Shown piece by piece: positions 1-63,842 of a DNA stretch of 63,842 nt; position 1 is the stretch's first letter, and each line of letters begins with the position of its first letter. The notes under the pieces were generated by a model. It made no database searches. It saw only the letters and a program-made list of their open reading frames with translations, and was not told the DNA's origin. The position numbers and the translations under genes are program-made. The stretch is from Clostridiales bacterium (GTDB lineage Bacteria > Bacillota > Clostridia > Oscillospirales > Oscillospiraceae), in NCBI GenBank assembly GCA_021202515.1, contig JAJQCW010000003.1, positions 1 through 63,842 of the forward strand. Direction: 5' to 3'.

Positions 1-104
1 AGCGGGGCGGGGGTGGTTCCCCTCCCTTTTAGGGGCTGCGGAATCTGCGGATAGCCCTTTTTAGGGTGTCACCTTTGTAACCTTTCCGGGGCTTGCCCCT
101 TTTT
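1..104. repeat. Left copy of ~104-bp direct repeat
   Basis: This stretch matches 12977-13081 almost base for base; the only differences I see are a 2-base indel near position 55 and a base change at the end. The copies are in the same orientation and 12,976 bp apart, so they bracket the plasmid-like module. The copy starts at the window edge and may extend further left. It contains two units of the paired-word array. Confidence 0.9.
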
Positions 105-445
105 AGGGCCTCCAGAATCTCCAGATAGCCGCCGTTTTCCTAGAAAATCCTAGTGCTGGAGCGGATTTCCCGCAAAATGTTAGTAAATGTTAGTATGCTT
201 TGCCGCTCATGTAGTAAAAAGTAGTAAATCGTTCTCCCATCTCTAAAAAAACATCTCAGGTTTTCTCAGGTTTTAGGTCAAGTTTTGTCAAGTTTTCGGT
301 CAACAAAAGTCAACATTTTGCTCTTTGTGGGTTCAACATTTTTCAACATTTCACATTTTGAGCGTCCTTTTTTAGGGCTGCCGAAACTGCCGGTTGCTTG
401 CTTTTAGGGCCTTACATTTCGGGTGATACCCTCTTTTAGGGTGTC
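1..445. repeat. Left paired-word repeat array
   Basis: No gene is seen here. The stretch is a chain of about a dozen units, many opening with TTTTAGGG, each followed by a 6-10-base word written twice with 2-4 bases between. Examples are CTGCGGAATCTGCGGATAG, CTCCAGAATCTCCAGATAG, GTTAGTAAATGTTAGTA, TCAGGTTTTCTCAGGTTTT and TCAACATTTTTCAACATTT. The word changes from unit to unit while the frame around it stays, which is unlike an ordinary tandem repeat. From 446 to 858 I see only scattered AT-rich and GC-rich sequence and no supported gene. Confidence 0.8.
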
Positions 446-858
446 CAGAATGTCCGGTTGCTGGTTCCCCTGCCGGGGTTGCCAATAAAGAAAGGGCCTC
501 CAGGTTGCCCGCCGGGTGCTGCTGATCCGCTCCGTGGGTCTCCCCTTGCCGGTAAAGGGAAATTGCCAAACGTTTGGCGGTTTCTCCGGGTGGTGCTTCT
601 ATATGGCATATCGGAAAAACGGCCTTTGTCGCGCTCCCTCCGGCTCTCTTATTATAGCATAGCCGCCCGCCGTCAAGTGGGGCGGCTGTGCTGGTTAATA
701 TAAATTGATGTCAATTTATATACGTTACCACAAAAACGGAACGCCTGTGTAATATCTTTTTTTTGCCTTTTTTCGCCCGGTAACTTCCTTTTATCGGCTT
801 TAATCAGCTTTGAAAGTTGCTGAAATAGCTTTTTTTGAGGGGTCAAAAAATTTTTTTT

Positions 859-942
859 TGCGCTGTAAAATGTGGTATGTGCGCTGTAATATGTGGTATA
901 TGCGCTGTAAAATGTGGCGGGTGCGCTGTAATTTGTGTGTAA
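859..942. other. Candidate plasmid origin: four 21-bp iterons
   Basis: Four directly repeated 21-bp units lie back to back at 859-879, 880-900, 901-921 and 922-942. All begin TGCGCTGTAA and the consensus continues with ATGTGGTAT. They lie directly downstream of the rep gene and next to an A/T-rich tract (about 830-859), the usual layout of a theta-type iteron origin bound by a winged-helix Rep. The repeats are seen directly; origin function is inferred. Confidence 0.75.
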
Positions 943-953
943 GAAAATGTAAA

Positions 954-2612
954 TTAGGCGTTTCCTTTGGCCTCTTGCCTTGCGTCAATTCTTGCCCGCT
1001 CTTTGGTTTTGGCTTTCTTATACGCGCTGATTTCTTTTTCTTGCTTGTCTGCTATCTCTATGAACGTCTTGGCAAATCCCGATTCAAATCTAACTTCTAA
1101 CCGCCCGTTTAACCAATCGGCTATGTCTGCGTTATCGCTTACTATCGGGGTCAGCGTAAAGACGGCGTTCCCCTCCCTGCTTTCTTTGGCTATTACATCT
1201 TCCACTTCCTCAATAGCCGCTTCAATGGGTCTTACTATGTCTTGCTGATAGTGGCGGTTTTTTCCCGCTTCTTCGATTGTTGGTAGCCCTAAATGCTGCC
1301 GGATCGCCTCAAAGGAAATAGTAAAGCTGCCGTTCGTTTTAATGGCTTTTGCGTTCTGCCTTGCCAGATAAAAGATATACTCCGTCAAACTAAAGGCATT
1401 GCTTTTCAACTGATAGCAGAAAGAGGGGAACACGGTGAAATACTGTGCCAGAAACTCTAAATTGAAATTCTCATTTACCGATAAATAGATTTTTGAACCT
1501 TGTTTCTGGTAGTTATAGAACAAAACGCCGCCGGATTCTCTTTCCGGTTCCTTCCGGCCTTTTTTGTATATCTCCCCGCTGATTACCATTTTAAGCTGCT
1601 GATTAAAGAAGTTGATAACCGCCCGCCTTGCTGCGTCAGGACGTGAATACATCTTCAACGCAACCATTTCTTGCAAATCAATAACGACTTCACGCGGGAA
1701 AAATTGGTTGTTCATCTGCTGCATGGTGAAGTAAAAGATTTTTGAAAATCCTTTATTCTTGCCAGACAAAACACTTTGGGCATCATTGAACGTCAAAACG
1801 ATTTTATCCCGCTTGTTTTCCCTGGTTATTCTCATCGCCTTGCCCGCTTGTTCGTACTTTATGTGTTCGTGGCGGTTGGTCTTGCTCCCCTCCATTTGCC
1901 GCATACCGGTGTTAAGTGTGCGCTGTATAAAGCTAAGTGCGGGGCCAGTTGGAGCGGGGGCAAGTTCCTTTAAGCAGAAACTACCTGCATTTTCCCCCTT
2001 TTTCTTCTCTTTGGCTTCTTCTTCGTCCTGTACCCTCTTGAAAATTCTTTCAAAAAGGCTGTCTGTTGCTTCTCCGGTTTTGGGGTCAATCTCACATTCC
2101 ACAAAGTCGGCAAAGGTCAATTCAGCCTTGCCGGTTTCTTTTTTATATGCTTCTGCTGCGTCCGCCGTATAGGGCAAAATGGCGGCTATATTCTCCGATA
2201 AAAGTAAAAGCTGCGTATAGTCTCTAATGGGGATTTGTCCGGCTTTTTCCTTCTTGTCTAGCACCTTAAAATATTCGTCCATGCCGGGAACGATTTCCAT
2301 AAATTCGCCGTACTCTTTCGCAAAATCGACATTCGCTTTCACAAATGCGTTATAGGCGGAATCTCTAAGCATAAATGCGGCAGTTTGTGAGATTGTTCCC
2401 ATCAATGTTTCAAGGTTGGGAAAGTCTGTTATCTTTACAGGAATAGAAAGAGTGTCTAACGCGGATTGGAGGGCCTCCCTTTCGTTTTCGCTAAGTTCCT
2501 GTTCTGTCCACTGCGGCTGTTGCCCCTCCTGCGCCGCTCCTGTGGCGGTCTCCGGCTGCTGCACTGTCTCCGGCTCTTGCCGTTGATGTTCTTCACGGGT
2601 TTTATCACTCAT
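954..2612 (-). CDS. Plasmid replication initiator (Rep, winged-helix type)
   Basis: This 552-residue protein probably binds the adjacent iterons and starts plasmid replication. The first ~170 residues are acidic and rich in Gln and Glu. The C-terminal half looks like an initiator winged-helix domain, including a segment starting NAFSLTEYIFYLARQ and a following helix-turn-helix FEAIRQHLGLP. I chose the start at 2612, preceded by GGGAGG at 8 bases and overlapping the upstream stop by ATGA, over an upstream in-frame Met at 2645. It is the last gene of a parA-RHH-rep operon and ends 12 bp before the iterons. The Rep call rests on position plus fold-like segments; I cannot name a Pfam family with certainty. 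Confidence 0.72.
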   Translation of the reverse strand: MSDKTREEHQRQEPETVQQPETATGAAQEGQQPQWTEQELSENEREALQSALDTLSIPVKITDFPNLETLMGTISQTAAFMLRDSAYNAFVKANVDFAKEYGEFMEIVPGMDEYFKVLDKKEKAGQIPIRDYTQLLLLSENIAAILPYTADAAEAYKKETGKAELTFADFVECEIDPKTGEATDSLFERIFKRVQDEEEAKEKKKGENAGSFCLKELAPAPTGPALSFIQRTLNTGMRQMEGSKTNRHEHIKYEQAGKAMRITRENKRDKIVLTFNDAQSVLSGKNKGFSKIFYFTMQQMNNQFFPREVVIDLQEMVALKMYSRPDAARRAVINFFNQQLKMVISGEIYKKGRKEPERESGGVLFYNYQKQGSKIYLSVNENFNLEFLAQYFTVFPSFCYQLKSNAFSLTEYIFYLARQNAKAIKTNGSFTISFEAIRQHLGLPTIEEAGKNRHYQQDIVRPIEAAIEEVEDVIAKESREGNAVFTLTPIVSDNADIADWLNGRLEVRFESGFAKTFIEIADKQEKEISAYKKAKTKERARIDARQEAKGNA

Positions 2613-2985
2613 CCGCTGCGCCTCCCTTTCCTTCCATTGCTGCAATGAGGGCCTTTGCCTGCTGGTACACCTCCGGGTGTTCCTCCCTGTGTGCCTGTAT
2701 ACAGACGTTGATAAATTCGGTCATGGTCTTGCCGCTGATCTTCGACATGACCTTTACATACTCATGATTTTCAGGGGTAAAGGCGGTGTTGATCCTCACG
2801 GCCTTGCAACCTTTCCGGCCCTGCGTTTTCAGCTTCGCCGCCCGCTCCTGCTGTTCCTCCAGGCTTGCGGTTCCCTGCTGCCTGTAAGCGTGTTTCCCGG
2901 TCTCAATAGCTGCATACACTTCCCCGGTGTTTACGCCGGTTTCCTGCCGCTCCGTGTTGATACTCCCAAAATCTTTCTTTGCCAT
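2605..2985 (-). CDS. Ribbon-helix-helix partition/regulatory protein
   Basis: A 126-residue basic protein. Its N-terminal half is polar and probably flexible. The segment from about residue 60 (AVRINTAFTPENHEYVK followed by an MSKISGKTMTEFIN helix) fits a ribbon-helix-helix DNA-binding fold. Lying directly after parA, it is the natural centromere-binding partner, comparable in role to ParG or omega proteins. The start at 2985 has GGAGG upstream, overlaps the end of parA by a few bases, and drops a 25-residue in-frame extension that would lie inside parA. Its stop overlaps the rep start, so the genes are translationally coupled. Function is inferred from context. Confidence 0.65.
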   Translation of the reverse strand: MAKKDFGSINTERQETGVNTGEVYAAIETGKHAYRQQGTASLEEQQERAAKLKTQGRKGCKAVRINTAFTPENHEYVKVMSKISGKTMTEFINVCIQAHREEHPEVYQQAKALIAAMEGKGGAADE

Positions 2986-2989
2986 TGTC

Positions 2990-3730
2990 TCATACCTCCA
3001 TGATTTTCTGATAAAGTGCTTTATAGTCCTGCGCCGGTTTGCTCTTTGGCGCATAGTCAAAAAGGCTCTGTTGTAAGGCCATAGCCTCCCGGATTGCTAC
3101 TCCGGCCCGGATTTCCCCTAACAGGGGTGCGCCGATGGCTGCGCCCTTCTCTTTAATGGTCTCCCGCAAAAAGCGGTTGATCCGGGGCCTCCGGTCATAC
3201 TTGGTTATCACTGTGCCGTGGATTTTTAGCCCGGTGTTCGTCTGCTGTATGTGGTGGGCTATGTCTGCAATCTGGTATAGGCCCTGTAAGCTGCTGCTGT
3301 CAGTCTCCAGGGGAATCAAAAGCCCGGTGGACGCATAAAGCGCATTATTTTGAAGCTCTCCCATAGCCGGGGCGGTGTCTATCAATACCAGGTCAAACGC
3401 CGGTAAAATAGGGGATAGCGCCCGCTCTAACCGCCTTGCGCTCCCCGGCCCGGTGCGGATCGCCGTTAGGTTCGCGCTGCCTCCCATCAAGAAAACGCCG
3501 CTCCCCGTGGCCTGTATCGCCGTTTCCGGGGCTGCCCCCTTTGCTATCAGGTCATAGCTGCCGGGGCGGTGTAGGTCTGCCCCTAACCAGATAGAAAGGC
3601 TGCTTTGTGGGTCAAGGTCAATCGCCAATATTCTTTTACCGGCTGCCGCTCCAGCCTGTGCCAGTGCGCCCGCCGTGGCGGTCTTGCCCGTTCCCCCTTT
3701 AATCGCCGCTGTGGTTATAACCTTCGTCAT
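2990..3730 (-). CDS. parA: ParA-type plasmid partition ATPase
   Basis: A 246-residue Walker-type ATPase that should move or position the element's DNA at cell division. The deviant Walker A motif KGGTGKTA lies at about residues 11-18, the A' motif region is LAIDLDPQSSLS, and Walker B is DLVLIDTAPAMG. The length fits small ParA/Soj proteins without an N-terminal DNA-binding domain. The start at 3730 is preceded by AGGGAGG, better than the ORF Met 18 bp upstream. The first gene of a three-gene operon (parA, RHH protein, rep), it has a dyad 60-100 bp upstream that may be its operator or centromere. Confidence 0.92.
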   Translation of the reverse strand: MTKVITTAAIKGGTGKTATAGALAQAGAAAGKRILAIDLDPQSSLSIWLGADLHRPGSYDLIAKGAAPETAIQATGSGVFLMGGSANLTAIRTGPGSARRLERALSPILPAFDLVLIDTAPAMGELQNNALYASTGLLIPLETDSSSLQGLYQIADIAHHIQQTNTGLKIHGTVITKYDRRPRINRFLRETIKEKGAAIGAPLLGEIRAGVAIREAMALQQSLFDYAPKSKPAQDYKALYQKIMEV

Positions 3731-3793
3731 AGCGTTTCCTCCCTTCACGCTTCTTGTACTAATAAGAACAGAGGTATAAAAGGCGTGGCCGAT

Positions 3794-3831
3794 TTTCTAA
3801 TTAAGCTATTCAATATTACTTCAATTAGAAA
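3794..3831. promoter_or_regulatory. Inverted repeat upstream of parA
   Basis: The arms TTTCTAATTAAGC (3794-3806) and CTTCAATTAGAAA (3819-3831) form a near-perfect dyad with a 12-base AT-rich centre. It lies about 65 bp before the parA start, where plasmid partition operons often carry an operator or parS-like site. No convincing -35/-10 pair was found in the dyad itself. Confidence 0.5.
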
Positions 3832-3843
3832 CTCCTGCGGCCC

Positions 3844-4092
3844 TTAATCTGTATCTTCGTTTTCCGGCTCATCCACTATGGTTAAATATGCGTTCCCCGC
3901 AACTATACCATAGAGAAACGAATTTAGCGCAACATCGTCAACGGTGAAAGTTGGTTCTTTTTCGTACTGCTCCCGCAACGGTGGATAATAGAAGTTAAAC
4001 ATTTCCTTTATGCGCTGCTGAAATTCGGGGTTGCTCCCGAAAGATTCAAAAACAAACTCCCTGATTTCTTTTTCTGATAGTTCCTTGCCCAT
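3844..4092 (-). CDS. Small acidic protein of unknown function
   Basis: An 82-residue soluble protein that I do not recognise. It is rich in Glu and Phe with no membrane segment or Cys motif, and starts MGKELSEKEIREFVFE, probably helical. The start at 4092 has a clean GGAGG seven bases upstream, better than the Met seven codons earlier. It follows the recombinase gene on the same strand by about 34 bp and precedes the parA regulatory region, so it likely belongs to the recombinase transcript. Confidence 0.6.
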   Translation of the reverse strand: MGKELSEKEIREFVFESFGSNPEFQQRIKEMFNFYYPPLREQYEKEPTFTVDDVALNSFLYGIVAGNAYLTIVDEPENEDTD

Positions 4093-4126
4093 TGTATTTC
4101 CTCCTATACTCATTTTGTGGCGGGTG

Positions 4127-5248
4127 TTATCCCGCCAGGGCCTCAGCGATTGCCGCCAACTGCTCCAACTGCGCCGGGGTCAGCCGCTGCAAGGTGCTGT
4201 CAATCTTCGTCCGGCTCCCGTCCTCCTGGTTCCCGTGGTACAGGTTATAGAGCTGCTGCGCCGTCTGCGCCTCCTGCTTCTCTGTGTCGGTATGTAAATA
4301 AATCTCCGTGGTGGCGGGGTTCGCGTGTCTCATGTATTTCTGCGTCTGGTATATATCGCCGGTCAGTTCCATGCAAGCTGTCCCCGCCGTGTGTCTCAGG
4401 CTGTGGGCGGTCAACCGGGGGCTGTTGTATCCCGCCTCTTGCATGGCCTTTTTAAGCATGGTGCTTATTGTGGTGGTGGCGATCCGCTGCCCTCTGGAGC
4501 GGTTGCCAGTAGAGACGAACAGGGGGCTTGTGCCTGTCGGGTGGTCTGTCCTGCTGTCCAGGTAGTCCCGGATGGCTGCCGCAACCTCCGGGGCCAGGGG
4601 CTTTTTCTGGTCGGGTTCTGTCCGGCCCTTGCCCCAAACGTATAACCAGGCTTGCCCGCCTTTGGTCTCCAGGTCTTGCACGTTCGCCCGGTGTAGCTCT
4701 ATCGTTCTCAAGCCCGCATTGATAGCTAAGAGGTACATAGCGTATAGGCGTTTTCCCTGTTCGGTGCTGCGCTGCACTCTCCCGGCCCTATCTTTATCGG
4801 CCTCCCCTGCTGCGGTGGTCTTTGCCGCCGCCCTGGTTGCTATGCTGTTCTCTACGTTCCGCGCCTCCTGCACTGTCAGCGCGTCTTTCTTGTGGTCGCT
4901 GTGGTCTACCTTTGGGGCGTGGACGTTTTCGGCTATGTTGGGGTAAATGCCGTTTGCCGCTGTCCATGCAAAGAACTGTTTGACGCTGCGCAAGTAGGCG
5001 GTCACTGTGTTGGGCTTCAACCCCTTGCCGGTCAGATAGTCCCTGTAAGAAATTATATCCTGTCGAGCGGGGCGGGCTGTCCCGGTCTCCTGCATCCAGC
5101 GCCCGAACGCCTTTAGGTTCTTGGTGTATGCCCGTGTGGTGGTCTCGCTGCGGTCAATCCATCTCACAAAGTCCATGAACAGCGGGGCGGTGATTTCCCG
5201 CGCCGGTTCCATCTGTTGGGCGGGGTAAATGGTGGCAAGTTCGTTCAT
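4127..5248 (-). CDS. Tyrosine recombinase (Xer/phage integrase family)
   Basis: A 373-residue site-specific recombinase. The N-terminal ~110 residues resemble a SAM-like core-binding domain. The catalytic domain shows the first Arg in NAGLRTIELH, the HxxR box in AHSLRHTAGTAC, the following His in MRHANPATTEIY and the Tyr in that last motif. A ~40-residue C-terminal tail after the catalytic Tyr is unusual and contains TPAQLEQLAAIAEALAG. The start overlaps the upstream small gene by ATGA. In a plasmid-like module this enzyme probably resolves multimers or drives integration; it is distinct from the integrase at 20234. The family call is firm, the substrate site unknown. Confidence 0.9.
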   Translation of the reverse strand: MNELATIYPAQQMEPAREITAPLFMDFVRWIDRSETTTRAYTKNLKAFGRWMQETGTARPARQDIISYRDYLTGKGLKPNTVTAYLRSVKQFFAWTAANGIYPNIAENVHAPKVDHSDHKKDALTVQEARNVENSIATRAAAKTTAAGEADKDRAGRVQRSTEQGKRLYAMYLLAINAGLRTIELHRANVQDLETKGGQAWLYVWGKGRTEPDQKKPLAPEVAAAIRDYLDSRTDHPTGTSPLFVSTGNRSRGQRIATTTISTMLKKAMQEAGYNSPRLTAHSLRHTAGTACMELTGDIYQTQKYMRHANPATTEIYLHTDTEKQEAQTAQQLYNLYHGNQEDGSRTKIDSTLQRLTPAQLEQLAAIAEALAG

Positions 5249-5433
5249 TTCTCCGCGGCCTCCCTTCGTTTTATGGTGTCCAGCTCTATGACAAGCTCTT
5301 TCCAGGTCATTTCTTCAATCGGCTTTTTCGGCTCATGCCTCTTTGCTTTGGCTGCGGCTATGGCCTTTTCGGTGTTCTCCCTCATCTGCTGCCCGATTGC
5401 ATCAAGGTCAATCCCTAAACAAATATTGTCCAT
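5245..5433 (-). CDS. Small hypothetical protein upstream of recombinase
   Basis: A 62-residue charged, probably helical protein starting MDNICLGIDLDAIGQQ and ending in a Lys/Arg/Glu-rich segment. The start at 5433 has GGAGG seven bases upstream; an in-frame Met at 5505 would sit on the promoter -35 box, so it is not used. The stop overlaps the recombinase start, which suggests coupled expression. I do not recognise the family; a recombination accessory role is only a guess from position. Confidence 0.6.
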   Translation of the reverse strand: MDNICLGIDLDAIGQQMRENTEKAIAAAKAKRHEPKKPIEEMTWKELVIELDTIKRREAAEK

Positions 5434-5476
5434 GTTCCGCGCCTCCTGTGTTCCGTGTGTTCTTTTTCTATCTCTT

Positions 5477-5505
5477 ATTATAGACTGTTCTTTTTCTTTT
5501 GTCAA
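5477..5505 (-). promoter_or_regulatory. Sigma-A promoter of the recombinase operon
   Basis: On the minus strand a consensus TTGACA (5505-5500) is followed after exactly 17 bases by TATAAT (5482-5477). Transcription would start near 5470 and read the 62-residue gene, the recombinase and probably the 82-residue gene. This is the strongest promoter match in the island. Confidence 0.85.
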
Positions 5506-5620
5506 CGGGTTTTATACTTCTTGTGCAGATTTTGAAAGGCGGGGGTATATCCCCCTCCCCCTCCCCGCTGCTGTTCTTCACGCCGTCACTGGGAATAATT
5601 TCACGCGCCCGTTTCTAGGC

Positions 5621-5990
5621 AATTCTTCGCAATTCTTCGGGCAACCTTCGGGCTATTTCCTTCAAGCAATTTCAAGCAATTAGAAGCAATTCACGCCATT
5701 AAAAAAGAGGCTCCCGGATTGCTCCGGGGGTCTCTCTTTATTGGTTTTCCTGTTCGTGCGTGTATAACGATGTCCGAAAACTGCCCTCCCCTCCCCTGCC
5801 GCTCCAGGTGGCGGGGCTGTCTGTTTTCCGCTCTGGAGCGGGTTTATAGCCCTCTGTGGGCCTCCTGAAACGCTTTTGAAACGGGGTAGGGGTGGAGGGT
5901 GAAACGGCCTGAACCGCCATAGAAACGCCGTGAAACGGGGCTAGAAACGGCCTGAAACGGCCTTTGAAACGCTGCGAAACGCCGGTTGGA
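5621..5990. repeat. Short-word repeats in the 5.4-6.0 kb gap
   Basis: The gap from 5506 to 5995 has no supported gene. At 5621-5697 words such as CAATTCTTCG, CAACCTTCGGG and TTCAAGCAATT are repeated side by side. At 5867-5982 the hexamer GAAACG occurs nine times in about 115 bp with irregular 4-17-base spacers. Both belong to the same side-by-side word style as the arrays at 1-445 and 12.9-13.4 kb. Confidence 0.7.
5701..5738 (-). terminator. Intrinsic terminator of the membrane-protein operon
   Basis: A GC-rich stem (AGAGGCTCCCGGA against TCCGGGGGTCTCT) is followed on the minus strand by TTTTTT. It would end transcripts running through the 5996-7375 genes about 260 bp after the last stop. 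Confidence 0.7.
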
Positions 5991-5995
5991 ACGGG

Positions 5996-6949
5996 CTATT
6001 GCTCCCCTCCCTCCTGTTGCCTTGCCAGCCGCCAAACCTTCGTTTTGTTCGTCCCAAACGCTGCCGCCGTCTCCTGGTAGCTGTGGCCCGCCTCCAGGTA
6101 GGCCAGTATTGCCGCCTCCTGGTTTTCCTCTGCCTCCTGCGGCCTCCACGTTTCGGCTTCTTTCCGGTATCTGCGGGCCTGATCCTGTGCCTCCCTTAAC
6201 TGTGTTTCCAACCTGTCCCGCTGCCGTGTAACGCTTTCAAGTTCTTCTGTGTTGTCCGCCCGGCAAATCGCCGTTTGCCTCCATTCTTCGCCCTCATCCT
6301 GGGCGGCCTTCAAATCCTTCTTTAGTCGGTCAACCGTTTTCTGCTGCTTCTCCATCCCGTGAACCAGGGCCAGCAGATAGACGGCTTTATATGCCCTGTC
6401 AATCTCTGCTTCGTTTACCTCCATGTTTAACGCCTGGTGTAGCAGCGCCCTTGTTTGGCGGCATCCGTTCCGCTCCCATTCCTGCCCGGCCTCCCATTCG
6501 CCGCCGTGGGCAAGGTGAGAAAGAACTTCGTCAACCTCTGGGGCCTGGAGGACTTGCCAGGATAATAACCAGGGCTTGCGCTTCCACCATGCCAGGGCCA
6601 GCAGCGCCGCGCCCAACAGGGCCAGACAAAACCGCCCGTAAAAGGATAACCACGCAAGGGCAACGGCACACAATACCAGGGCAAGGCCAGCAGCAGCGCA
6701 AAACCGGGTTGCCGGGGCCAGGACGTTATAAAACACGCCGCCGGGGTTCAGGGCCAGAACCAACAGCAGCAGCAGAACCAGGCACCACGCAAAAGCCGCC
6801 GGTTCCGCTCCCCGCTCCCCCAACGTGAACAGGGTAAACAGGGGAATACAGGCTATGATCTCCCGCCAAAAGTAGCGGGCCAGACGAAACCAGGGGAAAA
6901 CCCACGTTTGCGCCCATTCCTGCGCCCGGTCAAGTATCGCCCAAACCAT
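5996..6949 (-). CDS. Membrane-anchored coiled-coil protein with C-terminal HTH
   Basis: A 317-residue protein I cannot place in a named family. Residues ~30-125 contain about four hydrophobic segments, including a long Leu-rich stretch and ALLALAWW. Residues ~175-275 are charged and heptad-like, predicting a coiled coil. The last ~35 residues (AAILAYLEAGHSYQETAAAF followed by TNKTKVWRLARQ) match a homeodomain-like helix-turn-helix. A membrane anchor, stalk and DNA-binding head could tether element DNA to the membrane or act as a membrane-bound regulator; this is inference. The ribosome site is weak and the gene starts 2 bp after the preceding stop, suggesting coupled translation. Last gene of a small-membrane-protein operon. 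Confidence 0.65.
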   Translation of the reverse strand: MVWAILDRAQEWAQTWVFPWFRLARYFWREIIACIPLFTLFTLGERGAEPAAFAWCLVLLLLLVLALNPGGVFYNVLAPATRFCAAAGLALVLCAVALAWLSFYGRFCLALLGAALLALAWWKRKPWLLSWQVLQAPEVDEVLSHLAHGGEWEAGQEWERNGCRQTRALLHQALNMEVNEAEIDRAYKAVYLLALVHGMEKQQKTVDRLKKDLKAAQDEGEEWRQTAICRADNTEELESVTRQRDRLETQLREAQDQARRYRKEAETWRPQEAEENQEAAILAYLEAGHSYQETAAAFGTNKTKVWRLARQQEGGEQ

Positions 6950-6951
6950 TT

Positions 6952-7101
6952 TTACAGGTTCCCAAACGCAAGGGCCAGGGTTCCGAAAATCAGCAGGAAC
7001 ACGCCGGGGGCCAGGTAGCCCAACGCAACGGCAACGGCCCCAAAAATGGCAACCGCAAGCCCGCCGATTCTAATAATCATTTCTTCGTGCTTCTCGTTCA
7101 T
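6952..7101 (-). CDS. 49-residue membrane protein
   Basis: A small gene with an excellent ribosome site (GGAGG eight bases before the ATG). The product has a short charged N-terminus (MNEKHEEMIIR) and then two hydrophobic segments separated by a Gly/Pro turn (GYLAPG), so it should be a two-helix membrane hairpin. It lies between the 86-residue membrane protein and the coiled-coil protein, with 13-bp and 2-bp gaps. Function unknown; size and hydrophobicity would fit a holin-like or type I toxin-like peptide but nothing proves this. Confidence 0.6.
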   Translation of the reverse strand: MNEKHEEMIIRIGGLAVAIFGAVAVALGYLAPGVFLLIFGTLALAFGNL

Positions 7102-7114
7102 GGTATAGCCTCCA

Positions 7115-7375
7115 TTAAAGATATTTTTCCGCTATCAGGATAATTTGAGACAACAGGGCCAGAACGCCGATAATGTATTGAACCGGTTCGGCCCAACGGG
7201 GCGGCAAAATCACGCCAACAGCACAAATAACAATCGCAACCGCAAGCGTGGTATAGGTCGCATACTCAAACCCGCCTTGCAAGGAAAGGAAAAAATCTTG
7301 CTGCCAGTACATAACGCCGAAAATTGCCGCCAAAATCGCCGCCCAAAAGAGGCGCTGCGTTACATTGCCGTTCAT
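7115..7375 (-). CDS. 86-residue membrane protein
   Basis: A small integral membrane protein with three hydrophobic segments (about residues 9-22, 38-58 and 64-82) and little else. It starts with a strong ribosome site and its ATG overlaps the stop of an 18-codon leader ORF. It heads the operon whose 5' leader is crossed by the antisense RNA candidate at 7480-7552. I do not recognise the family. Holin-like proteins in phages and plasmids have a similar size and layout. Confidence 0.65.
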   Translation of the reverse strand: MNGNVTQRLFWAAILAAIFGVMYWQQDFFLSLQGGFEYATYTTLAVAIVICAVGVILPPRWAEPVQYIIGVLALLSQIILIAEKYL

Positions 7376-7428
7376 GCCTCCGGCCTCCCCTCTTTATCGG
7401 CTTCCCTCTGCATGGTTACATCTTTCAA
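7372..7428 (-). CDS. Possible 18-residue leader peptide
   Basis: A TTG-initiated ORF with AAAGGAG seven bases upstream encodes a short, charged peptide whose stop overlaps the next start by ATGA. Such leader ORFs often couple translation to the following gene, here under a countertranscribed RNA. The alternative is that the sequence is only untranslated leader. Confidence 0.35.
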   Translation of the reverse strand: MKDVTMQREADKEGRPEA

Positions 7429-7443
7429 AACTAAGCTCCTTTC

Positions 7444-7472
7444 TTGACGTGTGGAGGGGCTAGCAGTAAAAT
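7444..7472 (+). promoter_or_regulatory. Promoter of antisense RNA 1
   Basis: TTGACG (7444-7449), a 17-base spacer and TAAAAT (7467-7472) face right, opposite to the operon. The same arrangement recurs at 18515-18543 with matching sequence around it. Confidence 0.65.
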
Positions 7473-7479
7473 AGAGGCT

Positions 7480-7552
7480 GCCCCTCCCTTTTGGGTGGTG
7501 GTCGTGGCCTCTTGCGTTTGGTTTGGTAGACTGATAGCGCAAGGGGCCTTTT
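7480..7552 (+). ncRNA. Candidate countertranscribed antisense RNA 1
   Basis: The predicted ~73-nt RNA begins after the TTGACG/TAAAAT promoter, carries a small hairpin (CCTCCC TTTT GGGTGG), the motif GTGGTCGTGG at 7498-7507, and ends in a terminator (GGCC and CTTGCG pairing with CGCAAG and GGCC, 7506-7548, then TTTT). It is fully antisense to the untranslated leader of the minus-strand operon that starts near 7624. Its counterpart at 18551-18624 has the same promoter and loop motif, so the unit is probably a real gene that moves or duplicated. Target and mechanism are inferred. Confidence 0.5.
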
Positions 7553-7630
7553 CTGTGCCAGCCGGTGCGGGTGGTGGTGTCGGTGCTGCTGCCCCCTTTC
7601 GGTTTGTTGTCCCGCTCCTGTGGCCCTTTT

Positions 7631-7660
7631 AGTATAATACACTGTATAAGTGTATTTCAA
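7631..7660 (-). promoter_or_regulatory. Promoter with embedded operator for the membrane-protein operon
   Basis: On the minus strand TTGAAA (7660-7655) and TATACT (7636-7631) are 18 bases apart. The spacer is filled by a perfect dyad AATACACT GTATA AGTGTATT (7636-7656), an ideal operator. The divergently encoded ribbon-helix-helix protein at 7775 is the obvious candidate repressor. Confidence 0.7.
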
Positions 7661-7707
7661 GGGGCAAAACATACAATTTAACAGTGTTGATTTTGTGCAA
7701 CTTACAC

Positions 7708-7736
7708 TTGTTAATTGTCTCTGTTCCGGGTATAAT
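7708..7736 (+). promoter_or_regulatory. Promoter of the ribbon-helix-helix gene
   Basis: TTGTTA (7708-7713) and a consensus TATAAT (7731-7736) are 17 bases apart, about 39 bases before the GTG start of the plus-strand gene. Confidence 0.7.
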
Positions 7737-7774
7737 GGGGGAAAGAACGTCCTGCAACAGATAGGGGGTATACT

Positions 7775-8008
7775 GTGGCGAACAAAAACAGCGCCGCCCG
7801 GATAGCGGCAAACAACAAATATAATGCTAAGGCTTATGACCGTATCGGCATAGCCGTTCACAAGGGCAAGAAAGACGTTATCAAGGCCCACGCCGCCGAA
7901 CAGGGCGAAACCATCAACGCCTTTGTAACTCGCGCCATTGATGAAACAATGGAGAGAGACAACGCCAATAAAGAAAAAAGCCCTGGGGCCTCATCTCCAG
8001 GGGAATAA
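7775..8008 (+). CDS. Ribbon-helix-helix regulator or antitoxin-like protein
   Basis: A 77-residue basic protein, the only clear plus-strand gene in the plasmid-like half. Residues ~20-60 (YDRIGIAVHKGKKDVIKAH and ETINAFVTRAIDETME) fit an Arc/CopG ribbon-helix-helix domain, as in many small plasmid repressors and antitoxins. The start is GTG, with AGGGGG upstream and its own sigma-A promoter and terminator. Its likely target is the perfect dyad at 7636-7656 in the divergent promoter. No toxin gene is adjacent on its own strand, so regulator is more likely than antitoxin, unless the small membrane proteins are the toxic partner. Confidence 0.75.
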   Translation: MANKNSAARIAANNKYNAKAYDRIGIAVHKGKKDVIKAHAAEQGETINAFVTRAIDETMERDNANKEKSPGASSPGE

Positions 8009-8016
8009 AGAAATAG

Positions 8017-8055
8017 CCCCTCCGTGGCCCTGTGTTTGGGCTGTGGAGGGGTTTT
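8017..8055 (+). terminator. Terminator of the ribbon-helix-helix gene
   Basis: The stem CCCCTCC/GGAGGGG with inner GCCC/GGGC pairing is followed by TTTT, 9 bp after the stop codon. Confidence 0.75.
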
Positions 8056-8104
8056 CTGTGGCGCTGTGCGCCGTTTTTGGGGCTGCTGCCGTGGGTGTGG
8101 GTTG

Positions 8105-8299
8105 TTATTCCTCCCCGCTTGCTGCGTCCATTTCTGCGGCCTCTGCGCCGCTGTTTTTCGGTCTGTGGCCCATTCTGTAGGGGTAGAGCGGGCAGCTTGT
8201 AATGGGGCATTTGCGGATTTCCGCAACCTGGTTACACATACAGTCCCGGCATTTCGCCCGGATTGCCCGCAAGGGTGTGAGGGCGGTGTTAGGCTCCAT
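8105..8299 (-). CDS. Small zinc-ribbon-like phage protein
   Basis: A 64-residue protein with Cys-rich core CRDCMCNQVAEIRKCP and a following CPLYPYRMG, six Cys in all, suggesting a bound zinc. Proteins with this AIRAKCxxC...CP...CPL(Y/W)PYR pattern are common in clostridial phages and phage-like islands; their function is not known to me. It overlaps the PC4-like gene upstream by about 11 bp, so the two are coupled. Confidence 0.7.
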   Translation of the reverse strand: MEPNTALTPLRAIRAKCRDCMCNQVAEIRKCPITSCPLYPYRMGHRPKNSGAEAAEMDAASGEE

Positions 8300-8534
8300 G
8301 TCCGGCCCCTTTCTCTGTAAGGTAGGCGGTCAAGGCGTGGGCCAGGGCTGCGGCCTCATCATCGGTCAGGGTCAAGCCCTTGCCCGGCAGCTCTGCGCCG
8401 CTTTCGTCCTGCCTCCAGGTGCGCAAGTCCACCTTTGCGGGGCGGTCTGCCCAACTTGTCAGGGTCAACGCCTTGCGGGTGCTGCCGGTGCTGCTGATCG
8501 TGGCTATATCCCGCTCAATACTAAAGCTAATCAC
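8289..8534 (-). CDS. PC4/YdbC-like single-stranded DNA-binding protein
   Basis: An 81-residue protein. The segment from SWADRPAKVDLRTW to GKGLTLTDDEAAALAHAL follows the PC4/YdbC pattern: beta strands that bind single-stranded nucleic acid, then a helix used in dimer formation. In Gram-positive phages and islands such proteins accompany replication genes. It lies between an HTH protein and a zinc-ribbon protein on the minus strand. The assignment is from recalled motif shape, so moderate. Confidence 0.6.
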   Translation of the reverse strand: MISFSIERDIATISSTGSTRKALTLTSWADRPAKVDLRTWRQDESGAELPGKGLTLTDDEAAALAHALTAYLTEKGAGHGA

Positions 8535-8552
8535 GGTTCTTATACCTCCTGT

Positions 8553-8948
8553 TCATACTTCCATCCCGAAAAGTAAATCATCAAGCGTCTGGTTTGACTT
8601 TCGCGCCGTCCGTTCTCCAGCCTCCAGCCGGTCAGCGAACCGCCCGGCATTGTCCAGAATCATTTTCGCCGCCTGGAGGCGGGTTCCCGCTCCGGCTTCT
8701 TCGTCTTGCATGATTTCCGCTATTGTCTCTATTGCCGCCGCAAGCTGCCGGTTCAGGTGGTTCACGGCATCCCGCACAATGTCACTTTTGGCGGTCTGGT
8801 ACGCCTCCTGAAATTCGGGCTTTCTCATTCTGTCGTATATGGTACGCGGGGCCAGCCCGCAAGCGGTGGCGGCTGCTGCTACGCTCCCGCTACTCATCAA
8901 GGCGGCTATAACCTGTTCATCGCTTACCGCCGTTTCCTTCTGTCCCAT
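8553..8948 (-). CDS. HTH protein resembling small terminase/phBC6A51-type
   Basis: A 131-residue mainly helical protein. Residues ~10-50 form a helix-turn-helix of the insertion-element/terminase kind (VIAALMSSGSVAAAATACG then LAPRTIYDRMRKPEFQEAY). The remainder is helical and ends NQTLDDLLFGMEV. This layout is seen in phage small-terminase-like or phBC6A51 HTH proteins, here without a large terminase or capsid genes nearby. The start at 8948 has GGGAA nine bases upstream; a GTG three codons earlier has poor spacing. Probably a DNA-binding accessory gene of the element. Confidence 0.6.
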   Translation of the reverse strand: MGQKETAVSDEQVIAALMSSGSVAAAATACGLAPRTIYDRMRKPEFQEAYQTAKSDIVRDAVNHLNRQLAAAIETIAEIMQDEEAGAGTRLQAAKMILDNAGRFADRLEAGERTARKSNQTLDDLLFGMEV

Positions 8949-9064
8949 GTGCTTCACTTCCCTTTAGGGGCCATATCCCCCTTTTGAATTTCGCGTTTTT
9001 GTCTGTAGGGTTGGGCTGCGGTCTTTTAGGGGGCGGGGCTAGAGATTTTACCTCCCCCTACCCC

Positions 9065-9349
9065 CTATTTGGTGGGCAGCGTCTCCAGCGTTTTCAAACA
9101 GGCCCGCCGGGTCTTATGGATTTCTCCGGCCCGGTGGTAGAGGCTCCTACAAAAGCCCTCCATTTCCTCCCGGTTCGCCGCTAAGAAATAGCCGGGGTTT
9201 GCGCCGGTGCTGGAACAAATGGGCTGCCCTTCCCGCCGCTCCAATTCTACGGCTGCGGTCAAGGCTCTGGGGCTGATCCGCAACATGGAACAAAGTTCCC
9301 GGCTGCTTTGGGCGTTCTCTGCGCCCGTCAATAATACTTCGTGTATCAT
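9065..9349 (-). CDS. Winged-helix phage accessory protein
   Basis: A 94-residue protein starting MIHEVLLTGAENAQSS, with a predicted winged helix (ELCSMLRISPRALTAAVELE and a wing ICSSTGANPGYFLA) and a helical tail rich in Arg and Lys. Similar proteins sit in replication clusters of Firmicutes prophages; I know no experimental function. I start it at 9349, after GGAGG placed ~13 bases upstream, because the longer ORF (to 9487) is out of frame with the well-formed 53-residue gene that occupies that stretch. Confidence 0.65.
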   Translation of the reverse strand: MIHEVLLTGAENAQSSRELCSMLRISPRALTAAVELERREGQPICSSTGANPGYFLAANREEMEGFCRSLYHRAGEIHKTRRACLKTLETLPTK

Positions 9350-9369
9350 GGTGCTGTGCTGTGCCTCCG

Positions 9370-9531
9370 TTACTGCTGCTGTTGGTCTTTGGGTTCTTCG
9401 TCCTGCTGCGCCTGCTGCTGCGCTGCTTTCTTTGCCCAATACCGCTGTTGGTGTTCTTTCACTCTGTCGGGGTGCTTTCGCGCCCATTCCCGCTGATATG
9501 CCCGCCGCGCTGCCTTTGCTTCATCCGTCAT
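9370..9531 (-). CDS. 53-residue phage-type charged peptide
   Basis: A short gene with GGAGG eight bases before the ATG and its own promoter upstream. The product begins MTDEAKAARRAYQREWARKH and continues PDRVKEHQQRYW before a Gln-rich end. Small proteins of this type (RAYxREWxRKxPDxVxxYxxRYWxKK) recur in clostridial prophages; the role is unknown. It heads the run of phage-like genes down to 8105. Confidence 0.7.
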   Translation of the reverse strand: MTDEAKAARRAYQREWARKHPDRVKEHQQRYWAKKAAQQQAQQDEEPKDQQQQ

Positions 9532-9589
9532 TTTTCTACGCCTCCTATACTTTTAGCGCCGCTGTTGTTGTTTCACGCTTCTTGTGTAT

Positions 9590-9618
9590 ATTGTATCACA
9601 ATAGGCGGGAAAAGTAAA
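9590..9618 (-). promoter_or_regulatory. Promoter of the phage-like small-gene operon
   Basis: On the minus strand TTTACT (9618-9613) and TACAAT (9595-9590) are 17 bases apart, about 60 bases before the 53-residue gene. Confidence 0.55.
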
Positions 9619-9661
9619 GAGAGAGAAAGAGGGAAAGAGCTTTTTTATTAGAAAATCCCCC

Positions 9662-10016
9662 TCCGTTTGACTTCATTCGACAACATTCGACTTGTTTCGA
9701 TTTTCTTCGACTTCATTCGACAAAATGAGCGGTTTTCGCCGGTTTTTTCAAGTCTGGAGCGGGTGCGGATTGCCGATAAAGAGGGGTTTCCCCTGTACAA
9801 AAAAAGAAAGTCGAGCGGGTATTCCTCCCCGCAAAAATCATTTTTTAGAGGCGGCCCGGTTTGCTAGGCCCCCTTTCCGTTGTCTGCCTCCCCGTTTCAG
9901 GGGGTACTATAGGGGGCGGGGGTGCGCCCTGTTCCATGCGCTGCATGGTTCCGGGTTTTAGGGATTGCCCCTAACAAGCGTTTTTGTCACACAAAAACAT
10001 TGCTTGCCAGGTAGTG
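9662..10016. repeat. Non-coding gap with TTCGA word repeats and hairpins
   Basis: No gene is supported between 9619 and 10057. At 9667-9721 the words TTCGAC and TTCATTCGACAA recur side by side, again in the paired-word style of this module. At 9980-9998 there is a perfect hairpin GTTTTTGT CAC ACAAAAAC flanked by AAGC/GCTT. Confidence 0.6.
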
Positions 10017-10048
10017 AAAAGGGCGGGTCGCTGTGGTGCGCCCGCCCT
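10017..10048 (-). terminator. Terminator of the primase-helicase 1 operon
   Basis: A stem GGGCGGG with GCCCGCCC (10021-10048) is followed on the minus strand by TTTTC, about 10 bp after the stop of the 164-residue gene. Confidence 0.75.
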
Positions 10049-10057
10049 GGTTGCTGG

Positions 10058-10552
10058 TTATTCGTCTGTCTCCTGCTGCGGCTTCTGCTTCTCCGGGTCT
10101 ACTCCGTCAAGGGTCAAAAGCGCCCGGTTTAGTTCCTCGGTCAACTTCCCGCAATCTTTAATCTGCTTTTCAAGTTGCCGCCTCACTCTGTCGGTGTATG
10201 CCCTGGTTCGTTCCTCCAGCCGGCTTTTTGCCTCTGCTGCTGCGTCCCGCTCCATGCTCTGCTGCATCAAGTCCCCATAGACTTTATCAAGTTCCGCGCT
10301 GCACTCTGCGGCCCATTCGGGGCTGTGGGCAAGGCACCCAATACAACGGATAGCCCGGTAAAGAATAATTTCCGGGTCGTCCCCCTGGGTCAACTGCGCC
10401 CTGATCCGCTCCATGTCCGCCGTGGCCTGTGCCTGATCCTCTGCCCGGCTGTGCTGATCTGCTGCAAGCGCCGCCATTGTTTCCCGCTCTGCTGCGGGCT
10501 GTTCCTGCTGCCCTTCGTGTTGGGCGGCATACTCAAAAAGCCCTTTACCCAT
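10058..10552 (-). CDS. Coiled-coil protein downstream of primase-helicase
   Basis: A 164-residue soluble protein starting MGKGLFEYAAQHEG. It has a Gln/Ala/Glu-rich region, a central segment with two Cys (IRCIGCLAHSPEWAAECS) and a heptad-like C-terminal half. The start at 10552 has GGAGG eight bases upstream and lies 4 bp after the preceding stop; the longer ORF reaches into the helicase gene and is not favoured. The position suggests a replication accessory role such as a helicase loader or clamp-like factor, but no family is recognised. Confidence 0.6.
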   Translation of the reverse strand: MGKGLFEYAAQHEGQQEQPAAERETMAALAADQHSRAEDQAQATADMERIRAQLTQGDDPEIILYRAIRCIGCLAHSPEWAAECSAELDKVYGDLMQQSMERDAAAEAKSRLEERTRAYTDRVRRQLEKQIKDCGKLTEELNRALLTLDGVDPEKQKPQQETDE

Positions 10553-10556
10553 GCTG

Positions 10557-12638
10557 TCAACCTCCAATCTTGCGCCCGGCTTTTTTGGGCTTCGTGGTGG
10601 TTTCTTCAAATTCAAGAACCGGCCTAAAGAGGTCATTTGCCGGGTAGTATTCAAAGCTGCAACTGTAGCTTGCAATCCCATAGCGGTTTTTCAGGCAAAC
10701 AAGGTCAATGCTCCGGGGGTTCTTCGCCTTTTCCTCCTGCACTATGGCCCGCTTCTCTTTAAGGGCGTTCTGCTTATCAAAAACCGGGTCAGCCTCCAGG
10801 CAATGGAGCTGTAGGCCCCAAACAACATCCGCTGTGTATTCAACGGCTCCCGATTCTTTGAGGGCTTCAAAGCTAATCGGGGTCAGGTAGTTGGCCCGGT
10901 TCACGCTGCTAATGGCAATGACGGTCAAGCCCAATTCCCGGCTCATCCGCTTTAGCTGCGTGGTGGTTTCGTCTACAACTTCCTTTGTGGTCTGCCGCCG
11001 CCCGTTCCGTTCCTCCGGCTGCAATATCTGGAGGTAGTCCAGGAAAACAACCGGCTTAACGCCGTTTCGGGCTATGTATCGCCTGATATAGTCGCTTATC
11101 GTGGTAATGCTGCAATCAAGGTTCGATTCTACAATGGAAATTCTGTCCCCCATCCGCTCCTGATATTCTTTAGCGGCCTCTTTGACGTGGGCGGGCAAGT
11201 AGCCCCTGCGGATAGAGAGGGAAGTAACCGCCGTTTCAAGGTCTTTCTGCGCCGTCATTCGGGCCAGGCTCTTTGTCACCATTTCAAGGCGACTCTGCTC
11301 CAGGCTGAAATACAAAACATCGTTCCCGGCTGCCGCTATTTGGTCGGCCATTTGGTGGCAAAAGGTGGTTTTGCCCAAACTGCTGATTGCCGCCACAACG
11401 TAGAGGCCAGCATAAAGCCCGCCGCTCTTTTGGTCGAGATTGACATAGCCGGTTTTCACGTCTGCCCGGAATTTTTCAATCTCATCCCCCATCATGTGAG
11501 AGATATAAAAGGCGGTGTTGTCCGGCTTGCCGCTGTTCTGCGCTTTCGCCGTTTTCACGGCCTCCATAAAGCCCGGCCTGTCATGGGTCAAAAATTCGTT
11601 CGCGTCCTTGTACTTCTCGCAAATATCAGCGACAACAAAGGAAATTCCCAAACGGGTTAAACCGGCCTCCAGCTTCTGCCGCTGATCCTTAACCCGCTTC
11701 GCGGTCTCCGGGTCGGGGTCGTTATCAAAGGCCAGGAACAAAGTTGCCTCTGTGCGCCGCTTCTCCAGCAGTTTTAGAAGCGCCTCCCCGTTGGTGGTGC
11801 TGTTGAGGGCGATTGCCGGGGTTTCGGCCTCTAAGATAGAGAGGGCATCAAAGGCACCTTCGACAACAAAAACCTCTTTCACGCCTTGCGAATACAGGGC
11901 TTTCCAGTTAAAAATACCAGGGTGCGCGCCCTTGTTGTTCATCTTGCGAAACTGCGGGGCGGTTTTGGGGTCGATGGCCCGCCCGATATAGTGTGTCGGG
12001 CTTGTCGGAATAATAATCCGCTGTGTGGGGTGGTTCGCGTCTGCTGGGTCTGCTTTGGGGTCGTACCCTACCCAATAGTCCCGCGCCGTGTCAATGCTTA
12101 TTCCCCGGCCTGTAAGATAGGCAACCGCCGCCGGGTCGTTCAACCGGTTTCTGCACGTCTCAAAATAGGGGGTCAAATCGCGGCTTTGCTCTGTGGCGGC
12201 TTGTGCGGCCTCCTGTGGGCTTTTCCGCTCCGGTGGTGCTTGTGTATTACCTTCCTCTTGAAACGCTCTTGTAGGGGCTTGTACGGGGTCATTTTTCGGG
12301 GCTGTGGGCTTGTTGCTGTCAATGACAATTCCCAATTCGCCCGCTAGGTTCGTCAAGGTCTCGGAATACCCAAAATCGGGGTACACGGCCCGGAACAGGT
12401 CAATAATGTCCCCGCTGAAACCACAACCGAAACACTTTAGCCCGTTGCCGTCCTTGCTGCGGGGGTTCCGGGTCAGTCCGTCCCCGCTGCCGTTGCCGCT
12501 GCTTCCCGTCCCGTGTCCACAAATGGGGCATACCCAACTTTTTTCCGCGTTTACTCGCGTTTTCGCCGGTTCAGTCAGATAGGGAATAATCTCCCTCCAG
12601 CGGCTTCTAACCTCTGCTAACGCTGCTGTCCTATCCAT
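10557..12638 (-). CDS. Primase-helicase, Twinkle/T7 gp4 type
   Basis: A 693-residue bifunctional replication protein. The N-terminal CHC2-like zinc finger is WVCPICGHG plus CFGCGFSGDIIDL (about residues 36-80). A TOPRIM primase domain follows, with VFVVEGAFDALSI (the Glu motif) and LFLAFDNDPD (acidic motif). The C-terminal RecA-like DnaB helicase domain has Walker A AAISSLGKTTF and Walker B VVFLDYLQIL. Fusion of primase and DnaB helicase in one chain is typical of phages and plasmids. The start follows GGGGAGAAAGGAA. Its leader contains two tiny overlapping ORFs and an antisense RNA candidate, suggesting post-transcriptional copy control. Confidence 0.92.
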   Translation of the reverse strand: MDRTAALAEVRSRWREIIPYLTEPAKTRVNAEKSWVCPICGHGTGSSGNGSGDGLTRNPRSKDGNGLKCFGCGFSGDIIDLFRAVYPDFGYSETLTNLAGELGIVIDSNKPTAPKNDPVQAPTRAFQEEGNTQAPPERKSPQEAAQAATEQSRDLTPYFETCRNRLNDPAAVAYLTGRGISIDTARDYWVGYDPKADPADANHPTQRIIIPTSPTHYIGRAIDPKTAPQFRKMNNKGAHPGIFNWKALYSQGVKEVFVVEGAFDALSILEAETPAIALNSTTNGEALLKLLEKRRTEATLFLAFDNDPDPETAKRVKDQRQKLEAGLTRLGISFVVADICEKYKDANEFLTHDRPGFMEAVKTAKAQNSGKPDNTAFYISHMMGDEIEKFRADVKTGYVNLDQKSGGLYAGLYVVAAISSLGKTTFCHQMADQIAAAGNDVLYFSLEQSRLEMVTKSLARMTAQKDLETAVTSLSIRRGYLPAHVKEAAKEYQERMGDRISIVESNLDCSITTISDYIRRYIARNGVKPVVFLDYLQILQPEERNGRRQTTKEVVDETTTQLKRMSRELGLTVIAISSVNRANYLTPISFEALKESGAVEYTADVVWGLQLHCLEADPVFDKQNALKEKRAIVQEEKAKNPRSIDLVCLKNRYGIASYSCSFEYYPANDLFRPVLEFEETTTKPKKAGRKIGG

Positions 12639-12670
12639 AGAATTTTTCCTTTCTCCCCGCTCCTGCGGGG

Positions 12671-12700
12671 TTGTCAGATCGTCCGGCAGCGTGTTAGAAT
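12671..12700 (+). promoter_or_regulatory. Promoter of antisense RNA 4
   Basis: TTGTCA (12671-12676), an 18-base spacer and TAGAAT (12695-12700) face away from the primase-helicase gene. They lie just upstream of that gene's ribosome site. Confidence 0.55.
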
Positions 12701-12706
12701 AATGCT

Positions 12707-12787
12707 GCCGTTTGGGTGCTGTGCTGGTTCCTTACGGTTGAGCGGTTCCCCGTCCTGCTGCTTTAGGGGTTCCGCTCATTCTTTTTT
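12707..12787 (+). ncRNA. Candidate countertranscribed antisense RNA at primase-helicase 1
   Basis: An ~81-nt RNA is predicted from the promoter at 12671-12700 to a strong intrinsic terminator: GAGCGG TT CCCC pairing with GGGG TT CCGCTC (12740-12777), then TTTTTT at 12782-12787. It is antisense to the leader of the primase-helicase mRNA, covering two short leader ORFs. This resembles antisense control of plasmid Rep expression (for example CopA/Tap in IncFII), but sequence homology is not claimed. Confidence 0.5.
12732..12779 (-). CDS. Possible leader ORF 2 (15 residues)
   Basis: The ATG overlaps the stop of leader ORF 1 (ATGA). It encodes MSGTPKAAGRGTAQP and ends about 90 bp before the primase-helicase start. 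Its coding strand forms one arm of the antisense RNA terminator. Real translation is plausible because ORF 1 has a good ribosome site. Confidence 0.35.
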   Translation of the reverse strand: MSGTPKAAGRGTAQP

Positions 12788-12799
12788 GTGTAGGGTCAT
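12776..12799 (-). CDS. Possible leader ORF 1 (MTLHKKE)
   Basis: A seven-residue ORF preceded by GGGAGG at a good distance, in the primase-helicase leader. Leader peptides of this size regulate Rep synthesis in several plasmid groups; here it is an inference from layout. Confidence 0.35.
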   Translation of the reverse strand: MTLHKKE

Positions 12800-12899
12800 T
12801 GCCTCGCCTCCCTTCGTGTGCGGTATTCGGTGGTTTCCGGCAGCACTTTTTTTCTCCCGGTGTTTCCGCTCCGATTTTGCTCCGGTTTTGCTCCATCGT

Positions 12900-13395
12900 G
12901 GCCCCTTTTTAGGGTGGCCGATTTGGGCGGATACTCTGTGTGTGAATTGGCGCTGGACGGCTGGGGGTCGCCCTGGAGCGGGGCGGGGGTGGTTCCCCTC
13001 CCTTTTAGGGGCTGCGGAATCTGCGGATAGCTCCCTTTTTAGGGTGTCACCTTTGTAACCTTTCCGGGGCTTGCCCCTTTTCAGGGGCCAGAAATGCCAG
13101 GATAACGGCCTTTTTTGTGTGACTTTTGAGTTACTTCCCTTTTAGGGTGTTAGAAATGTTAGGATAGCCGCCCTTTTAGGGCCTCGCAAATCTCGCAATG
13201 CCCCTTTTTCTGTGTTCATTTTCATGCAAAATCTGCATTTTAGGGCCTGACAAATCTGACATTTCCCCTTTAGGGCCTCGGATTTCTCGGTATGTCTCCC
13301 TTTTTAGGGCCTCCAGAATCTCCAGATAGCCGCCTTTTTAGGGCCTTACAAACCTTACCTTTGCGGGGTCAATCCTTCGAGCAACCTTCGGGCAA
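12900..13395. repeat. Right paired-word repeat array
   Basis: The gap from 12800 to 13408 holds no supported gene. From about 12900 some twelve units follow, most opening TTTTAGGG. The duplicated words differ each time: CTGCGGAATCTGCGGATAG, GCCAGAAATGCCAGGATA, TGTTAGAAATGTTAGGATAG, CTCGCAAATCTCGCAATG, CTGACAAATCTGACATTT, CTCGGATTTCTCGGTATG, CTCCAGAATCTCCAGATAG and CTTACAAACCTTACCTTT. The word is new in each unit but the spacing and the AAT/ATAG frame recur. Confidence 0.85.
12977..13081. repeat. Right copy of ~104-bp direct repeat
   Basis: This is the second copy of the sequence at 1-104, same orientation. It marks the right limit of the plasmid-like module and could be the recombination point between a plasmid and the island. 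Confidence 0.9.
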
Positions 13396-13408
13396 TTCTT
13401 CTTCTGCG

Positions 13409-13606
13409 TTAGTCCTTCCCGGTAAGTCCCTTCAAAAACGGGTCGGCCGGGTCTGTGGCCGGGGGTTCCTCCGGTTTCCCTTTGCCGGTCAGCCCGGAAA
13501 GAAAAGCGTCCGGTTTTTGGGGCGGCTTTTCGGCGGTTTGCGCGGCCTTTTCCGCCGCCGCCTGTTTCTGCTCACACAGCAGTTTCAGTTTCTCAGCCTC
13601 GGTCAT
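13409..13606 (-). CDS. Small protein with duplicated FLxGLTGK motif
   Basis: A 65-residue protein starting MTEAEKLKLLCEQKQAAAEK, with an Ala-rich helix and then two copies of a short motif, DAFLSGLTGKG and DPFLKGLTGKD, separated by a Pro-rich linker. The motif pair could be a docking peptide for a partner, for example a beta-clamp or Rep-type protein; that is a guess. I use the ATG at 13606 (GGAGG nine bases upstream) over the GTG at 13615. It directly follows the 161-residue coiled-coil gene. Confidence 0.55.
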   Translation of the reverse strand: MTEAEKLKLLCEQKQAAAEKAAQTAEKPPQKPDAFLSGLTGKGKPEEPPATDPADPFLKGLTGKD

Positions 13607-13611
13607 GTTGT

Positions 13612-14097
13612 TCACCTCCGAAACTCTTTTCGGGCGGCCTTCACCACCCGCCGGGCGGTGCTGTTGCAGGAAATACCCACCTTGCCCCCGGCTTTTCGGG
13701 CCAGCCGGTCAGCGCGGGAAATGTCGCTGTCAAGGGCGGCGCTGATTGCCTCCATCTGCTCCAGCAGCGCCCCGATTTTCGCGGCGGCGGCGGTTTCAGC
13801 CTCCGAGACCTGTTCCCGGAGCGCCTGCACAAGCTGATATTTCCCGGCGACCTCGCCCCGGCTCAGCGCGTCCAGGCGTTCCCGCACAAGCTCCACGGTC
13901 TTTTGTGCGGCGTCCCGCTCCGTCTGAGCGGCCACCAGCGCGGCCCCGTCCAGGGCGCTTTTTGCCGCTGCCTCCTTCTCCTCTGCCGCCGCCAGGTCGG
14001 TTTTCGCCGCCGCCAGGTGCTGAGACAACAGGCTGATTTGCCCGTCCCGCTCTGCTACGGCCTCGTTTACCTTGCGTTCCAGTTCGTCAAAATTCAT
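13612..14097 (-). CDS. Coiled-coil protein of unknown function
   Basis: A 161-residue protein dominated by Ala, Glu and Gln heptads over residues ~1-125 (a segment beginning MNFDELERKVNEAVAERDGQ), so probably a long helical coil. It has a basic C-terminal tail (STARRVVKAARKEFRR). The ribosome site AAGGA lies seven bases before the ATG. It is expressed with the 65-residue gene downstream. Many phage-satellite islands carry such scaffold-like coils, but I do not recognise this one. Confidence 0.6.
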   Translation of the reverse strand: MNFDELERKVNEAVAERDGQISLLSQHLAAAKTDLAAAEEKEAAAKSALDGAALVAAQTERDAAQKTVELVRERLDALSRGEVAGKYQLVQALREQVSEAETAAAAKIGALLEQMEAISAALDSDISRADRLARKAGGKVGISCNSTARRVVKAARKEFRR

Positions 14098-14134
14098 GTT
14101 TGTGTTCCTTTCCGGGCTTTTCGCCCTGTAAGAT

Positions 14135-14163
14135 TTGACATTTTGTCGGTTGTGTGGTATAAA
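14135..14163 (+). promoter_or_regulatory. Promoter of antisense RNA 3
   Basis: Consensus TTGACA (14135-14140), 17-base spacer and TATAAA (14158-14163) face right, opposite to all genes around it. Confidence 0.6.
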
Positions 14164-14169
14164 ATACTT

Positions 14170-14258
14170 GAGCTGAACCTTTGCCCGTTTTTGGCGAGGG
14201 GGCGGCCCACGAAATGAGCTGAATCTCTGCTAATCAGGCGGGGAGGCGGCTCATTTTT
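14170..14258 (+). ncRNA. Candidate countertranscribed antisense RNA 3
   Basis: An ~89-nt RNA is predicted from the strong promoter to a weaker terminator, ATGAGC pairing with GCTCAT (14214-14254) and then TTTTT. It is antisense to the gap between the sigma-like gene and the coiled-coil gene, and overlaps the last bases of the sigma-like gene. It has the layout of antisense RNAs 1, 2 and 4 but no shared sequence. Confidence 0.4.
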
Positions 14259-14970
14259 CTGTGTCGCCGTCTTGTTCCAGCCGTTCCCGATGAACCACCG
14301 CCCCCTCCACCGCATGAACCCCATGCAGCCCGTAAAAGTCCGTCCGGTCGTCCAGGAACTGTCTCAGCGCCCGGTTGACTTTGGGCCTTCTCAGGGTTTT
14401 AAGCGCCTGGTTCTCCACTCTGCGAACGGCGTTAGCGTCCACGCCCAGGGTGTCCGCTGTGGCCTGGTAGGTCTGGCCCCGGAGGTAGCGGGACCGGATC
14501 ACCGCCTGTTCTGCCTCTGTCAGCGTGTCCAGCAGCGCATCAACAGCGCCTTGAAGCTGTTCCAGGTACACCCGCCGCTCTGCGTCTGCTATCAAATCAG
14601 GCCCCGGCACCGCATCGGCCAGGGTGTCCCCCTCCGGGTCGTCCCACGATAGGGGAGTGTCCAGGCTGGCCGCGTTCTGGAGCGGGTCCCGCTTGGAGGT
14701 ACGCACCCCCAGCGCCTCGGAGAAGGCCGTTTTCAGGTACAGGCCATACCAGGTGATAAACTTCCCCCGTTCCGGCTGGTAGGTCTCACAGGCCCCGTAC
14801 AGGGCAAGGAATCCGCTCTGTACAAGGTCTTGCGCGTCGTCCAGCCGCTCCCATGCTCTGGCCCATCGGCCCGCCTCTTTCCAGACAAACCGCTCCACCG
14901 CCTCCCACAGAGGCAGCAGCGCCTCCCCGTTTCCCCGCTGGACCTCCAGCGCTAAATCCTCGTTTGACAT
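14251..14970 (-). CDS. Sigma-70 family RNA polymerase sigma factor
   Basis: A 239-residue protein with an apparent sigma region 2 (DAQDLVQSGFLALYGACETY and an ITWYGLYLKTAF segment) and region 4 helix-turn-helix (EAEQAVIRSRYLRGQTY then ATADTLGVDANAVRRVENQ). It probably redirects RNA polymerase to element promoters, a common device in phage and ICE late control. The start at 14970 has GGGGAGGG eight bases upstream; the longer ORF upstream runs through the frameshifted small gene and is not used. It stands between that broken gene and antisense RNA 3. Confidence 0.8.
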   Translation of the reverse strand: MSNEDLALEVQRGNGEALLPLWEAVERFVWKEAGRWARAWERLDDAQDLVQSGFLALYGACETYQPERGKFITWYGLYLKTAFSEALGVRTSKRDPLQNAASLDTPLSWDDPEGDTLADAVPGPDLIADAERRVYLEQLQGAVDALLDTLTEAEQAVIRSRYLRGQTYQATADTLGVDANAVRRVENQALKTLRRPKVNRALRQFLDDRTDFYGLHGVHAVEGAVVHRERLEQDGDTEK

Positions 14971-15062
14971 TGCCAAACCCTCCCCGACATGGTAGAATAA
15001 AGCAACGATTGACCGTATACCATGCCGGGAAAGGGCGCTGTCCAGAGTGGGCGGCGCTTTTT

Positions 15063-15271
15063 TCAGTCCTCCCGGTCCGCCAAACTCGCGTTGATACTGT
15101 CCAGTTGATACTGTCCAACTGCACCAGCAGATCATCCAGGGCTTGCACTGCGCACCGGCAGCCACTCCACCAAGCGCACACTTCACCAAAACAGTGAACG
15201 TAATTCGTGTTGCTCCCAAAGTGGGACATCAGCGGGCAGATGGGCAGCTTTTCCGTTTCTTCATTGTGCAT
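15063..15271 (-). pseudogene. Frameshifted small Cys-rich phage protein
   Basis: The gene starts at 15271 after GGAAAGGAAGG and encodes MHNEETEKLPICPLMSH, then VHCFGEVCAWWSGCRC, a Cys-rich (probably zinc-binding) phage-type protein. A 14-bp tandem duplication at 15090-15117 (GTTGATACTGTCCA twice) shifts the frame. Removing one copy restores an ORF ending LDSINASLADRED and a stop at 15063. As it stands translation would run on to 14786 in the wrong frame, over the sigma-factor start. The duplication is perfect, so it is recent or a sequencing/assembly artefact. Confidence 0.65.
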
Positions 15272-15343
15272 GGAATCCTTCCTTTCTCCACAGGAGCGGG
15301 CGGGCCGCTCCGCTTGCTCAAAATACCTGACTTAGTTTCTCTG

Positions 15344-15444
15344 GGGTTGCGGTAGGGTTGCGATTCAGGACAAACTTTTTAGAAATCAAAAATTGAATTT
15401 TCTTATAGGAAAGTTTGTTTTTAGCCGCAACCCATCCGCAACCC
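15344..15444. other. Candidate P4-type replication origin (iteron dyad)
   Basis: Two copies of GGGTTGCG(G) at 15344-15362, 2 bp apart, face two copies of CCGCAACCC at 15425-15444, also 2 bp apart. Between them is an AT-rich segment holding a second dyad, ACAAACTTT...AAAGTTTGT (15370-15418). The block lies 10 bp beyond the stop of the P4-type primase-helicase gene, as the origin lies close to the alpha gene in phage P4. The repeats are direct observation; origin function is inferred. Confidence 0.6.
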
Positions 15445-15453
15445 GTCATTCAA

Positions 15454-17961
15454 TCAGGCGGAATAGTGGGAATTTCCCCCGTAATAGGGGAGATTTTCGC
15501 ACCTTGCAGCGGGGTCTAATTTTACCCCCATCCAATACTTCTTGCCCTTTGGGGTGGTTCTGCGGAACCCAGCAGCCTCCATCGCGGCGTTGAACTCGGT
15601 AGCCCTCCGGGGAAATTCCCCGTTACCTTCGGCCCACTCCCGATAAACCTTGAAAAGTTCACTGGCGGGAACTCTCATCTGTGGGTTTTGCTTGTCTACG
15701 ATACACCGCTCGGCCAGGAAGTTGTTGAGCCAGTCCTCCCGCTCCCGGTATGCCTCGGTAGCCTCCGCCACCGCATCGGGGATGTCCAGCCGGAACCCGT
15801 TACGGACGAACCGCACCGCGCCCTCAATGGCCCAGGCCAAAATCGCGCCTCCGGCCTGCGTTGCCAGCACATCGGCGTAATTCTGCACCCCGCTCCCGGC
15901 GGGGATCACCGCCTGAAAGGGGACCACCAGCAGCCGCCGCCAGGTGCCGTTGTCGGTGCTGCCCACGCGGGGCAGGTGGTTGGTGAACAGCACCAGAGTG
16001 TGGGTCTGCTTCACGGTTTCCGGCTGGTGGTACTTTTCCTCAATCACCAGGGTGTCGGTGCTGGCCAGCTTTTTCAGCGTCGCCACGGAGAGCCGCTGGT
16101 GTTCCTCCAGCTCCCCGGTGACAACCAGGCGTTTCCCCCGGAGGCTTGCCAGGGACGCGCCCCGGTTTTGCCGCTCGGTGGTCAACACCTGAATGTCAAT
16201 GCTGCCGGAGTAGTCCCCCAGCACCCGGCCCAGGGCGTTAAAGAAGGTCGATTTGCCGTTGCGCCCGCCGCCGTAAGCGATGACGATTCCCTCCTGATAC
16301 ACCGCGCCGATAAGGGCCATCCCCGCCACAGCCTGGAGGAACCGGGCCACGTTGATGTCGTTTTGCGTGACGGTGCGGAGGAAGTCTTGCCACTGTTCCG
16401 CGCCCTGGTTGCCGGGGCTGGCCTCGGTGATCTGACTGCAATGGGCCTCTCGCTCATGGGGCCGGAGCCGCCCGTCTGTCAGGTTGACGATACCCGCCGG
16501 GGTGTTCAGGTCGAAGGGGTTCGCGTCCAGCTTGTCCGCCGGGAGTACCAGCGCGGGCCGGGCCAGCTCCAGCATATTTTTCAGCCGGGCAGCACCCCGG
16601 AGGTTTTTGGCGTGTTTCAGGTAAGCCGCCGCCTTTTTCGCCTCCGCTTTCGCGTCCTCAAACCGGGCCTTGTCCCCGTCGTCGCCGCTCTCGTTCCACT
16701 GGGCCTGAGCGTCCGCCTGGGCTGCCAGGGCCTCCCGGTTGCGCCGCCCCGCGTCTTTCAGCATCCGCTCCGACAGCTCGATAGCCCAGGTCAGGGCCTT
16801 GTGGTCGCTGCGTTCCCACCGCTGGCCATTCCACCACAGCCAACCCAGCGCGTCAACGTAGATCAGGCGGCCCCGGTAGTGGGCGACGAACACCTCCGCG
16901 TTGCCCGCGTCGGAGAGGTCGGGAGGTTTGACCGGCGGCCCGTCCTCTGGGATGTCCCGTTTTGGAGCGGGGGGAAGGTCGCTTTGAACGCTTTCCATTT
17001 TGGAAACAGTTCGTTTTACCGGCCCCGGAGCGGGGGAGAAGCTGCCCCGCGGCTCATAGACCTGGTTGCAGCCTTCAATGGCCTTTTGGATGGTAATGGC
17101 TCCGTAAGTGGTGCCAGCCTGTCGCCGGTCCCACTTCTCCCGCATCAAACCGGAGCGGCGAAAAAGAGTATCCATCCGGGCCGCGTCCCGGCCAGTCCAG
17201 AAGGCCAGCAGATTGCAGAGGGCCAAATCCGCCTCCGAATCGGAGCGGAACCCGGACTTGTCCCCGCTCCACAGGGCAGAGAACCGCGCCCCGTTTTTGG
17301 CGTTTCGCGCCCGGCGCAGCAGGGCCTCATCGTCCAGCGGGTCAGCGGGGCCAGCGGGGACCGGCGGTGGAGGGGGTAACGAACCGTTACCCTTACTCCG
17401 CACCATGTACCGCTCTGCGATCTCCAATACGGCGGCGCTCCGTTCCTCCACGGGCAGGTCGAAGGGCCAGGCCGCCCCGGTAAAGGTCATGTACCGGTTC
17501 GTCTGCCCCGCTATGTAGACCTCAACGCCGTTTTCCGGGTTTTTCAGGTAGAAACGGGCCTTGTCCCATTGCAGCCCAGGGGCGCGGAACAGGATATGAA
17601 CCCCGGTGCCAGAGGGGGAAATCTCCGTATAGCTGGCCATCCGGTCAATGATGTCCATTGCCAGGTCGGAGGGCACCAGCGCGCCGCCCTCCCCTGTGGT
17701 CAAACAGTGGTCGATGTCGATTGCACACAGGGCGTCGAACAGGCCCAGCCCCAGCCCGGTATAGCCCCGGTTCACCAGGGCGTTACAGGCGGAGGGGTAG
17801 TCGGTGAAGGTGTTGGGGTCGTTGCTTTTGGCTCCGCCGCCGGTGCGGGGGTTGATGGGGACTTTCGTTGGTCGCCCGGCCCGCTCCTGGAGCTGCCAGC
17901 AGCACCACCGGGCCGCCTCCAGCCCGGCGGGGAGGGTTGGTGTCGTGGGTGTTTGGGTCAT
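15454..17961 (-). CDS. P4-type primase-helicase (AEP-like primase plus D5/SF3 helicase)
   Basis: An 835-residue replication protein. The N-terminal ~200 residues look like a bifunctional primase/polymerase domain, with the acidic motif CAIDIDHC and the following TEISPSGTGVHI. A middle linker is rich in Pro. The C-terminal ~400 residues have the D5/P4 helicase organisation, with Walker A GGGRNGKSTFFNAL and downstream motifs GKRLVVTGELEE and LFTNHLPRV. Such proteins melt the origin, prime and unwind in P4-like satellites and integrative elements. The start at 17961 has GAGG upstream; the ORF begins 32 codons earlier. Two small genes and an antisense RNA candidate precede it in its operon. Confidence 0.9.
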   Translation of the reverse strand: MTQTPTTPTLPAGLEAARWCCWQLQERAGRPTKVPINPRTGGGAKSNDPNTFTDYPSACNALVNRGYTGLGLGLFDALCAIDIDHCLTTGEGGALVPSDLAMDIIDRMASYTEISPSGTGVHILFRAPGLQWDKARFYLKNPENGVEVYIAGQTNRYMTFTGAAWPFDLPVEERSAAVLEIAERYMVRSKGNGSLPPPPPVPAGPADPLDDEALLRRARNAKNGARFSALWSGDKSGFRSDSEADLALCNLLAFWTGRDAARMDTLFRRSGLMREKWDRRQAGTTYGAITIQKAIEGCNQVYEPRGSFSPAPGPVKRTVSKMESVQSDLPPAPKRDIPEDGPPVKPPDLSDAGNAEVFVAHYRGRLIYVDALGWLWWNGQRWERSDHKALTWAIELSERMLKDAGRRNREALAAQADAQAQWNESGDDGDKARFEDAKAEAKKAAAYLKHAKNLRGAARLKNMLELARPALVLPADKLDANPFDLNTPAGIVNLTDGRLRPHEREAHCSQITEASPGNQGAEQWQDFLRTVTQNDINVARFLQAVAGMALIGAVYQEGIVIAYGGGRNGKSTFFNALGRVLGDYSGSIDIQVLTTERQNRGASLASLRGKRLVVTGELEEHQRLSVATLKKLASTDTLVIEEKYHQPETVKQTHTLVLFTNHLPRVGSTDNGTWRRLLVVPFQAVIPAGSGVQNYADVLATQAGGAILAWAIEGAVRFVRNGFRLDIPDAVAEATEAYREREDWLNNFLAERCIVDKQNPQMRVPASELFKVYREWAEGNGEFPRRATEFNAAMEAAGFRRTTPKGKKYWMGVKLDPAARCENLPYYGGNSHYSA

Positions 17962-18017
17962 AGATACCTCGCTTTCCAGTCGGACAGGGAAGGCCCCGCC
18001 CGGCGTTGGGATTTTGG

Positions 18018-18200
18018 TCAAAGGGCTGCGCCCTCCCGCTCTTTGCGTCCCGCCCATTTGAGGGGGATGACCTTGCCGCTGGTGTCCGTATAGGCAGGAA
18101 CCCCCGCCAACGTCTCCGCCAAATCTGCCAGCCGTTTCAGCCCCAGGGCGTTAAGCCGCTGAATGTTGCGGGCCAACTGTTCCAGTTCAACGGTGTTCAT
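18018..18200 (-). CDS. 60-residue helical protein
   Basis: A small gene with GGGAGG before its ATG, overlapping the preceding gene by ATGA. The product starts MNTVELEQLARNIQRLNALG, is mainly helical, and ends with a basic tail (WAGRKEREG). It lies just ahead of the P4-type primase gene and is probably co-expressed. Function unknown. Confidence 0.6.
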   Translation of the reverse strand: MNTVELEQLARNIQRLNALGLKRLADLAETLAGVPAYTDTSGKVIPLKWAGRKEREGAAL

Positions 18201-18496
18201 TGCTGCACCTCCCGCGTCAACAGGACGCCCAGGCGGAACCCGTTAATAAAGCCCTGTTCCTCATGCGCCCAGCACTGAGCGCCGATTTCGCTGTCCAGCT
18301 CGTTGAGCGCATCCCGCAAGGGCGGGTTTTCGTCCTTCTTCACCATGCCGCACACGGTCAGAAACGCCTCGGAAACGGCCTGATCTGCCGCGTCCACGTT
18401 CTCGGTCTGCCGGTACAGCTTCCCCAGCCCTTCCGCGGGAACGTCGTTGATAGAGGAAGCGGAAATAGCCAGCCGCTCCAGAAGTTCAAATTTCAT
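18197..18496 (-). CDS. 99-residue hypothetical protein of integrative elements
   Basis: A helical protein starting MKFELLERLAISASSIND and ending INGFRLGVLLTREVQQ. I recall similar short proteins in clostridial integrative elements next to primase genes, but no function. Its leader is crossed by antisense RNA 2, whose promoter lies over the ribosome-site region (AAAGGA). Its stop overlaps the next start, so translation is coupled down toward the primase. Confidence 0.6.
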   Translation of the reverse strand: MKFELLERLAISASSINDVPAEGLGKLYRQTENVDAADQAVSEAFLTVCGMVKKDENPPLRDALNELDSEIGAQCWAHEEQGFINGFRLGVLLTREVQQ

Positions 18497-18514
18497 CTTT
18501 TTAACAATCCTTTC

Positions 18515-18543
18515 TTGACGTGCGGGGCGATTTGCGGTAAACT
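18515..18543 (+). promoter_or_regulatory. Promoter of antisense RNA 2
   Basis: TTGACG (18515-18520), 17-base spacer and TAAACT (18538-18543). The block CCTTTCTTGACGTGCGG here (18509-18525) matches 7438-7454 with one change, so the promoter is shared with antisense RNA 1. Confidence 0.65.
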
Positions 18544-18550
18544 AAACACA

Positions 18551-18624
18551 AATCAGCCCTCTATGGTTGGTTTGTGCAAGCCTCTCTGTGTGCCGTGGTC
18601 GTGGTCAGCACAGGGGGGCTTTTT
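18551..18624 (+). ncRNA. Candidate countertranscribed antisense RNA 2 (primase operon)
   Basis: A ~74-nt RNA is predicted, ending in a terminator stem TGTGC/GCACA plus GCC/GGC (18580-18619) and TTTTT. Its loop carries GTGGTCGTGG (18595-18604), identical to a 10-base motif in antisense RNA 1. It is antisense to the leader of the 18496 gene and to the last 20 bases of the excisionase gene. In phage P4 a ~70-nt RNA controls the primase operon; the analogy is functional, not a homology claim. Confidence 0.55.
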
Positions 18625-18793
18625 CTTCTGCCTGACGTGCCAGCCAGTCCAGCAGCTCCCGGCGGGGGATGACCCACCGGCTCCCCAGCTGAAAGGCGGG
18701 GAAGTCCGCCCGCTTCACCAGCCGGTAGGCGTTGGTCTCGCAGATGTCCAGCTCACGGGCCAGCTCTGCCACAGACAGCGTTGCTTTCTCCAT
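18605..18793 (-). CDS. Excisionase-type MerR/HTH_17 DNA-binding protein
   Basis: A 62-residue protein made of one winged helix-turn-helix: LSVAELARELDICETNAYRL, then VKRADFPAFQLGSRWVIPRR, ending in a short helix. This is the classic excisionase-family pattern (Tn916 Xis-like), which bends attachment-site DNA and steers the integrase toward excision. Ribosome site GGAGG lies nine bases before the ATG. It sits 1.4 kb from the integrase gene on the opposite strand, in the early operon under the Cro-like regulator. Confidence 0.85.
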   Translation of the reverse strand: MEKATLSVAELARELDICETNAYRLVKRADFPAFQLGSRWVIPRRELLDWLARQAEEKAPLC

Positions 18794-18918
18794 TCGTTCT
18801 CACCTCCGTTCCCTCTGGAGTGTCGGGCCGTTTTGGAGCGGGGGCCGCTCCGGGGTATAACTGCCCTTCCCGGTTTGGTCAGGGCGTTTTAGCCCCCCGC
18901 GCCGGGGCCTCTGGCGGC

Positions 18919-19203
18919 TCAGAACTCGCGCTTAGCCCGCATCTTGTCCAGCGCTGCCCGCGCCGCCGCTTTCTGCGCCTCACTTGCCACACGGGGCGGG
19001 GTGAGCTTCACCCACTGCTTGGGTACGGTGTACTCCACCGCGCCGCTGGGGAAGTCCCGGCTCTTGTGGCAATCCTCTGGCCGCTCGTTTGCCAGCGCCT
19101 CCAGCCTGCGCCGCAAGGCCCGGTTGTGGGTGTAGACGTTGGCCGTGGCCTCCGCCTCATTGTAGGTGATAATGGTTTCCTGTTCCTGCTTGGTCAGGGT
19201 CAT
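18919..19203 (-). CDS. Conserved hypothetical protein of integrative elements
   Basis: A 94-residue charged protein starting MTLTKQEQETIITYNEAEAT. It is helical in the first half and ends with a basic AARAALDKMRAKREF segment. The ATG overlaps the stop of the upstream Cro-like regulator and has GGAGG upstream, so a longer ORF to 19248 is not favoured. I recognise it only as a type often found between a Cro-like gene and xis; no function is known to me. Confidence 0.6.
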   Translation of the reverse strand: MTLTKQEQETIITYNEAEATANVYTHNRALRRRLEALANERPEDCHKSRDFPSGAVEYTVPKQWVKLTPPRVASEAQKAAARAALDKMRAKREF

Positions 19204-19421
19204 GGGGTGTCCTCCTTTGTACGGGTCAGGATGTCCCCGACGCCACACCCGAAATACTGACAGAGCTTGTTCAAGGTCTCAAAAGAGACCGCCCGGCTCG
19301 TGCCGTAGTAAAGATGGGTCAGCGTCGTGCGGGAAATCCCGGTTGCTCTGGCCACGTCGCTGATTTTCTTTCGGCGTTCGCCCAGCAGCGCGGCAAACCT
19401 GCTTGTCACTTCCATTTGCAT
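19200..19421 (-). CDS. Cro/CI-type XRE regulator
   Basis: A 73-residue single-domain XRE helix-turn-helix protein: RFAALLGERRKKISDVARAT then GISRTTLTHLYYG. Small size without a C-terminal domain fits a Cro-like or YdaS-like repressor. It opens the minus-strand operon (Cro-like, 94-residue protein, xis and onward) and is divergent from the larger XRE protein at 19574. Together they form a lysogeny-style switch controlling excision and replication genes. Confidence 0.85.
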   Translation of the reverse strand: MQMEVTSRFAALLGERRKKISDVARATGISRTTLTHLYYGTSRAVSFETLNKLCQYFGCGVGDILTRTKEDTP

Positions 19422-19446
19422 TTTGCTTGTTCACCTCGTTATTTGT

Positions 19447-19548
19447 CCAATAGTCTGAACACTTACAATGAAAGAATACCACAAAGAGGAACAGTTGTCA
19501 ATACATTTTAATCTTGTTGTTGACAAAATGAACAGACTATTGTACAAT
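19447..19548. promoter_or_regulatory. Divergent promoter/operator switch
   Basis: Minus-strand promoter: TTGACA (19501-19496), 17 bases, TATTCT (19478-19473). Plus-strand promoter: TTGACA (19520-19525), 17 bases, TACAAT (19543-19548). The same site occurs twice in opposite orientation: CCAATAGTCTGAAC (19447-19460), just downstream of the minus start site, and GAACAGACTATTGT (about 19530-19543), inside the plus promoter spacer. One repressor could therefore shut both promoters. Confidence 0.75.
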
Positions 19549-19573
19549 AATATTTGTTAGGAGGTGAACACGC

Positions 19574-20137
19574 ATGATTCACTGTAATCTTTCTGTTCTG
19601 TTGGCGGAGCGTCGGTTGAAAATCTCACGGGTTGCCGCCGATACAGGAATTTCAAGAACCACTCTGACCGCGCTGGCCTATAACAACTGCCAGGGAATCC
19701 AAATGAACACGCTCAATTCTCTTTGTATGTACCTGGACATCACGCCGGATCAGTTGCTGTCCTTTGCCCCGGTTGACGTTTCGGTGGAGCGGGTAGCGGG
19801 GACAACGGAAAAGCTGGAGGCACTGTTCTCCGTTCGGGACCGTGTACAGACCCGGCGCTGCACCCTTTACGGGCGTGTGGTCTGCACCACAGAAGGGCAG
19901 GAAGTCAAAAATGTTGTTGTCGATTTGAAGCACGGGGCAGACGATTTTGACGGCTTTGCGGGGCTGTATGTAGCGCTCCGTGATTTGCCGCATATCTTTA
20001 TCAGCGACATCGAAACGGCGCTGTTCAAGCAGATAATGGCGACTGTCCTGGAGGAATACGCGCCCGTCGGGAAGCGGATAGAGACCGGGTTTCGAGTTGT
20101 TTGGCCCACCAATGACGAAGGGCAAGACACCGACTGA
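19574..20137 (+). CDS. XRE-family repressor with C-terminal domain (CI-like)
   Basis: A 187-residue protein. Residues ~8-60 are an XRE helix-turn-helix very like that of the divergent Cro-like protein (RLKISRVAADTGISRTTLTA). The remaining ~125 residues form an unrecognised domain that may sense a signal or dimerise. It has a perfect ribosome site (GGAGGTGAACACGC) and its own consensus promoter. It probably holds the island silent. No protease (LexA-type Ser/Lys) motif is evident, so induction may need an anti-repressor or ligand. Confidence 0.8.
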   Translation: MIHCNLSVLLAERRLKISRVAADTGISRTTLTALAYNNCQGIQMNTLNSLCMYLDITPDQLLSFAPVDVSVERVAGTTEKLEALFSVRDRVQTRRCTLYGRVVCTTEGQEVKNVVVDLKHGADDFDGFAGLYVALRDLPHIFISDIETALFKQIMATVLEEYAPVGKRIETGFRVVWPTNDEGQDTD

Positions 20138-20233
20138 GCGGTTCCCGCTCCGGTACTGGTTTTCAGACAATAAAAAATCCCCCGGCGCTGGAGCCGGAGG
20201 GAGCAAAACCAACAGGGGAGGGGAGTGTACAGC

Positions 20234-21445
20234 ATGGCAGGAACGACGAAAAAGGCCGCTTCTGGAGCGGGGTCCATTCGGAAAAAGACCGTCACCCGGA
20301 ACGGGAAGCAATACCAGTTTTGGGAGGCCCGCTTCACCGCCGGGACAGACCCCGGCACCGGCAAGCAGATTCAGCGCAGCATTACCGGCAAGACACAGAA
20401 GGAAGTCCGGGAGAAGCTCCAGGCCGCCACGCTGGAGGTCAGCCGGGGCGACTACTTCCAGCCCTCGAAGATCACCCTCCGCCGGTGGGTGGAGATATGG
20501 CTGGACGAATACACGGGCGACAAGAAATATTTGACCGTCAAGCACTACCGGGCCGCCTGTAATAATCACATCCTTCCCGCCCTGGGCGCGGTGAAGCTGT
20601 CCGCCCTGACAGTGCCGCAGATCCAGGCGTTTTATAATGCCCTCCAGCGGGAGGGGCTGGCCGCTAAGACGGTGCGGAACATCCACGGTATCCTGACAAA
20701 GTGCCTTTCAACAGCGGTACAGGTGGGCTACCTCCGGGACAACCCCGCCCAGCGGGTCACGCTGCCAAAGGTGCAGCGCCGGGAGATCGTCCCCCTGACA
20801 GACGAACAGGTGCGGGCATTCCTCCAGGTTTCCGCCGGGGATGAGTATGAAATTCTTTTGAAGGTCATTCTCTTTACCGGTCTCCGGGAGGCGGAGGCGA
20901 TGGGCCTCACCTGGGACTGTGTGGACTTTACCGCCGGGTCCCTCCGCATCTGTAAGCAGCTCCAGAAGCGCCCGCTCCGGGATGGGGGTTTCACCTTTGC
21001 CCCGCTGAAAAACGACAAGGCCAGAACCATCCACGCGGCGGGCAGCGTCATGGCCCTGTTGGAGCGGCGGAAACGGGAACAGGCCGCCCAGCGCCTCCAG
21101 GCGGGGGAGCTGTGGGAGGCGTGGCGCACCGACAGCGAGCGGGAGACCGCCCTGGTGTTCACCACAGCCACCGGGGGACACCTCAGCCCTCAGACGGTCT
21201 ATAATCACTACAAGAAGCTGGCCGCCCAGATCGGCGCACCAGAGAGCCGGGTCCATGACCTCCGCCACACCTTTGCCGTCCTGTCCCTCCAGAACGGGGA
21301 CGACGTGAAAACCGTCCAGGGAAATCTAGGCCACGCCACCGCCGCCTTCACCCTGGACGTGTACGGCCACGTCTCCCAGCGCATGAAGGACGACAGCGCC
21401 CAGCGCATGGAGCGGTACATACAGGCCGCATCCGCTCCACGGTGA
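20234..21445 (+). CDS. int: Tyrosine integrase, Tn916/phage type
   Basis: A 403-residue integrase that should insert and excise the island at the neighbouring tRNA end. Domains in order: N-terminal arm-type DNA-binding (about residues 12-65), SAM-like core-binding domain (about 75-165), and catalytic domain with Arg in FTGLREAEAMGLTW, HxxR in VHDLRHTFAVL, and His/Tyr in LGHATAAFTLDVYGH. The start at 20234 follows GGGGAGGGG with nine-base spacing; the GTG at 20225 is less likely. It lies ~145 bp inside the attachment site, the normal place, and points toward it. Confidence 0.95.
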   Translation: MAGTTKKAASGAGSIRKKTVTRNGKQYQFWEARFTAGTDPGTGKQIQRSITGKTQKEVREKLQAATLEVSRGDYFQPSKITLRRWVEIWLDEYTGDKKYLTVKHYRAACNNHILPALGAVKLSALTVPQIQAFYNALQREGLAAKTVRNIHGILTKCLSTAVQVGYLRDNPAQRVTLPKVQRREIVPLTDEQVRAFLQVSAGDEYEILLKVILFTGLREAEAMGLTWDCVDFTAGSLRICKQLQKRPLRDGGFTFAPLKNDKARTIHAAGSVMALLERRKREQAAQRLQAGELWEAWRTDSERETALVFTTATGGHLSPQTVYNHYKKLAAQIGAPESRVHDLRHTFAVLSLQNGDDVKTVQGNLGHATAAFTLDVYGHVSQRMKDDSAQRMERYIQAASAPR

Positions 21446-21590
21446 GAAAAGGTTTTTTCCCTTATTGTTTCCCTTACGGGAGCGGGGACAGATAACGACA
21501 GATAACAAATGAAGGCCGAAAAGTGGCTTTTTCCGGGTAGTTTCCGCGTTTGTTGATACTCAATGACGGGGGATAACGAGCGGCGGTAGA

Positions 21591-21614
21591 ATTCGAATCC
21601 TTCTCCCGCTGCCA
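21591..21614 (+). other. attR: 3' end of a tRNA gene
   Basis: The sequence ATTCGAATCC (21591-21600) then TTCTCCCGCTGCCA reads as a T-loop, T-stem 3' strand, acceptor 3' strand, discriminator G and CCA. The 5' strand of the T-stem that should pair with it is absent, so this is only the duplicated tail of a tRNA gene. The tRNA species cannot be fixed from this fragment. The complete gene (attL) should lie left of the window. Confidence 0.8.
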
Positions 21615-21617
21615 TGT

Positions 21618-21655
21618 AAAACCCGGTTTGAAGTTGCTTCAAACCGGGTTTTTGC
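21618..21655 (+). terminator. Terminator after the tRNA fragment
   Basis: A near-perfect stem AAACCCGGTTTGAAG / CTTCAAACCGGGTTT with a 3-base loop, followed by a T-run. It was probably the original terminator of the disrupted tRNA locus and marks the return to host chromosome. Confidence 0.85.
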
Positions 21656-21684
21656 TATTTTTTGCAGGAATGGAGGGGGATGTT

Positions 21685-22842
21685 GTGCTATGCAAAATTG
21701 GAGACGCATTTTCCCTGATTAGGAACGGTGCTAACATAAAACAGGGGATGGATGATACTGGTTATCCAATTACCAGAATCGAAACCATATCAAACCGTGT
21801 GGTTGACCGTAGAAAAATGGGGTATGCTGGAATCCATGACTTAACCCGTTATGAAGATTATGTACTGCAAGATGGGGATATTCTGATGTCCCATATTAAT
21901 AGCGAGGCACATTTAGGGAAGGTGGCTATTTTCGAGAGACGACCTGGCGAAACAATTATTCATGGTATGAATTTGCTGTGTTTAAGATCGAAGAATGACA
22001 TCATAAATAGTCGCTATGCTTACTATTTTCTATCTTCTGACAGATTCTTGCGACAAATACCACGAATTACAAAAAAGTCGGTTAATCAAGCCAGTTTCAA
22101 TGTAGCCGCACTAAAAAATTTGGATATTATTATCGCGCCAATGGAAAGACAACTGAAAGTTGTAACTATTCTGGACAAAATCAGCGTCTTAATAGAGCTT
22201 AGGAATACCCAATTAAAGGAACTGGACGAGTTGGTAAAAGCCCGCTTTGTTGAGATGTTTGGCGACCTGAAAATAAACCCGATGGGATGGCCGGTGGAAG
22301 AATTTCCTGATTTTGCAATCATCGACTGCAACATGACCACTGATTACGAAAAATATGCTGATTATCCGCATATCGGTATTGATAGTATCGAAAAAGGAAC
22401 TGGTGAACTTAGAGGGTATCGCACTGTCAAAGAAGATGGCGTTATCAGCGGAAAATACATTTTCACACCGCAACATATTATTTACAGCAAGATTCGACCA
22501 AACTTGAATAAGGTTGCATTGCCAAATTTTGGTGGGCTGTGTTCTGCCGATGCTTATCCTATATTGCCAAAACAGGATAAATGCAATCGGGTGTTTCTGG
22601 CGATAGCAATGCGGTCAGAGTTCTTCTTGGAGTATATTCTCCAATTTAGTTCTCGCACCAATTTGCCTAAAGTGAATCGAAAGGCGATAGCAGGTTTCCG
22701 TATGCCTTTGCCGCCATTAGAACTCCAAACCCAATTCGCCGCCTTCGTCCACTCCACCGACCAAACCAAATCCACCATCCGGGCCAGCCTGGACGAGCTG
22801 GAAACGCTGAAAAAATCGCTGATGCAGCAGTATTTCGGCTGA
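21685..22842 (+). CDS. hsdS: Orphan type I restriction-modification specificity subunit
   Basis: A 385-residue HsdS. Two target-recognition half-sites are visible: an N-terminal TRD, a conserved helix (PMERQLKVVTILDKISVLIE), a second TRD and a C-terminal helix (PPLELQTQFAAFVHSTDQTK). It would choose the DNA site for a methylase/nuclease complex. No hsdM or hsdR lies nearby, so it must partner in trans or be a remnant. Base composition is AT-rich until about 22,720 and then turns GC-rich like its neighbours, suggesting a recombined mosaic. I favour the GTG at 21685 (GGAGGGGG upstream) over the ATG at 21670, which lacks a good ribosome site. Confidence 0.85.
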   Translation: MLCKIGDAFSLIRNGANIKQGMDDTGYPITRIETISNRVVDRRKMGYAGIHDLTRYEDYVLQDGDILMSHINSEAHLGKVAIFERRPGETIIHGMNLLCLRSKNDIINSRYAYYFLSSDRFLRQIPRITKKSVNQASFNVAALKNLDIIIAPMERQLKVVTILDKISVLIELRNTQLKELDELVKARFVEMFGDLKINPMGWPVEEFPDFAIIDCNMTTDYEKYADYPHIGIDSIEKGTGELRGYRTVKEDGVISGKYIFTPQHIIYSKIRPNLNKVALPNFGGLCSADAYPILPKQDKCNRVFLAIAMRSEFFLEYILQFSSRTNLPKVNRKAIAGFRMPLPPLELQTQFAAFVHSTDQTKSTIRASLDELETLKKSLMQQYFG

Positions 22843-22896
22843 CGGAAAGTTCCTATTCAACGTTATTGAATCAACCATGAAAGGAAGGTAACGACC

Positions 22897-23271
22897 ATGA
22901 TCGACTTTAACAACGGCTCTTTTGTCAAGCTGCGCAAGGATTCCACGGTACGGGAGCGGGGGGTGGCCGCGCTGCTCATCCCCGGCGAGGAGGTGCTGGG
23001 CAGCTACACCGCCATGCGGGATTATATCGTGTTCACCAACAAGCGGGTCATCTCCGTCAACGTCCAGGGCATCACCGGCAAAAAGAAGGACTACACCTCC
23101 ATGCCCTACAGCAAGGTCTCGGTCTTTTCCGTGGAGACCTCCGGGACGCTGGATCTGGACAGCGAACTGGAGCTGTATTTTTCCGGCGTGGGCAAGGTCA
23201 CGTTTGAGTTTACGGGCGCGTCCGACATCGTAGCCATCGGCCAGGCGATCTCTATGTATGTGCTGAAGTAA
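22897..23271 (+). CDS. PH-domain protein (bPH type)
   Basis: A 124-residue protein that looks like a single bacterial pleckstrin-homology domain: strands around GEEVLGSYTAMRDYIVFTNK and VISVNVQGITGKKKDYTSMP, then a C-terminal helix (SDIVAIGQAISMYVLK). Such proteins form ring-like oligomers or bind partners; a specific job is unknown. Ribosome site GGAAGG. It is followed after 22 bp by a zeta-like kinase, and the two are probably co-transcribed. Confidence 0.75.
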   Translation: MIDFNNGSFVKLRKDSTVRERGVAALLIPGEEVLGSYTAMRDYIVFTNKRVISVNVQGITGKKKDYTSMPYSKVSVFSVETSGTLDLDSELELYFSGVGKVTFEFTGASDIVAIGQAISMYVLK

Positions 23272-23292
23272 GCACAGGGAAGGAGACCCCTC

Positions 23293-23850
23293 ATGAAAAT
23301 ATTTACCATCATTGGCGGCGTCAACGGCGCGGGGAAAAGCTCGCTGACCGGCGTCCTCAAGGGCCAACGGAAAGACCTGGGCATCGTCATTGATGGGAAC
23401 AAAATTGCAGCGACAAAGGCAGGTGGGGACAACCTAAAGGGCGGACGAATCGCGGTGCGGCGCATCCAGGACTGCCTGGACAAGGGCATCTGCTTCACCC
23501 AGGAGACGACGCTCAGCGGCTTCACCACCGCGAAGCGGGCCTCCGCCGCCGGGTATCATATCCGCTTGTTTTATGTGGGCCTGGACAGCCTGGAGGAGAA
23601 CCTCCAACGCATCGAAAACCGGGTGGCCCACGGCGGCCATAACATCCCCACCGACACGGTCAGGCGGCGCTTTTCCTCCCGGTGGAGCGCTGTGGCGGAC
23701 GTGCTGCCCTATTGTGACGAGGCGATGTTCTACGACAACTACAACGGCTTTGTCGAGGTGGCGGAGTATCGCAACGGGGAACTGCTGCTGAAAGGGGATT
23801 ACCGCCCGGCCTGGGTGCTGGAGCTGCAAACATACCTGGTGGGACAATAA
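23293..23850 (+). CDS. Zeta-toxin-like P-loop kinase
   Basis: A 185-residue ATPase/kinase with Walker A GGVNGAGKSSL (residues ~8-18) and an overall layout like the zeta-toxin/UDP-GlcNAc kinase-like family, including ETTLSGFTTAKRAS and an Arg-rich lid (RIENRVAHGGHNI). Zeta toxins phosphorylate UDP-activated amino sugars. No epsilon antitoxin is found beside it, so it could be a housekeeping zeta-like kinase or rely on an unlinked partner. Strong terminator directly downstream. Confidence 0.75.
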   Translation: MKIFTIIGGVNGAGKSSLTGVLKGQRKDLGIVIDGNKIAATKAGGDNLKGGRIAVRRIQDCLDKGICFTQETTLSGFTTAKRASAAGYHIRLFYVGLDSLEENLQRIENRVAHGGHNIPTDTVRRRFSSRWSAVADVLPYCDEAMFYDNYNGFVEVAEYRNGELLLKGDYRPAWVLELQTYLVGQ

Positions 23851-23866
23851 AAGATTCTGTTGCAAA

Positions 23867-23901
23867 ACATTGGGGTCAGGTAAAGCACCTGGCCCCAATG
23901 T
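23867..23901. terminator. Bidirectional intrinsic terminator
   Basis: A 15-bp stem, ACATTGGGGTCAGGT against ACCTGGCCCCAATGT, with a 5-base loop. It lies between convergent genes (kinase from the left, ABC permease from the right) and has T-rich sequence on both sides. Confidence 0.8.
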
Positions 23902-23938
23902 TTGTTGTGATAAAATTTGTTTTGCGCCGCTTTGCGCT

Positions 23939-26900
23939 TCACTCCACAGATTTTAGCGACTCCGCCATGTCAATGCCCCGTATCTTCCGCCGGAGGATCA
24001 GGTCGGTTGCCACGGTGAACAGGATGACCATGCCCACGGTGAGCAGATAGCTGACCGGCTTGAGGATGGTTTTGAAGTACACCATATCCACCTGGATTTG
24101 GGCGATGACGAAGGCGTGGAGGGCCACCCCCAACGGCAGGCCGCAGCAAATGCCCATCAGGGAGAGGATAAAGTTCTCCCGGAAAACATAGGCCCCCGTC
24201 TCGCGGGCGTGGAAACCCAGCACCTTGATGGTGGCGATCTCCCTGGCCCGCTCGGAGATGTTGATGTTGCCCAGGTTGAACAACACCACGAAGGCCAGCG
24301 CCCCGGCGCAGGCCAGCACCAGGATGACCACATAGTTCAGGCTGTTCATCATGTTGTCGATGGCGCTGCGGGTGTCCGACACCACGGAGACGTTGGAGAC
24401 GGCGTCCTGCCCGGAGAAGGCAGCGGAAACGCTGTGTTCGTCCACGTCCTCGCTCAGCCGCAGCACCAGGGTCTCCGGCTCGCAGTCCTCGGAGAACACA
24501 GCGGCGTAGGTCTCGCCGGTCATATAGACGTAGTTGTAAACGTAGTTTTCCACCAGGCCCACCACGGTGGCCTCGCCTCTGGTGCTGTCGTTGACGGTGA
24601 GGGTCACGGTGTCGCCCACCTCCACTCCGGCCAGGGTAGCCAGCTTCTGGGTGATGAGGACTTCTCCCGTGCCGGGATAGGCCACTGTCTCCCCGTTCAG
24701 GTGCAGGTCAAAGACCTTGTTGATGTTCTCGTCGTCCGAGGCGACAAAGTACACCGTCTTGGTGGCCTCGCTGCCCGTCAGGTCGCCGGACCACATCCGG
24801 GCCACCGCCTGGGTCTCGATTTGGGCACCGCAGTTTTCCGCGGTCCAGTCCAGGTCGTCCTGAGTGATAGGGTCGTCATAGGTGACGGTCAGGTCATACT
24901 TCTGGATGTCGTCATATTGATAGTTGGCGATGTCAGCGATGGAGTCGTTGATACCGAACCCGGTCAGCACCAGGGCGGTACATCCGGCAATGCCCAAAAT
25001 CATCATGAACATCCGCTTTTTGAAGCGGAAGATGTTCCGCAGGGTCACTTTATGCAGGAACTTCAGCCGGCTCCACAGGGGTGTGATGCGCTCCAGGAAG
25101 ATGCGCTTGCCCGCTGCCGGGGCCGCCGGGCGGATCAGGTCGGCTGGGGTGCTCTCCATGGTGCGGCGGCAGGCGAACCAGGTGGTCCCGGCGGAGCAGA
25201 GCAGCGACGCCGCCATGGAAAGCGCCAGCAGCGAGTAGTCGTACACGCAGAGGAACCCCTTGATGTTGTAAATCATCTGATAGGCTTTCCAGATGACGAA
25301 CGGAAACAGGCACCCGCCCAGGAAGAAGCCCAGCAGACAGCCCACAATCGCCGCCGTACCGGAGTAAATCAGGTACTTGGCGAGAATGGAGCCGCGGCTG
25401 TAGCCCAGGGCGCGCATGGTGCCGATTTGGGTGCGGTCGTCGTCCACCATCCGGGTCATGGTGGTGGAGCAGACCAGCGCCGCTATGAGGAAGAAGAACA
25501 CCGGGAACACCCCGGCCAGCCGGTCCACGATTTGGGAATCGCTCTCGAAGGTGACATAACCGCTGTTGGTGCTGCGGTCCAACACGTAGAGCTCCACGTC
25601 CTCCAGGTCGGCCAGCTCTTCACGGGCGTTGACCAGTTCCTGTTCCGCGTCGGCGATCTCCTCGTTGAACTCCGCCACGCCGTCCTCGTACTCCGCGAGG
25701 CCGTCCTCATATTCTGCAAGACCTTCGGCGTAGTCGGCTTCCCCGTCCTCGAACTCGGCCAAACCGTCCTCATACTCTGCCCAGCCGTCGGCCAGGGTCT
25801 GCACGCCCTCGTTGTAGCTGTCCAGTCCCTCATAGTAGGCTTCAATGCCCGCTTCAAATTCTTCCAGCGAGGCTTTCGCGCTGTCCAGCTTGTTCTGCTG
25901 GGTGATCTTCTGGGTGTTCAGCTCCGCAACGCCGGCGTTGTACTGGCTCCAGCCCTCTTTCAGCGCGGCCCGAAGGGTGTCGAGTTGGGATTCACTTTCG
26001 TCCAATGTGGCCTTTGCCGCGTCCAGCGTGGCTTTTTGGGTGTCCAGTTCTTCGGCGGCGTCGTCGAGCTGGGCCTTGCCCTGCTCCAACGCGGCGGCGG
26101 AAGCTTCCAGTGTCTGCCGGGTCTCGTCTAGCTGGGTGGCAGTCGCCACCAGCTCGGCGGAAGCCTCCGCCTGGGCCTCGTACTGGGCCAGCCCCTCCTG
26201 GTAAGCGGTCAGATTTTCCTCATATTCGGCAAGGGCGGCGTTGTATGCCTCGCTGCCTGCCTGCCACTGTTCCAGCGCCGCCGCGTACTCCTCGGAATCC
26301 GGGTCCATCAGCGCGAGGGATTCCTCCAGCGCGTCCAGTTGGGCCTTGGTTTCGTCCAGGATCGCTTTCGCCTCGTCCAGAGCGGCGGCAGTGGATTCCA
26401 GGGTTTGGCTGGCAGTCTCCAACTGTGCGGCGACTTCCAGCGCCTCGTCCAGCGTCATGCCTGTGGCGGTTTCGAACTGTTCCAGCGCGGCCTCGTACTG
26501 GGCGAGGCCCTCTTCGTAGGCGGCCTGATTTTCCGCATACTCGCTGAGAGAGGCGATATACTGGTCGTAACCCGACTGCCACTGGGTCAGCCCACTTTCG
26601 TACTGCGCCGTGCCGTCGGCAAGCTGGCTCTCTCCGTCGGAGAGTGTTTTTTCCAGCGCGTCTAACTGGGCCTTGCTGTCGGCGAGGGTGGCCTCCCCCT
26701 CGGCGATGGCTGCGTCCAGCGCGTCCTGCCCCTCGTTGTAAGCGTCCCAACCGGCGGCAAGAGCGCTCTCCCAGGAGGTGTAGCCGCTCTGAATGGCCTC
26801 CGCGCCCTCGTCGAGCAGGGCCTTTGCGTCGTCCAACTCCTGCTTTGCATCGGCAAGCTCCGCCTCGCCGTCCTCCAGCTCCTGGAGCGCGTCAGCCAGG

Positions 26901-27811
26901 GTCACTTTTGCGTCGTCCAGCTCGGCCCGTGCGTCCTCCAATTGGACGCGGGCGTCCTCCAGCTCCGCCCAGGCGTCAGTCAATTCTTCCTCCGCCTCGG
27001 CCTTTTTGTCCGCCAGCTCCTGTTCGCCGTCGGCAATTTCCTGCTCCGCGTCGGCGATGGTGTCGTCCACCCGCCGCTCCACGGATTGGGTGGCTGCGGC
27101 CTCCACGTTGTCGGAGAGGGCGTCGATGGCGTCGTCATACTCGTCGCTGTAAAGCTCCAGATCCTCCGTGTAGGTGACGTAGATCTCCATATAGTATTCG
27201 CTGGTGAAACCCTCCGGCTCCATCAGCACAAAGCCGGTGATGCTGCCGTTGCCCAGCGAGGTGGTGCCGCGAGAGGTGTCCAGGTACAGCGGCGTCCGGC
27301 AGATGCCAACCAGGGTATACTCCGTATAAGCGAAATCCTCTAAGGTGTCCTCGTCGTTGCAGTCCGCCAGGGAGATGGTCTGGCCGATCATGTCCTCGGT
27401 GAAGCATCGGGAATCCCCCAAAATCTCGTTGGCCGCCTGGGGCATCTCCCCGGCGATCAGCTCCGGTAGGTTCATGCCGGCGTTCAGGGCCTGGGCGCGA
27501 TAGACCAGGGTGTCCGCGTCCTGCTGCCAGATGAAGTCGGCGTAGTAGGACCCCACGGCGTACTCCACCCCGTCCACCTGGGCCACGTCCTCCACGTCCT
27601 CGTCGTCGAAGCCCCAGGTGGAGAGCAGCCGCAGGTCGAACAGGTTGGAGCTTTCGATGTACTGGGTGAACACCGCAGTCATGGCCGGACGGGTCAGCTT
27701 TAACCCGGCAAAAAAGGCCACGCCCAGCAGAATGATGAGGACGATGGAGACATACCGCCCGATGCTGCCGGTGATGCACCGTCGGATGTTTTTTTGCAGC
27801 GCTTTTGTCAT
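23939..27811 (-). CDS. ABC transporter permease (FtsX/MacB type) with giant coiled coil
   Basis: A 1290-residue membrane protein. One membrane helix lies near residues 20-40, then a ~200-residue extracytoplasmic domain, then about 500 residues (roughly 245-760) of repetitive heptads rich in Ala, Glu, Asp, Leu and Gln, predicted to form long coiled coils. Three membrane helices of an FtsX domain follow (about 780-905), a second periplasmic-like domain, and a final three-helix FtsX block ending near residue 1280. It pairs with the ATPase gene 4 bp upstream. Such permeases do mechanotransmission or lipoprotein/peptide export rather than classic transport; the substrate is unknown. Confidence 0.88.
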   Translation of the reverse strand: MTKALQKNIRRCITGSIGRYVSIVLIILLGVAFFAGLKLTRPAMTAVFTQYIESSNLFDLRLLSTWGFDDEDVEDVAQVDGVEYAVGSYYADFIWQQDADTLVYRAQALNAGMNLPELIAGEMPQAANEILGDSRCFTEDMIGQTISLADCNDEDTLEDFAYTEYTLVGICRTPLYLDTSRGTTSLGNGSITGFVLMEPEGFTSEYYMEIYVTYTEDLELYSDEYDDAIDALSDNVEAAATQSVERRVDDTIADAEQEIADGEQELADKKAEAEEELTDAWAELEDARVQLEDARAELDDAKVTLADALQELEDGEAELADAKQELDDAKALLDEGAEAIQSGYTSWESALAAGWDAYNEGQDALDAAIAEGEATLADSKAQLDALEKTLSDGESQLADGTAQYESGLTQWQSGYDQYIASLSEYAENQAAYEEGLAQYEAALEQFETATGMTLDEALEVAAQLETASQTLESTAAALDEAKAILDETKAQLDALEESLALMDPDSEEYAAALEQWQAGSEAYNAALAEYEENLTAYQEGLAQYEAQAEASAELVATATQLDETRQTLEASAAALEQGKAQLDDAAEELDTQKATLDAAKATLDESESQLDTLRAALKEGWSQYNAGVAELNTQKITQQNKLDSAKASLEEFEAGIEAYYEGLDSYNEGVQTLADGWAEYEDGLAEFEDGEADYAEGLAEYEDGLAEYEDGVAEFNEEIADAEQELVNAREELADLEDVELYVLDRSTNSGYVTFESDSQIVDRLAGVFPVFFFLIAALVCSTTMTRMVDDDRTQIGTMRALGYSRGSILAKYLIYSGTAAIVGCLLGFFLGGCLFPFVIWKAYQMIYNIKGFLCVYDYSLLALSMAASLLCSAGTTWFACRRTMESTPADLIRPAAPAAGKRIFLERITPLWSRLKFLHKVTLRNIFRFKKRMFMMILGIAGCTALVLTGFGINDSIADIANYQYDDIQKYDLTVTYDDPITQDDLDWTAENCGAQIETQAVARMWSGDLTGSEATKTVYFVASDDENINKVFDLHLNGETVAYPGTGEVLITQKLATLAGVEVGDTVTLTVNDSTRGEATVVGLVENYVYNYVYMTGETYAAVFSEDCEPETLVLRLSEDVDEHSVSAAFSGQDAVSNVSVVSDTRSAIDNMMNSLNYVVILVLACAGALAFVVLFNLGNINISERAREIATIKVLGFHARETGAYVFRENFILSLMGICCGLPLGVALHAFVIAQIQVDMVYFKTILKPVSYLLTVGMVILFTVATDLILRRKIRGIDMAESLKSVE

Positions 27812-27815
27812 GAGT

Positions 27816-28520
27816 TCACCACTCGATCTGTTCCACCGGAATGACGTGGTCGTTGCGGTGGGTGGAGTGGATGGTGCCGCTCTTGACCCGAATGATGCGG
27901 TCTGCCATGGCGGACAGGGCGCTGTTGTGGGTGATGATGACCACGGTCATACCGTCCCGGCGGCAACTGTCCTGGAGCAGCTTGAGGATGGATTTGCCGG
28001 TCTCGTAGTCCAGCGCGCCGGTTGGCTCGTCGCACAGCAGCAGCTTGGGCCGCTTGGCCAGCGCCCTGGCGATGGACACCCGCTGCTGCTCGCCGCCGGA
28101 GAGCTGGGCGGGGAAGTTGTCCATCCGCTCGCTCAGCCCCACGGCACGGAGGACCTGCTGGGCGGGGATGGGGTCTTTGCAGAGCTGGGCCGCGATTTCC
28201 ACGTTCTCCAGGGCGGTCAGGTTGGGAATGAGGTTGTAAAACTGGAACACAAAGCCGATGTCGTACCGGCGGTAATTTTCCAACTGGGCGCGGGTGAAGC
28301 CGCCGATGTCCACTCCATCCATAATGACCTTCCCTGTGGTCAGCGCGTCCATGCCCCCCAGGATGTTCAGCAGGGTGGTCTTGCCCGCGCCGGATTCGCC
28401 CACGATGACGCAGACCTCGCCCTTTTCGATCTCAAAGCTGACGTTACTCAGGGCCTTGACCTCTACAGAGCCGGTTTTATAAATTTTGGTCACGTTTTCA
28501 AATTGAACAAAGGCGCTCAT
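27816..28520 (-). CDS. ABC transporter ATP-binding protein (MacB/LolD family)
   Basis: A 234-residue ATPase with all signature parts: Walker [14 protein letters not shown]-loop region [16 protein letters not shown] signature [15 protein letters not shown], Walker [13 protein letters not shown] and the H-loop ITHNSAL. The family pattern (after Walker B, PTGALD) is that of MacB/LolD exporters. Ribosome site GAAGGGGG. It forms a two-gene operon with the coiled-coil permease. Confidence 0.95.
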
Positions 28521-28549
28521 GGCGGTTCCCCCTTCATTTCGTAAATTTC

Positions 28550-28558
28550 ATTATAACA
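28550..28558 (-). promoter_or_regulatory. Extended -10 promoter of the ABC operon
   Basis: The minus strand reads TGTTATAAT (28558-28550), an extended -10 element, about 30 bases before the ATPase start. No good -35 is seen. Confidence 0.5.
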
Positions 28559-28678
28559 AACCACGTCGTTCCTTTCCTAAACAGTTTGTAAATACCCCGA
28601 CAAATCCTTGCTCCGTCTGCGGGAGAGTTACCGCTTAGACATTAAACCGATTAACTGGGGAAATTGATAAAAATGGCC

Positions 28679-28707
28679 TTGAAATGGAGAGAGGTTTCGT
28701 GTATATT
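28679..28707 (+). promoter_or_regulatory. Promoter of the sugar kinase gene
   Basis: TTGAAA (28679-28684), 17 bases and TATATT (28702-28707). The leader of ~100 nt holds a small hairpin TCCGGCG/CGCCGGA (28765-28783) with no T-run. Confidence 0.65.
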
Positions 28708-28813
28708 TAAGACAGAACAAAGGGAATGTGGCGGGAAGGCGACATAGATGCTGCCCTGCTGCCCTCCGGCGGAGAACGCCGGAACAAACTGTGATTTTCA
28801 GGAGGAATTTGAC

Positions 28814-30418
28814 ATGGGCAATTCGACAAACGGAGCGAGAGAGGCCATCCTGGCCGGGAAAACCGCGCTGGGCATCGAGTTCGGTTCCACCCGCATCAAG
28901 GCGGTGTTGGTCGGCCCGGACAACGCCCCCATCGCTGCCGGTGACCACGAGTGGGAAAACCGGCTGGAAAACGGCATTTGGACCTACTCTCTGGACGACA
29001 TCTGGACGGGCCTCCAGGACGCTTACAGCAAGCTGGCCCAGGACGTGACCGCTCAGTACGGCGTAGACCTGGAGACCGTGGGCGCCATCGGGTTCAGCGC
29101 CATGATGCACGGCTACATGGCTTTCGACAAGGCGGGAAATCTGCTGGTGCCCTTCCGCACCTGGCGCAACACCATCACCGGCCAGGCGGCGGAGGAGCTG
29201 ACCGCGCTGTTCCAGTTCAACATCCCCCAGCGCTGGAGCATCGCCCACCTCTATCAGGCCATCCTGAACGGGGAGGAGCATGTGCCTCAGGTGGACTTCT
29301 TCACCACCCTGGACGGCTACATCCACTGGCAGCTCACCGGCCAGAAGGTGCTGGGCGTGGGCGAAGCCTCCGGTATGTTCCCCATCGACAGTGCCATCTG
29401 CGACTACAATCAGAAGATGATCGACCAGTTCGACGAGCTGGTGGCGGACAAGGGCTACCCCTGGAAGCTGCGGGATCTGCTGCCCAAGGTGCTGAACGCC
29501 GGAGAGCCTGCGGGCGTGCTGACCGAAGAAGGGGCCAAGCTGCTGGATGTCTCCGGCAAGCTCAAGGCCGGTATCCCTCTGTGTCCCCCGGAGGGCGACG
29601 CGGGCACCGGCATGGCCGCCACCAACAGCGTCAAGCAGCGCACCGGCAACGTCTCCGCGGGAACCTCCGTGTTCTCCATGGTGGTGCTGGAGAAGCCCCT
29701 GAGCAAGCCCTATCCCGAAATCGACCTGGTGACCACCCCCGACGGTAGCGCCGTGGCCATGGTCCACTGCAACAACTGCACCTCCGACCTGAACGCCTGG
29801 GTGAACATCTTCAAGGAGTTCGCAGAGAGCTTTGGCATCGAGGTGGATATGACGAAGCTCTTTGGCACCCTCTACAACAAGGCGCTGGAGGGCGACCCGG
29901 ACTGCGGCGGGCTGCTGGCCTACAACTACTTCTCCGGCGAGACCATCACCGGCTTCGAGGAGGGCCGTCCCCTGTTCGTCCGCCAGCCGGACAGCAAATT
30001 CAACCTGGCTAACTTCATGCGGGTGCATCTGCTGACCTCCCTGGGGGCCATCAAAGTGGGCAACGACATCCTCAGCCGGGAGAACGTCCGCATCGACCGC
30101 ATCACCGGCCACGGCGGTCTGTTCAAGACCCCTGTGGTGGGGCAGAAGATGCTGGCTGCCGCGCTGAACGCGCCCGTTTCCGTCATGGAGACCGCCGGTG
30201 AGGGCGGCGCCTGGGGTATGGCGCTGCTGGCCTCTTATATGCTGAACAAGGCCGAAGGTCAGTCCCTCTCTGACTTCCTGGACAGCCAGGTCTTTGGCGG
30301 CAACACCGGCGTTACCCTGGAACCCGACCCCACCGACGTGGAGGGCTTCAACACCTTCATCCAGCGGTACATCGACTGCTTGTCCGTTGAGCGGGAAGCG
30401 GTGCTCACCCTGCGGTAA
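28814..30418 (+). CDS. FGGY-family carbohydrate kinase
   Basis: A 534-residue sugar kinase with an N-terminal phosphate-binding motif [16 protein letters not shown] core features such as [11 protein letters not shown], and the C-terminal adenosine/phosphate region [15 protein letters not shown] and [12 protein letters not shown]. The family phosphorylates ketoses or polyols such as xylulose, ribulose or rhamnulose; I cannot fix the substrate. The start follows AGGAGG. The gene is monocistronic in sense but the RlmI-like gene begins 3 bp after its stop, so the two share a transcript. Confidence 0.88.
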
Positions 30419-30421
30419 GCC

Positions 30422-31648
30422 ATGAGACAACAACGAGAGTATCCATCTGTCCAAATCACCCCCAAGGCGGAGCGGGCCATTAAGCGGGGCCACCCCTGGG
30501 TCTACGCCGGGGAGATCAAGTCCACCAACGGGTCGCCGGAAAACGGCGGCCTGGTGGACGTGTTCGCCGGGACCGCCTACATGGGCACCGGGTTCTATAA
30601 CAACAACAGCAAAATCACCGTCCGGCTGCTGAGCCGCAACGCCAACGACAGGTTTGACGCCGCCTTCTGGCGGCGGCGGGTGGAGTACGCCGTCCGCTAC
30701 CGCCAGACGGTCATGCCGGGGGACGATTTCAAGTGTTGCCGCCTGATCCACGGGGAGGCCGACCAGATGCCCGGCCTGACCGTGGACCGGTATGGGGAGC
30801 TACTCTCCGTCCAGGTGCTGAGCCTGGGGATGGAGCGCGTGCAGGATGTGGTCTTTCAGGCCCTGTATGAGGTCCTCACCGGCCTGGGAGAGGACCTCCG
30901 GGGCATTTTCCTCCGCAACGACGTAGCCATCCGGGAGCTGGAGGGGATGGAGCAGCAAAAGGGCTGGTATCCCCTCCCCGGACTGCCCACGCCAGAGAGC
31001 GCCGTCACCGAAATCACCGAGAACGGCGTGCGCTACCTGGTGGACGTAGAAAACGGCCAGAAAACCGGCTTTTTCCTGGATCAGAAGTACAACCGCCAGG
31101 CGGCGGCCCGGCTCGCAAAAGGCAAGCGGGTGCTGGACTGCTTCACCCACACCGGCTCCTTCGGCCTCAACGCAGCCATAGCGGGGGCTGAGTGGGTGCA
31201 TAGCGTAGACATCTCCGCCAGCGCCATTGAAATGGCACAGGCCAACGCCCGGCGCAACGATCTCTCCAACATCGACTTTGAGGTGGCGGACGTGTTCGAC
31301 CTGCTGACCCGGCTGGGGGAGGAGAAGCGCCACGGCTACGACTATATCATCCTGGACCCACCGGCCTTCACCAAGAGTCGGGACACAGTGGACGACGCCA
31401 CCCGTGGCTATAAGGAGATCAACCGCCGGGCCATGAAAATGCTGCCCCGTGGCGGTTACCTGGCCACCTGCTCCTGTTCCCACTTCATGACCCAGGAGCG
31501 GTTCGAGGGGATGTTGCGCGCCGCCGCCTGGGACGCGGCGGTGTCCCTGCGGCAGATCGAGCAGCGCCAGCAGGCCCCCGACCACCCCATCCTGTGGAAC
31601 GTGCCGGAGACGGACTATCTGAAATTTTACCTCTTTCAAGTGGTATGA
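30422..31648 (+). CDS. rlmI: Class I SAM-dependent rRNA methyltransferase, RlmI-like
   Basis: A 408-residue enzyme with an N-terminal PUA domain (PSVQITPKAERAIKRGHPWV), a middle EEHEE-like domain, and a C-terminal Rossmann methyltransferase domain: FTHTGSFGLNAAIAGA (motif I), SVDISASAIEMA, and catalytic motif LDPPAFTK plus CSCSHFM. This order is typical of RlmI, which makes 5-methylcytosine in 23S rRNA. Family assignment is firm; exact target position in this organism is inferred. Confidence 0.9.
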   Translation: MRQQREYPSVQITPKAERAIKRGHPWVYAGEIKSTNGSPENGGLVDVFAGTAYMGTGFYNNNSKITVRLLSRNANDRFDAAFWRRRVEYAVRYRQTVMPGDDFKCCRLIHGEADQMPGLTVDRYGELLSVQVLSLGMERVQDVVFQALYEVLTGLGEDLRGIFLRNDVAIRELEGMEQQKGWYPLPGLPTPESAVTEITENGVRYLVDVENGQKTGFFLDQKYNRQAAARLAKGKRVLDCFTHTGSFGLNAAIAGAEWVHSVDISASAIEMAQANARRNDLSNIDFEVADVFDLLTRLGEEKRHGYDYIILDPPAFTKSRDTVDDATRGYKEINRRAMKMLPRGGYLATCSCSHFMTQERFEGMLRAAAWDAAVSLRQIEQRQQAPDHPILWNVPETDYLKFYLFQVV

Positions 31649-31670
31649 GAACGAAAAAAGAAACCGCGTC

Positions 31671-31695
31671 ACGGCAAAGTGGCGCGGTTCTTTTG
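31671..31695 (+). terminator. Terminator after rlmI-like gene
   Basis: The stem AACCGCGTCAC/GTGGCGCGGTT is followed by CTTTT. It also faces the convergent small metal-binding gene. Confidence 0.75.
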
Positions 31696-31707
31696 TGGCT
31701 ACTCAGC

Positions 31708-31965
31708 TTATTTGGCGAACCGGGAGAACAGCCCGCCTTTTTTATACGGTTCCGCCGTGACGGACAGTACCTGATACCCCGTCTTTTCGATGGCGGCGCG
31801 AAGCTGGTCCTCCGGGATGTCCGCCTCGGTCAAAATCATCGTCTCCCCTTTGCTGTGGGAGGAAGTGACCTTTTTCACGGGAAAGGCCCCGCGGACAGCG
31901 TCGTTCACATGGCTCTCGCACATGCCGCACATCATGCCGTCGATTTTCAATGTCAGCTTTGTCAT
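31708..31965 (-). CDS. Heavy-metal-associated (HMA) domain protein
   Basis: An 85-residue protein with an HMA fold: GMMCGMCESHVNDAV holds the metal-binding Cys13 and Cys16. The first half matches copper chaperones (CopZ-like); the C-terminus ends in a basic GGLFSRFAK tail. It probably carries or senses copper or another thiophilic metal. Ribosome site GGAGGG. No copper ATPase is nearby; the AraC regulator lies upstream on the same strand, but a 114-bp gap separates them. Confidence 0.85.
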   Translation of the reverse strand: MTKLTLKIDGMMCGMCESHVNDAVRGAFPVKKVTSSHSKGETMILTEADIPEDQLRAAIEKTGYQVLSVTAEPYKKGGLFSRFAK

Positions 31966-32079
31966 TTTGAATCCCTCCGTGATTCGGATTGTTGAAGTGG
32001 GTTATAAATCGCTTTTTCTGCGCAGAATAGAAGGCGGTCCTTTCAGGCGAACCCATTGCTCATTGCACATTGCAAATTG

Positions 32080-32931
32080 CTAATTGGCCTGTTTCCGGTA
32101 CTGGGAAGGGGAGACCCCAAACTCCTGCCGAAAGGCCGCGCCGAATTGACTGACGCTGCCGTACCCCACCTGCACGGCCACCTCTGCGATGGGCAGGGGG
32201 GTGGTGCGCAGCAGCTCCGCCCCCCGGCGCAGCCGCTCTTGCCGCAGACAGGTGTGGAGGGGGCAGCCGTAGAGCTGGCGAAAGCAGCTTTTCAGCAGGG
32301 TAGAGGAGACGTGGAAGCGGCTGGACAGGCCGGGGATGGTCAGGTGTTCGCCCAGGTGGGAGAGCATATAGTCGTGGACCTGGCGGGTGACCTGAATTTG
32401 GCGGCTGTCGTAGTAAGCGGCCCAGGGAGCGGCGGAGACACTCAGCCCCTGACGGCTCAGCAAGTACAGCAGCTCCAGCACCTTGAACGCACAGTAGTCC
32501 GCCTGTTCCCCGGCGGGGAGGCGGGACAACACCTGGAACAGCGCGGCGGTCCAGCCGTCCCGCTCCAGCGCGGCGCAGCCGCCCCGGGCTTCCAGCAGGG
32601 CGTCGATGGCGGCCCAGTCCAGCGGAGCAGGGAGAGGCCGGTCAGCGACCCGGCGGCGGTCCACCGCCAACAGGATACAGGCGGTCCCTGCCGCGTCTGC
32701 GGAGACGGGCCGGGGAGTCGCTTCCCCCCAGCGGTCCATCAGCAGCACACTTTTCTCGCCCATCTGCGCCGCCCTGCCGCCGGGCAGGTCGATTTGCAGC
32801 CGCCCTTCCCGGCAGAAGGCCACCCCCAGGCAGTCCCCAGGCGGCGCAGGCCCACAGGAGCCTCTGCCGCAGACCCATACCCCAGGGCAGCGGTCACAGG
32901 CGCTGTTCGGTTGTACGGGCGGGTTTTCCAT
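32080..32931 (-). CDS. AraC-family transcriptional regulator
   Basis: A 283-residue regulator. The C-terminal ~100 residues hold the double helix-turn-helix: LTIPGLSSRFHVSSTLLKSC and PIAEVAVQVGYGSVSQFGAA with the end FGVSPSQYRKQAN. The N-terminal ~170 residues are a sensor domain with several Cys in the first 30 residues (SACDRCPGVWVCGRGSC), which may bind a metal or respond to redox. It has its own promoter with a dyad, so autoregulation is plausible. The HMA gene downstream hints at a metal-related regulon. Confidence 0.85.
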   Translation of the reverse strand: MENPPVQPNSACDRCPGVWVCGRGSCGPAPPGDCLGVAFCREGRLQIDLPGGRAAQMGEKSVLLMDRWGEATPRPVSADAAGTACILLAVDRRRVADRPLPAPLDWAAIDALLEARGGCAALERDGWTAALFQVLSRLPAGEQADYCAFKVLELLYLLSRQGLSVSAAPWAAYYDSRQIQVTRQVHDYMLSHLGEHLTIPGLSSRFHVSSTLLKSCFRQLYGCPLHTCLRQERLRRGAELLRTTPLPIAEVAVQVGYGSVSQFGAAFRQEFGVSPSQYRKQAN

Positions 32932-32966
32932 AAGACGGCTCCAAAACGATGTAAGTTGGGACGGAT

Positions 32967-33014
32967 GTTAGCGTCAGCTAACCTATTATAAGGGCAGGAA
33001 GAGGGGAAAGTCAA
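32967..33014 (-). promoter_or_regulatory. Promoter and dyad of the AraC gene
   Basis: Minus strand: TTGACT (33014-33009), 18 bases, consensus TATAAT (32990-32985). Just downstream lies the perfect dyad GTTAGC GTCA GCTAAC (32967-32982), a likely operator or leader hairpin. Confidence 0.7.
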
Positions 33015-33091
33015 TAGCAAAATCGCCGGAAATCGAAAATGAATTGTAAAGTTGCACAAAAAAAGTGATTGTTTTTTGTGGAATGCGAATC

Positions 33092-33120
33092 TTGACAGAA
33101 AGATATTTGTCTGGTAACAT
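33092..33120 (+). promoter_or_regulatory. Promoter of licT
   Basis: Consensus TTGACA (33092-33097), 17-base spacer and TAACAT (33115-33120), about 140 bases before the LicT start. Confidence 0.75.
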
Positions 33121-33130
33121 AATCAGCAGT

Positions 33131-33208
33131 AGATTGTGACTGGTCATGCAGGCAAGGCCTACGTTTTGAGATGAGATAAATCCCGTCAGAGGGGAATACT
33201 ATCTTTTT
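33131..33208 (+). promoter_or_regulatory. RAT antiterminator site and leader terminator before licT
   Basis: GATTGTGACTGGTCATGCAG then GCAAGGCCT (33132-33160) matches the ribonucleic antiterminator consensus bound by LicT/BglG proteins. A hairpin AGATA..CCC / GGG..TATCT followed by TTTTT (about 33174-33208) could be the terminator. Here RAT and terminator do not clearly overlap, unlike the second site. Confidence 0.65.
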
Positions 33209-33258
33209 CAGCGCGGCTGTGTCTGTTTTTCTTTTGCTCAAGAGGGGAAGGAACACGA

Positions 33259-34113
33259 GTGAAGGTTGTCAAATCTTTGAACAACAACATGGTTCTGGCT
33301 CGTGATGAGCATGGAAATGAGTGCATTTGCCAGGGCAAAGGCATTGGCTGGCAGAAGCGCAGCGGCGACAGCGTGGACACCTCTCTGATAGAGCGGCGCT
33401 TCATTCCCGAAAACCAGGATGAGAGCCGTCACTTCCAGCAGCTTTTTTCCGAAATTCCCGAAGAATATTGGGCCATCGCGGAAGATGTGGTGGACTATGG
33501 GCGATCCCACTATGGGGTCAAGGTCTCCCAGAAGATCATCCTCCCACTGTGTGACCACATGGCGGGCAGCGTGGAGCGCTACCGCAACGGCGTGGTACTG
33601 GAAAACCCCATGCTTTGGGATGTGAAGCGGGTCTATCCCAAAGAGTTTAAAATTGGAAAATACGCTCTGGAGTTGCTCAGGGAGCGCTTCGGCGTGGAGA
33701 TGCGAGACGACGAGGCGGCGTTCCTGGCGTTCCACTTTGTCAACGCCCAGTTGGACGGGTCAACCCACGGCGTGTCCCCGGACACCATGGCGACGCTGGC
33801 CGGTCACGTCATCGACCTGGTACAGCAGTCCTTCCAAATCACTCTGAACGAGGACGACTGGAACTATCAGCGGTTCCTGACCCACCTGAAATTTTTTGTC
33901 AGCCGGGTGGCCCAACGCCAGACCTACGAGGAGGACAGCCATAACGAGCTGTATGACGAGCTGAAGGAGCGCTACCCCCACGTCTACCAGTGCGTGGAGC
34001 GCATCGCGGATTATATCCTCATCAATTTTCATTATGACGTTGGCGCAGAGGAGCGGCTTTACCTGATGATCCACGTGGAGCGGGTCACCCGCAGGAGCCG
34101 GAACCGGGGCTGA
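33259..34113 (+). CDS. licT: BglG/LicT-family transcriptional antiterminator
   Basis: A 284-residue RNA-binding regulator. Residues ~1-55 are the CAT RNA-binding domain (KSLNNNMVLARDEHGNE and GKGIGWQKRSGD). Two PRD domains follow, with the phosphorylatable His in AEDVVDYGRSHYGVKV and in HVYQCVERIADYIL. Beta-glucoside supply, read through PTS phosphorylation, switches it on so that it prevents termination at RAT sites in front of its own gene and bglP. Start is GTG with GGGGAAGG upstream. Confidence 0.93.
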   Translation: MKVVKSLNNNMVLARDEHGNECICQGKGIGWQKRSGDSVDTSLIERRFIPENQDESRHFQQLFSEIPEEYWAIAEDVVDYGRSHYGVKVSQKIILPLCDHMAGSVERYRNGVVLENPMLWDVKRVYPKEFKIGKYALELLRERFGVEMRDDEAAFLAFHFVNAQLDGSTHGVSPDTMATLAGHVIDLVQQSFQITLNEDDWNYQRFLTHLKFFVSRVAQRQTYEEDSHNELYDELKERYPHVYQCVERIADYILINFHYDVGAEERLYLMIHVERVTRRSRNRG

Positions 34114-34151
34114 CAGGATAATTTGATAAAATTTAACAGCGATTTTGTACG

Positions 34152-34228
34152 GGATTGTGACCTCAAGTGGGCAAGGCCTGGAAAAGATACAGGGAGGACC
34201 ACGGGATCTGTCTGCTTTTCCGGCTTTG
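34152..34228 (+). promoter_or_regulatory. RAT site and terminator before the PTS gene
   Basis: GGATTGTGACCTCAAGTGGG then CAAGGCCTGG (34153-34182) is a second LicT-type RAT. Its 3' half overlaps the 5' arm of a terminator (GCCTGGAAAAG...CAG pairing with CTG...CTTTTCCGGC, then a T-rich tract), the classical mutually exclusive arrangement. Confidence 0.75.
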
Positions 34229-34316
34229 TCCGTTTTCTATTTTGTTGTGTATGTTATAGCGGTTGGCGCGCACCGCTTATCATAAAAACCAAATTCTATT
34301 CTAGGAGGAAAAGAAA

Positions 34317-36233
34317 ATGGCATTAGACTATGTCGAGACTTCGAAAAAGATCATCGAAGCCGTTGGCGGTGTCTCCAACATCGCCAGCGCCACCAACTGT
34401 ATGACCCGCTTGCGTCTGGTCCTGAACGACGAGAGCAAAGCGGACGACAAGAAGGTGGAGAAGATCAAGGGCGTGAAGAGCGTCATCAAGCAGGGCGGTC
34501 AGTATCAGATCGTCATCGGCAACGAGGTCTCTAACCTGTTCAAGGAGTTTAAGAAACAGGGCAACTTCGGCGCGGAGGGCGGCAGCGCCGCTCCCAAGAA
34601 GGCCGAGGGCAACCCCGTTCAGCGGCTGCTGGGCTTCGTTTCCGGCTGTATGACCCCGCTGCTGCCCGCCATGTTGGGCTGTGGTATGATGAAGGTGGTC
34701 CTGACCCTTCTGACCACCTTTGCTGGGCTGCCCACCGACGGCTCCACTTATATCATCCTCACCGCCATGGGCGACTGCTTCTTCACCTTCCTGCCCATCT
34801 TCCTGGCCTTTAACATCGCCAAAAAGATGGACGGCTCTCCCATGCTGTTCATGGCTGTGGCGGCCGCAATGGTCTATCCCGACTTGGTCACCTTGATGGC
34901 TGGCGGCTCCCTGGAGCTGGGCACCTTCCTGGGTATGGACTGCACCTATCTCTTTGGCATCCCCGTCATCTGCTCCACCTACACCTCTTCCGTCCTGCCC
35001 ATCCTGCTGATGGCCCCGGTGATGAAGTGGGTGGAGGACTTCGCCGACCGGGTATCCCCCAACGTGCTGAAATCCTTCCTGAAGCCCCTGATTTTCCTGA
35101 TCATCTGCGTGCCTGTGGCCCTGATTATCCTTGGCCCCATCGGCAACATCCTCGGCAACGCCCTGTCCGGCCTGTTCAACACCGCTTACAATGCCTGTGG
35201 CTGGCTGACCATCGGCGTCCTGTCCGCCATTATGCCGTTCATCGTCATGACCGGTATGCACTATGCACTTGTCCCGTTCTGCACCATCAACCTGACCACG
35301 GTTGGCTTTGACGCCCTGGTCATCACCACCATGTTCTGCTCTAACCTGGCGCAGGGCGGCGCTTCCCTGGGCGTCGGTCTCAAGAGCAAGAACACTGAGA
35401 CCAAGTCCGAAGGCATCGCCTGCGGCATCTCCGCTGTGGTGGCCGGCGTTACCGAGCCTGCCATGTACGGCATCAACCTGCGCTACGGCAAGCCCATGGC
35501 CGCCGCTGTCATCGCCGCCGGTATCTCCGGCCTGTGGTGCGGCATCACCGGCGTGGTTGGCTACGTGATGGGCGGTTCTCCCTCCATCCTGACCCTGATC
35601 CAGTTCATCGGCGGCGACAGCCCCATGCGCGGCGTCATCTTCGGCGCTATCGGCGCAGTCCTCTCCGTTGGCATCTCCTTCGTCCTGTCCTTCATCATGT
35701 ATAAGGACCCCGCTGTGGAAGAAGACGAAGAGGAAGAGGCTGCTGAGGACGCTTCCGAGTCCGCTCCCAAGCCCCTGGTTCAGACCATCACCCTGTCCGC
35801 TCCCATGACCGGCGAGGTCGTGAAGCTGGCCGACGTGCCCGACCAGGTCTTTGCCTCCGGCGCTCTGGGCGAAGGCGTTGCCATTGTCCCCACTGTGGGC
35901 AAGGTCGTCGCTCCCTGCGACGCCGTTGTTTCCGCCACTATGGACACCAAGCACGCCGTCGGCCTGACCACCCCCGAAGGGATGGAGCTGCTGATTCACG
36001 TGGGTCTGAATACCGTGGAGCTGAACGGCAAATTCTATGACTACAAGGTCAAGGAGGGCGACAACGTCAAGCGTGGCGACACCCTCATCGAGTTCGACAT
36101 CAACGGCATCAAGGGCGCGGGGTATCCCCTCCACACCCCGGTGCTGGTCACCAACTCCGACGAATACGTGTCCATCAAGCCCGTGGACGCGGCCAACATT
36201 CAGGCTGGTCAGGACCTGATGACTGTGGTATAA
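34317..36233 (+). CDS. bglP: PTS beta-glucoside transporter subunit IIBCA
   Basis: A 638-residue single-chain permease that imports and phosphorylates beta-glucosides. Order of domains: EIIB at the N-terminus with the phospho-Cys at residue 28 (SATNCMTRLRL), EIIC membrane domain (about 110-470), acidic linker, and EIIA at the C-terminus with the active His near residue 561 (LIHVGLNTVELNG). Ribosome site AGGAGG. Control by LicT through the upstream RAT; the product feeds BglA downstream. Confidence 0.95.
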   Translation: MALDYVETSKKIIEAVGGVSNIASATNCMTRLRLVLNDESKADDKKVEKIKGVKSVIKQGGQYQIVIGNEVSNLFKEFKKQGNFGAEGGSAAPKKAEGNPVQRLLGFVSGCMTPLLPAMLGCGMMKVVLTLLTTFAGLPTDGSTYIILTAMGDCFFTFLPIFLAFNIAKKMDGSPMLFMAVAAAMVYPDLVTLMAGGSLELGTFLGMDCTYLFGIPVICSTYTSSVLPILLMAPVMKWVEDFADRVSPNVLKSFLKPLIFLIICVPVALIILGPIGNILGNALSGLFNTAYNACGWLTIGVLSAIMPFIVMTGMHYALVPFCTINLTTVGFDALVITTMFCSNLAQGGASLGVGLKSKNTETKSEGIACGISAVVAGVTEPAMYGINLRYGKPMAAAVIAAGISGLWCGITGVVGYVMGGSPSILTLIQFIGGDSPMRGVIFGAIGAVLSVGISFVLSFIMYKDPAVEEDEEEEAAEDASESAPKPLVQTITLSAPMTGEVVKLADVPDQVFASGALGEGVAIVPTVGKVVAPCDAVVSATMDTKHAVGLTTPEGMELLIHVGLNTVELNGKFYDYKVKEGDNVKRGDTLIEFDINGIKGAGYPLHTPVLVTNSDEYVSIKPVDAANIQAGQDLMTVV

Positions 36234-36240
36234 TCAGTAA

Positions 36241-37755
<1,515 letters not shown>

Positions 37756-37779
37756 TCTGTCAACGACAATAGGCAGGGA

Positions 37780-37808
37780 GGGGCAGGCGTTTTTCGTCTG
37801 CCCCTTTT
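37780..37808 (+). terminator. Terminator after bglA
   Basis: GGGGCAGGCG pairs with CGTCTGCCCC and is followed by TTTT. It lies 25 bp after the bglA stop and 20 bp before the HAD gene, so the HAD gene may depend on read-through. Confidence 0.75.
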
Positions 37809-37827
37809 CTGCAATGAGGTGAACCAT

Positions 37828-38667
37828 ATGCCCAAAATCATTTTTCTTGACATCGACGGAACCCTGGTGGACTACGAGACCCGCGTCCCCCCGTCGGCGG
37901 TCCGGGCCATCCGCGCCGCCCGGAGCCGGGGCCACCGGGTCTATTTCTGCACCGGGCGCAGCCGGGCGGAGATCTACCCGGAGCTTTGGGACATCGGCGT
38001 GGACGGCATGATTGGCGGCAACGGCAGCTATGTAGAGGATGACGGCCATGTGTTGCTGCACCAGACCCTCTCTCTGGAGCAGTGCCGCCATGTGGTGGAC
38101 TGGCTCCATCAGCGGGGGCTGGAGTTCTACGTAGAGAGCAACAGCGGTCTCTATGGCAGCGAGCATTTCCGGGAGGCGGGGCGGCCCGTTATCCAGGAGT
38201 ACAGCAAGCGCAAGGAGGTCGCCAACGCCGGGGAGCTGACGGTGGAGGACGTGTTCCCGGAGATGATCTTCGACGGCGACCTGTACCGGGACGACGTGAA
38301 CAAAATCAGCTTCATCCTCAGCAGCTATCAGGACCACCTGGATTCTGTAGCGGAGTTCCCCGACCTGAAACCCGGCACCTGGGGCGGCAAGGGAGAGACC
38401 GCTCTCTTTGGCGACCTGGGTGTGAAGGATATCACCAAGGCCAACGCCATTGAGACGCTGCTCAGGCACCTGCGCGCGGACCTTAAGGACACCATCGCCT
38501 TCGGCGACGCCAAGGTGGACATCCCCATGCTGGAATATTGCAACATCGGTGTGGCGATGGGCAACGGCGGCCCGGAGATTTTACAAATGGCGGACTACGT
38601 CACCGCCAGCGTGGAGGAGGACGGGCTTTATAAAGCGTTCGTCCACCTGGGCCTGATTGAGGAATAA
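37828..38667 (+). CDS. HAD-superfamily Cof-type phosphatase
   Basis: A 279-residue HAD hydrolase with motif I FLDIDGTLVDYE (nucleophile Asp), motif II in VYFCTGRSRAE, motif III Lys region, and motif IV FGDAKVDIPMLEY. The C2-type cap between motifs II and III places it in the Cof/YidA group, which dephosphorylates sugar phosphates. Next to BglA it may clear phosphosugar overload. The ATG at 37828 with GAGGTG upstream is preferred over the GTG three codons earlier. Confidence 0.9.
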   Translation: MPKIIFLDIDGTLVDYETRVPPSAVRAIRAARSRGHRVYFCTGRSRAEIYPELWDIGVDGMIGGNGSYVEDDGHVLLHQTLSLEQCRHVVDWLHQRGLEFYVESNSGLYGSEHFREAGRPVIQEYSKRKEVANAGELTVEDVFPEMIFDGDLYRDDVNKISFILSSYQDHLDSVAEFPDLKPGTWGGKGETALFGDLGVKDITKANAIETLLRHLRADLKDTIAFGDAKVDIPMLEYCNIGVAMGNGGPEILQMADYVTASVEEDGLYKAFVHLGLIEE

Positions 38668-38740
38668 GAAAAACTGGTTGTCCATTTTACGTGGAAAATT
38701 TGTCCTTGTTGGATAAAAGTGATGACCAATCAACAAGTTC

Positions 38741-38811
38741 TCCCCCTTGCCGCCCCTGAAAGGGCAGGGAGGGGCAAAGCCCCGGAAGTGCCGCTTGACG
38801 GCGGAGGGGTT
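38741..38811. repeat. Dispersed hairpin repeat, copy A
   Basis: Begins CCCCCTTGCCGCCCCTGAAA and ends GGAAGTGCCGCTTGACGGCG then GAGGGGTT. It belongs with copies at about 51495-51690, 53885-53978 and 61382-61449. Shared features are an opening CCCCTCTTGCCTCCCC, a GGGGAGG arm and a closing CGGAGGGGTT. Confidence 0.7.
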
Positions 38812-38831
38812 ACAACACCAATAAGTACAAA

Positions 38832-38867
38832 ACCACTGGAGGAAGATTCTTCCGGTGGTTTTTGCTG
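38832..38867. terminator. Bidirectional terminator
   Basis: AAACCACTGGAGGAA pairs with TTCTTCCGGTGGTTT around GAT and is followed by TTTTT; A-rich sequence precedes it for the opposite strand. It separates the convergent HAD gene and the 59-residue gene. Confidence 0.75.
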
Positions 38868-38875
38868 TCTTTGCG

Positions 38876-39055
38876 TTATTCCTGCCCCAGCCCGGCCACA
38901 AACGCCTTCATCTCTTTGGCGGAGCGGATGCTGTGGGTGCGTTCCAAAATCGCCCGCTGCCGGGCGGGGGACTGCCGCTCAAAATAGGCCATTGCGCCCG
39001 GATTGGCGCACAGCGCCATGCCGAAGCCCAGGGGAAGCTCTCTCATGGGGTCCAT
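38876..39055 (-). CDS. Small conserved protein, YdeI-like fragment
   Basis: A 59-residue protein, MDPMRELPLGFGMALCANPG, with the block AYFERQSPARQRAILERTHS and a helical end KEMKAFVAGLGQE. The pattern resembles the C-terminal part of YdeI/OmpD-associated-type proteins but is far shorter; small stand-alone versions occur in Clostridia. The start at 39055 has GAGGTG eight bases upstream. The longer ORF to 39127 lacks support. Function unknown. Confidence 0.55.
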   Translation of the reverse strand: MDPMRELPLGFGMALCANPGAMAYFERQSPARQRAILERTHSIRSAKEMKAFVAGLGQE

Positions 39056-39184
39056 TGCGTTCACCTCGGCGGTAGCTTGCCCCAGGAGGCCCAGAATCAT
39101 GTGTCTGGGACAATCCAAAATGGACAAAACAGACCATTTCGGATTTTTTTCAAGAGGGAAAAAACCGTTTGCGCCGACGATGAA

Positions 39185-39213
39185 TTGACAAGCCGAATGG
39201 AACCTGATAAACT
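39185..39213 (+). promoter_or_regulatory. Promoter of the flavin-protein locus
   Basis: Consensus TTGACA (39185-39190), 17 bases, TAAACT (39208-39213). Transcription would begin near 39220, at the start of the structured leader. Confidence 0.75.
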
Positions 39214-39220
39214 GTGCATC

Positions 39221-39353
39221 GGTTAGCTACGGATAATTCTCTTTACCACGGGCTAACTACCATTTACGGGCAGAGGTTCGTCACAACTAACCCGTCACCG
39301 GAATCGCCGCGTCAGCGGCCTTTTTTCAACAGAAAGGTTAGCGGTTTCTAACC
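39221..39353 (+). promoter_or_regulatory. Structured leader with attenuator (candidate riboswitch)
   Basis: About 130 nt of leader hold four stems: GTTAGC (39222-39227) with GCTAAC (39252-39257); ACGGG (39266-39270) with CCCGT (39291-39295); an intrinsic terminator GCCGC GTCA GCGGC plus CTTTTTT (39306-39326); and GGTTAG with CTAACC (39336-39353). The GGTTAGC segments can also pair with ACTAACC at 39286-39292, so alternative folds are possible. I recognise no known riboswitch class here; the FMN riboswitch consensus is absent. Confidence 0.5.
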
Positions 39354-39389
39354 AAATGCTGCTCAATTCTAATGAAAGGAAGTATCAAA

Positions 39390-42300
39390 ATGAAGAGAGT
39401 ATGTTCCCTGCTTCTGTCTCTGGCGCTGTTGCTGAGCGTTGCCCAGCCCACGGTGCTGGCCGCCGAGCTGGATGCCTCCGACGAGGCGGCAGTCGTTGCC
39501 GCCGCCGAAGTGGAAGAAGCTGCGGCTGAGGAAGAAGCCGAAGCGGACGCCGAGGACGAACAGGAAGCGGAAGCCTCTGAGGAAACGGAGGAGGCAGAAG
39601 CTGAGACCGAAGCGGTTCAGGAGGAAACTCCCGCCGCCGAGGAAGAGGCCACCGTCTCTGCCGCCTATGTGGATGACGACGGCTCCCTGACCCTGGAGTT
39701 GTCCGAGGGCACCCCCGCCGACGGCACTTACACCGGCACCGCCACCGTGGAGCCGGACGAGTACGAGGATTTCGACGCCTATGAGGTGCAGATTGCCTTC
39801 ACCTTCGCGGACGGCGCTCTGACCGGCGCGGAGTTGGTCTCCACCATCAGCGATCGCCACAACAGCAGCTATTTTTCCGACGCTGCGGAGGGCTACGGCA
39901 GCTATACCGGCGTGTATGACCAGCTCATCAGCGGCAGCACCACCGTGGATGCGGTGTCCGAAGCCACCTGTTCCTCCAAGGGCATTGTGGCGGCTTATGA
40001 GGACGCTTACGCCCAGGCTGTCGCGGCAAACACCGGCAGCGAAGAAGAGACCGAGTACGTTTACGTCTCCATGAACATCCCCTATGCGGACTTTTACGCC
40101 GAGCTGAACGACAGCGGTGACGTGGACACCGTCACCTCCGCCACCACCAGCAAAGCGGCCAACTGCAAGAACGTCTATTTGACCGTGGATTCTGACGCGG
40201 GTACTACCTCCATTTATGGTGTGGTGGTTCCGGTCAAGATGAGCGCCGCGACCTATGAGGCCGTTGCGGGCCTGGTCACGGATTCCGCCGCCGCCTACTA
40301 TGTGGGCGAGGCCGTGGAAGACCCCGCCGTTTATCTGGAGCTGACCTATGAGGATGGTGCTTACACCTTCTCTGACATCCAGGGGACAGTGACCACCACC
40401 ACTGTTAGCGATACCACTCTCTCCACCGCTTCTGTCTGGGGCGACTATGAGCTGGACCTTGACGCCGACTATGGCATCGCCACCACGGAGGTCTACGGAG
40501 CCTATTTCACTACCACCGATGGTGCACAGTACGCCATGAAGCAGAGCGAGAACCTGTGGACCCCCAGTAAGTACTACGAGGCCGCCTGGGATACCATCGA
40601 CAACGATTACTATTCCAGCATGGAAGGCAAGACCATCGAGAGCGTTACCTTCATCACCACCTCCGGCCTTGTGGTGTACGCACTGGATGAGCCGCTGTAT
40701 GTGCAGGAGCATATGAGCAGCGTTCCTACGGCAGAATTTACCAGCGCCACCACCATGGCTATTTCCAACCTGGCGGAGGACGCGGCGGACGTGTCTGTCA
40801 CTGTAAAAGCCTCTGGCAAAAACGGCGCGTCCCTGACCGATGAGGGTAAAACCGTTGTAGACGGCGTTGTGACCCTGGATACTGCTGCCACCGACGGCAC
40901 CACCTACCAGGTGACCATCACCAGCAGCAACTACGCCGCGAACATCGTCACCGCGACCTATACGGAGGCCGAGGTCTACGCCTACATGAATGTCCCCTAT
41001 GCGGACTTTTACGCCGGACTGAACGACGACGGCGACGTGGACACCGTCACCTCCGCTACCACCAGCAAAGCGGCCAACTGCAAGAACGTCTACCTGACCG
41101 TGGATTCTGACGCGGGCACCACCTCCATTTATGGCGTAGTGGTTCCGGTCAAGATGAGCGAGTCAACCTACGAGACCGTTGCGGACCTGGTCACCGATTC
41201 CACTGCCGCCTACTACGTGGGCGAGACTGTGGAAGACCCCGCCGTTTATCTGGAACTGAGCTATGCGGACGGCGCTTACACCTTCTCCGACATCCAGGGA
41301 GAATCGACCACCTCCACGGTCACCGATACGGAACTTTCCTCCGCCTCCGTCTGGGGCGACTATGAGCTGGACCTGAGTTCCGACTATGGCATCGCCACCA
41401 CTGATGTCTACGGCGCGTATTTCACCACCACGGATGGTGCCCAGTATGCCATGAAGCAGAGCGAGAACCTGTGGACCCCCAGCAAGTACTACGAGGCTGC
41501 TTGGGATACCATCGACAACGATTACTATTCCAGTATGGAAGGCAAGACCATCGAGAGCGTTACCTTCATCACCACCTCCGGCCTTGTGGTGTATGCGCTG
41601 GATGAGCCGCTGTATGTACAGGAGCATATGAGCGATATTCCCACGGCAGAGTTTACCAGCGCTACCACCATTGCCATCTCTAATCTGGCGGACGACGCGG
41701 AGAATGTCACCGTCACTGTGAAAGCCTCCGGCAGAAACGGCACCTACCTGACCGATGAAGCGGTCAGCGTGGTGGACGGCGTGGCCACCCTGGACACCGC
41801 CGCCACCGACGGCACCACCTATCAGGTGACCATCACCAGCAGCAACTATGCCAGCAACATCGTCACCGCCACCTATGTTGCGCAGGACTATTACGTCCTG
41901 ATGAACATCCCCTATGACGAGTTCTATGCGGCTGACGTGAACAACGACGTGGCCGTGGACGCCTTTACCTCCGCCACCAAGGCCAAGACCCAGACCTGGA
42001 GCCTCTCCGGTGGTTCTTACCATGTCAGTGAGGACGGCAGTGACATCACCGGCGTCACCTTCCCCGTGAAGGTTCCCGAAGGAACTGACTTGTCTGCTTA
42101 CACCCAGATCACCGACGACGACAGCCTGGAGATCACCGTGACCAACCGCGGCACCACCTCCACCACCACCTACACCGGATCTCAGGCCCTGTATCAGGCG
42201 GACAGCTACTCTTACTACGTGCTGAGCAGCGATCCCTCCTACTACAAGGAACTGACCGTCAATGAGGACGGCTCCTTCTCCTTCGGCGCTGTGGTAGGCG

Positions 42301-44780
42301 AGAGCACCACCATCACCGGCAGCGCGGAGCTGACCACCGATACCTCTTACGGCGACTATCAGCTCACCGTGGACGGCATCACCGACTATGTGACCGCCGG
42401 CACCGATGACGTTTACGGCGTGGTTCTCCACACCGCCGAGGGCAGCGATTACGGCCTGCGCCACCTGGAGAACATCTGGCGGGTCAGCGAGCTGGCGTTC
42501 TGCACCGGCTTCACCACCGCAGTCCACAACTGCCCCACCTCCTCTGCCCACTACGAGGCCATCATGGGCCAAACCATCACCGGCATCACCTATTACACCA
42601 GCGCGGGCATCTATGAGGTCGCCCTGAGCGAGAGCGTGTATGTCCCCACCAAGTCGGATGTCTCTGTCACCGTGGAGGACGCCTACGTGCTGGACGGCCA
42701 GACCACCTTCACCGTGGACGGCACCCTGGCCGACGACTTCGAGGCCGCGTACAGCGTGGACATCGAGGGCGCTGTGATTGACGCCGAGAACGGCACCATC
42801 ACCTTTGCCACCGACACCGACCTGGACAGCTACACCCTGACCATCTCCGACCAGAGCGGCAAATACGCCGACCTCACCGCCAGCTTCTCCCTGTACAATT
42901 ACTACTATATGAATGTGCCTTACAGCGTGTTCTATGGCGAGCTGAACGATGACGGCGACGTGGACGTTGTCACTTCTGCCACCACCAGCAAGGCTGCCAA
43001 CTGCAAGAACGTCTACATGACCGTGGACTCCGACGCTGGCACCACCACCATCTACGGCGTAGTCCTTCCCGTGAAGGTCTCCGGCTCCGCCTATACCAGT
43101 GTGAAAGACCTGGTCACCGACGCTGCCGCTGACTATTACGTGGGCGACGCGCTGGAGAGCGCTCCCACCGTGTATCTGGAGCTGAGCTACAGCAGCCGCA
43201 CCGGCTACAGCTTCTCCTCCATCCAATCCACCGCTGAGGCCACCACTGCCACCGTGGACGCTACCCTCTCCAGCAGCTCCGTCTGGGGCGACTATGAGCT
43301 GGATCTGGATTCCGATTACGGCATCGCCACCACGGAGGTCTACGGAGCTTATTTCACTACCACCGATGGCGCACAGTACGCCATGAAGCAGAGTGAGAAC
43401 CTGTGGACCCCCAGCAAGTACTACGAGGCCGCCTGGGATACCATCGACAACGATTACTATTCCGGCATGGAAGGCAAGACCATCGAGAGCGTGACCTTCA
43501 TCACCGCCTCCGGCATCGTGGTGTACACTCTGTCTGAGGCCCTGTATGTAACGCCTCATATGGCCGATGTCCCCGCCGCAGAATTCACCAGCGGCACCAC
43601 CCTCGCCATCACTGGTGTGGCGGAGGACGCGGAGAACGTCACCGTCACCGTGAAAGCCTCCGGCAAGAACGGTGCCTCCCTGACCGATGAAGCCAAGTCC
43701 ATTGTGGACGGCGTTGTGACTCTGGATTCTGCCGCCACCGACGGCACCACCTATCGGGTGACCATCACCAGCGACAACTACGCCAGCAACATCGTCAACG
43801 CCACTTACAGCGTGGACACTGCTGCCCTGACAGCCGCCATTGAGACTGCCCAGGCCCTGACCGAGAGCAATTACACCGCCGACAGTTGGGCCGCCATGCA
43901 GACCGCCCTGTCGGACGCCACCGCCCTGGCCGAAGCCACCACAGGCAAGACCCAGGCCGAGGTAGACGAAATCACTTCCGCCCTGACAGCCGCCGTTGAC
44001 GCGCTGGTGGACACCACTGCCCTGACTTCTGCCATTGAACAGGCTGCCGCCCTGACCGAGAGCGACTACACCGCCGAAAGCTGGGCTGACCTGCAAACCG
44101 CTCTGACCGCCGCGCAGACCGTGGCCGCCAACGCCGCCGCAACCCAGAACGAGGTGGACGAAGCTGCTGCCGCTCTGACCGCTGCCATCTCCACGCTGGA
44201 GAAGGCCGAAGAAGAAGTCACTGCTCCCGCCGCCACCAAGATCACCTCCGCCATCAACCGGGCGAAGGGGATCAAGCTCACCTGGAACGCCGTGGACAAC
44301 GCCACCAGCTACCAGGTCTATCGCAAGATCGGCAGCGGAAGCTGGAAGAAGGTCAAGACCACTTCCTCCACTACCTGGCTGGACACCGCCGCCACCAAGA
44401 ACGGCACCAAGTACCAGTACAAGGTTTACGCGGTGAACTCTGCCGGAAAGAGCAAGGCTTCCGCCACCAAGACCATCTACCGCCTGACTGCCAAGCACTT
44501 CACCCGCGCCAAGAATGTCAGCGGCAAGAAGATCAGCCTCAAGTGGACCCGGAACACCAAGGCCACCGGTTACGTCATCGAGTATTCCACCAGCAAGAGC
44601 TTCACCAGTTCTACCACCAAGACCGTCAAGGTCAAGGGCAACAAGAACCTGACTACCACCCTGAAGAACCTGAAGAAGGGTAAGACCTATTACATCCGTA
44701 TGCGGGCCTACAAGACCTCCGGCGGCGTGACCTCTTACGCCGGCTGGAGCAAGGTCAAGACCGTTAAGGTCAAGAAGTAA
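39390..44780 (+). CDS. Giant secreted multi-repeat protein with FMN-bind-like, FIVAR and FN3 domains
   Basis: A 1796-residue secreted protein with signal peptide MKRVCSLLLSLALLLSVAQP. An acidic low-complexity stretch (about residues 27-95) leads into an FMN_bind-like domain (about 105-215) whose flavin-site motif is VSEATCSS instead of SGATYSS. Four ~305-residue modules follow (about 226, 531, 834 and 1170 onward), each opening PYADFYAxL and carrying DxVTSATTSK; the third diverges. They recall domain C of Tp47-type proteins, though I am not certain. Two FIVAR-like helical domains (about 1475-1605) and two FN3-like domains complete it. The FN3 tail is Lys-rich. Modules 1 and 2 are nearly identical in DNA (915-bp period). 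It leads the ApbE locus. Confidence 0.8.
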   Translation: MKRVCSLLLSLALLLSVAQPTVLAAELDASDEAAVVAAAEVEEAAAEEEAEADAEDEQEAEASEETEEAEAETEAVQEETPAAEEEATVSAAYVDDDGSLTLELSEGTPADGTYTGTATVEPDEYEDFDAYEVQIAFTFADGALTGAELVSTISDRHNSSYFSDAAEGYGSYTGVYDQLISGSTTVDAVSEATCSSKGIVAAYEDAYAQAVAANTGSEEETEYVYVSMNIPYADFYAELNDSGDVDTVTSATTSKAANCKNVYLTVDSDAGTTSIYGVVVPVKMSAATYEAVAGLVTDSAAAYYVGEAVEDPAVYLELTYEDGAYTFSDIQGTVTTTTVSDTTLSTASVWGDYELDLDADYGIATTEVYGAYFTTTDGAQYAMKQSENLWTPSKYYEAAWDTIDNDYYSSMEGKTIESVTFITTSGLVVYALDEPLYVQEHMSSVPTAEFTSATTMAISNLAEDAADVSVTVKASGKNGASLTDEGKTVVDGVVTLDTAATDGTTYQVTITSSNYAANIVTATYTEAEVYAYMNVPYADFYAGLNDDGDVDTVTSATTSKAANCKNVYLTVDSDAGTTSIYGVVVPVKMSESTYETVADLVTDSTAAYYVGETVEDPAVYLELSYADGAYTFSDIQGESTTSTVTDTELSSASVWGDYELDLSSDYGIATTDVYGAYFTTTDGAQYAMKQSENLWTPSKYYEAAWDTIDNDYYSSMEGKTIESVTFITTSGLVVYALDEPLYVQEHMSDIPTAEFTSATTIAISNLADDAENVTVTVKASGRNGTYLTDEAVSVVDGVATLDTAATDGTTYQVTITSSNYASNIVTATYVAQDYYVLMNIPYDEFYAADVNNDVAVDAFTSATKAKTQTWSLSGGSYHVSEDGSDITGVTFPVKVPEGTDLSAYTQITDDDSLEITVTNRGTTSTTTYTGSQALYQADSYSYYVLSSDPSYYKELTVNEDGSFSFGAVVGESTTITGSAELTTDTSYGDYQLTVDGITDYVTAGTDDVYGVVLHTAEGSDYGLRHLENIWRVSELAFCTGFTTAVHNCPTSSAHYEAIMGQTITGITYYTSAGIYEVALSESVYVPTKSDVSVTVEDAYVLDGQTTFTVDGTLADDFEAAYSVDIEGAVIDAENGTITFATDTDLDSYTLTISDQSGKYADLTASFSLYNYYYMNVPYSVFYGELNDDGDVDVVTSATTSKAANCKNVYMTVDSDAGTTTIYGVVLPVKVSGSAYTSVKDLVTDAAADYYVGDALESAPTVYLELSYSSRTGYSFSSIQSTAEATTATVDATLSSSSVWGDYELDLDSDYGIATTEVYGAYFTTTDGAQYAMKQSENLWTPSKYYEAAWDTIDNDYYSGMEGKTIESVTFITASGIVVYTLSEALYVTPHMADVPAAEFTSGTTLAITGVAEDAENVTVTVKASGKNGASLTDEAKSIVDGVVTLDSAATDGTTYRVTITSDNYASNIVNATYSVDTAALTAAIETAQALTESNYTADSWAAMQTALSDATALAEATTGKTQAEVDEITSALTAAVDALVDTTALTSAIEQAAALTESDYTAESWADLQTALTAAQTVAANAAATQNEVDEAAAALTAAISTLEKAEEEVTAPAATKITSAINRAKGIKLTWNAVDNATSYQVYRKIGSGSWKKVKTTSSTTWLDTAATKNGTKYQYKVYAVNSAGKSKASATKTIYRLTAKHFTRAKNVSGKKISLKWTRNTKATGYVIEYSTSKSFTSSTTKTVKVKGNKNLTTTLKNLKKGKTYYIRMRAYKTSGGVTSYAGWSKVKTVKVKK

Positions 44781-44812
44781 GCGATTTTCGTTCGTACCAA
44801 CCAAACAACCAC

Positions 44813-44840
44813 AGGCAGGGGCTTCGGCCCCTGCCTTGAC
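44813..44840 (+). terminator. Hairpin between the giant protein gene and apbE
   Basis: AGGCAGGGG pairs with CCCCTGCCT around CTTCGG, with only TT after it. Probably partial attenuation or mRNA stabilisation rather than a full stop. Confidence 0.55.
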
Positions 44841-44907
44841 GTGCGATGTTAGCTTTTAGCCGTTGGTTGTTAGAAGCTAATAGCTCCCATAGAAAGGAAG
44901 ATCCCGA

Positions 44908-46011
44908 TTGACAAGGCAAATCGGCTGCCTGCTGCTGGCGGCGGCGCTGTGCGCCCTGACTGGCTGCGGCGGCGCGGCGGAAGTATCCTCTGACGGCGAG
45001 ACCAGTCAGGCAGCGTCCAGCGCCGTCCAAACCACCCAGGAGACGGAGGAAATCGCTTCCAGCACACAGCAGGTGTTCGCCATGGACACCTATATGACCG
45101 TCACCGCCTACGGTGACCAAGCGGAGGCGGCGGTGTCCGCCGCGGTGGAGGAAATTCAGCGGCTGGACGCCCTGTGGAGCGTGGGGGAGAGTGACAGCGA
45201 AATTTCCATCCTCAACGACAGCGGCTCTATTCTCCTCTCTGAGGAAACCGCGGAGCTGGTGGAACGCTCCCTGACCCTGTACCAGGAGACAGAGGGGGCC
45301 TTTGACATCACCATCTACCCCCTGATGGTAGAGTGGGGCTTCACCAGTGGGGAGTACCAGGTGCCGACCCAGGAGCGCATCGACGAGCTGCTGGAGCTGG
45401 TGGGCAGCTACAAGCTGGAATACGACGCCGAGACCCGGCAGTTGACCCTCCCGGAGGGCATGGCAATCGACCTGGGCGGTATTGCCAAGGGCTACGTCTC
45501 CAGTCACATCATGGACGTGTTCGAGGAATACGGCGTGGTGTCCGGCATGGTGTCTCTGGGGGGCAACGTGCAGACCTACAGCACCAAGACCGACGGCAGC
45601 CTCTGGCGGGTAGGCATTGAGAACCCGGATACCACCGTGGAGGCCCTGTCCAACGTAGACTATGTGGGCATCCTCAGCGTGGAGGACAAGGCGGTCATCA
45701 CCTCCGGCGGCTACGAGCGCTATTTTGAGGAGGACGGCGTCACCTACCACCACATCCTGGACCCGGCCACCGGCAGCAGCGCCCGTAGCGGCCTGCTCTC
45801 CGTCACCATTGTCAGCGAGGATGGCACCCTGGCCGACGGCTTGTCTACCTCCCTGTTTGTCATGGGAAAGGAACGCGCCCTGGAATATTGGGCTGCGCAC
45901 AGCGACGAATTTGACGCAGTTCTGGTGGAGGAGGACGGCTCCGTCACCATCACCGGCGGTCTGAAGGATTGCTTCGAGTCCGATTTGGACTATACCTGTG
46001 TGGAAAACTGA
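44908..46011 (+). CDS. apbE: FAD:protein FMN transferase (ApbE), lipoprotein
   Basis: A 367-residue extracytosolic enzyme that moves FMN from FAD to a Thr of target proteins. The N-terminus is a lipoprotein signal with lipobox LTGC, then a Ser/Thr/Gln-rich linker. Catalytic domain features: MDTYMTVTAYGD, IDLGGIAKGY, VSLGGNVQ, VITSGGYERYFEEDG, YHHILDPATG and the Asp/Thr metal site LADGLSTSLFVMG. Start is TTG with AGAAAGGAAG upstream. Its substrates are the adjacent FMN-binding proteins. Confidence 0.95.
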   Translation: MTRQIGCLLLAAALCALTGCGGAAEVSSDGETSQAASSAVQTTQETEEIASSTQQVFAMDTYMTVTAYGDQAEAAVSAAVEEIQRLDALWSVGESDSEISILNDSGSILLSEETAELVERSLTLYQETEGAFDITIYPLMVEWGFTSGEYQVPTQERIDELLELVGSYKLEYDAETRQLTLPEGMAIDLGGIAKGYVSSHIMDVFEEYGVVSGMVSLGGNVQTYSTKTDGSLWRVGIENPDTTVEALSNVDYVGILSVEDKAVITSGGYERYFEEDGVTYHHILDPATGSSARSGLLSVTIVSEDGTLADGLSTSLFVMGKERALEYWAAHSDEFDAVLVEEDGSVTITGGLKDCFESDLDYTCVEN

Positions 46012-46021
46012 GGAAAACGCA

Positions 46022-48361
46022 ATGAAAAAGATATTGAGTTTGGTCCAACTGCTCCCCGCCGTGGCGGTGGGGCTGGCAGCGGCCATTGGCTTCCAAATCA
46101 GCGCCCCGGCGCTGGAGGCCATTGTCTGGCCGGAGGAGCCGGATCTCTCCGCTGTGGCGGAGGACGGCGAAACGCTGAGCCAGCAGGAGACCGAAGCCGT
46201 TGTGGAAGAACTGCTGGCCCAGGGGGTCGGCGACTTTGAGGACGGCGTATACTACGGCTCCGGCACCGGTTTTTCCGGCATTACTCAAGTGGAGGTGGTG
46301 GTGGAGAACCGCCAAATCGTCCAAATCAACATTTTGAGTTATCAGGACGACGACAGCTTCTTCAACCGGGCCAAAGGGGTCATTGATTCCGTGCTGACCG
46401 CCCAGACCTGGGAGGTGGATACGGTTTCCGGGGCCACCTATTCCAGCCGGGGGATTCTGGAGGCGGTGAAAAACGCTCTGAGCGGCACAAACGAGCTGTC
46501 TGAAACGGCGGACAGCGGCACAACCACAACGGAGCTCACTGTCAGCAGCTATGACGACAGCGCGACCTGGGCGGACGGCACCTATACCGGCTCCGCCAGG
46601 GGCTTCGGCGGGACCATCAAGGTCCAGGTCACCATTAAGGACGGCAAAATCACCGCCATTCAGGTGCTGAGCCACTCCGGGGAGACTGCGTCCTATTTCA
46701 GCAAGGCCAAAGCCATCATCAGCCGCATTCTCAAGGCCCAAAGTCCCAACGTGGACACGGTCTCCGGGGCCACCTACTCCTCCACGGGCATCCGGGAGGC
46801 GGTGAAGGCTGCCCTGAAAAAGGCGGCGGGGCAGTCGGTCTCCACCCTTGAGGAAGAAGAGAGCGACCAGACGGAGACCAACGCCAGCCAGGAGATCACC
46901 CTGCCGGAGGGCGCGCCCGCCGACGGCAGCTATACCGGCACTGGGGAATGTACAAAGTTCGGCTACAGCGTCACCCTGACCGCCGTGTTCGAAAACGGCG
47001 TGTTGACCGCTCTGGAGGACTTCACCCTGGTGGACAACGATGACGAGGACAACGTACCCTTTGCGGCCTCTGCCTGGGCGGGGATGAAAACCAACCTGCT
47101 CTCCGGCAGCACTGACGTGGTCTCCGGGGCCACCTATTCCTCAAACGCGATTCTGGTCGCCTATCAGGACGCCTATGCCCAGGCGGTGGCCGCTGGCGGC
47201 GGCACGGTAGAAACGCCCGATGACGATTCCGATGAAACCGAGAACAACGGAGACGCGGACGAGGAACAGGACGCGACGGAGGACACCTCCGGCGACCAGG
47301 ATGAGAACCAGGGCGAAACGGAGGACAACACCGGCACCCAGGACGAGGAGCAGAGCGAGGACGTGCTGCCCGCCGACGGCACCTATACCGCCAGCGCCCT
47401 GTGCGAGCCGGACGAGTACGAGGACTTTGAAGCCTATACCCTGACGGCAGACGTGACCTTCGAGGACGGAAAGCTGGTGTCCATCGACAACCTGACCTCC
47501 ACCGACGACAGCAACGTAAAATACTACACCCGCGCCGCCGAGGGGACCAGCAAGTACACCGGCGTGGTGGCCCAGCTCATCGACAAGCAGAGCAGCGGGG
47601 ACATTGACGCGGTGAGCAACGCCACCTGTTCCTCTGTGGCGCTGGTGGCGATCTACGAGGACGCTTACGCCCAGGCGGTTGCCGCCGCCCAGACGGAGGA
47701 CGCAGGCGACAGCGATTCCGACGCAACCGGCGATTCTGCCGACAGAGATTTAACTGGTACTCCTGCCGACGGCACCTATACCGCCAGCGCCCTGTGCGAG
47801 CCGGACGAGTACGAGGACTTTGAAGCCTATACCCTGACGGCAGACGTGACCTTCGAGGACGGAAAGCTGGTGTCCATCGACAACCTGACCTCCACCGACG
47901 ACAGCAACGTAAAATACTACACCCGCGCCGCCGAGGGGACCAGCAAGTACACCGGCGTGGTGGCCCAGCTCATCGACAAGCAGAGCAGCGGGGACATTGA
48001 CGCGGTGAGCAACGCCACCTGTTCCTCTGTGGCGCTGGTGGCCATTTATGAGGACGCATACGCCCAGGCGGTGGCCGCGAACAGCCAAGTGACTGCGACA
48101 GCGGTTGACACAGACGAGGACACCGAGACGGAAGAAGCAGAGCTGGAGGAAACCGCAGAGGAAGAAATCGCTGAAGAAGCCTCCACCGAGGAAACTGAAG
48201 CCGCAGAAGCGGAAACCGCCAGCGAATCCACAGAGGAATCGGCTGTCCCTGCCGAACAGGAGGCAGAAAAAACCGCCGCCGAGGAGAAGCAGACAGCGGA
48301 GGATGACGCGGCAGCCGAGGAAACATCCCCGCAAAGCGAGAAGGAGGACACAGAGGAATGA
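46022..48361 (+). CDS. Five-module FMN-binding protein
   Basis: A 779-residue membrane-anchored or secreted protein. After a hydrophobic N-terminal segment (residues ~5-32) come five FMN_bind modules. Modules 1-3 end in the canonical flavinylation motif SGATYSS (threonines near residues 138, 250 and 371). Modules 4 and 5 carry SNATCSS instead and are almost identical to each other, DNA included. A Glu-rich tail closes the protein (about 697-779). It probably carries several covalent FMNs and passes electrons outside the membrane. The start at 46022 (GAGG eight bases upstream) lies 11 bp after apbE. Confidence 0.9.
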   Translation: MKKILSLVQLLPAVAVGLAAAIGFQISAPALEAIVWPEEPDLSAVAEDGETLSQQETEAVVEELLAQGVGDFEDGVYYGSGTGFSGITQVEVVVENRQIVQINILSYQDDDSFFNRAKGVIDSVLTAQTWEVDTVSGATYSSRGILEAVKNALSGTNELSETADSGTTTTELTVSSYDDSATWADGTYTGSARGFGGTIKVQVTIKDGKITAIQVLSHSGETASYFSKAKAIISRILKAQSPNVDTVSGATYSSTGIREAVKAALKKAAGQSVSTLEEEESDQTETNASQEITLPEGAPADGSYTGTGECTKFGYSVTLTAVFENGVLTALEDFTLVDNDDEDNVPFAASAWAGMKTNLLSGSTDVVSGATYSSNAILVAYQDAYAQAVAAGGGTVETPDDDSDETENNGDADEEQDATEDTSGDQDENQGETEDNTGTQDEEQSEDVLPADGTYTASALCEPDEYEDFEAYTLTADVTFEDGKLVSIDNLTSTDDSNVKYYTRAAEGTSKYTGVVAQLIDKQSSGDIDAVSNATCSSVALVAIYEDAYAQAVAAAQTEDAGDSDSDATGDSADRDLTGTPADGTYTASALCEPDEYEDFEAYTLTADVTFEDGKLVSIDNLTSTDDSNVKYYTRAAEGTSKYTGVVAQLIDKQSSGDIDAVSNATCSSVALVAIYEDAYAQAVAANSQVTATAVDTDEDTETEEAELEETAEEEIAEEASTEETEAAEAETASESTEESAVPAEQEAEKTAAEEKQTAEDDAAAEETSPQSEKEDTEE
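47369..48045. repeat. Near-identical duplicated FMN_bind module (DNA level)
   Basis: About 280 bp starting at 47369 recur at 47765 with only synonymous changes at the far end (for example GCGATCTAC against GCCATTTAT). The period is about 392 bp. This is a recent in-frame module duplication inside the five-module gene. Confidence 0.85.
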
Positions 48362-48828
48362 GACAGTTTATTCTTCGGGCGGTCAATCTGGCGCTGATTT
48401 TTGCCATTGGGGTGTGTTACCAGCAGTACGCTCTGCCCCGCGCGGCGGAGGTGGAGGAGTACAACCAACAGGCAGCCCAGGCAGAGGCCCTGGCGGAGGA
48501 GTACGCCGCGATGGAGGCGGCGGCGCTGAACCAGGCCGCTGAGGAAGAGGCGGAGAGCGGATATCAGGACGGCACTTATACCGGCGTCGGCAGCGGCTTC
48601 GGCGGGGAGATCACTCTGAGCGTCACCATTGAGGGCGGCGACATTACGAGTGTGGAGCTGGTCTCCGCGCCCGGCGAGGATTCTTCTTATCTCTCCCAGG
48701 CGGAGACGCTGCTGGACGACATCGTCACCGCTCAGTCCGCCGACCTGGACACGGTCAGCGGGGCCACCTTCTCCTCCACGGGTATCCTGGAGGCGGCGCA
48801 AAACGCGCTGGAGGAGGCATCTCAATGA
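48358..48828 (+). CDS. Single-module FMN-binding protein
   Basis: A 156-residue protein with a hydrophobic anchor (residues ~5-25), an Ala/Glu coiled stalk (about 28-65), and one FMN_bind domain with flavinylation motif SGATFSS (Thr near residue 138). It overlaps the upstream stop and the downstream start by a few bases, so all three genes are coupled. A likely first flavin acceptor next to the membrane ferredoxin. Confidence 0.92.
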   Translation: MRQFILRAVNLALIFAIGVCYQQYALPRAAEVEEYNQQAAQAEALAEEYAAMEAAALNQAAEEEAESGYQDGTYTGVGSGFGGEITLSVTIEGGDITSVELVSAPGEDSSYLSQAETLLDDIVTAQSADLDTVSGATFSSTGILEAAQNALEEASQ

Positions 48829-49688
48829 CAGAGCAGAAAAAGAAGCCGAAGAACCCGGCCCTGGCCCGCCGCCAGCGCCAGGGCTGGGTGCGCATCGGCG
48901 TGCAAATCGTGTTTTTCCTGGCGGCCCCTTCGGTCTACGCCTCGGCGTTCTCCGGCCTCAAGGCCATTTTCACCGCCTTCGGGGAAGGGGAGCCGCTGGT
49001 CTGGTCCGCCTTTACCACCCATCTGGTGCTGCTGGTGGCCTTTACCATCCTCTTTGGCCGGTACTTCTGCGGCTGGGCCTGCGCCTTCGGCGCGGTGGGG
49101 GATTGGGTTTATCGCTTCTCCCAGTGGGCGCAGAAAAAGACCAAAATCAAGCTGCCCAAGCTGCCGGAAAAGGCAGTCCTTGTGTTGCAATGGATGAAAT
49201 ATGTGACGCTGGCGGCGGTGCTGGTCCTGTGCTTTCTGGGATACGGCGGCACAGTCAGCCAGAACAGCCCGTGGACGGTGTTCTCCATGCTCATCTCCGG
49301 GAACTTCCGGCTGGCGGCCTACGGCGTGGCCATCGTGTTCCTGTTGACGATTTTGGTGGGTATGGCCCTCCAGGAGCGGTATTTTTGTCAGTTTTTCTGT
49401 CCGCTGGGGGCGGTGTTCTCCCTGCTGCCGGTGCTGCCCTTTTTCAACCTGAAACGGGACGCCGCCGCCTGCCCCGCCCGGTGCGGCGCGTGCCAGAAGA
49501 ACTGTCCTGTCTCCCTCCAACTGGACCGGGACTCCCTTCGGCAAGGGGAGTGCATCCGCTGTGGCCGCTGCTCCGGCATCTGTCCCCGGAACAACATCTC
49601 CACCGCCTTTGGCCTGCTCAAAGGGGACGAACTGTGGCCCGATCTGCTGCGGGGCGGGGTGCTGCTGGCGCTGCTGCTCTTGCTGTGA
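48825..49688 (+). CDS. NapH-like membrane polyferredoxin
   Basis: A 287-residue membrane protein with about five helices and conserved loop motifs FCGWACAFGAVGDW and FCQFFCPLGAVFSL, typical of the NapH/RnfH-like group. Two [4Fe-4S] motifs follow near the C-terminus, CPARCGACQKNCP and CIRCGRCSGICP, then one last hydrophobic stretch. It should pass electrons across or along the membrane to the flavinylated partners. Last gene of the locus. Confidence 0.92.
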   Translation: MTEQKKKPKNPALARRQRQGWVRIGVQIVFFLAAPSVYASAFSGLKAIFTAFGEGEPLVWSAFTTHLVLLVAFTILFGRYFCGWACAFGAVGDWVYRFSQWAQKKTKIKLPKLPEKAVLVLQWMKYVTLAAVLVLCFLGYGGTVSQNSPWTVFSMLISGNFRLAAYGVAIVFLLTILVGMALQERYFCQFFCPLGAVFSLLPVLPFFNLKRDAAACPARCGACQKNCPVSLQLDRDSLRQGECIRCGRCSGICPRNNISTAFGLLKGDELWPDLLRGGVLLALLLLL

Positions 49689-49724
49689 CGGGAAGATTTC
49701 TTTGCAAAAAACGTCGATTGGGAC

Positions 49725-49753
49725 TTGACTTTTCCTTTAGCGGGTGGTAAAGT
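49725..49753 (+). promoter_or_regulatory. Promoter of tRNA-Leu
   Basis: TTGACT (49725-49730), 17 bases, TAAAGT (49748-49753), about 38 bases before the tRNA. Confidence 0.75.
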
Positions 49754-49790
49754 ATCTCTTGCAGTGAGCGAGATCAGTCCTGTTCGATGT

Positions 49791-49878
49791 GCGCAAGTGG
49801 TGGAATTGGTAGACTCGCTGGCTTCAGGTGCCAGTGCTCATTGCGGGCGTGCGGGTTCGACTCCCGCCTTGCGCACCA
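49791..49878 (+). tRNA. tRNA-Leu (anticodon CAG)
   Basis: Acceptor GCGCAAG (49791-49797) pairs with CTTGCGC (49868-49874), then A and an encoded CCA. The anticodon stem CTGGC/GCCAG encloses loop TTCAGGT with anticodon CAG. A long variable arm (TGCTCATTGCGGGCGT region) and T-loop TTCGACT complete a class II tRNA. Length 88 nt. Confidence 0.95.
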
Positions 49879-49882
49879 ACTC

Positions 49883-49917
49883 AGTCCCCGTCTTTTTGGA
49901 CGGGGACTTTTTTGTGG
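49883..49917 (+). terminator. Terminator of tRNA-Leu
   Basis: AGTCCCCGTC pairs with GACGGGGACT around TTTTTG and is followed by TTTTTT. Confidence 0.85.
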
Positions 49918-50150
49918 AAGGCAGGTTTTCCGTTTGGAGGTCCATCAAAATTGGAACGACCAATTTTCCTGAAATCGCGTTTTTTCTCTGGACTTTCTGC
50001 CTGCTTTATAGTATGATACCGGTGTGAGTGATGAGCAGACCCCTTGTCACAAACCCGAATGTTGCGTTGCCCCGCCCCTTGGAAGAACACGAGTTCTGAC
50101 GAATGGCCGGACGAACTGCCCTTTGCGTTTGTTTATAAGAGGTATATTAT

Positions 50151-50177
50151 GCCCGCATCCTCCGATGCGGGCTTTTT
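50151..50177 (+). terminator. Hairpin terminator in the 49.9-50.2 kb gap
   Basis: GCCCGCATC pairs with GATGCGGGC and is followed by TTTTT. From 49918 to 50246 I find no supported gene. The hairpin lies ~70 bp before hydF and may be the end of an unseen short transcript or a leader attenuator. Confidence 0.7.
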
Positions 50178-50246
50178 CTGTGCTTTCCGGCGCGCAGGCT
50201 GCAACCGTGCCCGCCGGAAACGCCCCACGAGAGAAAGGAGACGCTT

Positions 50247-51449
50247 ATGAAGACCTCCCTGAACGAGACCCCCGCCTCCAGCCGCACCCACATCACCTTT
50301 CTGGGCCGGATGAACAGCGGCAAGAGCGCCCTTGTCAACGCCTTCGCGGGCCACGCCGTCTCCATTGTGGACGGCGCAGCCGGGACCACCACCGACCCCG
50401 TCCGCAAGAGCATGGAGATCCACGGCATCGGCCCCTGCGTCCTCATCGACACGGCGGGCTTTGACGACGCCGGAAATTTGGGCCAAAAGCGGGTGGAGAC
50501 CACCCGGCAGGTGGCCCAGGAGACCGATTTGGCGGTCATCCTCTTCACCCAGGAAAATCTGGAGGAAGAGGCCAACTGGTTCCGCCTCTTCGCCCAGCAG
50601 GATACCCCCGTGGTGGCGGTGGTCAGCAAGTGCGACGCCAACCCGGATGTCGAGGCCCTCTGCGCCGCCATCCGCCGGGAACTGGACGCCGACCCCATCA
50701 CCACCAGCGCCGTCACCGGCCAGGGGGTGGACGCCCTGCGGGAGCGTCTGGTGGAGCTGTCCCACCGAACAGAAGGCAAGCGGTTTATCACCGGGAACCT
50801 GGTAGGAGAAAACGACTTGGTGCTGCTGGTGATGCCCCAGGACATCCAGGCCCCGGAGGGGCGGCTGATTTTGCCCCAGGTGCAGACCATCCGGGAGCTG
50901 CTGGACAAAAAATGTCTGGTGATGAGCTGCACCACCGACAAGCTGGACAAAACCCTCTCCGCCCTGGCCTACCCGCCCAAACTCATCATCACCGACTCCC
51001 AGGTGTTCCGGCTGGTCTACGACAAAAAGCCCCAGGAGAGCCTGCTCACCTCCTTTTCTACCCTGTTCGCCGCCTACAAGGGGGACATTCACGCCTATAT
51101 TCAGGGAGCAAAAGCCATTGACGGGCTGCGGGAGACCGACAAAGTGCTGATTGCTGAGGCGTGTACCCACGCCCCCATGGAGGAGGACATTGGCCGGGTG
51201 AAAATCCCCCGGCTGCTGCGCCAGCGCACCGGCCCCGGCTTGACCGTGGACGTGGTCAGCGGCAAGGACTTTCCCGCCGATTTGGGGCAGTACGCCCTCA
51301 TCATCCAGTGCGGGGCCTGTATGTTTAACCGGAAGTACGTCCTCAGCCGGGTGGCCGAGGCCCAGGCCGCTGGGGTTCCCATGACCAACTATGGGGTCGC
51401 CATCGCCCACCTCAGCGGCATTTTGGCGGACGTAGCCATCCCTGAATGA
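50247..51449 (+). CDS. hydF: [FeFe]-hydrogenase maturation GTPase HydF
   Basis: A 400-residue scaffold GTPase on which the hydrogenase 2Fe subcluster is assembled. N-terminal G domain: P-loop GRMNSGKSALVNA, switch GTTTDPV and Walker B IDTAGFDD. The C-terminal cluster-binding part shows the Cys/His set in EACTHAP and IIQCGACMFNRKYV. Ribosome site GAAAGGAG. Followed after ~290 bp by the TM1266-like gene and then hydG. Confidence 0.95.
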   Translation: MKTSLNETPASSRTHITFLGRMNSGKSALVNAFAGHAVSIVDGAAGTTTDPVRKSMEIHGIGPCVLIDTAGFDDAGNLGQKRVETTRQVAQETDLAVILFTQENLEEEANWFRLFAQQDTPVVAVVSKCDANPDVEALCAAIRRELDADPITTSAVTGQGVDALRERLVELSHRTEGKRFITGNLVGENDLVLLVMPQDIQAPEGRLILPQVQTIRELLDKKCLVMSCTTDKLDKTLSALAYPPKLIITDSQVFRLVYDKKPQESLLTSFSTLFAAYKGDIHAYIQGAKAIDGLRETDKVLIAEACTHAPMEEDIGRVKIPRLLRQRTGPGLTVDVVSGKDFPADLGQYALIIQCGACMFNRKYVLSRVAEAQAAGVPMTNYGVAIAHLSGILADVAIPE

Positions 51450-51494
51450 TGGAATAATACCAGGCTCCCAAAAAGTACCATCATTCAGCAATTG

Positions 51495-51690
51495 ACCACC
51501 CCTCTTGCCTCCCCTGTGAAGCGCTGGCCGAATGGCCAATTCCTTTTTAGCGCAAATGCAGGGAGCTATGGCCTTTAGGCCATGCGAGTCGCAAAGGGGA
51601 GGAGGGCCACCGCCTTTAGGCGGTGGCGCAGGGAGAAGCGCAGCTTCGGAAGTGCCGCTTGACGGCGGAGGGGTTTCTGGCACACGGCTT
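51495..51690. repeat. Dispersed hairpin repeat, copy B (long form)
   Basis: The gap between hydF and the TM1266-like gene is filled by a long member: opening CCCCTCTTGCCTCCCCTG, several inner hairpins (for example GCCACCGCCTTTAGGCGGTGGC at 51605-51626) and a closing segment GGAAGTGCCGCTTGACGGCG then GAGGGGTTTCTGGCACACGGC. The close is shared with copies A and C. Confidence 0.75.
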
Positions 51691-51738
51691 AGTGAAAGGG
51701 ATAACCAAATATATCAGACCAGAAAAGGAGAGAACACT

Positions 51739-51984
51739 ATGGAGACAAGACTGGCGGTCATCGCCATCGTCGTGGAAAATCCCGACAGCGTGGAGGCGCT
51801 GAACGCCCTCCTGCACGAGTACGGCAGCGTCATCATCGGGCGGATGGGCATCCCCTACCACGCCAAGGGGGTCAACCTCATCAGCGTAGCGGTGGACGCG
51901 CCTATGGACGCCATCAGCACCCTGTCGGGTAAAATCGGGCGGCTGGAGGGTGTGTCCGCAAAGGTGGCCTATTCCCGCGTTTGA
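51739..51984 (+). CDS. TM1266-family putative iron-only hydrogenase regulator
   Basis: An 81-residue protein with an ACT-like/NikR C-terminal-type ferredoxin fold: METRLAVIAIVVENPDSVEA, then YGSVIIGRMGIPYHAKGVNL and VAVDAPMDAISTLSGKIG. The family (TM1266) sits beside hydrogenase maturation genes in many Clostridia and Thermotoga and is thought to regulate them. Here it lies between hydF and hydG, in agreement. Ribosome site AAAGGAG. Confidence 0.85.
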   Translation: METRLAVIAIVVENPDSVEALNALLHEYGSVIIGRMGIPYHAKGVNLISVAVDAPMDAISTLSGKIGRLEGVSAKVAYSRV

Positions 51985-51985
51985 G

Positions 51986-52160
51986 CCTGTCTCCGACAGG
52001 CTCTCGACCAAAATCACGGATTTTGGTCGAAAATGCGGCCCCGGCAGCGCACGCGCAAAGCGCGCACGTTTGGGGCCTCCCTGTGTGCTTTTGCCGGTAC
52101 ACGCCCGGCTAAAAGCACGGATTTCAATTTATTTTGTTGCTTACGCAACAAAACTCCTGC
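51986..52160. repeat. Array of five consecutive hairpins before hydG
   Basis: The 250-bp gap before hydG contains, in order: GAGCCTGTC/GACAGGCTC; CGACCAAAATC/GATTTTGGTCG; GGCCCC...GGGGCC with inner GCGC pairing; GTGCTTTTGCCGG/CCCGGCTAAAAGCAC; and TTTTGTTGC/GCAACAAAA. No gene or promoter is clear. The stems are perfect or nearly so, which suggests selection or a mobile repeat. Confidence 0.75.
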
Positions 52161-52237
52161 GGAGGGCTGCCATTACTTTTTGATAGCCTGAAAGTTTAAC
52201 CTACTACATATCTATAAAAAGAAAGAGGAACCAAACT

Positions 52238-53659
52238 ATGGCAATTTACAACCCCAGTTCCCTGAAAGCAGAGGAGTTCATCAACCACGAGGAAATTGTG
52301 GAGACCCTGGCCTATGCCGACGCCCACAAGGAGGATGCGGAACTCATCGACCAGATCATCGCCAAGGCCAAGGAGCTGAAAGGTCTGTCCCACCGGGACG
52401 CCTCCGTGCTGCTGGCCTGCACCCTGCCGGATAAGGTGGAGCAGGTCTACGCCCTGGCGGAGCAGATCAAGAAGGACTTCTACGGCAACCGCATCGTGCT
52501 GTTTGCACCGCTGTACCTGTCCAACTACTGTGTCAACGGCTGCACTTATTGCCCCTACCACGCCGTCAACAAGCACATCCCCCGGAAAAAGCTCACCCAG
52601 GAGGAGATTCGCCAGGAGGTCATCGCCCTCCAGGACCTGGGCCACAAGCGGCTGGCCATCGAGTCCGGCGAGGACCCGGTGAACAACCCCATCGAGTACA
52701 TTTTGGAGTCCATTAAGACCATCTACTCCGTCCACCATAAAAACGGTGACATCCGCCGGGTGAACGTCAACATCGCCGCCACCACCGTGGAGAACTACCG
52801 CAAGCTGAAAGAGGCAGGGATTGGCACCTACATCCTCTTTCAGGAGACCTACCACAAGGAGTCCTATGAACAGTTGCATCCCTGGGGTCCCAAGCACGAC
52901 TACGCCTACCACACCGAGGCCATGGACCGGGCCATGGAGGGCGGCATTGACGATGTGGGGCTGGGTGTGCTGTTCGGCCTGGACAAGTACCGCTATGAGT
53001 TCGCGGGTATCCTGATGCACGCCGAGCATTTGGAGGCCGTTCACGGCGTCGGCCCCCACACCATCTCCGTCCCCCGTATCTGCCCGGCGGACGACATCGA
53101 CCCCAGCACCTTCTCCAACGCCATCGACGACGACACCTTTGCCAAAATCGTGGCCTGCATCCGAGTGGCGGTGCCTTACACCGGTATGATCGTCTCCACC
53201 AGAGAGAGCCAGCGCACCAGAGAGCGGGTGCTGCACCTGGGCATCTCCCAAATCTCCGGCGGCAGCCGTACCAGCGTGGGCGGCTACACCGAAGAAATTC
53301 GCCCGGAGGACACGGTGCAGTTTGACATCTCTGACCAGCGCAGCCTGGACGAGGTGGTCAAGTGGCTGATGGATATGGGCTACATCCCCAGCTTCTGCAC
53401 CGCCTGTTACCGGGCGGGGCGCACCGGCGACCGGTTCATGGAGGTCTGCAAGTCCGGCGCTATCCAGAACTGCTGCCACCCCAACGCCCTGATGACCTTG
53501 AAGGAGTACCTGGAGGACTACGCCACCCCCGCCACCCGTGAGGTGGGCCTCAAGCTCATCCAGAAGGAACTGGCAAATATCCCCAACGAAAAGGTGCGGG
53601 CCATCACCGTCCAGCACCTGGCGGACATCGAAAACGGCCAGCGGGATTTCCGCTTCTGA
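52238..53659 (+). CDS. hydG: [FeFe]-hydrogenase maturation radical SAM tyrosine lyase HydG
   Basis: A 473-residue radical SAM enzyme that splits tyrosine to give CO and cyanide ligands for the H-cluster. The SAM cluster motif is CVNGCTYC (Cys near residues 97, 101 and 104). The C-terminal second cluster region contains CTACYRAGRTGDRFMEVC and NCCHPNALMTL. Full length for the family. Ribosome site AAAGAGG. HydE is not in the window. Confidence 0.95.
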   Translation: MAIYNPSSLKAEEFINHEEIVETLAYADAHKEDAELIDQIIAKAKELKGLSHRDASVLLACTLPDKVEQVYALAEQIKKDFYGNRIVLFAPLYLSNYCVNGCTYCPYHAVNKHIPRKKLTQEEIRQEVIALQDLGHKRLAIESGEDPVNNPIEYILESIKTIYSVHHKNGDIRRVNVNIAATTVENYRKLKEAGIGTYILFQETYHKESYEQLHPWGPKHDYAYHTEAMDRAMEGGIDDVGLGVLFGLDKYRYEFAGILMHAEHLEAVHGVGPHTISVPRICPADDIDPSTFSNAIDDDTFAKIVACIRVAVPYTGMIVSTRESQRTRERVLHLGISQISGGSRTSVGGYTEEIRPEDTVQFDISDQRSLDEVVKWLMDMGYIPSFCTACYRAGRTGDRFMEVCKSGAIQNCCHPNALMTLKEYLEDYATPATREVGLKLIQKELANIPNEKVRAITVQHLADIENGQRDFRF

Positions 53660-53682
53660 GTTTCAATTTTATCGCCACCACC

Positions 53683-53721
53683 GCCCGGAGGAGAGCAAAT
53701 CGCCCTTCTCCGGGCGTTTTC
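53683..53721 (+). terminator. Terminator after hydG
   Basis: CCGCCCGGAGGAGA pairs with TCTCCGGGCG (allowing a small bulge) and is followed by TTTTCTG. Confidence 0.7.
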
Positions 53722-53884
53722 TGTCCTTTGCGGGAAAAGGGATGGAAAACGCCGCCCCAGTGCGGTATAATAAAGAAAACTAGTTATTCCTTTGAATCAG
53801 CCGCATCTCTAATGACTAATAGTTAGTGGCTCGTAAGGGAGGTTATCACTGAAAAATCCTCATCTATCGAGCAAAAACGGCAAC

Positions 53885-53978
53885 AACTGACAAACACTAT
53901 CCCCTCTTGCCTCCCCTGAAAGGGGAGGAGGGCCACCGCCTAAAGGCGGTGGCGGAGGGGTTTCTAGCATACGGCTGA
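53885..53978. repeat. Dispersed hairpin repeat, copy C
   Basis: CCCCTCTTGCCTCCCCTGAA, GGGGAGG arm, an inner perfect hairpin GCCACCGCC TAAA GGCGGTGGC, closing GGAGGGGTTTCTAGCATACG GC. It fills much of the 360-bp gap before sbcD; nothing else is supported there except a weak TATAAT at about 53766. Confidence 0.75.
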
Positions 53979-54019
53979 TAATTCAGAACGAGAAAAACAA
54001 ACCGACATGGAGGGGTATT

Positions 54020-55273
54020 ATGCGATTCTTTCACCTGGCGGACCTGCACCTGGGCAAGTCCCTGTACGGCTACTCTCTCATCGACGAGAGGGACCAGCCC
54101 TATTGGGTGGACCGGCTGCTGGAGGCGGCGGACCAGTACCGGCCCGATGCGGTGGTCATCGCGGGGGACGTGTATGACCGGGCAGTGCCGCCCAAGGAAG
54201 CGGTGGCGCTGTTGGACCGGCTGCTGACCGCCCTCTCCCAGCGGAAGATCCCCGTGCTGATGGTGGCGGGAAACCACGACTCCGGCCCCCGGCTGGCCTT
54301 CGCCAGCGGCCTGCTGGAGCGGGAAGGGGTTTACATCGCCGGGGAGTGCCAAAAGGAGCTGCCGCGGGTGACGCTGGAGGACGAATACGGCCCCGTGACC
54401 TTCTGGTTGATGCCCTACCTGTTCCCGGCAGCGGTGCGCTTCGCCCTGGACCGGGAGGACCTGACCACCTATGACCGGTCGGTCCGCGCCCTGTTGGATG
54501 CACAGCCTGTGGATACCGCCCGCCGGAACGTGCTGGTGGCTCACCAGTTCGTTGTCTCCGGCAGCGCAGAACCGGAGCGGGACGGCTCTGAGACCGCCGT
54601 GGGCGGCGTGGGGCAGGTGGACGCAAGCGCCTTCTCTGCCTTTGACTATGTAGCTCTGGGCCACATCCATGGCCCCCAGAAAATTGGCCGGGAGACGGTG
54701 CGTTACGGAGGTTCGCCGCTGCCCTACAGCTTCTCCGAGGTGAACCAGCACAAGGGCGTGACCCTGGTGGAGCTGGGGGAGAAGGGACAGATAACGTATC
54801 AGCTCATCGAACTGCCCGCCCTTCACCGGATGCGCCAGGTGAAAGGAACGCTGGAGGAACTGCTCGCCCTGGGAACGGAAGATGTCTCTTTGCGGAATGA
54901 TTATCTGCGGGCAGTGCTGACGGATGTACAGATGCCGCCCCGCGCCATGGAGCGGCTGCGGGCGGTGTATCCGAACCTGATGGAGGTGGCGCGGGAGCTG
55001 CCCCAGGCGGCCCAGCACACCGCCGGACGAACAGCCCAGGTGAAGGAGCGCCCGTTAGAGGACTTGTTCTGGGATTTCTACACCCATCAGGCGGGAGAGG
55101 TCCCCGACCAGGCGCAGACGGAGCTGGCGGCCTTCGTCGCGGAACAATCACGACAGGGACCGCTGCCGGAGCTGCGCCGGGGGGACGATGTAGATCAGGA
55201 CACGCTGGCGCTGGTGGACTTCGCCCTGCGCCGCTTCGGAGAGGAGGAGCAGCCATGCGACCCGAAAAACTGA
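54020..55273 (+). CDS. sbcD: Exonuclease SbcD (Mre11-like)
   Basis: A 417-residue metallophosphoesterase nuclease. Metal-binding motifs: FHLADLHLG, VVIAGDVYDRA, VAGNHDSG, and later LVAHQFVVSG and LGHIHGPQ. With SbcC it opens hairpins and cleans DNA ends. It overlaps sbcC by 19 bp, the classical gene pair. Confidence 0.95.
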   Translation: MRFFHLADLHLGKSLYGYSLIDERDQPYWVDRLLEAADQYRPDAVVIAGDVYDRAVPPKEAVALLDRLLTALSQRKIPVLMVAGNHDSGPRLAFASGLLEREGVYIAGECQKELPRVTLEDEYGPVTFWLMPYLFPAAVRFALDREDLTTYDRSVRALLDAQPVDTARRNVLVAHQFVVSGSAEPERDGSETAVGGVGQVDASAFSAFDYVALGHIHGPQKIGRETVRYGGSPLPYSFSEVNQHKGVTLVELGEKGQITYQLIELPALHRMRQVKGTLEELLALGTEDVSLRNDYLRAVLTDVQMPPRAMERLRAVYPNLMEVARELPQAAQHTAGRTAQVKERPLEDLFWDFYTHQAGEVPDQAQTELAAFVAEQSRQGPLPELRRGDDVDQDTLALVDFALRRFGEEEQPCDPKN

Positions 55274-58200
55274 CTATGGGAGCCTTTGGCCCCTACGCCG
55301 GGGAGACCACGGTGGACTTCACCCAACTGGGCAGCGGGCTTTACCTCATCTCCGGCAACACCGGCGCGGGGAAAACCACCCTGTTCGACGCCATTGTTTA
55401 CGCCCTCTACGGCGTGGCCAGCGGCAGCGGGCGGACGGCGGAGATGTTTCACAGCGATTACGCCGGCAAGCATGACCGCACCTGGGTAGAACTGACCTTC
55501 ACCCAGGGTGGGCGGCGGTTCCGGGTGAGCCGTGAGTTCCGATTCCCCAAAAAACGGGACGGCTCTGTGGGCAAGCCAACCAAAAACGCTCTTTTGGAGG
55601 AGGAAGGGAAGCTGCCTGTCACCAAAGAGGCCGCCGTCACCGCCCACATCACCCAACTGCTGGGGCTGGACGCCACCCAATTCCGCCAAATCGTCATGCT
55701 GGCGCAGGGAGAGTTCCGCCGGTTCCTGGAGGCGGGCAGCGACGAGCGGGGCAAGATTTTGGGTCAGCTCTTCGACAACCGGCTGTATCTGGACTTCCAG
55801 CAACGGCTAAAGCGGGGCGCGGACTGCCTGGAGGCCCGGCGGCAGGAGGCAGAGCGGGAGATCAACCTGCGGCTGAGCACCCTCAGCCTCCCGGAAGAAC
55901 TGACAGAGGAACAGCGGAGCCGTTTCGTCCTCTACCATCCCCAACTGGAGGAGGCCCTGGCCCAACTGGAGGCCGAGGACCGGCAGGCGCTGGAGGCGCT
56001 GGATGGGGAAATTCGCGCCCAGGAGAACCGGCGGGAGGAGATGCAGACCCAAAAGGCTTTGGCTCAACAGCGAAACCAGCGGCTGGATGCGCTGGAACAG
56101 TGCCGCCAGGAGGAAACTGACTTACAGGCCCAGGCGGAGCCGATGGAAGCCTTGTCCTTGCGCCTGGAGCGGGGCAGGAAAGCCCTCCGGCTGGTGTCCC
56201 CCAGCGAACGTGCCATGGAGCAGACCCGGTGCCGCTTGCTCCAGACCCAAGGGGAGCTGGCCCAATGGACAGGCCAGCGCGAACAGGAGACCCGGCGGTT
56301 CCAATCATTGGAACAGGACTGTCAGCGCTGGCGGGAGCAGACCCCTCAAATGGAACGGTTGGGCCACCAAATTCAGGCCATTGGGGAGGCCCTGCCCGAC
56401 TATGACCGGGTGGAATCCGTTCAAAAAGCGCTGGACAGCGTCAGTCGCCGCCTGGCCGCCGCCCGGCGGGGTGAGACACAGGCCCAGGACACAAAACAGC
56501 GATTGGAGACCCAACAGGCCGCATTACAGGCCAAATTGGAACCCCTCAAGGGCGCGGAGGTGACTTGTGTCCGGCTGGCTGCGGAGCGGGAGCAGGCCAG
56601 CAGGCGGCTGACCCGCCTCACCGGACTGGAAAACCAGATCACAGAGCTGCAAACAGGGTTGACCGAGGGCCAGGCCCTGCGCCGCCGCCAGCAGCAACAG
56701 CAGCAGCGGCTCCAGGCGGCGGAGCAGCGACGCGACCATATGAAGGAGATTTTCTGGCTGGGTCAGGCCGGTATCATGGCGGAGCAGTTGGAGGAAACGC
56801 TGACGCTGAAAGGAGAGGGCGTTTGCCCCGTCTGCGGCGCCCGGCACCTGCGGGGAAATCACCCGCCCTTTGCCCAAAAGTCGGCGGAGACACCCTCCCA
56901 GGAAGAGGTAAACCAGGCCGAGACTGCGGCAAAGCGGGAGCAGGAGAAAAACAATGCCCTGACGCTGGATTTGAACGAGAAAGTCGCTGCCTGGATGGAG
57001 AAAAAACGAAACGCTCTGAATTTGGCAGCAGAGCTGTTCTCGGAAGCGCCGGACTGGAACACGCTGGCCCAACTGGGGTATCTGACGGAGGCTGTTGCCC
57101 AGGGTAAAGCCGACCTGACCGCGTTGGAGACCGCCTTGCAGGACGCGCAGGCGCAGAAGCGGGCCAAGGAGACCACCGAGGCGACGCTCCATGACCTCCT
57201 GCCTCAGATGGAACAGGCGCAGGCGCAGTTGGACCAGTGGGCCGAGGACTGCCGAAGCGCACAGGAGGAGGTCACTCGTCTGACCGCCCAGGCGGAGGAG
57301 GGACGGCGAAAACTTCCGTTCCCATCCCGGCAGGAGGCGCTGGCGGAGCAGGCCAGGCTGACCGCCCAGCGTGACCGGTGGCAGCGGGGATTGGACCAGG
57401 CCCAGGCCGCGCTGGACGAGAGCCAGCGGGAACTGGCGCGGCTGGCCGGTCTGCTGGACACCGGGGAGACCCGGTTGGCCAATCAACAGAAGGAACTGGC
57501 AACTGCCGCCGCGCAGTTGGATGCCGCCTGGAAGGGCGCAGGGTTCGCGTCCCTGGCGGACTACCAGCGAGCGCTGGCTCCGGAGGGGCAGAGCATCGAC
57601 GAGGATTGGTTGACTGTGCAGGAGGCCCGGCTGAACGAGTACCAAAACCGCCGCCGGGATTGCGCCAACCGGCTTCGTTCCTTGGAAGAAGAGACCGCCG
57701 GGTGGGAGCGAAGCGACCTGGCGGCGCTGGAGGGCGTGTTGCAAACGCTGGAGGGTCAGCTTGCCGCACGGCGGGAGGACCGTGACCGGCAGTATCACCG
57801 GCATCAGGCCAACCGACAGGTGGCCCGCGGGGTGGCCCGTGGTCAGACGACCCTGCGGCGCATTGCCCCGGCGGAACGGGAGCTGAAACGACTGTCTCAG
57901 GTGGCCAACGGTCAGGACACCGCCCTGGGCCGCTACAGCTTTGACCGATATGTGCTCAGCGCCTTTTTCGAGGAAATCATCGCCCAGGCGAATTGTCACC
58001 TGGACGTGATGAGCGGCGGCAAATACAGCCTGGCCCGGCGGGAGACCGCCGACCGGAAAAACGGTGCGGCGGGGCTAGAGCTGGAGGTGCTGGACGCCTT
58101 CACCGGAGAGGCCCGGCGCACCCCGTCCCTCTCCGGCGGCGAGTCCTTCCAGGCGTCGCTGGCCCTGGCCCTGGGTCTCTCCGACGTGGTGCAGCAACAC

Positions 58201-58419
58201 GCTGGGGGCGTTCAGTTGGAGACCATGTTCATCGACGAAGGGTTCGGCTCCCTGGACAACCAGGCATTGGAAAAGGCCCTGGAGGTGCTGCGCCAACTGG
58301 CCGGAGACAGCCGACAGGTGGGCATCATCTCCCACGTGGAGAAGCTGGAGGAGTGTATTCCCCAGAAAATACTGGTCAAAGGCGGCAGGAATGGCAGCAC
58401 CATTGAGCTTCAAGTTTGA
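55255..58419 (+). CDS. sbcC: Exonuclease SbcC (Rad50-like)
   Basis: A 1054-residue SMC-like ATPase. N-terminal Walker A SGNTGAGKTTLFDAIV, Q-loop region, two long coiled coils rich in Glu, Arg, Gln and Leu, a zinc-hook CPVCG near residue 524, and C-terminal signature LSGGESFQASLALALG with Walker B MFIDEGFGSLD. Partner of SbcD in double-strand-break and hairpin processing. Confidence 0.95.
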   Translation: MRPEKLTMGAFGPYAGETTVDFTQLGSGLYLISGNTGAGKTTLFDAIVYALYGVASGSGRTAEMFHSDYAGKHDRTWVELTFTQGGRRFRVSREFRFPKKRDGSVGKPTKNALLEEEGKLPVTKEAAVTAHITQLLGLDATQFRQIVMLAQGEFRRFLEAGSDERGKILGQLFDNRLYLDFQQRLKRGADCLEARRQEAEREINLRLSTLSLPEELTEEQRSRFVLYHPQLEEALAQLEAEDRQALEALDGEIRAQENRREEMQTQKALAQQRNQRLDALEQCRQEETDLQAQAEPMEALSLRLERGRKALRLVSPSERAMEQTRCRLLQTQGELAQWTGQREQETRRFQSLEQDCQRWREQTPQMERLGHQIQAIGEALPDYDRVESVQKALDSVSRRLAAARRGETQAQDTKQRLETQQAALQAKLEPLKGAEVTCVRLAAEREQASRRLTRLTGLENQITELQTGLTEGQALRRRQQQQQQRLQAAEQRRDHMKEIFWLGQAGIMAEQLEETLTLKGEGVCPVCGARHLRGNHPPFAQKSAETPSQEEVNQAETAAKREQEKNNALTLDLNEKVAAWMEKKRNALNLAAELFSEAPDWNTLAQLGYLTEAVAQGKADLTALETALQDAQAQKRAKETTEATLHDLLPQMEQAQAQLDQWAEDCRSAQEEVTRLTAQAEEGRRKLPFPSRQEALAEQARLTAQRDRWQRGLDQAQAALDESQRELARLAGLLDTGETRLANQQKELATAAAQLDAAWKGAGFASLADYQRALAPEGQSIDEDWLTVQEARLNEYQNRRRDCANRLRSLEEETAGWERSDLAALEGVLQTLEGQLAARREDRDRQYHRHQANRQVARGVARGQTTLRRIAPAERELKRLSQVANGQDTALGRYSFDRYVLSAFFEEIIAQANCHLDVMSGGKYSLARRETADRKNGAAGLELEVLDAFTGEARRTPSLSGGESFQASLALALGLSDVVQQHAGGVQLETMFIDEGFGSLDNQALEKALEVLRQLAGDSRQVGIISHVEKLEECIPQKILVKGGRNGSTIELQV

Positions 58420-58494
58420 GGCGTAAAAATACCGGGACTTCCAAACTTTTGCCACAAAGAAGTAAATTTGTCCGTCTGTTGGTGGGAAGGAGAC

Positions 58495-58524
58495 TTGACG
58501 GTTTCCGCCTGGATGCGCTACAAT
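58495..58524 (+). promoter_or_regulatory. Promoter of the TetR gene
   Basis: TTGACG (58495-58500), 18 bases, TACAAT (58519-58524), about 100 bases before the start codon. Confidence 0.65.
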
Positions 58525-58625
58525 ATACTAAAAAATGATGTCTTTGAGGGTGCGGGTCGGATGTAGAGGCCCGCTGCCCAAAATACCAGGTAATATCTGT
58601 GAAACAGGGAAGGAGACGGCAGGAT

Positions 58626-59180
58626 ATGGCGGATTCCAACATCACCAAACGGGCGCTGGCGATGGCGATGAAGGAGCTGATGGAACAAATGCCCTTCTCC
58701 AAAATCAGCGTGGGGGATATCTGCGAGAAATGCGGCATGAACCGCAAGAGCTTCTACTACCATTTTCGGGACAAATACGACCTGGTCAACTGGATTTTTG
58801 ATATAGAGTTTTTGCAGCTCACCGTTCAGCACGAGGAGGGCATCCGCTGGGCGCTGCTGGGGGAATTGTGCCGGTATTTTTATGATAATCGGGTCTTTTA
58901 CCGGCGGGCGCTGGAGGTGAAGGGGCAGAACTCCTTTTCCGACCACTTCCGGGAGATGCTCTCGCCGCTGTTGCGGGAGCTGCTAAGGAAGGTCCTGGCC
59001 GAGCCGCGGCAGATGGAGTTTTACATCAACTTTTATTCCGATGCCTTCCTCTGCTCCCTGGAGCGGTGGCTCTCCAGCTGGGACTGTATGCCGCCGAAGC
59101 AGTTTGTGGAGCTGCTCCAGTCCTGCGTGCTGACCCTGGCCGATCTGACCAAGCTGGAGGAGGCGTCAGAGCAGGTGTGA
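58626..59180 (+). CDS. TetR/AcrR-family transcriptional regulator
   Basis: A 184-residue regulator with an N-terminal TetR helix-turn-helix (FSKISVGDICEKCGMNRKSF and YYHFRDKYDLVNWIF). The C-terminal helices resemble the DhaS/TetR_C_7-like group. The ATG at 58626 is preferred over the GTG at 58599, though neither has a perfect ribosome site. Its target genes are not evident; neighbours are two small lipoproteins. Confidence 0.85.
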   Translation: MADSNITKRALAMAMKELMEQMPFSKISVGDICEKCGMNRKSFYYHFRDKYDLVNWIFDIEFLQLTVQHEEGIRWALLGELCRYFYDNRVFYRRALEVKGQNSFSDHFREMLSPLLRELLRKVLAEPRQMEFYINFYSDAFLCSLERWLSSWDCMPPKQFVELLQSCVLTLADLTKLEEASEQV

Positions 59181-59227
59181 CCCGCAGCAGGTTACATTAA
59201 ATTTCCATAAAAGCAGTACCGACTGAA

Positions 59228-59256
59228 TTGACAGGCGTTTTAATATGTGCTATTCT
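59228..59256 (+). promoter_or_regulatory. Promoter of the small lipoprotein genes
   Basis: Consensus TTGACA (59228-59233), 17 bases, TATTCT (59251-59256), about 48 bases before the first lipoprotein start. Confidence 0.75.
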
Positions 59257-59303
59257 GAATGTAACAGCAATAGAAACCCTGCTGATGAATGGAGGTTCCT
59301 GTT

Positions 59304-59744
59304 ATGTGGAAATGGAAAAGATTTCTTTACATGTTCCTGTCCCTTGTGATTCTGCTCTCCCTCGTTGCCTGCGGCGGTGCCAGCCTAACGGCCATCGACC
59401 AATACGAGTGGACGCTGAACACGGTGCAGAGCGACAGCGATGGGGGAGAGGTGGTGGCCTGCGCCGCGGACTATCTGGCCTCGTACCCCGGTGCGACTGA
59501 GGTCGATTTTTCCTGTACCGCCAGCGAGGGAGCGTTTGTGCTGACCGACCACGCCAGCGGTCAGGTCTACAGCGGGGTTTACGCCGAGAGTACAGCTACC
59601 GGCGACAGCCTTCTTTACACCGTCCAGCTTGACGACAGCACAGGGAACGCAACTTCCGCGCTGACAAAGTATGCGGACGGCGGTTCCGCCCCCACGCTGA
59701 TTCTCTCTATTGATGGCTATACGATGTATTTTATCGGACAGTGA
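59304..59744 (+). CDS. Small lipoprotein of unknown function
   Basis: A 146-residue lipoprotein: basic N-terminus MWKWKRFLYM, hydrophobic core, lipobox SLVACGG. The mature domain is Ser/Thr/Asp-rich and probably beta-rich, with no family I recognise. The start at 59304 has GGAGG nine bases upstream. Followed after 15 bp by a second small lipoprotein. Confidence 0.75.
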   Translation: MWKWKRFLYMFLSLVILLSLVACGGASLTAIDQYEWTLNTVQSDSDGGEVVACAADYLASYPGATEVDFSCTASEGAFVLTDHASGQVYSGVYAESTATGDSLLYTVQLDDSTGNATSALTKYADGGSAPTLILSIDGYTMYFIGQ

Positions 59745-59759
59745 GAGGGGAGAGACAAC

Positions 59760-60077
59760 ATGAAGCGATTTCTTAGTCTGTTTTTGACCCTTGCCGTCCT
59801 GTTTTCCCTCTCTGCCTGCGGCGGCGAAACAGCGGACCGAGTGACCTTTCGGGCCACCATTTTGGAGGCCGACGAGAGCGGTTTTCTCGTGGAGCCGGTG
59901 GCGGGGAGCGCGGAACTGAACAGCTCTGACCGCATTGTAGTCCCCGTGACGGCGATGGAATCCTCCCCGGAACCGGAGGTGGGGGACACGCTGGAGATCG
60001 TCTATGACGGCGACATCGCAGAATCCTACCCCGCCCAAATCACCGCGGTTTACAGCATCCGCGTGGTGGAAGAATAA
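59760..60077 (+). CDS. Small lipoprotein, DUF3221-like
   Basis: A 105-residue lipoprotein with lipobox SLSACGG. The mature part (TFRATILEADESGFLVEPVA and DTLEIVYDGDIAESYPAQIT) fits a small OB-like beta barrel as in DUF3221 or YobA-type proteins. Same transcript as the previous lipoprotein. Function unknown. Confidence 0.75.
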   Translation: MKRFLSLFLTLAVLFSLSACGGETADRVTFRATILEADESGFLVEPVAGSAELNSSDRIVVPVTAMESSPEPEVGDTLEIVYDGDIAESYPAQITAVYSIRVVEE

Positions 60078-60153
60078 CACAAGTTTCCAATTCGAGTAAG
60101 CATAGAAATCCCCTGCCCACACAAACTGCGAACGAGAGAAAGGAAGGTTTTGC

Positions 60154-61341
60154 ATGAATTTTGTCTTTGTTTCCCCCCAGTTCCCCGACTGTTACCGCCA
60201 CTTCTGCCAGCGCTTGAAGGGCAACGGCGTCAATGTGCTGGGCATTGGCGACTGCCCTTATGCCTTGCTGCACCCGGAGCTGAAAGCCTCCCTGACCGAG
60301 TACTACAAGGTGGACACCATGGAGGACTATGACCAGATGCTCCGGGCGGTGGCCTATTTCACCTTCCGCTACGGCAAAATCGACTATCTGGAGTCCAACA
60401 ACGAATACTGGATGGAGCAGGACGCCCGTCTGCGCCAGGATTTCCACATCACCAGCGGCCTCCAGCCAGAGGATATGAGGAAGTTCAAGAACAAATCCGC
60501 CATGAAAGCCTATTACGCCGCGGCGGGTATCCCCACCGCCCGGTATCACCTGCTGACCGACCGGCAAAGCGCCCTGGACTTCGCCCATCGGGTGGGGTAT
60601 CCCCTGGTGGCAAAGCCCGACAACGGGGTGGGGGCCGCCGGGAACCGCACCATCCGCTCGGACGCGGACCTGTACCGGCTGTTTGACATAGACCTTGGCT
60701 CCCAGTATATTTTGGAGGAGTTCGTCTCCGGGGACGTGTCCGCCTTTGACGGTATCGTCAACAGCAAGGGGGAAATCGTCTTTTGCGCCAACCATGTGAC
60801 CACCATCTCCATCATGGACATGGTGCAGCACCACGGCCCCATGTACTACTCCGTGCTGAAGGATGTCCCCTGGGATATCCTGGAGGCGGGCAAGGCAGTG
60901 CTGAAATCCTTCGGCCTGAAAAAGCGCAGCTTCCACCTGGAGTTCTTCCGGCTGACTGAGGCCAAGGAGGGGCTGGGCAACGTGGGGGACATCGTGGGAC
61001 TGGAGGTCAACATGCGCCCCGCCGGAGGCTACACCCCGGACATGATCAACTACGCCACCAGCGCCGACTATTATCAGCTGTGGGCGGACATGATCTGCTA
61101 CGACGAACCCCGCCACGGCTACGACGGCCAGCGGTACTACTGCGCCTACGTTGGCCGGTGGGACGAAAAGCATTACCGCCATTCCCACGACGACATCTGC
61201 CAGCGGTACGGCTGGCGCATCAAGGACTCTGGCCGCCTGACCGGTATCCTGGAGGGGACCATGGGCGACGACTTCCTCATCGGAGTGGCCGACACCGCCG
61301 AGGCCAGAGACGAGATGATCGGGTATATGCTGGAGGAATAA
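60154..61341 (+). CDS. ATP-grasp carboxylate-amine ligase-like protein
   Basis: A 395-residue protein with an ATP-grasp fold: pre-ATP-grasp domain (MNFVFVSPQFPDCYRHFCQR), Lys-containing ATP motif YPLVAKPDNGVGAAGNR, lid GEIVFCANH and metal-binding VNMRPAGGYTPDMINYA. Members join a carboxylate to an amine or thiol. Substrate unknown. Ribosome site AAAGGAAGG. Followed by repeat copy D. Confidence 0.88.
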   Translation: MNFVFVSPQFPDCYRHFCQRLKGNGVNVLGIGDCPYALLHPELKASLTEYYKVDTMEDYDQMLRAVAYFTFRYGKIDYLESNNEYWMEQDARLRQDFHITSGLQPEDMRKFKNKSAMKAYYAAAGIPTARYHLLTDRQSALDFAHRVGYPLVAKPDNGVGAAGNRTIRSDADLYRLFDIDLGSQYILEEFVSGDVSAFDGIVNSKGEIVFCANHVTTISIMDMVQHHGPMYYSVLKDVPWDILEAGKAVLKSFGLKKRSFHLEFFRLTEAKEGLGNVGDIVGLEVNMRPAGGYTPDMINYATSADYYQLWADMICYDEPRHGYDGQRYYCAYVGRWDEKHYRHSHDDICQRYGWRIKDSGRLTGILEGTMGDDFLIGVADTAEARDEMIGYMLEE

Positions 61342-61381
61342 TGGTTAAACGTGAAAAGAAATCTTGACTGTTTCTTTTCTC

Positions 61382-61449
61382 AACTGACCACCCCCTCTTG
61401 CCTCCCCTGAAAGGGGAGGTGGCGCGGCGTAAGCCGCAACGGAGGGGTT
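61382..61449. repeat. Dispersed hairpin repeat, copy D
   Basis: AACTGACCA then CCCCCTCTTGCCTCCCCTGA, GGGGAGG arm, inner GCGGCGTAAGCCGC hairpin and closing GGAGGGGTTTTA. It lies in the 225-bp gap between convergent genes. Confidence 0.75.
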
Positions 61450-61515
61450 TTACCTTAAAGCAGAGTAACAGGAATGATTCAGATAACAAAATAACACTGA
61501 AACAAGCACAAAAAA

Positions 61516-61551
61516 ACAGCCGGGAGGAGGCACCCTCTTTCCCGGCTGGTT
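61516..61551. terminator. Terminator between convergent genes
   Basis: CAGCCGGGA...AGG pairs with CTCTTTCCCGGCTG and is followed by GTTTTGC; an A-run precedes it, so it can serve the rubrerythrin transcript from the other side. Confidence 0.7.
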
Positions 61552-61566
61552 TTGCTTTTCAGAGGT

Positions 61567-62115
61567 TTATTGCAGCTCCGGTTTCACCTGAAAATACCCC
61601 TGCCCGACGCCGCAGACGGCGCAAACCTCCGGCGCGCGCTTGGCCACCACCAGATGGCCGCACTTCCGGCACTCCCAGACCACCTCTCCGGCCCGTGCAA
61701 AGACGGTCTGTGCCTCCACGCTGCGGATCAGCTTCTGGAACCGTTCCTCGTGGCCTTTCTCCACCGCCGCCACCAGCCGGAACCGGGCTGCCAGCTCGGA
61801 GAAGCCCTCCGCCTCCGCGTCCTCCGCGAAGTGGGCGTACATCTCCGTCCACTCATAATGCTCCCCGGCGGCGGCGCTTTTCAGGTTCAGCGCCGTGTCC
61901 GCGATACCGGAGAGAGCCTGGAACCACAGCCGGGCGTGTTCCCGCTCGTTGTCGGCGGTCTCCCGGAAGATGGCGGCGATCTGCTCAAAACCCTCCCGGT
62001 GGGCCACCTGCGCGAAGAAGTCGTATTTGCTCCGGGCCTGAGTCTCCCCGGCGAAGGCCGTGCGCAGGTTCTGGTCGGTTTTGGTGCCAAGCAGTTCTTT
62101 TCCGTATTGTTTCAT
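61567..62115 (-). CDS. rbr: Rubrerythrin
   Basis: A 182-residue non-heme diiron peroxidase with C-terminal rubredoxin. Diiron ligands lie in [29 protein letters not shown] and [10 protein letters not shown]; the rubredoxin Cys pairs are in [10 protein letters not shown] and [10 protein letters not shown]. It protects strict anaerobes against peroxide. Its ribosome site is buried in a perfect 8-bp hairpin (62119-62149). Confidence 0.95.
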
Positions 62116-62118
62116 GGC

Positions 62119-62149
62119 GATACCCTCCTGTTTGTTGGTCGAGGGTATC
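62119..62149 (-). promoter_or_regulatory. Hairpin or operator over the rubrerythrin ribosome site
   Basis: The perfect dyad GATACCCT (62119-62126)/AGGGTATC (62142-62149) lies 4 bases before the ATG. In the mRNA it would hide the AGGAGG ribosome site in a stem. Alternatively it is a protein operator. Confidence 0.55.
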
Positions 62150-62243
62150 TTTCCCAGAAAGATGGGGATTTATCCGCGGGTTATCGTATCTGCCCCTCCG
62201 TCCCTGGATTCGGCAGGAACGGACAGTTTTTGCCTTTTTCACC

Positions 62244-62271
62244 TTGCGCAGAGTGGAAAATATGGTATACT
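62244..62271 (+). promoter_or_regulatory. Promoter of the STAND NTPase gene
   Basis: TTGCGC (62244-62249), 16 bases, TATACT (62266-62271), about 48 bases before the start. Confidence 0.55.
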
Positions 62272-62318
62272 AAAGGCAGATGTGAAATTTTCACTTTTCC
62301 AGAGTGAGGTGTGTAGAT

Positions 62319-63842
62319 ATGAGTTGGATAGGAGACGTGTGGGGGATTATAAAAGACCTCCTTGAAATGAGAGAAAAGAGAAAACGACAACTTCCTCCGC
62401 CTGAACCGGAGCCGCTTCCGGTTGCACCCCAACCGCCCGCAGAACCCCCGGCTCCAGAAGCCCCAAAACCTGTGAAACTGTTGACCAGGTCGCCGGTGAA
62501 CATCGTAAAGCCCCTGTACCGGGAACAACTGGTGGCGGAGCTGTGTCAGGAAATCACCGCTGCGGCGCAGGCCGGGGAGAACAACAAATTTCTGCTCTTT
62601 GGCCTCGGCGGGGTGGGAAAGACCACCGTGGCCCGTGCGCTGTACCGCAAACTGAAAAGCCAGTGCGAGCAAATTGGCTGGGTGGAGTGCCGGGAGAGCG
62701 GCGACCTGAAAGCCAGTCTGCTGGCGGCTATCGACACAGGAAACGAAAAGAAAACGGACGAGGAACGTTTTTCCGAAATTGAAAACCGCCTGCAAGGATG
62801 CACAGGACAGACCATCTTATTTTTGGACAACGTAGACCAGCCGGACAAGTTGTTGACCGAACTGACGCGCTATGATGTCACACTGGTTGTGACTTCCCGG
62901 TTGTGGGAGGCGGATGGTTATATCACCAAACGCATCCCGCCGCTCAGCGAGGACGAGTGTGTGGAACTGTTCCGCTCCTACTGCTCCAGAACCGTCACAG
63001 AACAGGACGAGCCTGTAGTGCGGGAGCTGGTCCGGCTGGTCAGTTGCCACACCCTGTCGGTGGAGCTGCTGGCCAAGAGCGTTCCTGCAAAGGCGAGCCT
63101 GGCGGAGTACCTGGAACAACTGCAAGCAAGGAACTTCGGCTTTTCCGACCTGAAATTCAGCACCGGCCATGACAACGAAAAAGACACTGTGGTAAAACAC
63201 CTGAAAAAGCTCTTTGACATGACCGGTTTGGACGGGGAACAAAGTCGTGTTATGCAGAACCTGGCACTGATGGCGGACAGCCACACGCTGCCTGCGGAGG
63301 TGCAGAAATGGATCGGCTGCGACGAAAACACCCTGGCGGAACTGGTCAACACTGGCTGGTTGAGCCAGACGGATGACGCGAATAAAAGAGGTGGCTACGA
63401 AGTACACCCCATTGTCCGGGAGATCGTCCTGCTGGACCCGGTGCCGGTGGAGGCGGTGGCGCAGTTCCTCGATTTTGTGACCTACGAGACGTATTTCCAG
63501 GACGGCGAGGACTACCGGGTGGTTCAGTTCAAGCTGGGAATCGCCGAAGCGGTGCTGGAGCGTGTGGGGAATAGGCTGGAGAAAAACCGGGACTCTGGTG
63601 CGCTTTACACAAGATTGGGGAATGTTTATGTCGACCAAGGGAAGTTTGCCAGAGGAGAATACTATTATAAAAAAGTACTGAAAATTGATTTGGAGGTGTT
63701 GGGACCGAACCACCGGGACACTGCTATTGATTACAACAACCTGGGTGCTGCCTACAGTTACCATGGAAAGTATGCCCAAGCTGAGGAGTGCCATAAAAAG
63801 GCGCTGGATATACAGTTAAAGGTGCTGGGAGAGGACCACCCG
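62319..63842 (+). CDS. STAND/NB-ARC-like NTPase with TPR repeats (partial)
   Basis: At least 508 residues; the gene runs off the right edge. A short helix (MSWIGDVWGIIKDLLEMREK) and a Pro-rich linker (about residues 25-52) lead to an NB-ARC/AP-ATPase domain: Walker A LFGLGGVGKTTVARAL, Walker B TILFLDNVD, sensor VVTSRLW and a winged-helix part containing VHPIVREIVLLDP. From about residue 425 kinesin-light-chain-like TPRs begin (NHRDTAIDYNNLGAAYSYHG). STAND proteins of this shape act as signal switches, some in anti-phage defence. No effector domain is visible at the N-terminus. Start at 62319 has GAGGTG upstream. Confidence 0.85.
   Translation, partial: MSWIGDVWGIIKDLLEMREKRKRQLPPPEPEPLPVAPQPPAEPPAPEAPKPVKLLTRSPVNIVKPLYREQLVAELCQEITAAAQAGENNKFLLFGLGGVGKTTVARALYRKLKSQCEQIGWVECRESGDLKASLLAAIDTGNEKKTDEERFSEIENRLQGCTGQTILFLDNVDQPDKLLTELTRYDVTLVVTSRLWEADGYITKRIPPLSEDECVELFRSYCSRTVTEQDEPVVRELVRLVSCHTLSVELLAKSVPAKASLAEYLEQLQARNFGFSDLKFSTGHDNEKDTVVKHLKKLFDMTGLDGEQSRVMQNLALMADSHTLPAEVQKWIGCDENTLAELVNTGWLSQTDDANKRGGYEVHPIVREIVLLDPVPVEAVAQFLDFVTYETYFQDGEDYRVVQFKLGIAEAVLERVGNRLEKNRDSGALYTRLGNVYVDQGKFARGEYYYKKVLKIDLEVLGPNHRDTAIDYNNLGAAYSYHGKYAQAEECHKKALDIQLKVLGEDHP

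Follow-up and report, generated by a model that had tools for sequence, protein, structure and literature searches.

The window, that is, the whole stretch of DNA analysed, comprises the first 63.8 kb of a contig (C60, 178,077 bases) of a 2.6-Mb genome. What looks like an integrated element occupies roughly the first 23 kb of the window, with integrase and replication genes as a phage satellite would have (Table 1). No match to capsid, tail, portal or large-terminase proteins was found among the element proteins scanned, which were part of the ORFs of an element inside which the contig ends. The element is larger than a typical satellite. Relatives of its primase-polymerase are found in Clostridiales, Oscillibacter and Flavonifractor records, and the host probably belongs to these bacteria.

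Two arrays of short paired words were mapped. The primase-helicase gene and the gene at 13612-14097 flank array 1, and array 2, a partial copy of array 1, lies at the contig end (1-460). The original prediction had placed the feature at 12900..13395 only, a limit that the second array removes.

Table 1. Genes of the element and units of the two arrays (positions in the window)
Feature	Position	Strand	Basis
ParA	2990-3748		protein scan
Tyrosine integrase	4127..5248	-	Pfam Phage_integrase
Small TerS-like HTH protein	8553..8957	-	PHROG 2538 terminase small subunit, E 3.3e-11; Pfam: weak HTH matches only
Primase-helicase fusion (DnaB_C, Toprim), adjoins array 1	10557..12638	-	domain matches
Sigma-factor-like protein	14251..15219	-	domain matches
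NrS-1-type primase-polymerase/helicase (NrS-1 HBD, D5_N)	15454..18057	-	domain matches
Array 1, degenerate type-A unit, CCGCCC / TCGGCC (4/6 equal)	12901..12930	-	by eye
Type-A unit, CCGCAG / CCGCAG	12997..13026	-	site scan
Type-A unit, GGTTAC / GGTGAC	13031..13060	-	site scan
Degenerate type-A unit, CCTGGC / TCTGGC, frame CTGAAAAG	13072..13101	-	by eye
Type-A unit, CCTAAC / TCTAAC; 27 exact bases in common with L151 terS	13134..13163	-	site scan + match
Type-A unit, TGCGAG / TGCGAG; 27 exact bases in common with L003 and L080 terS	13168..13197	-	site scan + match
Type-A unit, TGTCAG / TGTCAG; no match in viral scan	13232..13261	-	site scan
Type-A unit, ACCGAG / TCCGAG	13262..13291	-	site scan
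Type-A unit, CTGGAG / CTGGAG	13296..13325	-	site scan
Type-A unit, GGTAAG / TGTAAG; no match in viral scan	13330..13359	-	site scan
Array 2, type-A unit, CCGCAG / CCGCAG, copy of 12997-13026	21..50	-	site scan
Type-A unit, GGTTAC / GGTGAC, copy of 13031-13060	53..82	-	site scan
Type-A unit, CTGGAG / CTGGAG	95..124	-	site scan
Type-B pair, TCCTAG / TCCTAG; 16 bases identical in terS of L355, L361	138..153	+	strand from terS
Type-B pair, AAATGTTAGTA; core present in one terS (L350)	175..195	+	strand from terS
Type-B-like pair, GTAGTAAA; in three other arrays, in zero terS genes	211..228	.	pair scan
Type-B pair, minus-strand reading AACCTGAGAAAACCTGAG; 20 exact bases in common with L284 terS	254..274	-	match
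Type-B pair, minus-strand reading AAAACTTGACAAAACTTGAC; within terS in 11/19 viral stretches	277..296	-	viral scan
Type-B-like pair, GTCAACA / GTCAACA	299..315	.	pair scan
Type-B pair, minus-strand reading AAATGTTGAAAAATGTTGAA; near vB_SauS_277g terS site (ATGTTGAAGAATGTTGAA)	332..351	-	comparison
Type-A unit, CCGGCA / TCGGCA	364..393	-	site scan
Type-A unit, CCGGAC / CTGGAC	428..457	-	site scan

Other repeats were observed in the element. Iteron-like repeats of GAAACG with a period of 10-11 (5866-5990) lie beside the gene of a 317-aa HTH protein. In L118, a locus with a relative of the primase-polymerase, CGTTCA repeats with a period of 11 (6535-6650) lie beside a homologue (58% identical) of this HTH gene, and the protein and its adjoining repeat word may have changed together between the two. 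TTCGAC words in a row at 9669-9735 (period 10) are iteron- or centromere-like, and a 21-bp repeat of 3.5 copies (859-953) is found beside array 2, upstream of the gene for a 563-aa protein (954-2645). A CAATTCTTCG-like motif is repeated at 5619-5684 and 13367-13402, the latter being the edge of array 1. Finally, a small protein of PHROG 2113, perhaps the product of a common satellite gene, is encoded at 9065-9487 of the window as well as in L309 (4827-5255) and L342 (7785-8159).

Layout of the paired-word units

The units share one layout, in which the frame TTTTAGGG is followed by a word, a short AT-rich spacer and the identical word. Pairs of at least six exact bases with a period of 9 or 10 were counted against 2000 dinucleotide shuffles. 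We found 7 in 12900-13395 (shuffle mean 0.39; 0/2000 reach 7) and 11 in 1-460 (mean 0.32; 0/2000 reach 11). With counts so far above the shuffles, the array described in the original prediction, with its frame kept and its word varying, does exist and is not a product of chance; the search expression given there recovers 6 units within 12900-13395 and 3 more in 1-460 (4 when a first gap of zero is allowed).

The full site was defined as words equal at 5/6 bases or better, with an AT spacer and a CTAAAA-like frame. Scanning for it gave eight units of this kind (type A) in array 1 and five in array 2, every one of the 13 in minus orientation, with a single match outside both arrays, at 23593, and a mean of 0.2 matches in block-shuffled windows. 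Two further, degenerate type-A units of array 1 were recognised by eye. The figure of "about twelve" units first proposed takes in degenerate units (8 scanned, 2 by eye). Array 2 also contains seven period-10 pairs, the majority of them without the TTTTAGGG frame. The type-A units are uniform in orientation but the type-B units of the window are mixed, and a fixed packaging direction was dropped as an argument.

Among 248 other 500-bp segments of the window, the top counts were 6 (at 5501), 5 (5251) and 5 (9251). These were rejected as similar arrays, since the counts stem from one word repeated. A blastn search of 12640-13600 against plasmid and phage collections gave zero matches.

Matching sites inside phage terS genes

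Outside the two arrays, the genome itself contains a single match, of 92% over 37 bases, in a gene read as terS, and the next gene reads as the large terminase. The reversed frame was found in 69 stretches of viral sequences, and by eye 68 of these are TerS-like in frame around the site, the exception being L025. Three of the 68 (L012, L057 and L075) are divergent copies with an upstream stop codon, and L023 is cut at the locus end. One TerS-like protein from these stretches belongs to PHROG 309, terminase small subunit. The word pairs in terS resemble those of the array, for example TCGGAC-ATT-TCGGAC and TGCGAG-ATT-TGCGAG. The unit at 13168-13197 shares its 27 exact bases with prophage-type terS on another contig of the same genome (L003, contig C9) and in a congeneric genome (L080), and 26 with L169; a further congeneric terS, L087, shares 12 exact bases only and is 88% identical over 34.

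A second TerS type was reached through the period-10 unit AAACTTGACAAAACTTGAC, which occurs in 19 viral stretches. In 11 of them (two with an identical gene sequence) it lies in frame in terS, where its codons read NLTKLD, and in 8 it does not. A homologue of this type-B TerS found by similarity is annotated as Terminase_2 (PF03592). Four further pairs were scanned as predictions: ATGTTAGTAAATGTTAGT occurs in 5 viral stretches (one terS, L350, and one array, L348), TCCTAGAAAATCCTAG in 11 (two in terS), TGTAGTAAAAAGTAGTA in 19 (three arrays, zero terS) and GTMAGRTTTGTMAGGCCNTAAAA in none, so that matches in terS or arrays make up 2/5, 2/11 and 3/19 of the stretches and the fourth scan is empty. 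No clear word pair of the array form was found inside the TerS-like gene of the element itself (8553-8957).

For the comparisons that follow, the terS loci were the best 80 of 408 relatives for type A and the best 80 of 591 for type B. HMM alignment of the 80 type-A loci from the protein-level search gave 62 distinct sites; for type B, 71 distinct sites were counted. The peptide patterns used for retrieval (EALKKGK and NLTKLD) overlap the site, and the amino acids there are a biased sample; the synonymous tests below are independent of this bias.

The site makes up 1.0% of the terS-locus DNA in type A and 1.4% in type B. The longest match of the window arrays falls on it in 29/62 type-A loci (0.5 for shuffled arrays) and in 7/71 type-B loci (0.6), and all 17 matches of at least 15 bases are on the site (14 type A, 3 type B; 0 off site). 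Four other clostridial arrays place their longest match on the site in 38/62 type-A and 22/71 type-B loci, with 20 matches of at least 15 bases on the site and 1 off. Arrays of Streptococcus satellites do so in 21/71 type-B loci (long matches 11 on, 0 off) but in 9/62 type-A loci only (3 on vs 7 off), which fits arrays made of type-B sites. The terS genes of 80alpha and 277g have no exact 11-base match with the window arrays, and FP_Lugh reaches 11.

Within terS, the agreement of the two words was compared with synonymous-codon permutation, which keeps the protein sequence. In type A, the third word base is equal in 53/62 sites vs 27.8 expected (0/2000 permutations reach 53), and in 40 of the 49 distinct word pairs vs 21.7. 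Where both codons are four-fold degenerate, it is common to the two words in 22/29 distinct pairs. The sixth word base of type A has no significant excess (48 vs 46.8; 353/2000). In type B, whose two words stand in different codon frames, 338/426 letters agree vs 294.0 under permutation (0/2000). Dealing the second words among the sequences gives 250.7 (0/5000), and moving the second word by 1-4 bases lowers the agreement to 31-115. The word pair within terS is a DNA-level feature beyond the requirement of the protein, with the constraint seen at the third base in type A and over the whole words in type B, and it is this site that the array units match.

The choice of word goes with residues of the TerS helix-turn-helix. 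In type B, the second word begins with two bases that track the residue preceding the N/L position (E with CC, 50/53; Q with CT, 5/7; R with GT, 5/5; K with AC, 5/5; T with GA, one sequence). In type A, a word-final C accompanies R at one position near the recognition helix (18/18), and G accompanies other residues there (39/44); kinship among the sequences inflates the counts of both types. On our reading, these residues would lie in or beside the recognition helix. At the level of sequence, then, array units match terS sites, and the words covary within terS beyond protein needs and track HTH residues.

Among named phages, an exact pair was found at the site in 80alpha, Page, FP_Lugh and 277g, and 6/7 bases agree in IPP8; it is absent from A500, EcoM-689R2, Javan266, IPP15 and 20617. 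PM1, which had been read from another start, was set aside. A terS fragment of ASZ22RN contains a preferred pac region, according to PMC12323379, yet no pair of the array form is present. For SF6, PMC4737164 reports that isolated HTH domains of TerS bind pac DNA weakly, with no clear sequence preference, and by eye a matched pair was not seen at the corresponding spot in the mutagenic primers given there. How TerS binds DNA is still described as unclear and controversial in a review (PMC9611059). For two TerS types, the sites compared here point to a rule at the sequence level: a word in two direct copies, one helical turn apart, that track HTH residues.

Several known kinds of repeat were considered for the array and rejected. 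Iterons and tandem repeats are, like the array, noncoding direct repeats about one helical turn apart, but iterons repeat one word; here the words change with each unit, only the two copies agree, and the units match phage terS, which also argues against a slippage product. A coding repeat was rejected because the array is intergenic and type-B words pair across codon frames. CRISPR arrays similarly carry short units in a row that mirror different phages, whereas the present array always matches one site of one gene. The unit layout, without constant repeats alternating with unique spacers, rejects a CRISPR array or CRISPR-like guides, and no cas family was found among the window proteins scanned.

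Arrays in other genomes and in satellites

The frame pattern matched in 9 of 300 genomes of the family. By eye, noncoding sites are present in five (G000, G278, G002, G115 and G138), a lone one in G269, and sites inside terS in G000, G278 and G219; the matches in G024 and G135 are in an enzyme gene and were set aside as chance. G278, with array units or sites, has a primase-polymerase 91% identical to that of the window, G002 has array units or lone sites, and one unit of the G115 array keeps a longer terS remnant (L086). In G138 the array lies on a contig of 7.8 kb that encodes an integrase, an XRE-like regulator, a helicase and primase-like, nuclease-like and DnaJ-like proteins (6/7 ORFs scanned), and G082 has a similar element with one site. 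A lone type-A site, not an array, was mapped at 4817-4846 of L342, in a satellite-like element of another genus.

Of seven loci with relatives of the primase-polymerase, L118 contains array units. The site scan found none in L119-L124 (one chance-like match in L124), and no array was seen in the region beside the sigma or polymerase gene of L120-L123, which was also read. Similarly, the site scan gave no array in the primase-helicase relatives L108-L111, and among close relatives of the L309 helicase L343-L345 have no site and L342 has one.

Two scans with window words reached arrays in four viral contigs (L369, L373 and L378, of 9-12 kb, and L348). The array of L373 has matches in 26 records, every one a named Streptococcus satellite phage, and these matches lie in the part adjoining the integrase. 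Eight of these satellites were tested; six (Javan225, 641, 265, 222, 201 and 416), together with 2/2 viral contigs, have more pairs than all 500 shuffles each (3-9 pairs), whereas Javan70 (1 pair; 42/500 shuffles) and Javan286 (0) have no array signal, 6/8 not being a prevalence since the eight were drawn from records matching the L373 array. The array-bearing relatives are thus either named satellites (by annotation for Javan225 and Javan641) or compact integrase-regulator-primase elements (G138). Related satellites differ by blocks of whole units, which some have and others lack between flanks that align. This gain or loss of units as wholes, together with the agreement of the terS words beyond the needs of the protein, supports the selection for a matched pair that the original prediction had offered as one of two possibilities.

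Ten terS stretches of Streptococcus phages were compared with ten arrays. In five (Javan264, Javan231, TP-778L, Javan383 and Javan633) the best exact match is 16-20 bases long and starts at position 112-116, that is, at the word pair; the others (Javan202, Javan266, IPP15, 20617 and IPP8) have no match of 14 bases or more. The remainder of two satellites (about 9 kb each) reaches 10-14 bases against the terS stretches. Over all pairs, the maximum for shuffled arrays was 12-16 in 20 runs, and because they reach 16, a match of 16 bases rests on its position and not on its length. Two of three co-resident prophage and satellite pairs (Javan231/232 and Javan264/265) share a 20-base site, and Javan202/203 have no common site. 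The shared sites were also found in satellites of other strains, so the match does not require co-residence. The Javan264 site is identical in satellites although its own two words match poorly. In Javan231, Javan264 and Javan383 the deposited terS start is downstream of the site, which was read in the open frame before it.

A probable set of packaging sites and its alternatives

We consider it probable, at roughly three in four, that the array consists of pac-type sites for recognition by TerS, one per helper specificity, for packaging by many phages, and that the element bearing it is a phage satellite or a derivative of one. The likely binder of the pair is the TerS of a helper phage, in place of a protein of the element or in addition to one. 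Each unit would correspond to a site of the kind present within the terS of a different phage. Upon infection by a helper or its induction, the TerS of that helper would bind the unit with the word that it reads, the two helix-turn-helix domains contacting a direct repeat about one helical turn apart. The large terminase would then cut near the bound unit and satellite DNA would fill the heads of that phage, so that many words would make the satellite usable by many helpers. We infer TerS binding, cutting and packaging, as well as the upkeep of the set for helper range, from the comparison of sequences. Some of the phages involved may be of the cos type, where the TerS site alone would be insufficient.

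In the simplest view, each unit would serve one class of helper TerS as a start for packaging of the satellite. The SaPIs, phage-inducible islands and Streptococcus satellite phages also have integrase, regulator and primase or replication genes and are packaged by a helper, and the small array-bearing relatives resemble phage satellites in that structural genes were not found in them. In some satellites there is a cos site that the TerS of the helper reads (PMC12597102), and two putative cos sites are described in a satellite of Streptococcus thermophilus (PMC13376191). Here, in contrast, many different TerS-type sites stand in a row, for two TerS types, in one element. In P22 and the staphylococcal pac phages pac also lies in terS, and in SPP1 at the start of terS; the P22 site spans 22 bp of the gene, and sets of direct repeats are part of SPP1 pac (PMC9611059, PMC4737164). 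Neither the matched pair of period 9/10 nor the covariation with the HTH appears in the parts of these descriptions consulted, and the array copies are outside any terS.

The main alternative is a decoy array, whose units would titrate the TerS of many phages and hinder their packaging, with no role in that of the element. The matches between units and terS are equally expected for a decoy, the mixed orientation of type-B units would be irrelevant to it, and interference of satellites with helper packaging, by Ppi, is known (PMC12597102). Still, we regard it as unlikely. There is mostly one unit per word, which argues against a pure decoy, since titration favours many copies of a single word; moreover, array-bearing elements need packaging for their spread, and elements with a single site exist (L342).

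Alternatively, the units could be sites for the element's own DNA-binding proteins in replication, partition or regulation, with words diversified in the array and terS matches inherited from a shared ancestral site. ParA, sigma-like and TerS-like proteins are indeed encoded in the element, and there are iteron-like repeats near an HTH gene (5866-5990). But a single protein needs no dozen different words, and the words track those of foreign TerS proteins, which makes this very improbable. Unselected remnants, that is, pieces of terS acquired by recombination with prophages and drifting in intergenic DNA, are slightly less credible again. The longer terS remnant beside a unit in L086, the degenerate units and the partial duplication of array 1 by array 2 would suit them, but fragments kept by chance should span any part of terS, whereas most units are just the 20-30-base site, for two TerS types, in many elements and genera, with the words matched. 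Finally, a local process (slippage or template switching) that writes a functionless word twice has next to no weight: it would give words that vary in a constant frame, but type-B words in terS form pairs although their codon frames differ, and the pairing persists under coding constraint, the association of HTH residues with words already disfavours it, and the local word copying first proposed is unnecessary because units can come from phage terS by capture or be brought into agreement with it by selection.

The packaging-site reading is of a kind already partly known, because mimicry of a single packaging site by satellites has been described (PMC12597102). The earlier statement that no described element has this form holds for the array as such: in the literature searched, which did not include most subscription papers, we found no description of a satellite with differing TerS sites in an array, nor of the paired-word rule. 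By a small balance of probability, we further propose that the packaging signals in satellites of Firmicutes form a library that can be updated, with a 20-30-bp unit per TerS specificity, in which the arrays would record past and present helpers and the residue-word code would be readable. If true, one satellite would ride on many unrelated phages and not be bound to one helper. If the arrays work in this way, reading an array would predict the helpers of a satellite, and networks of satellites and helpers would become testable from genomes.
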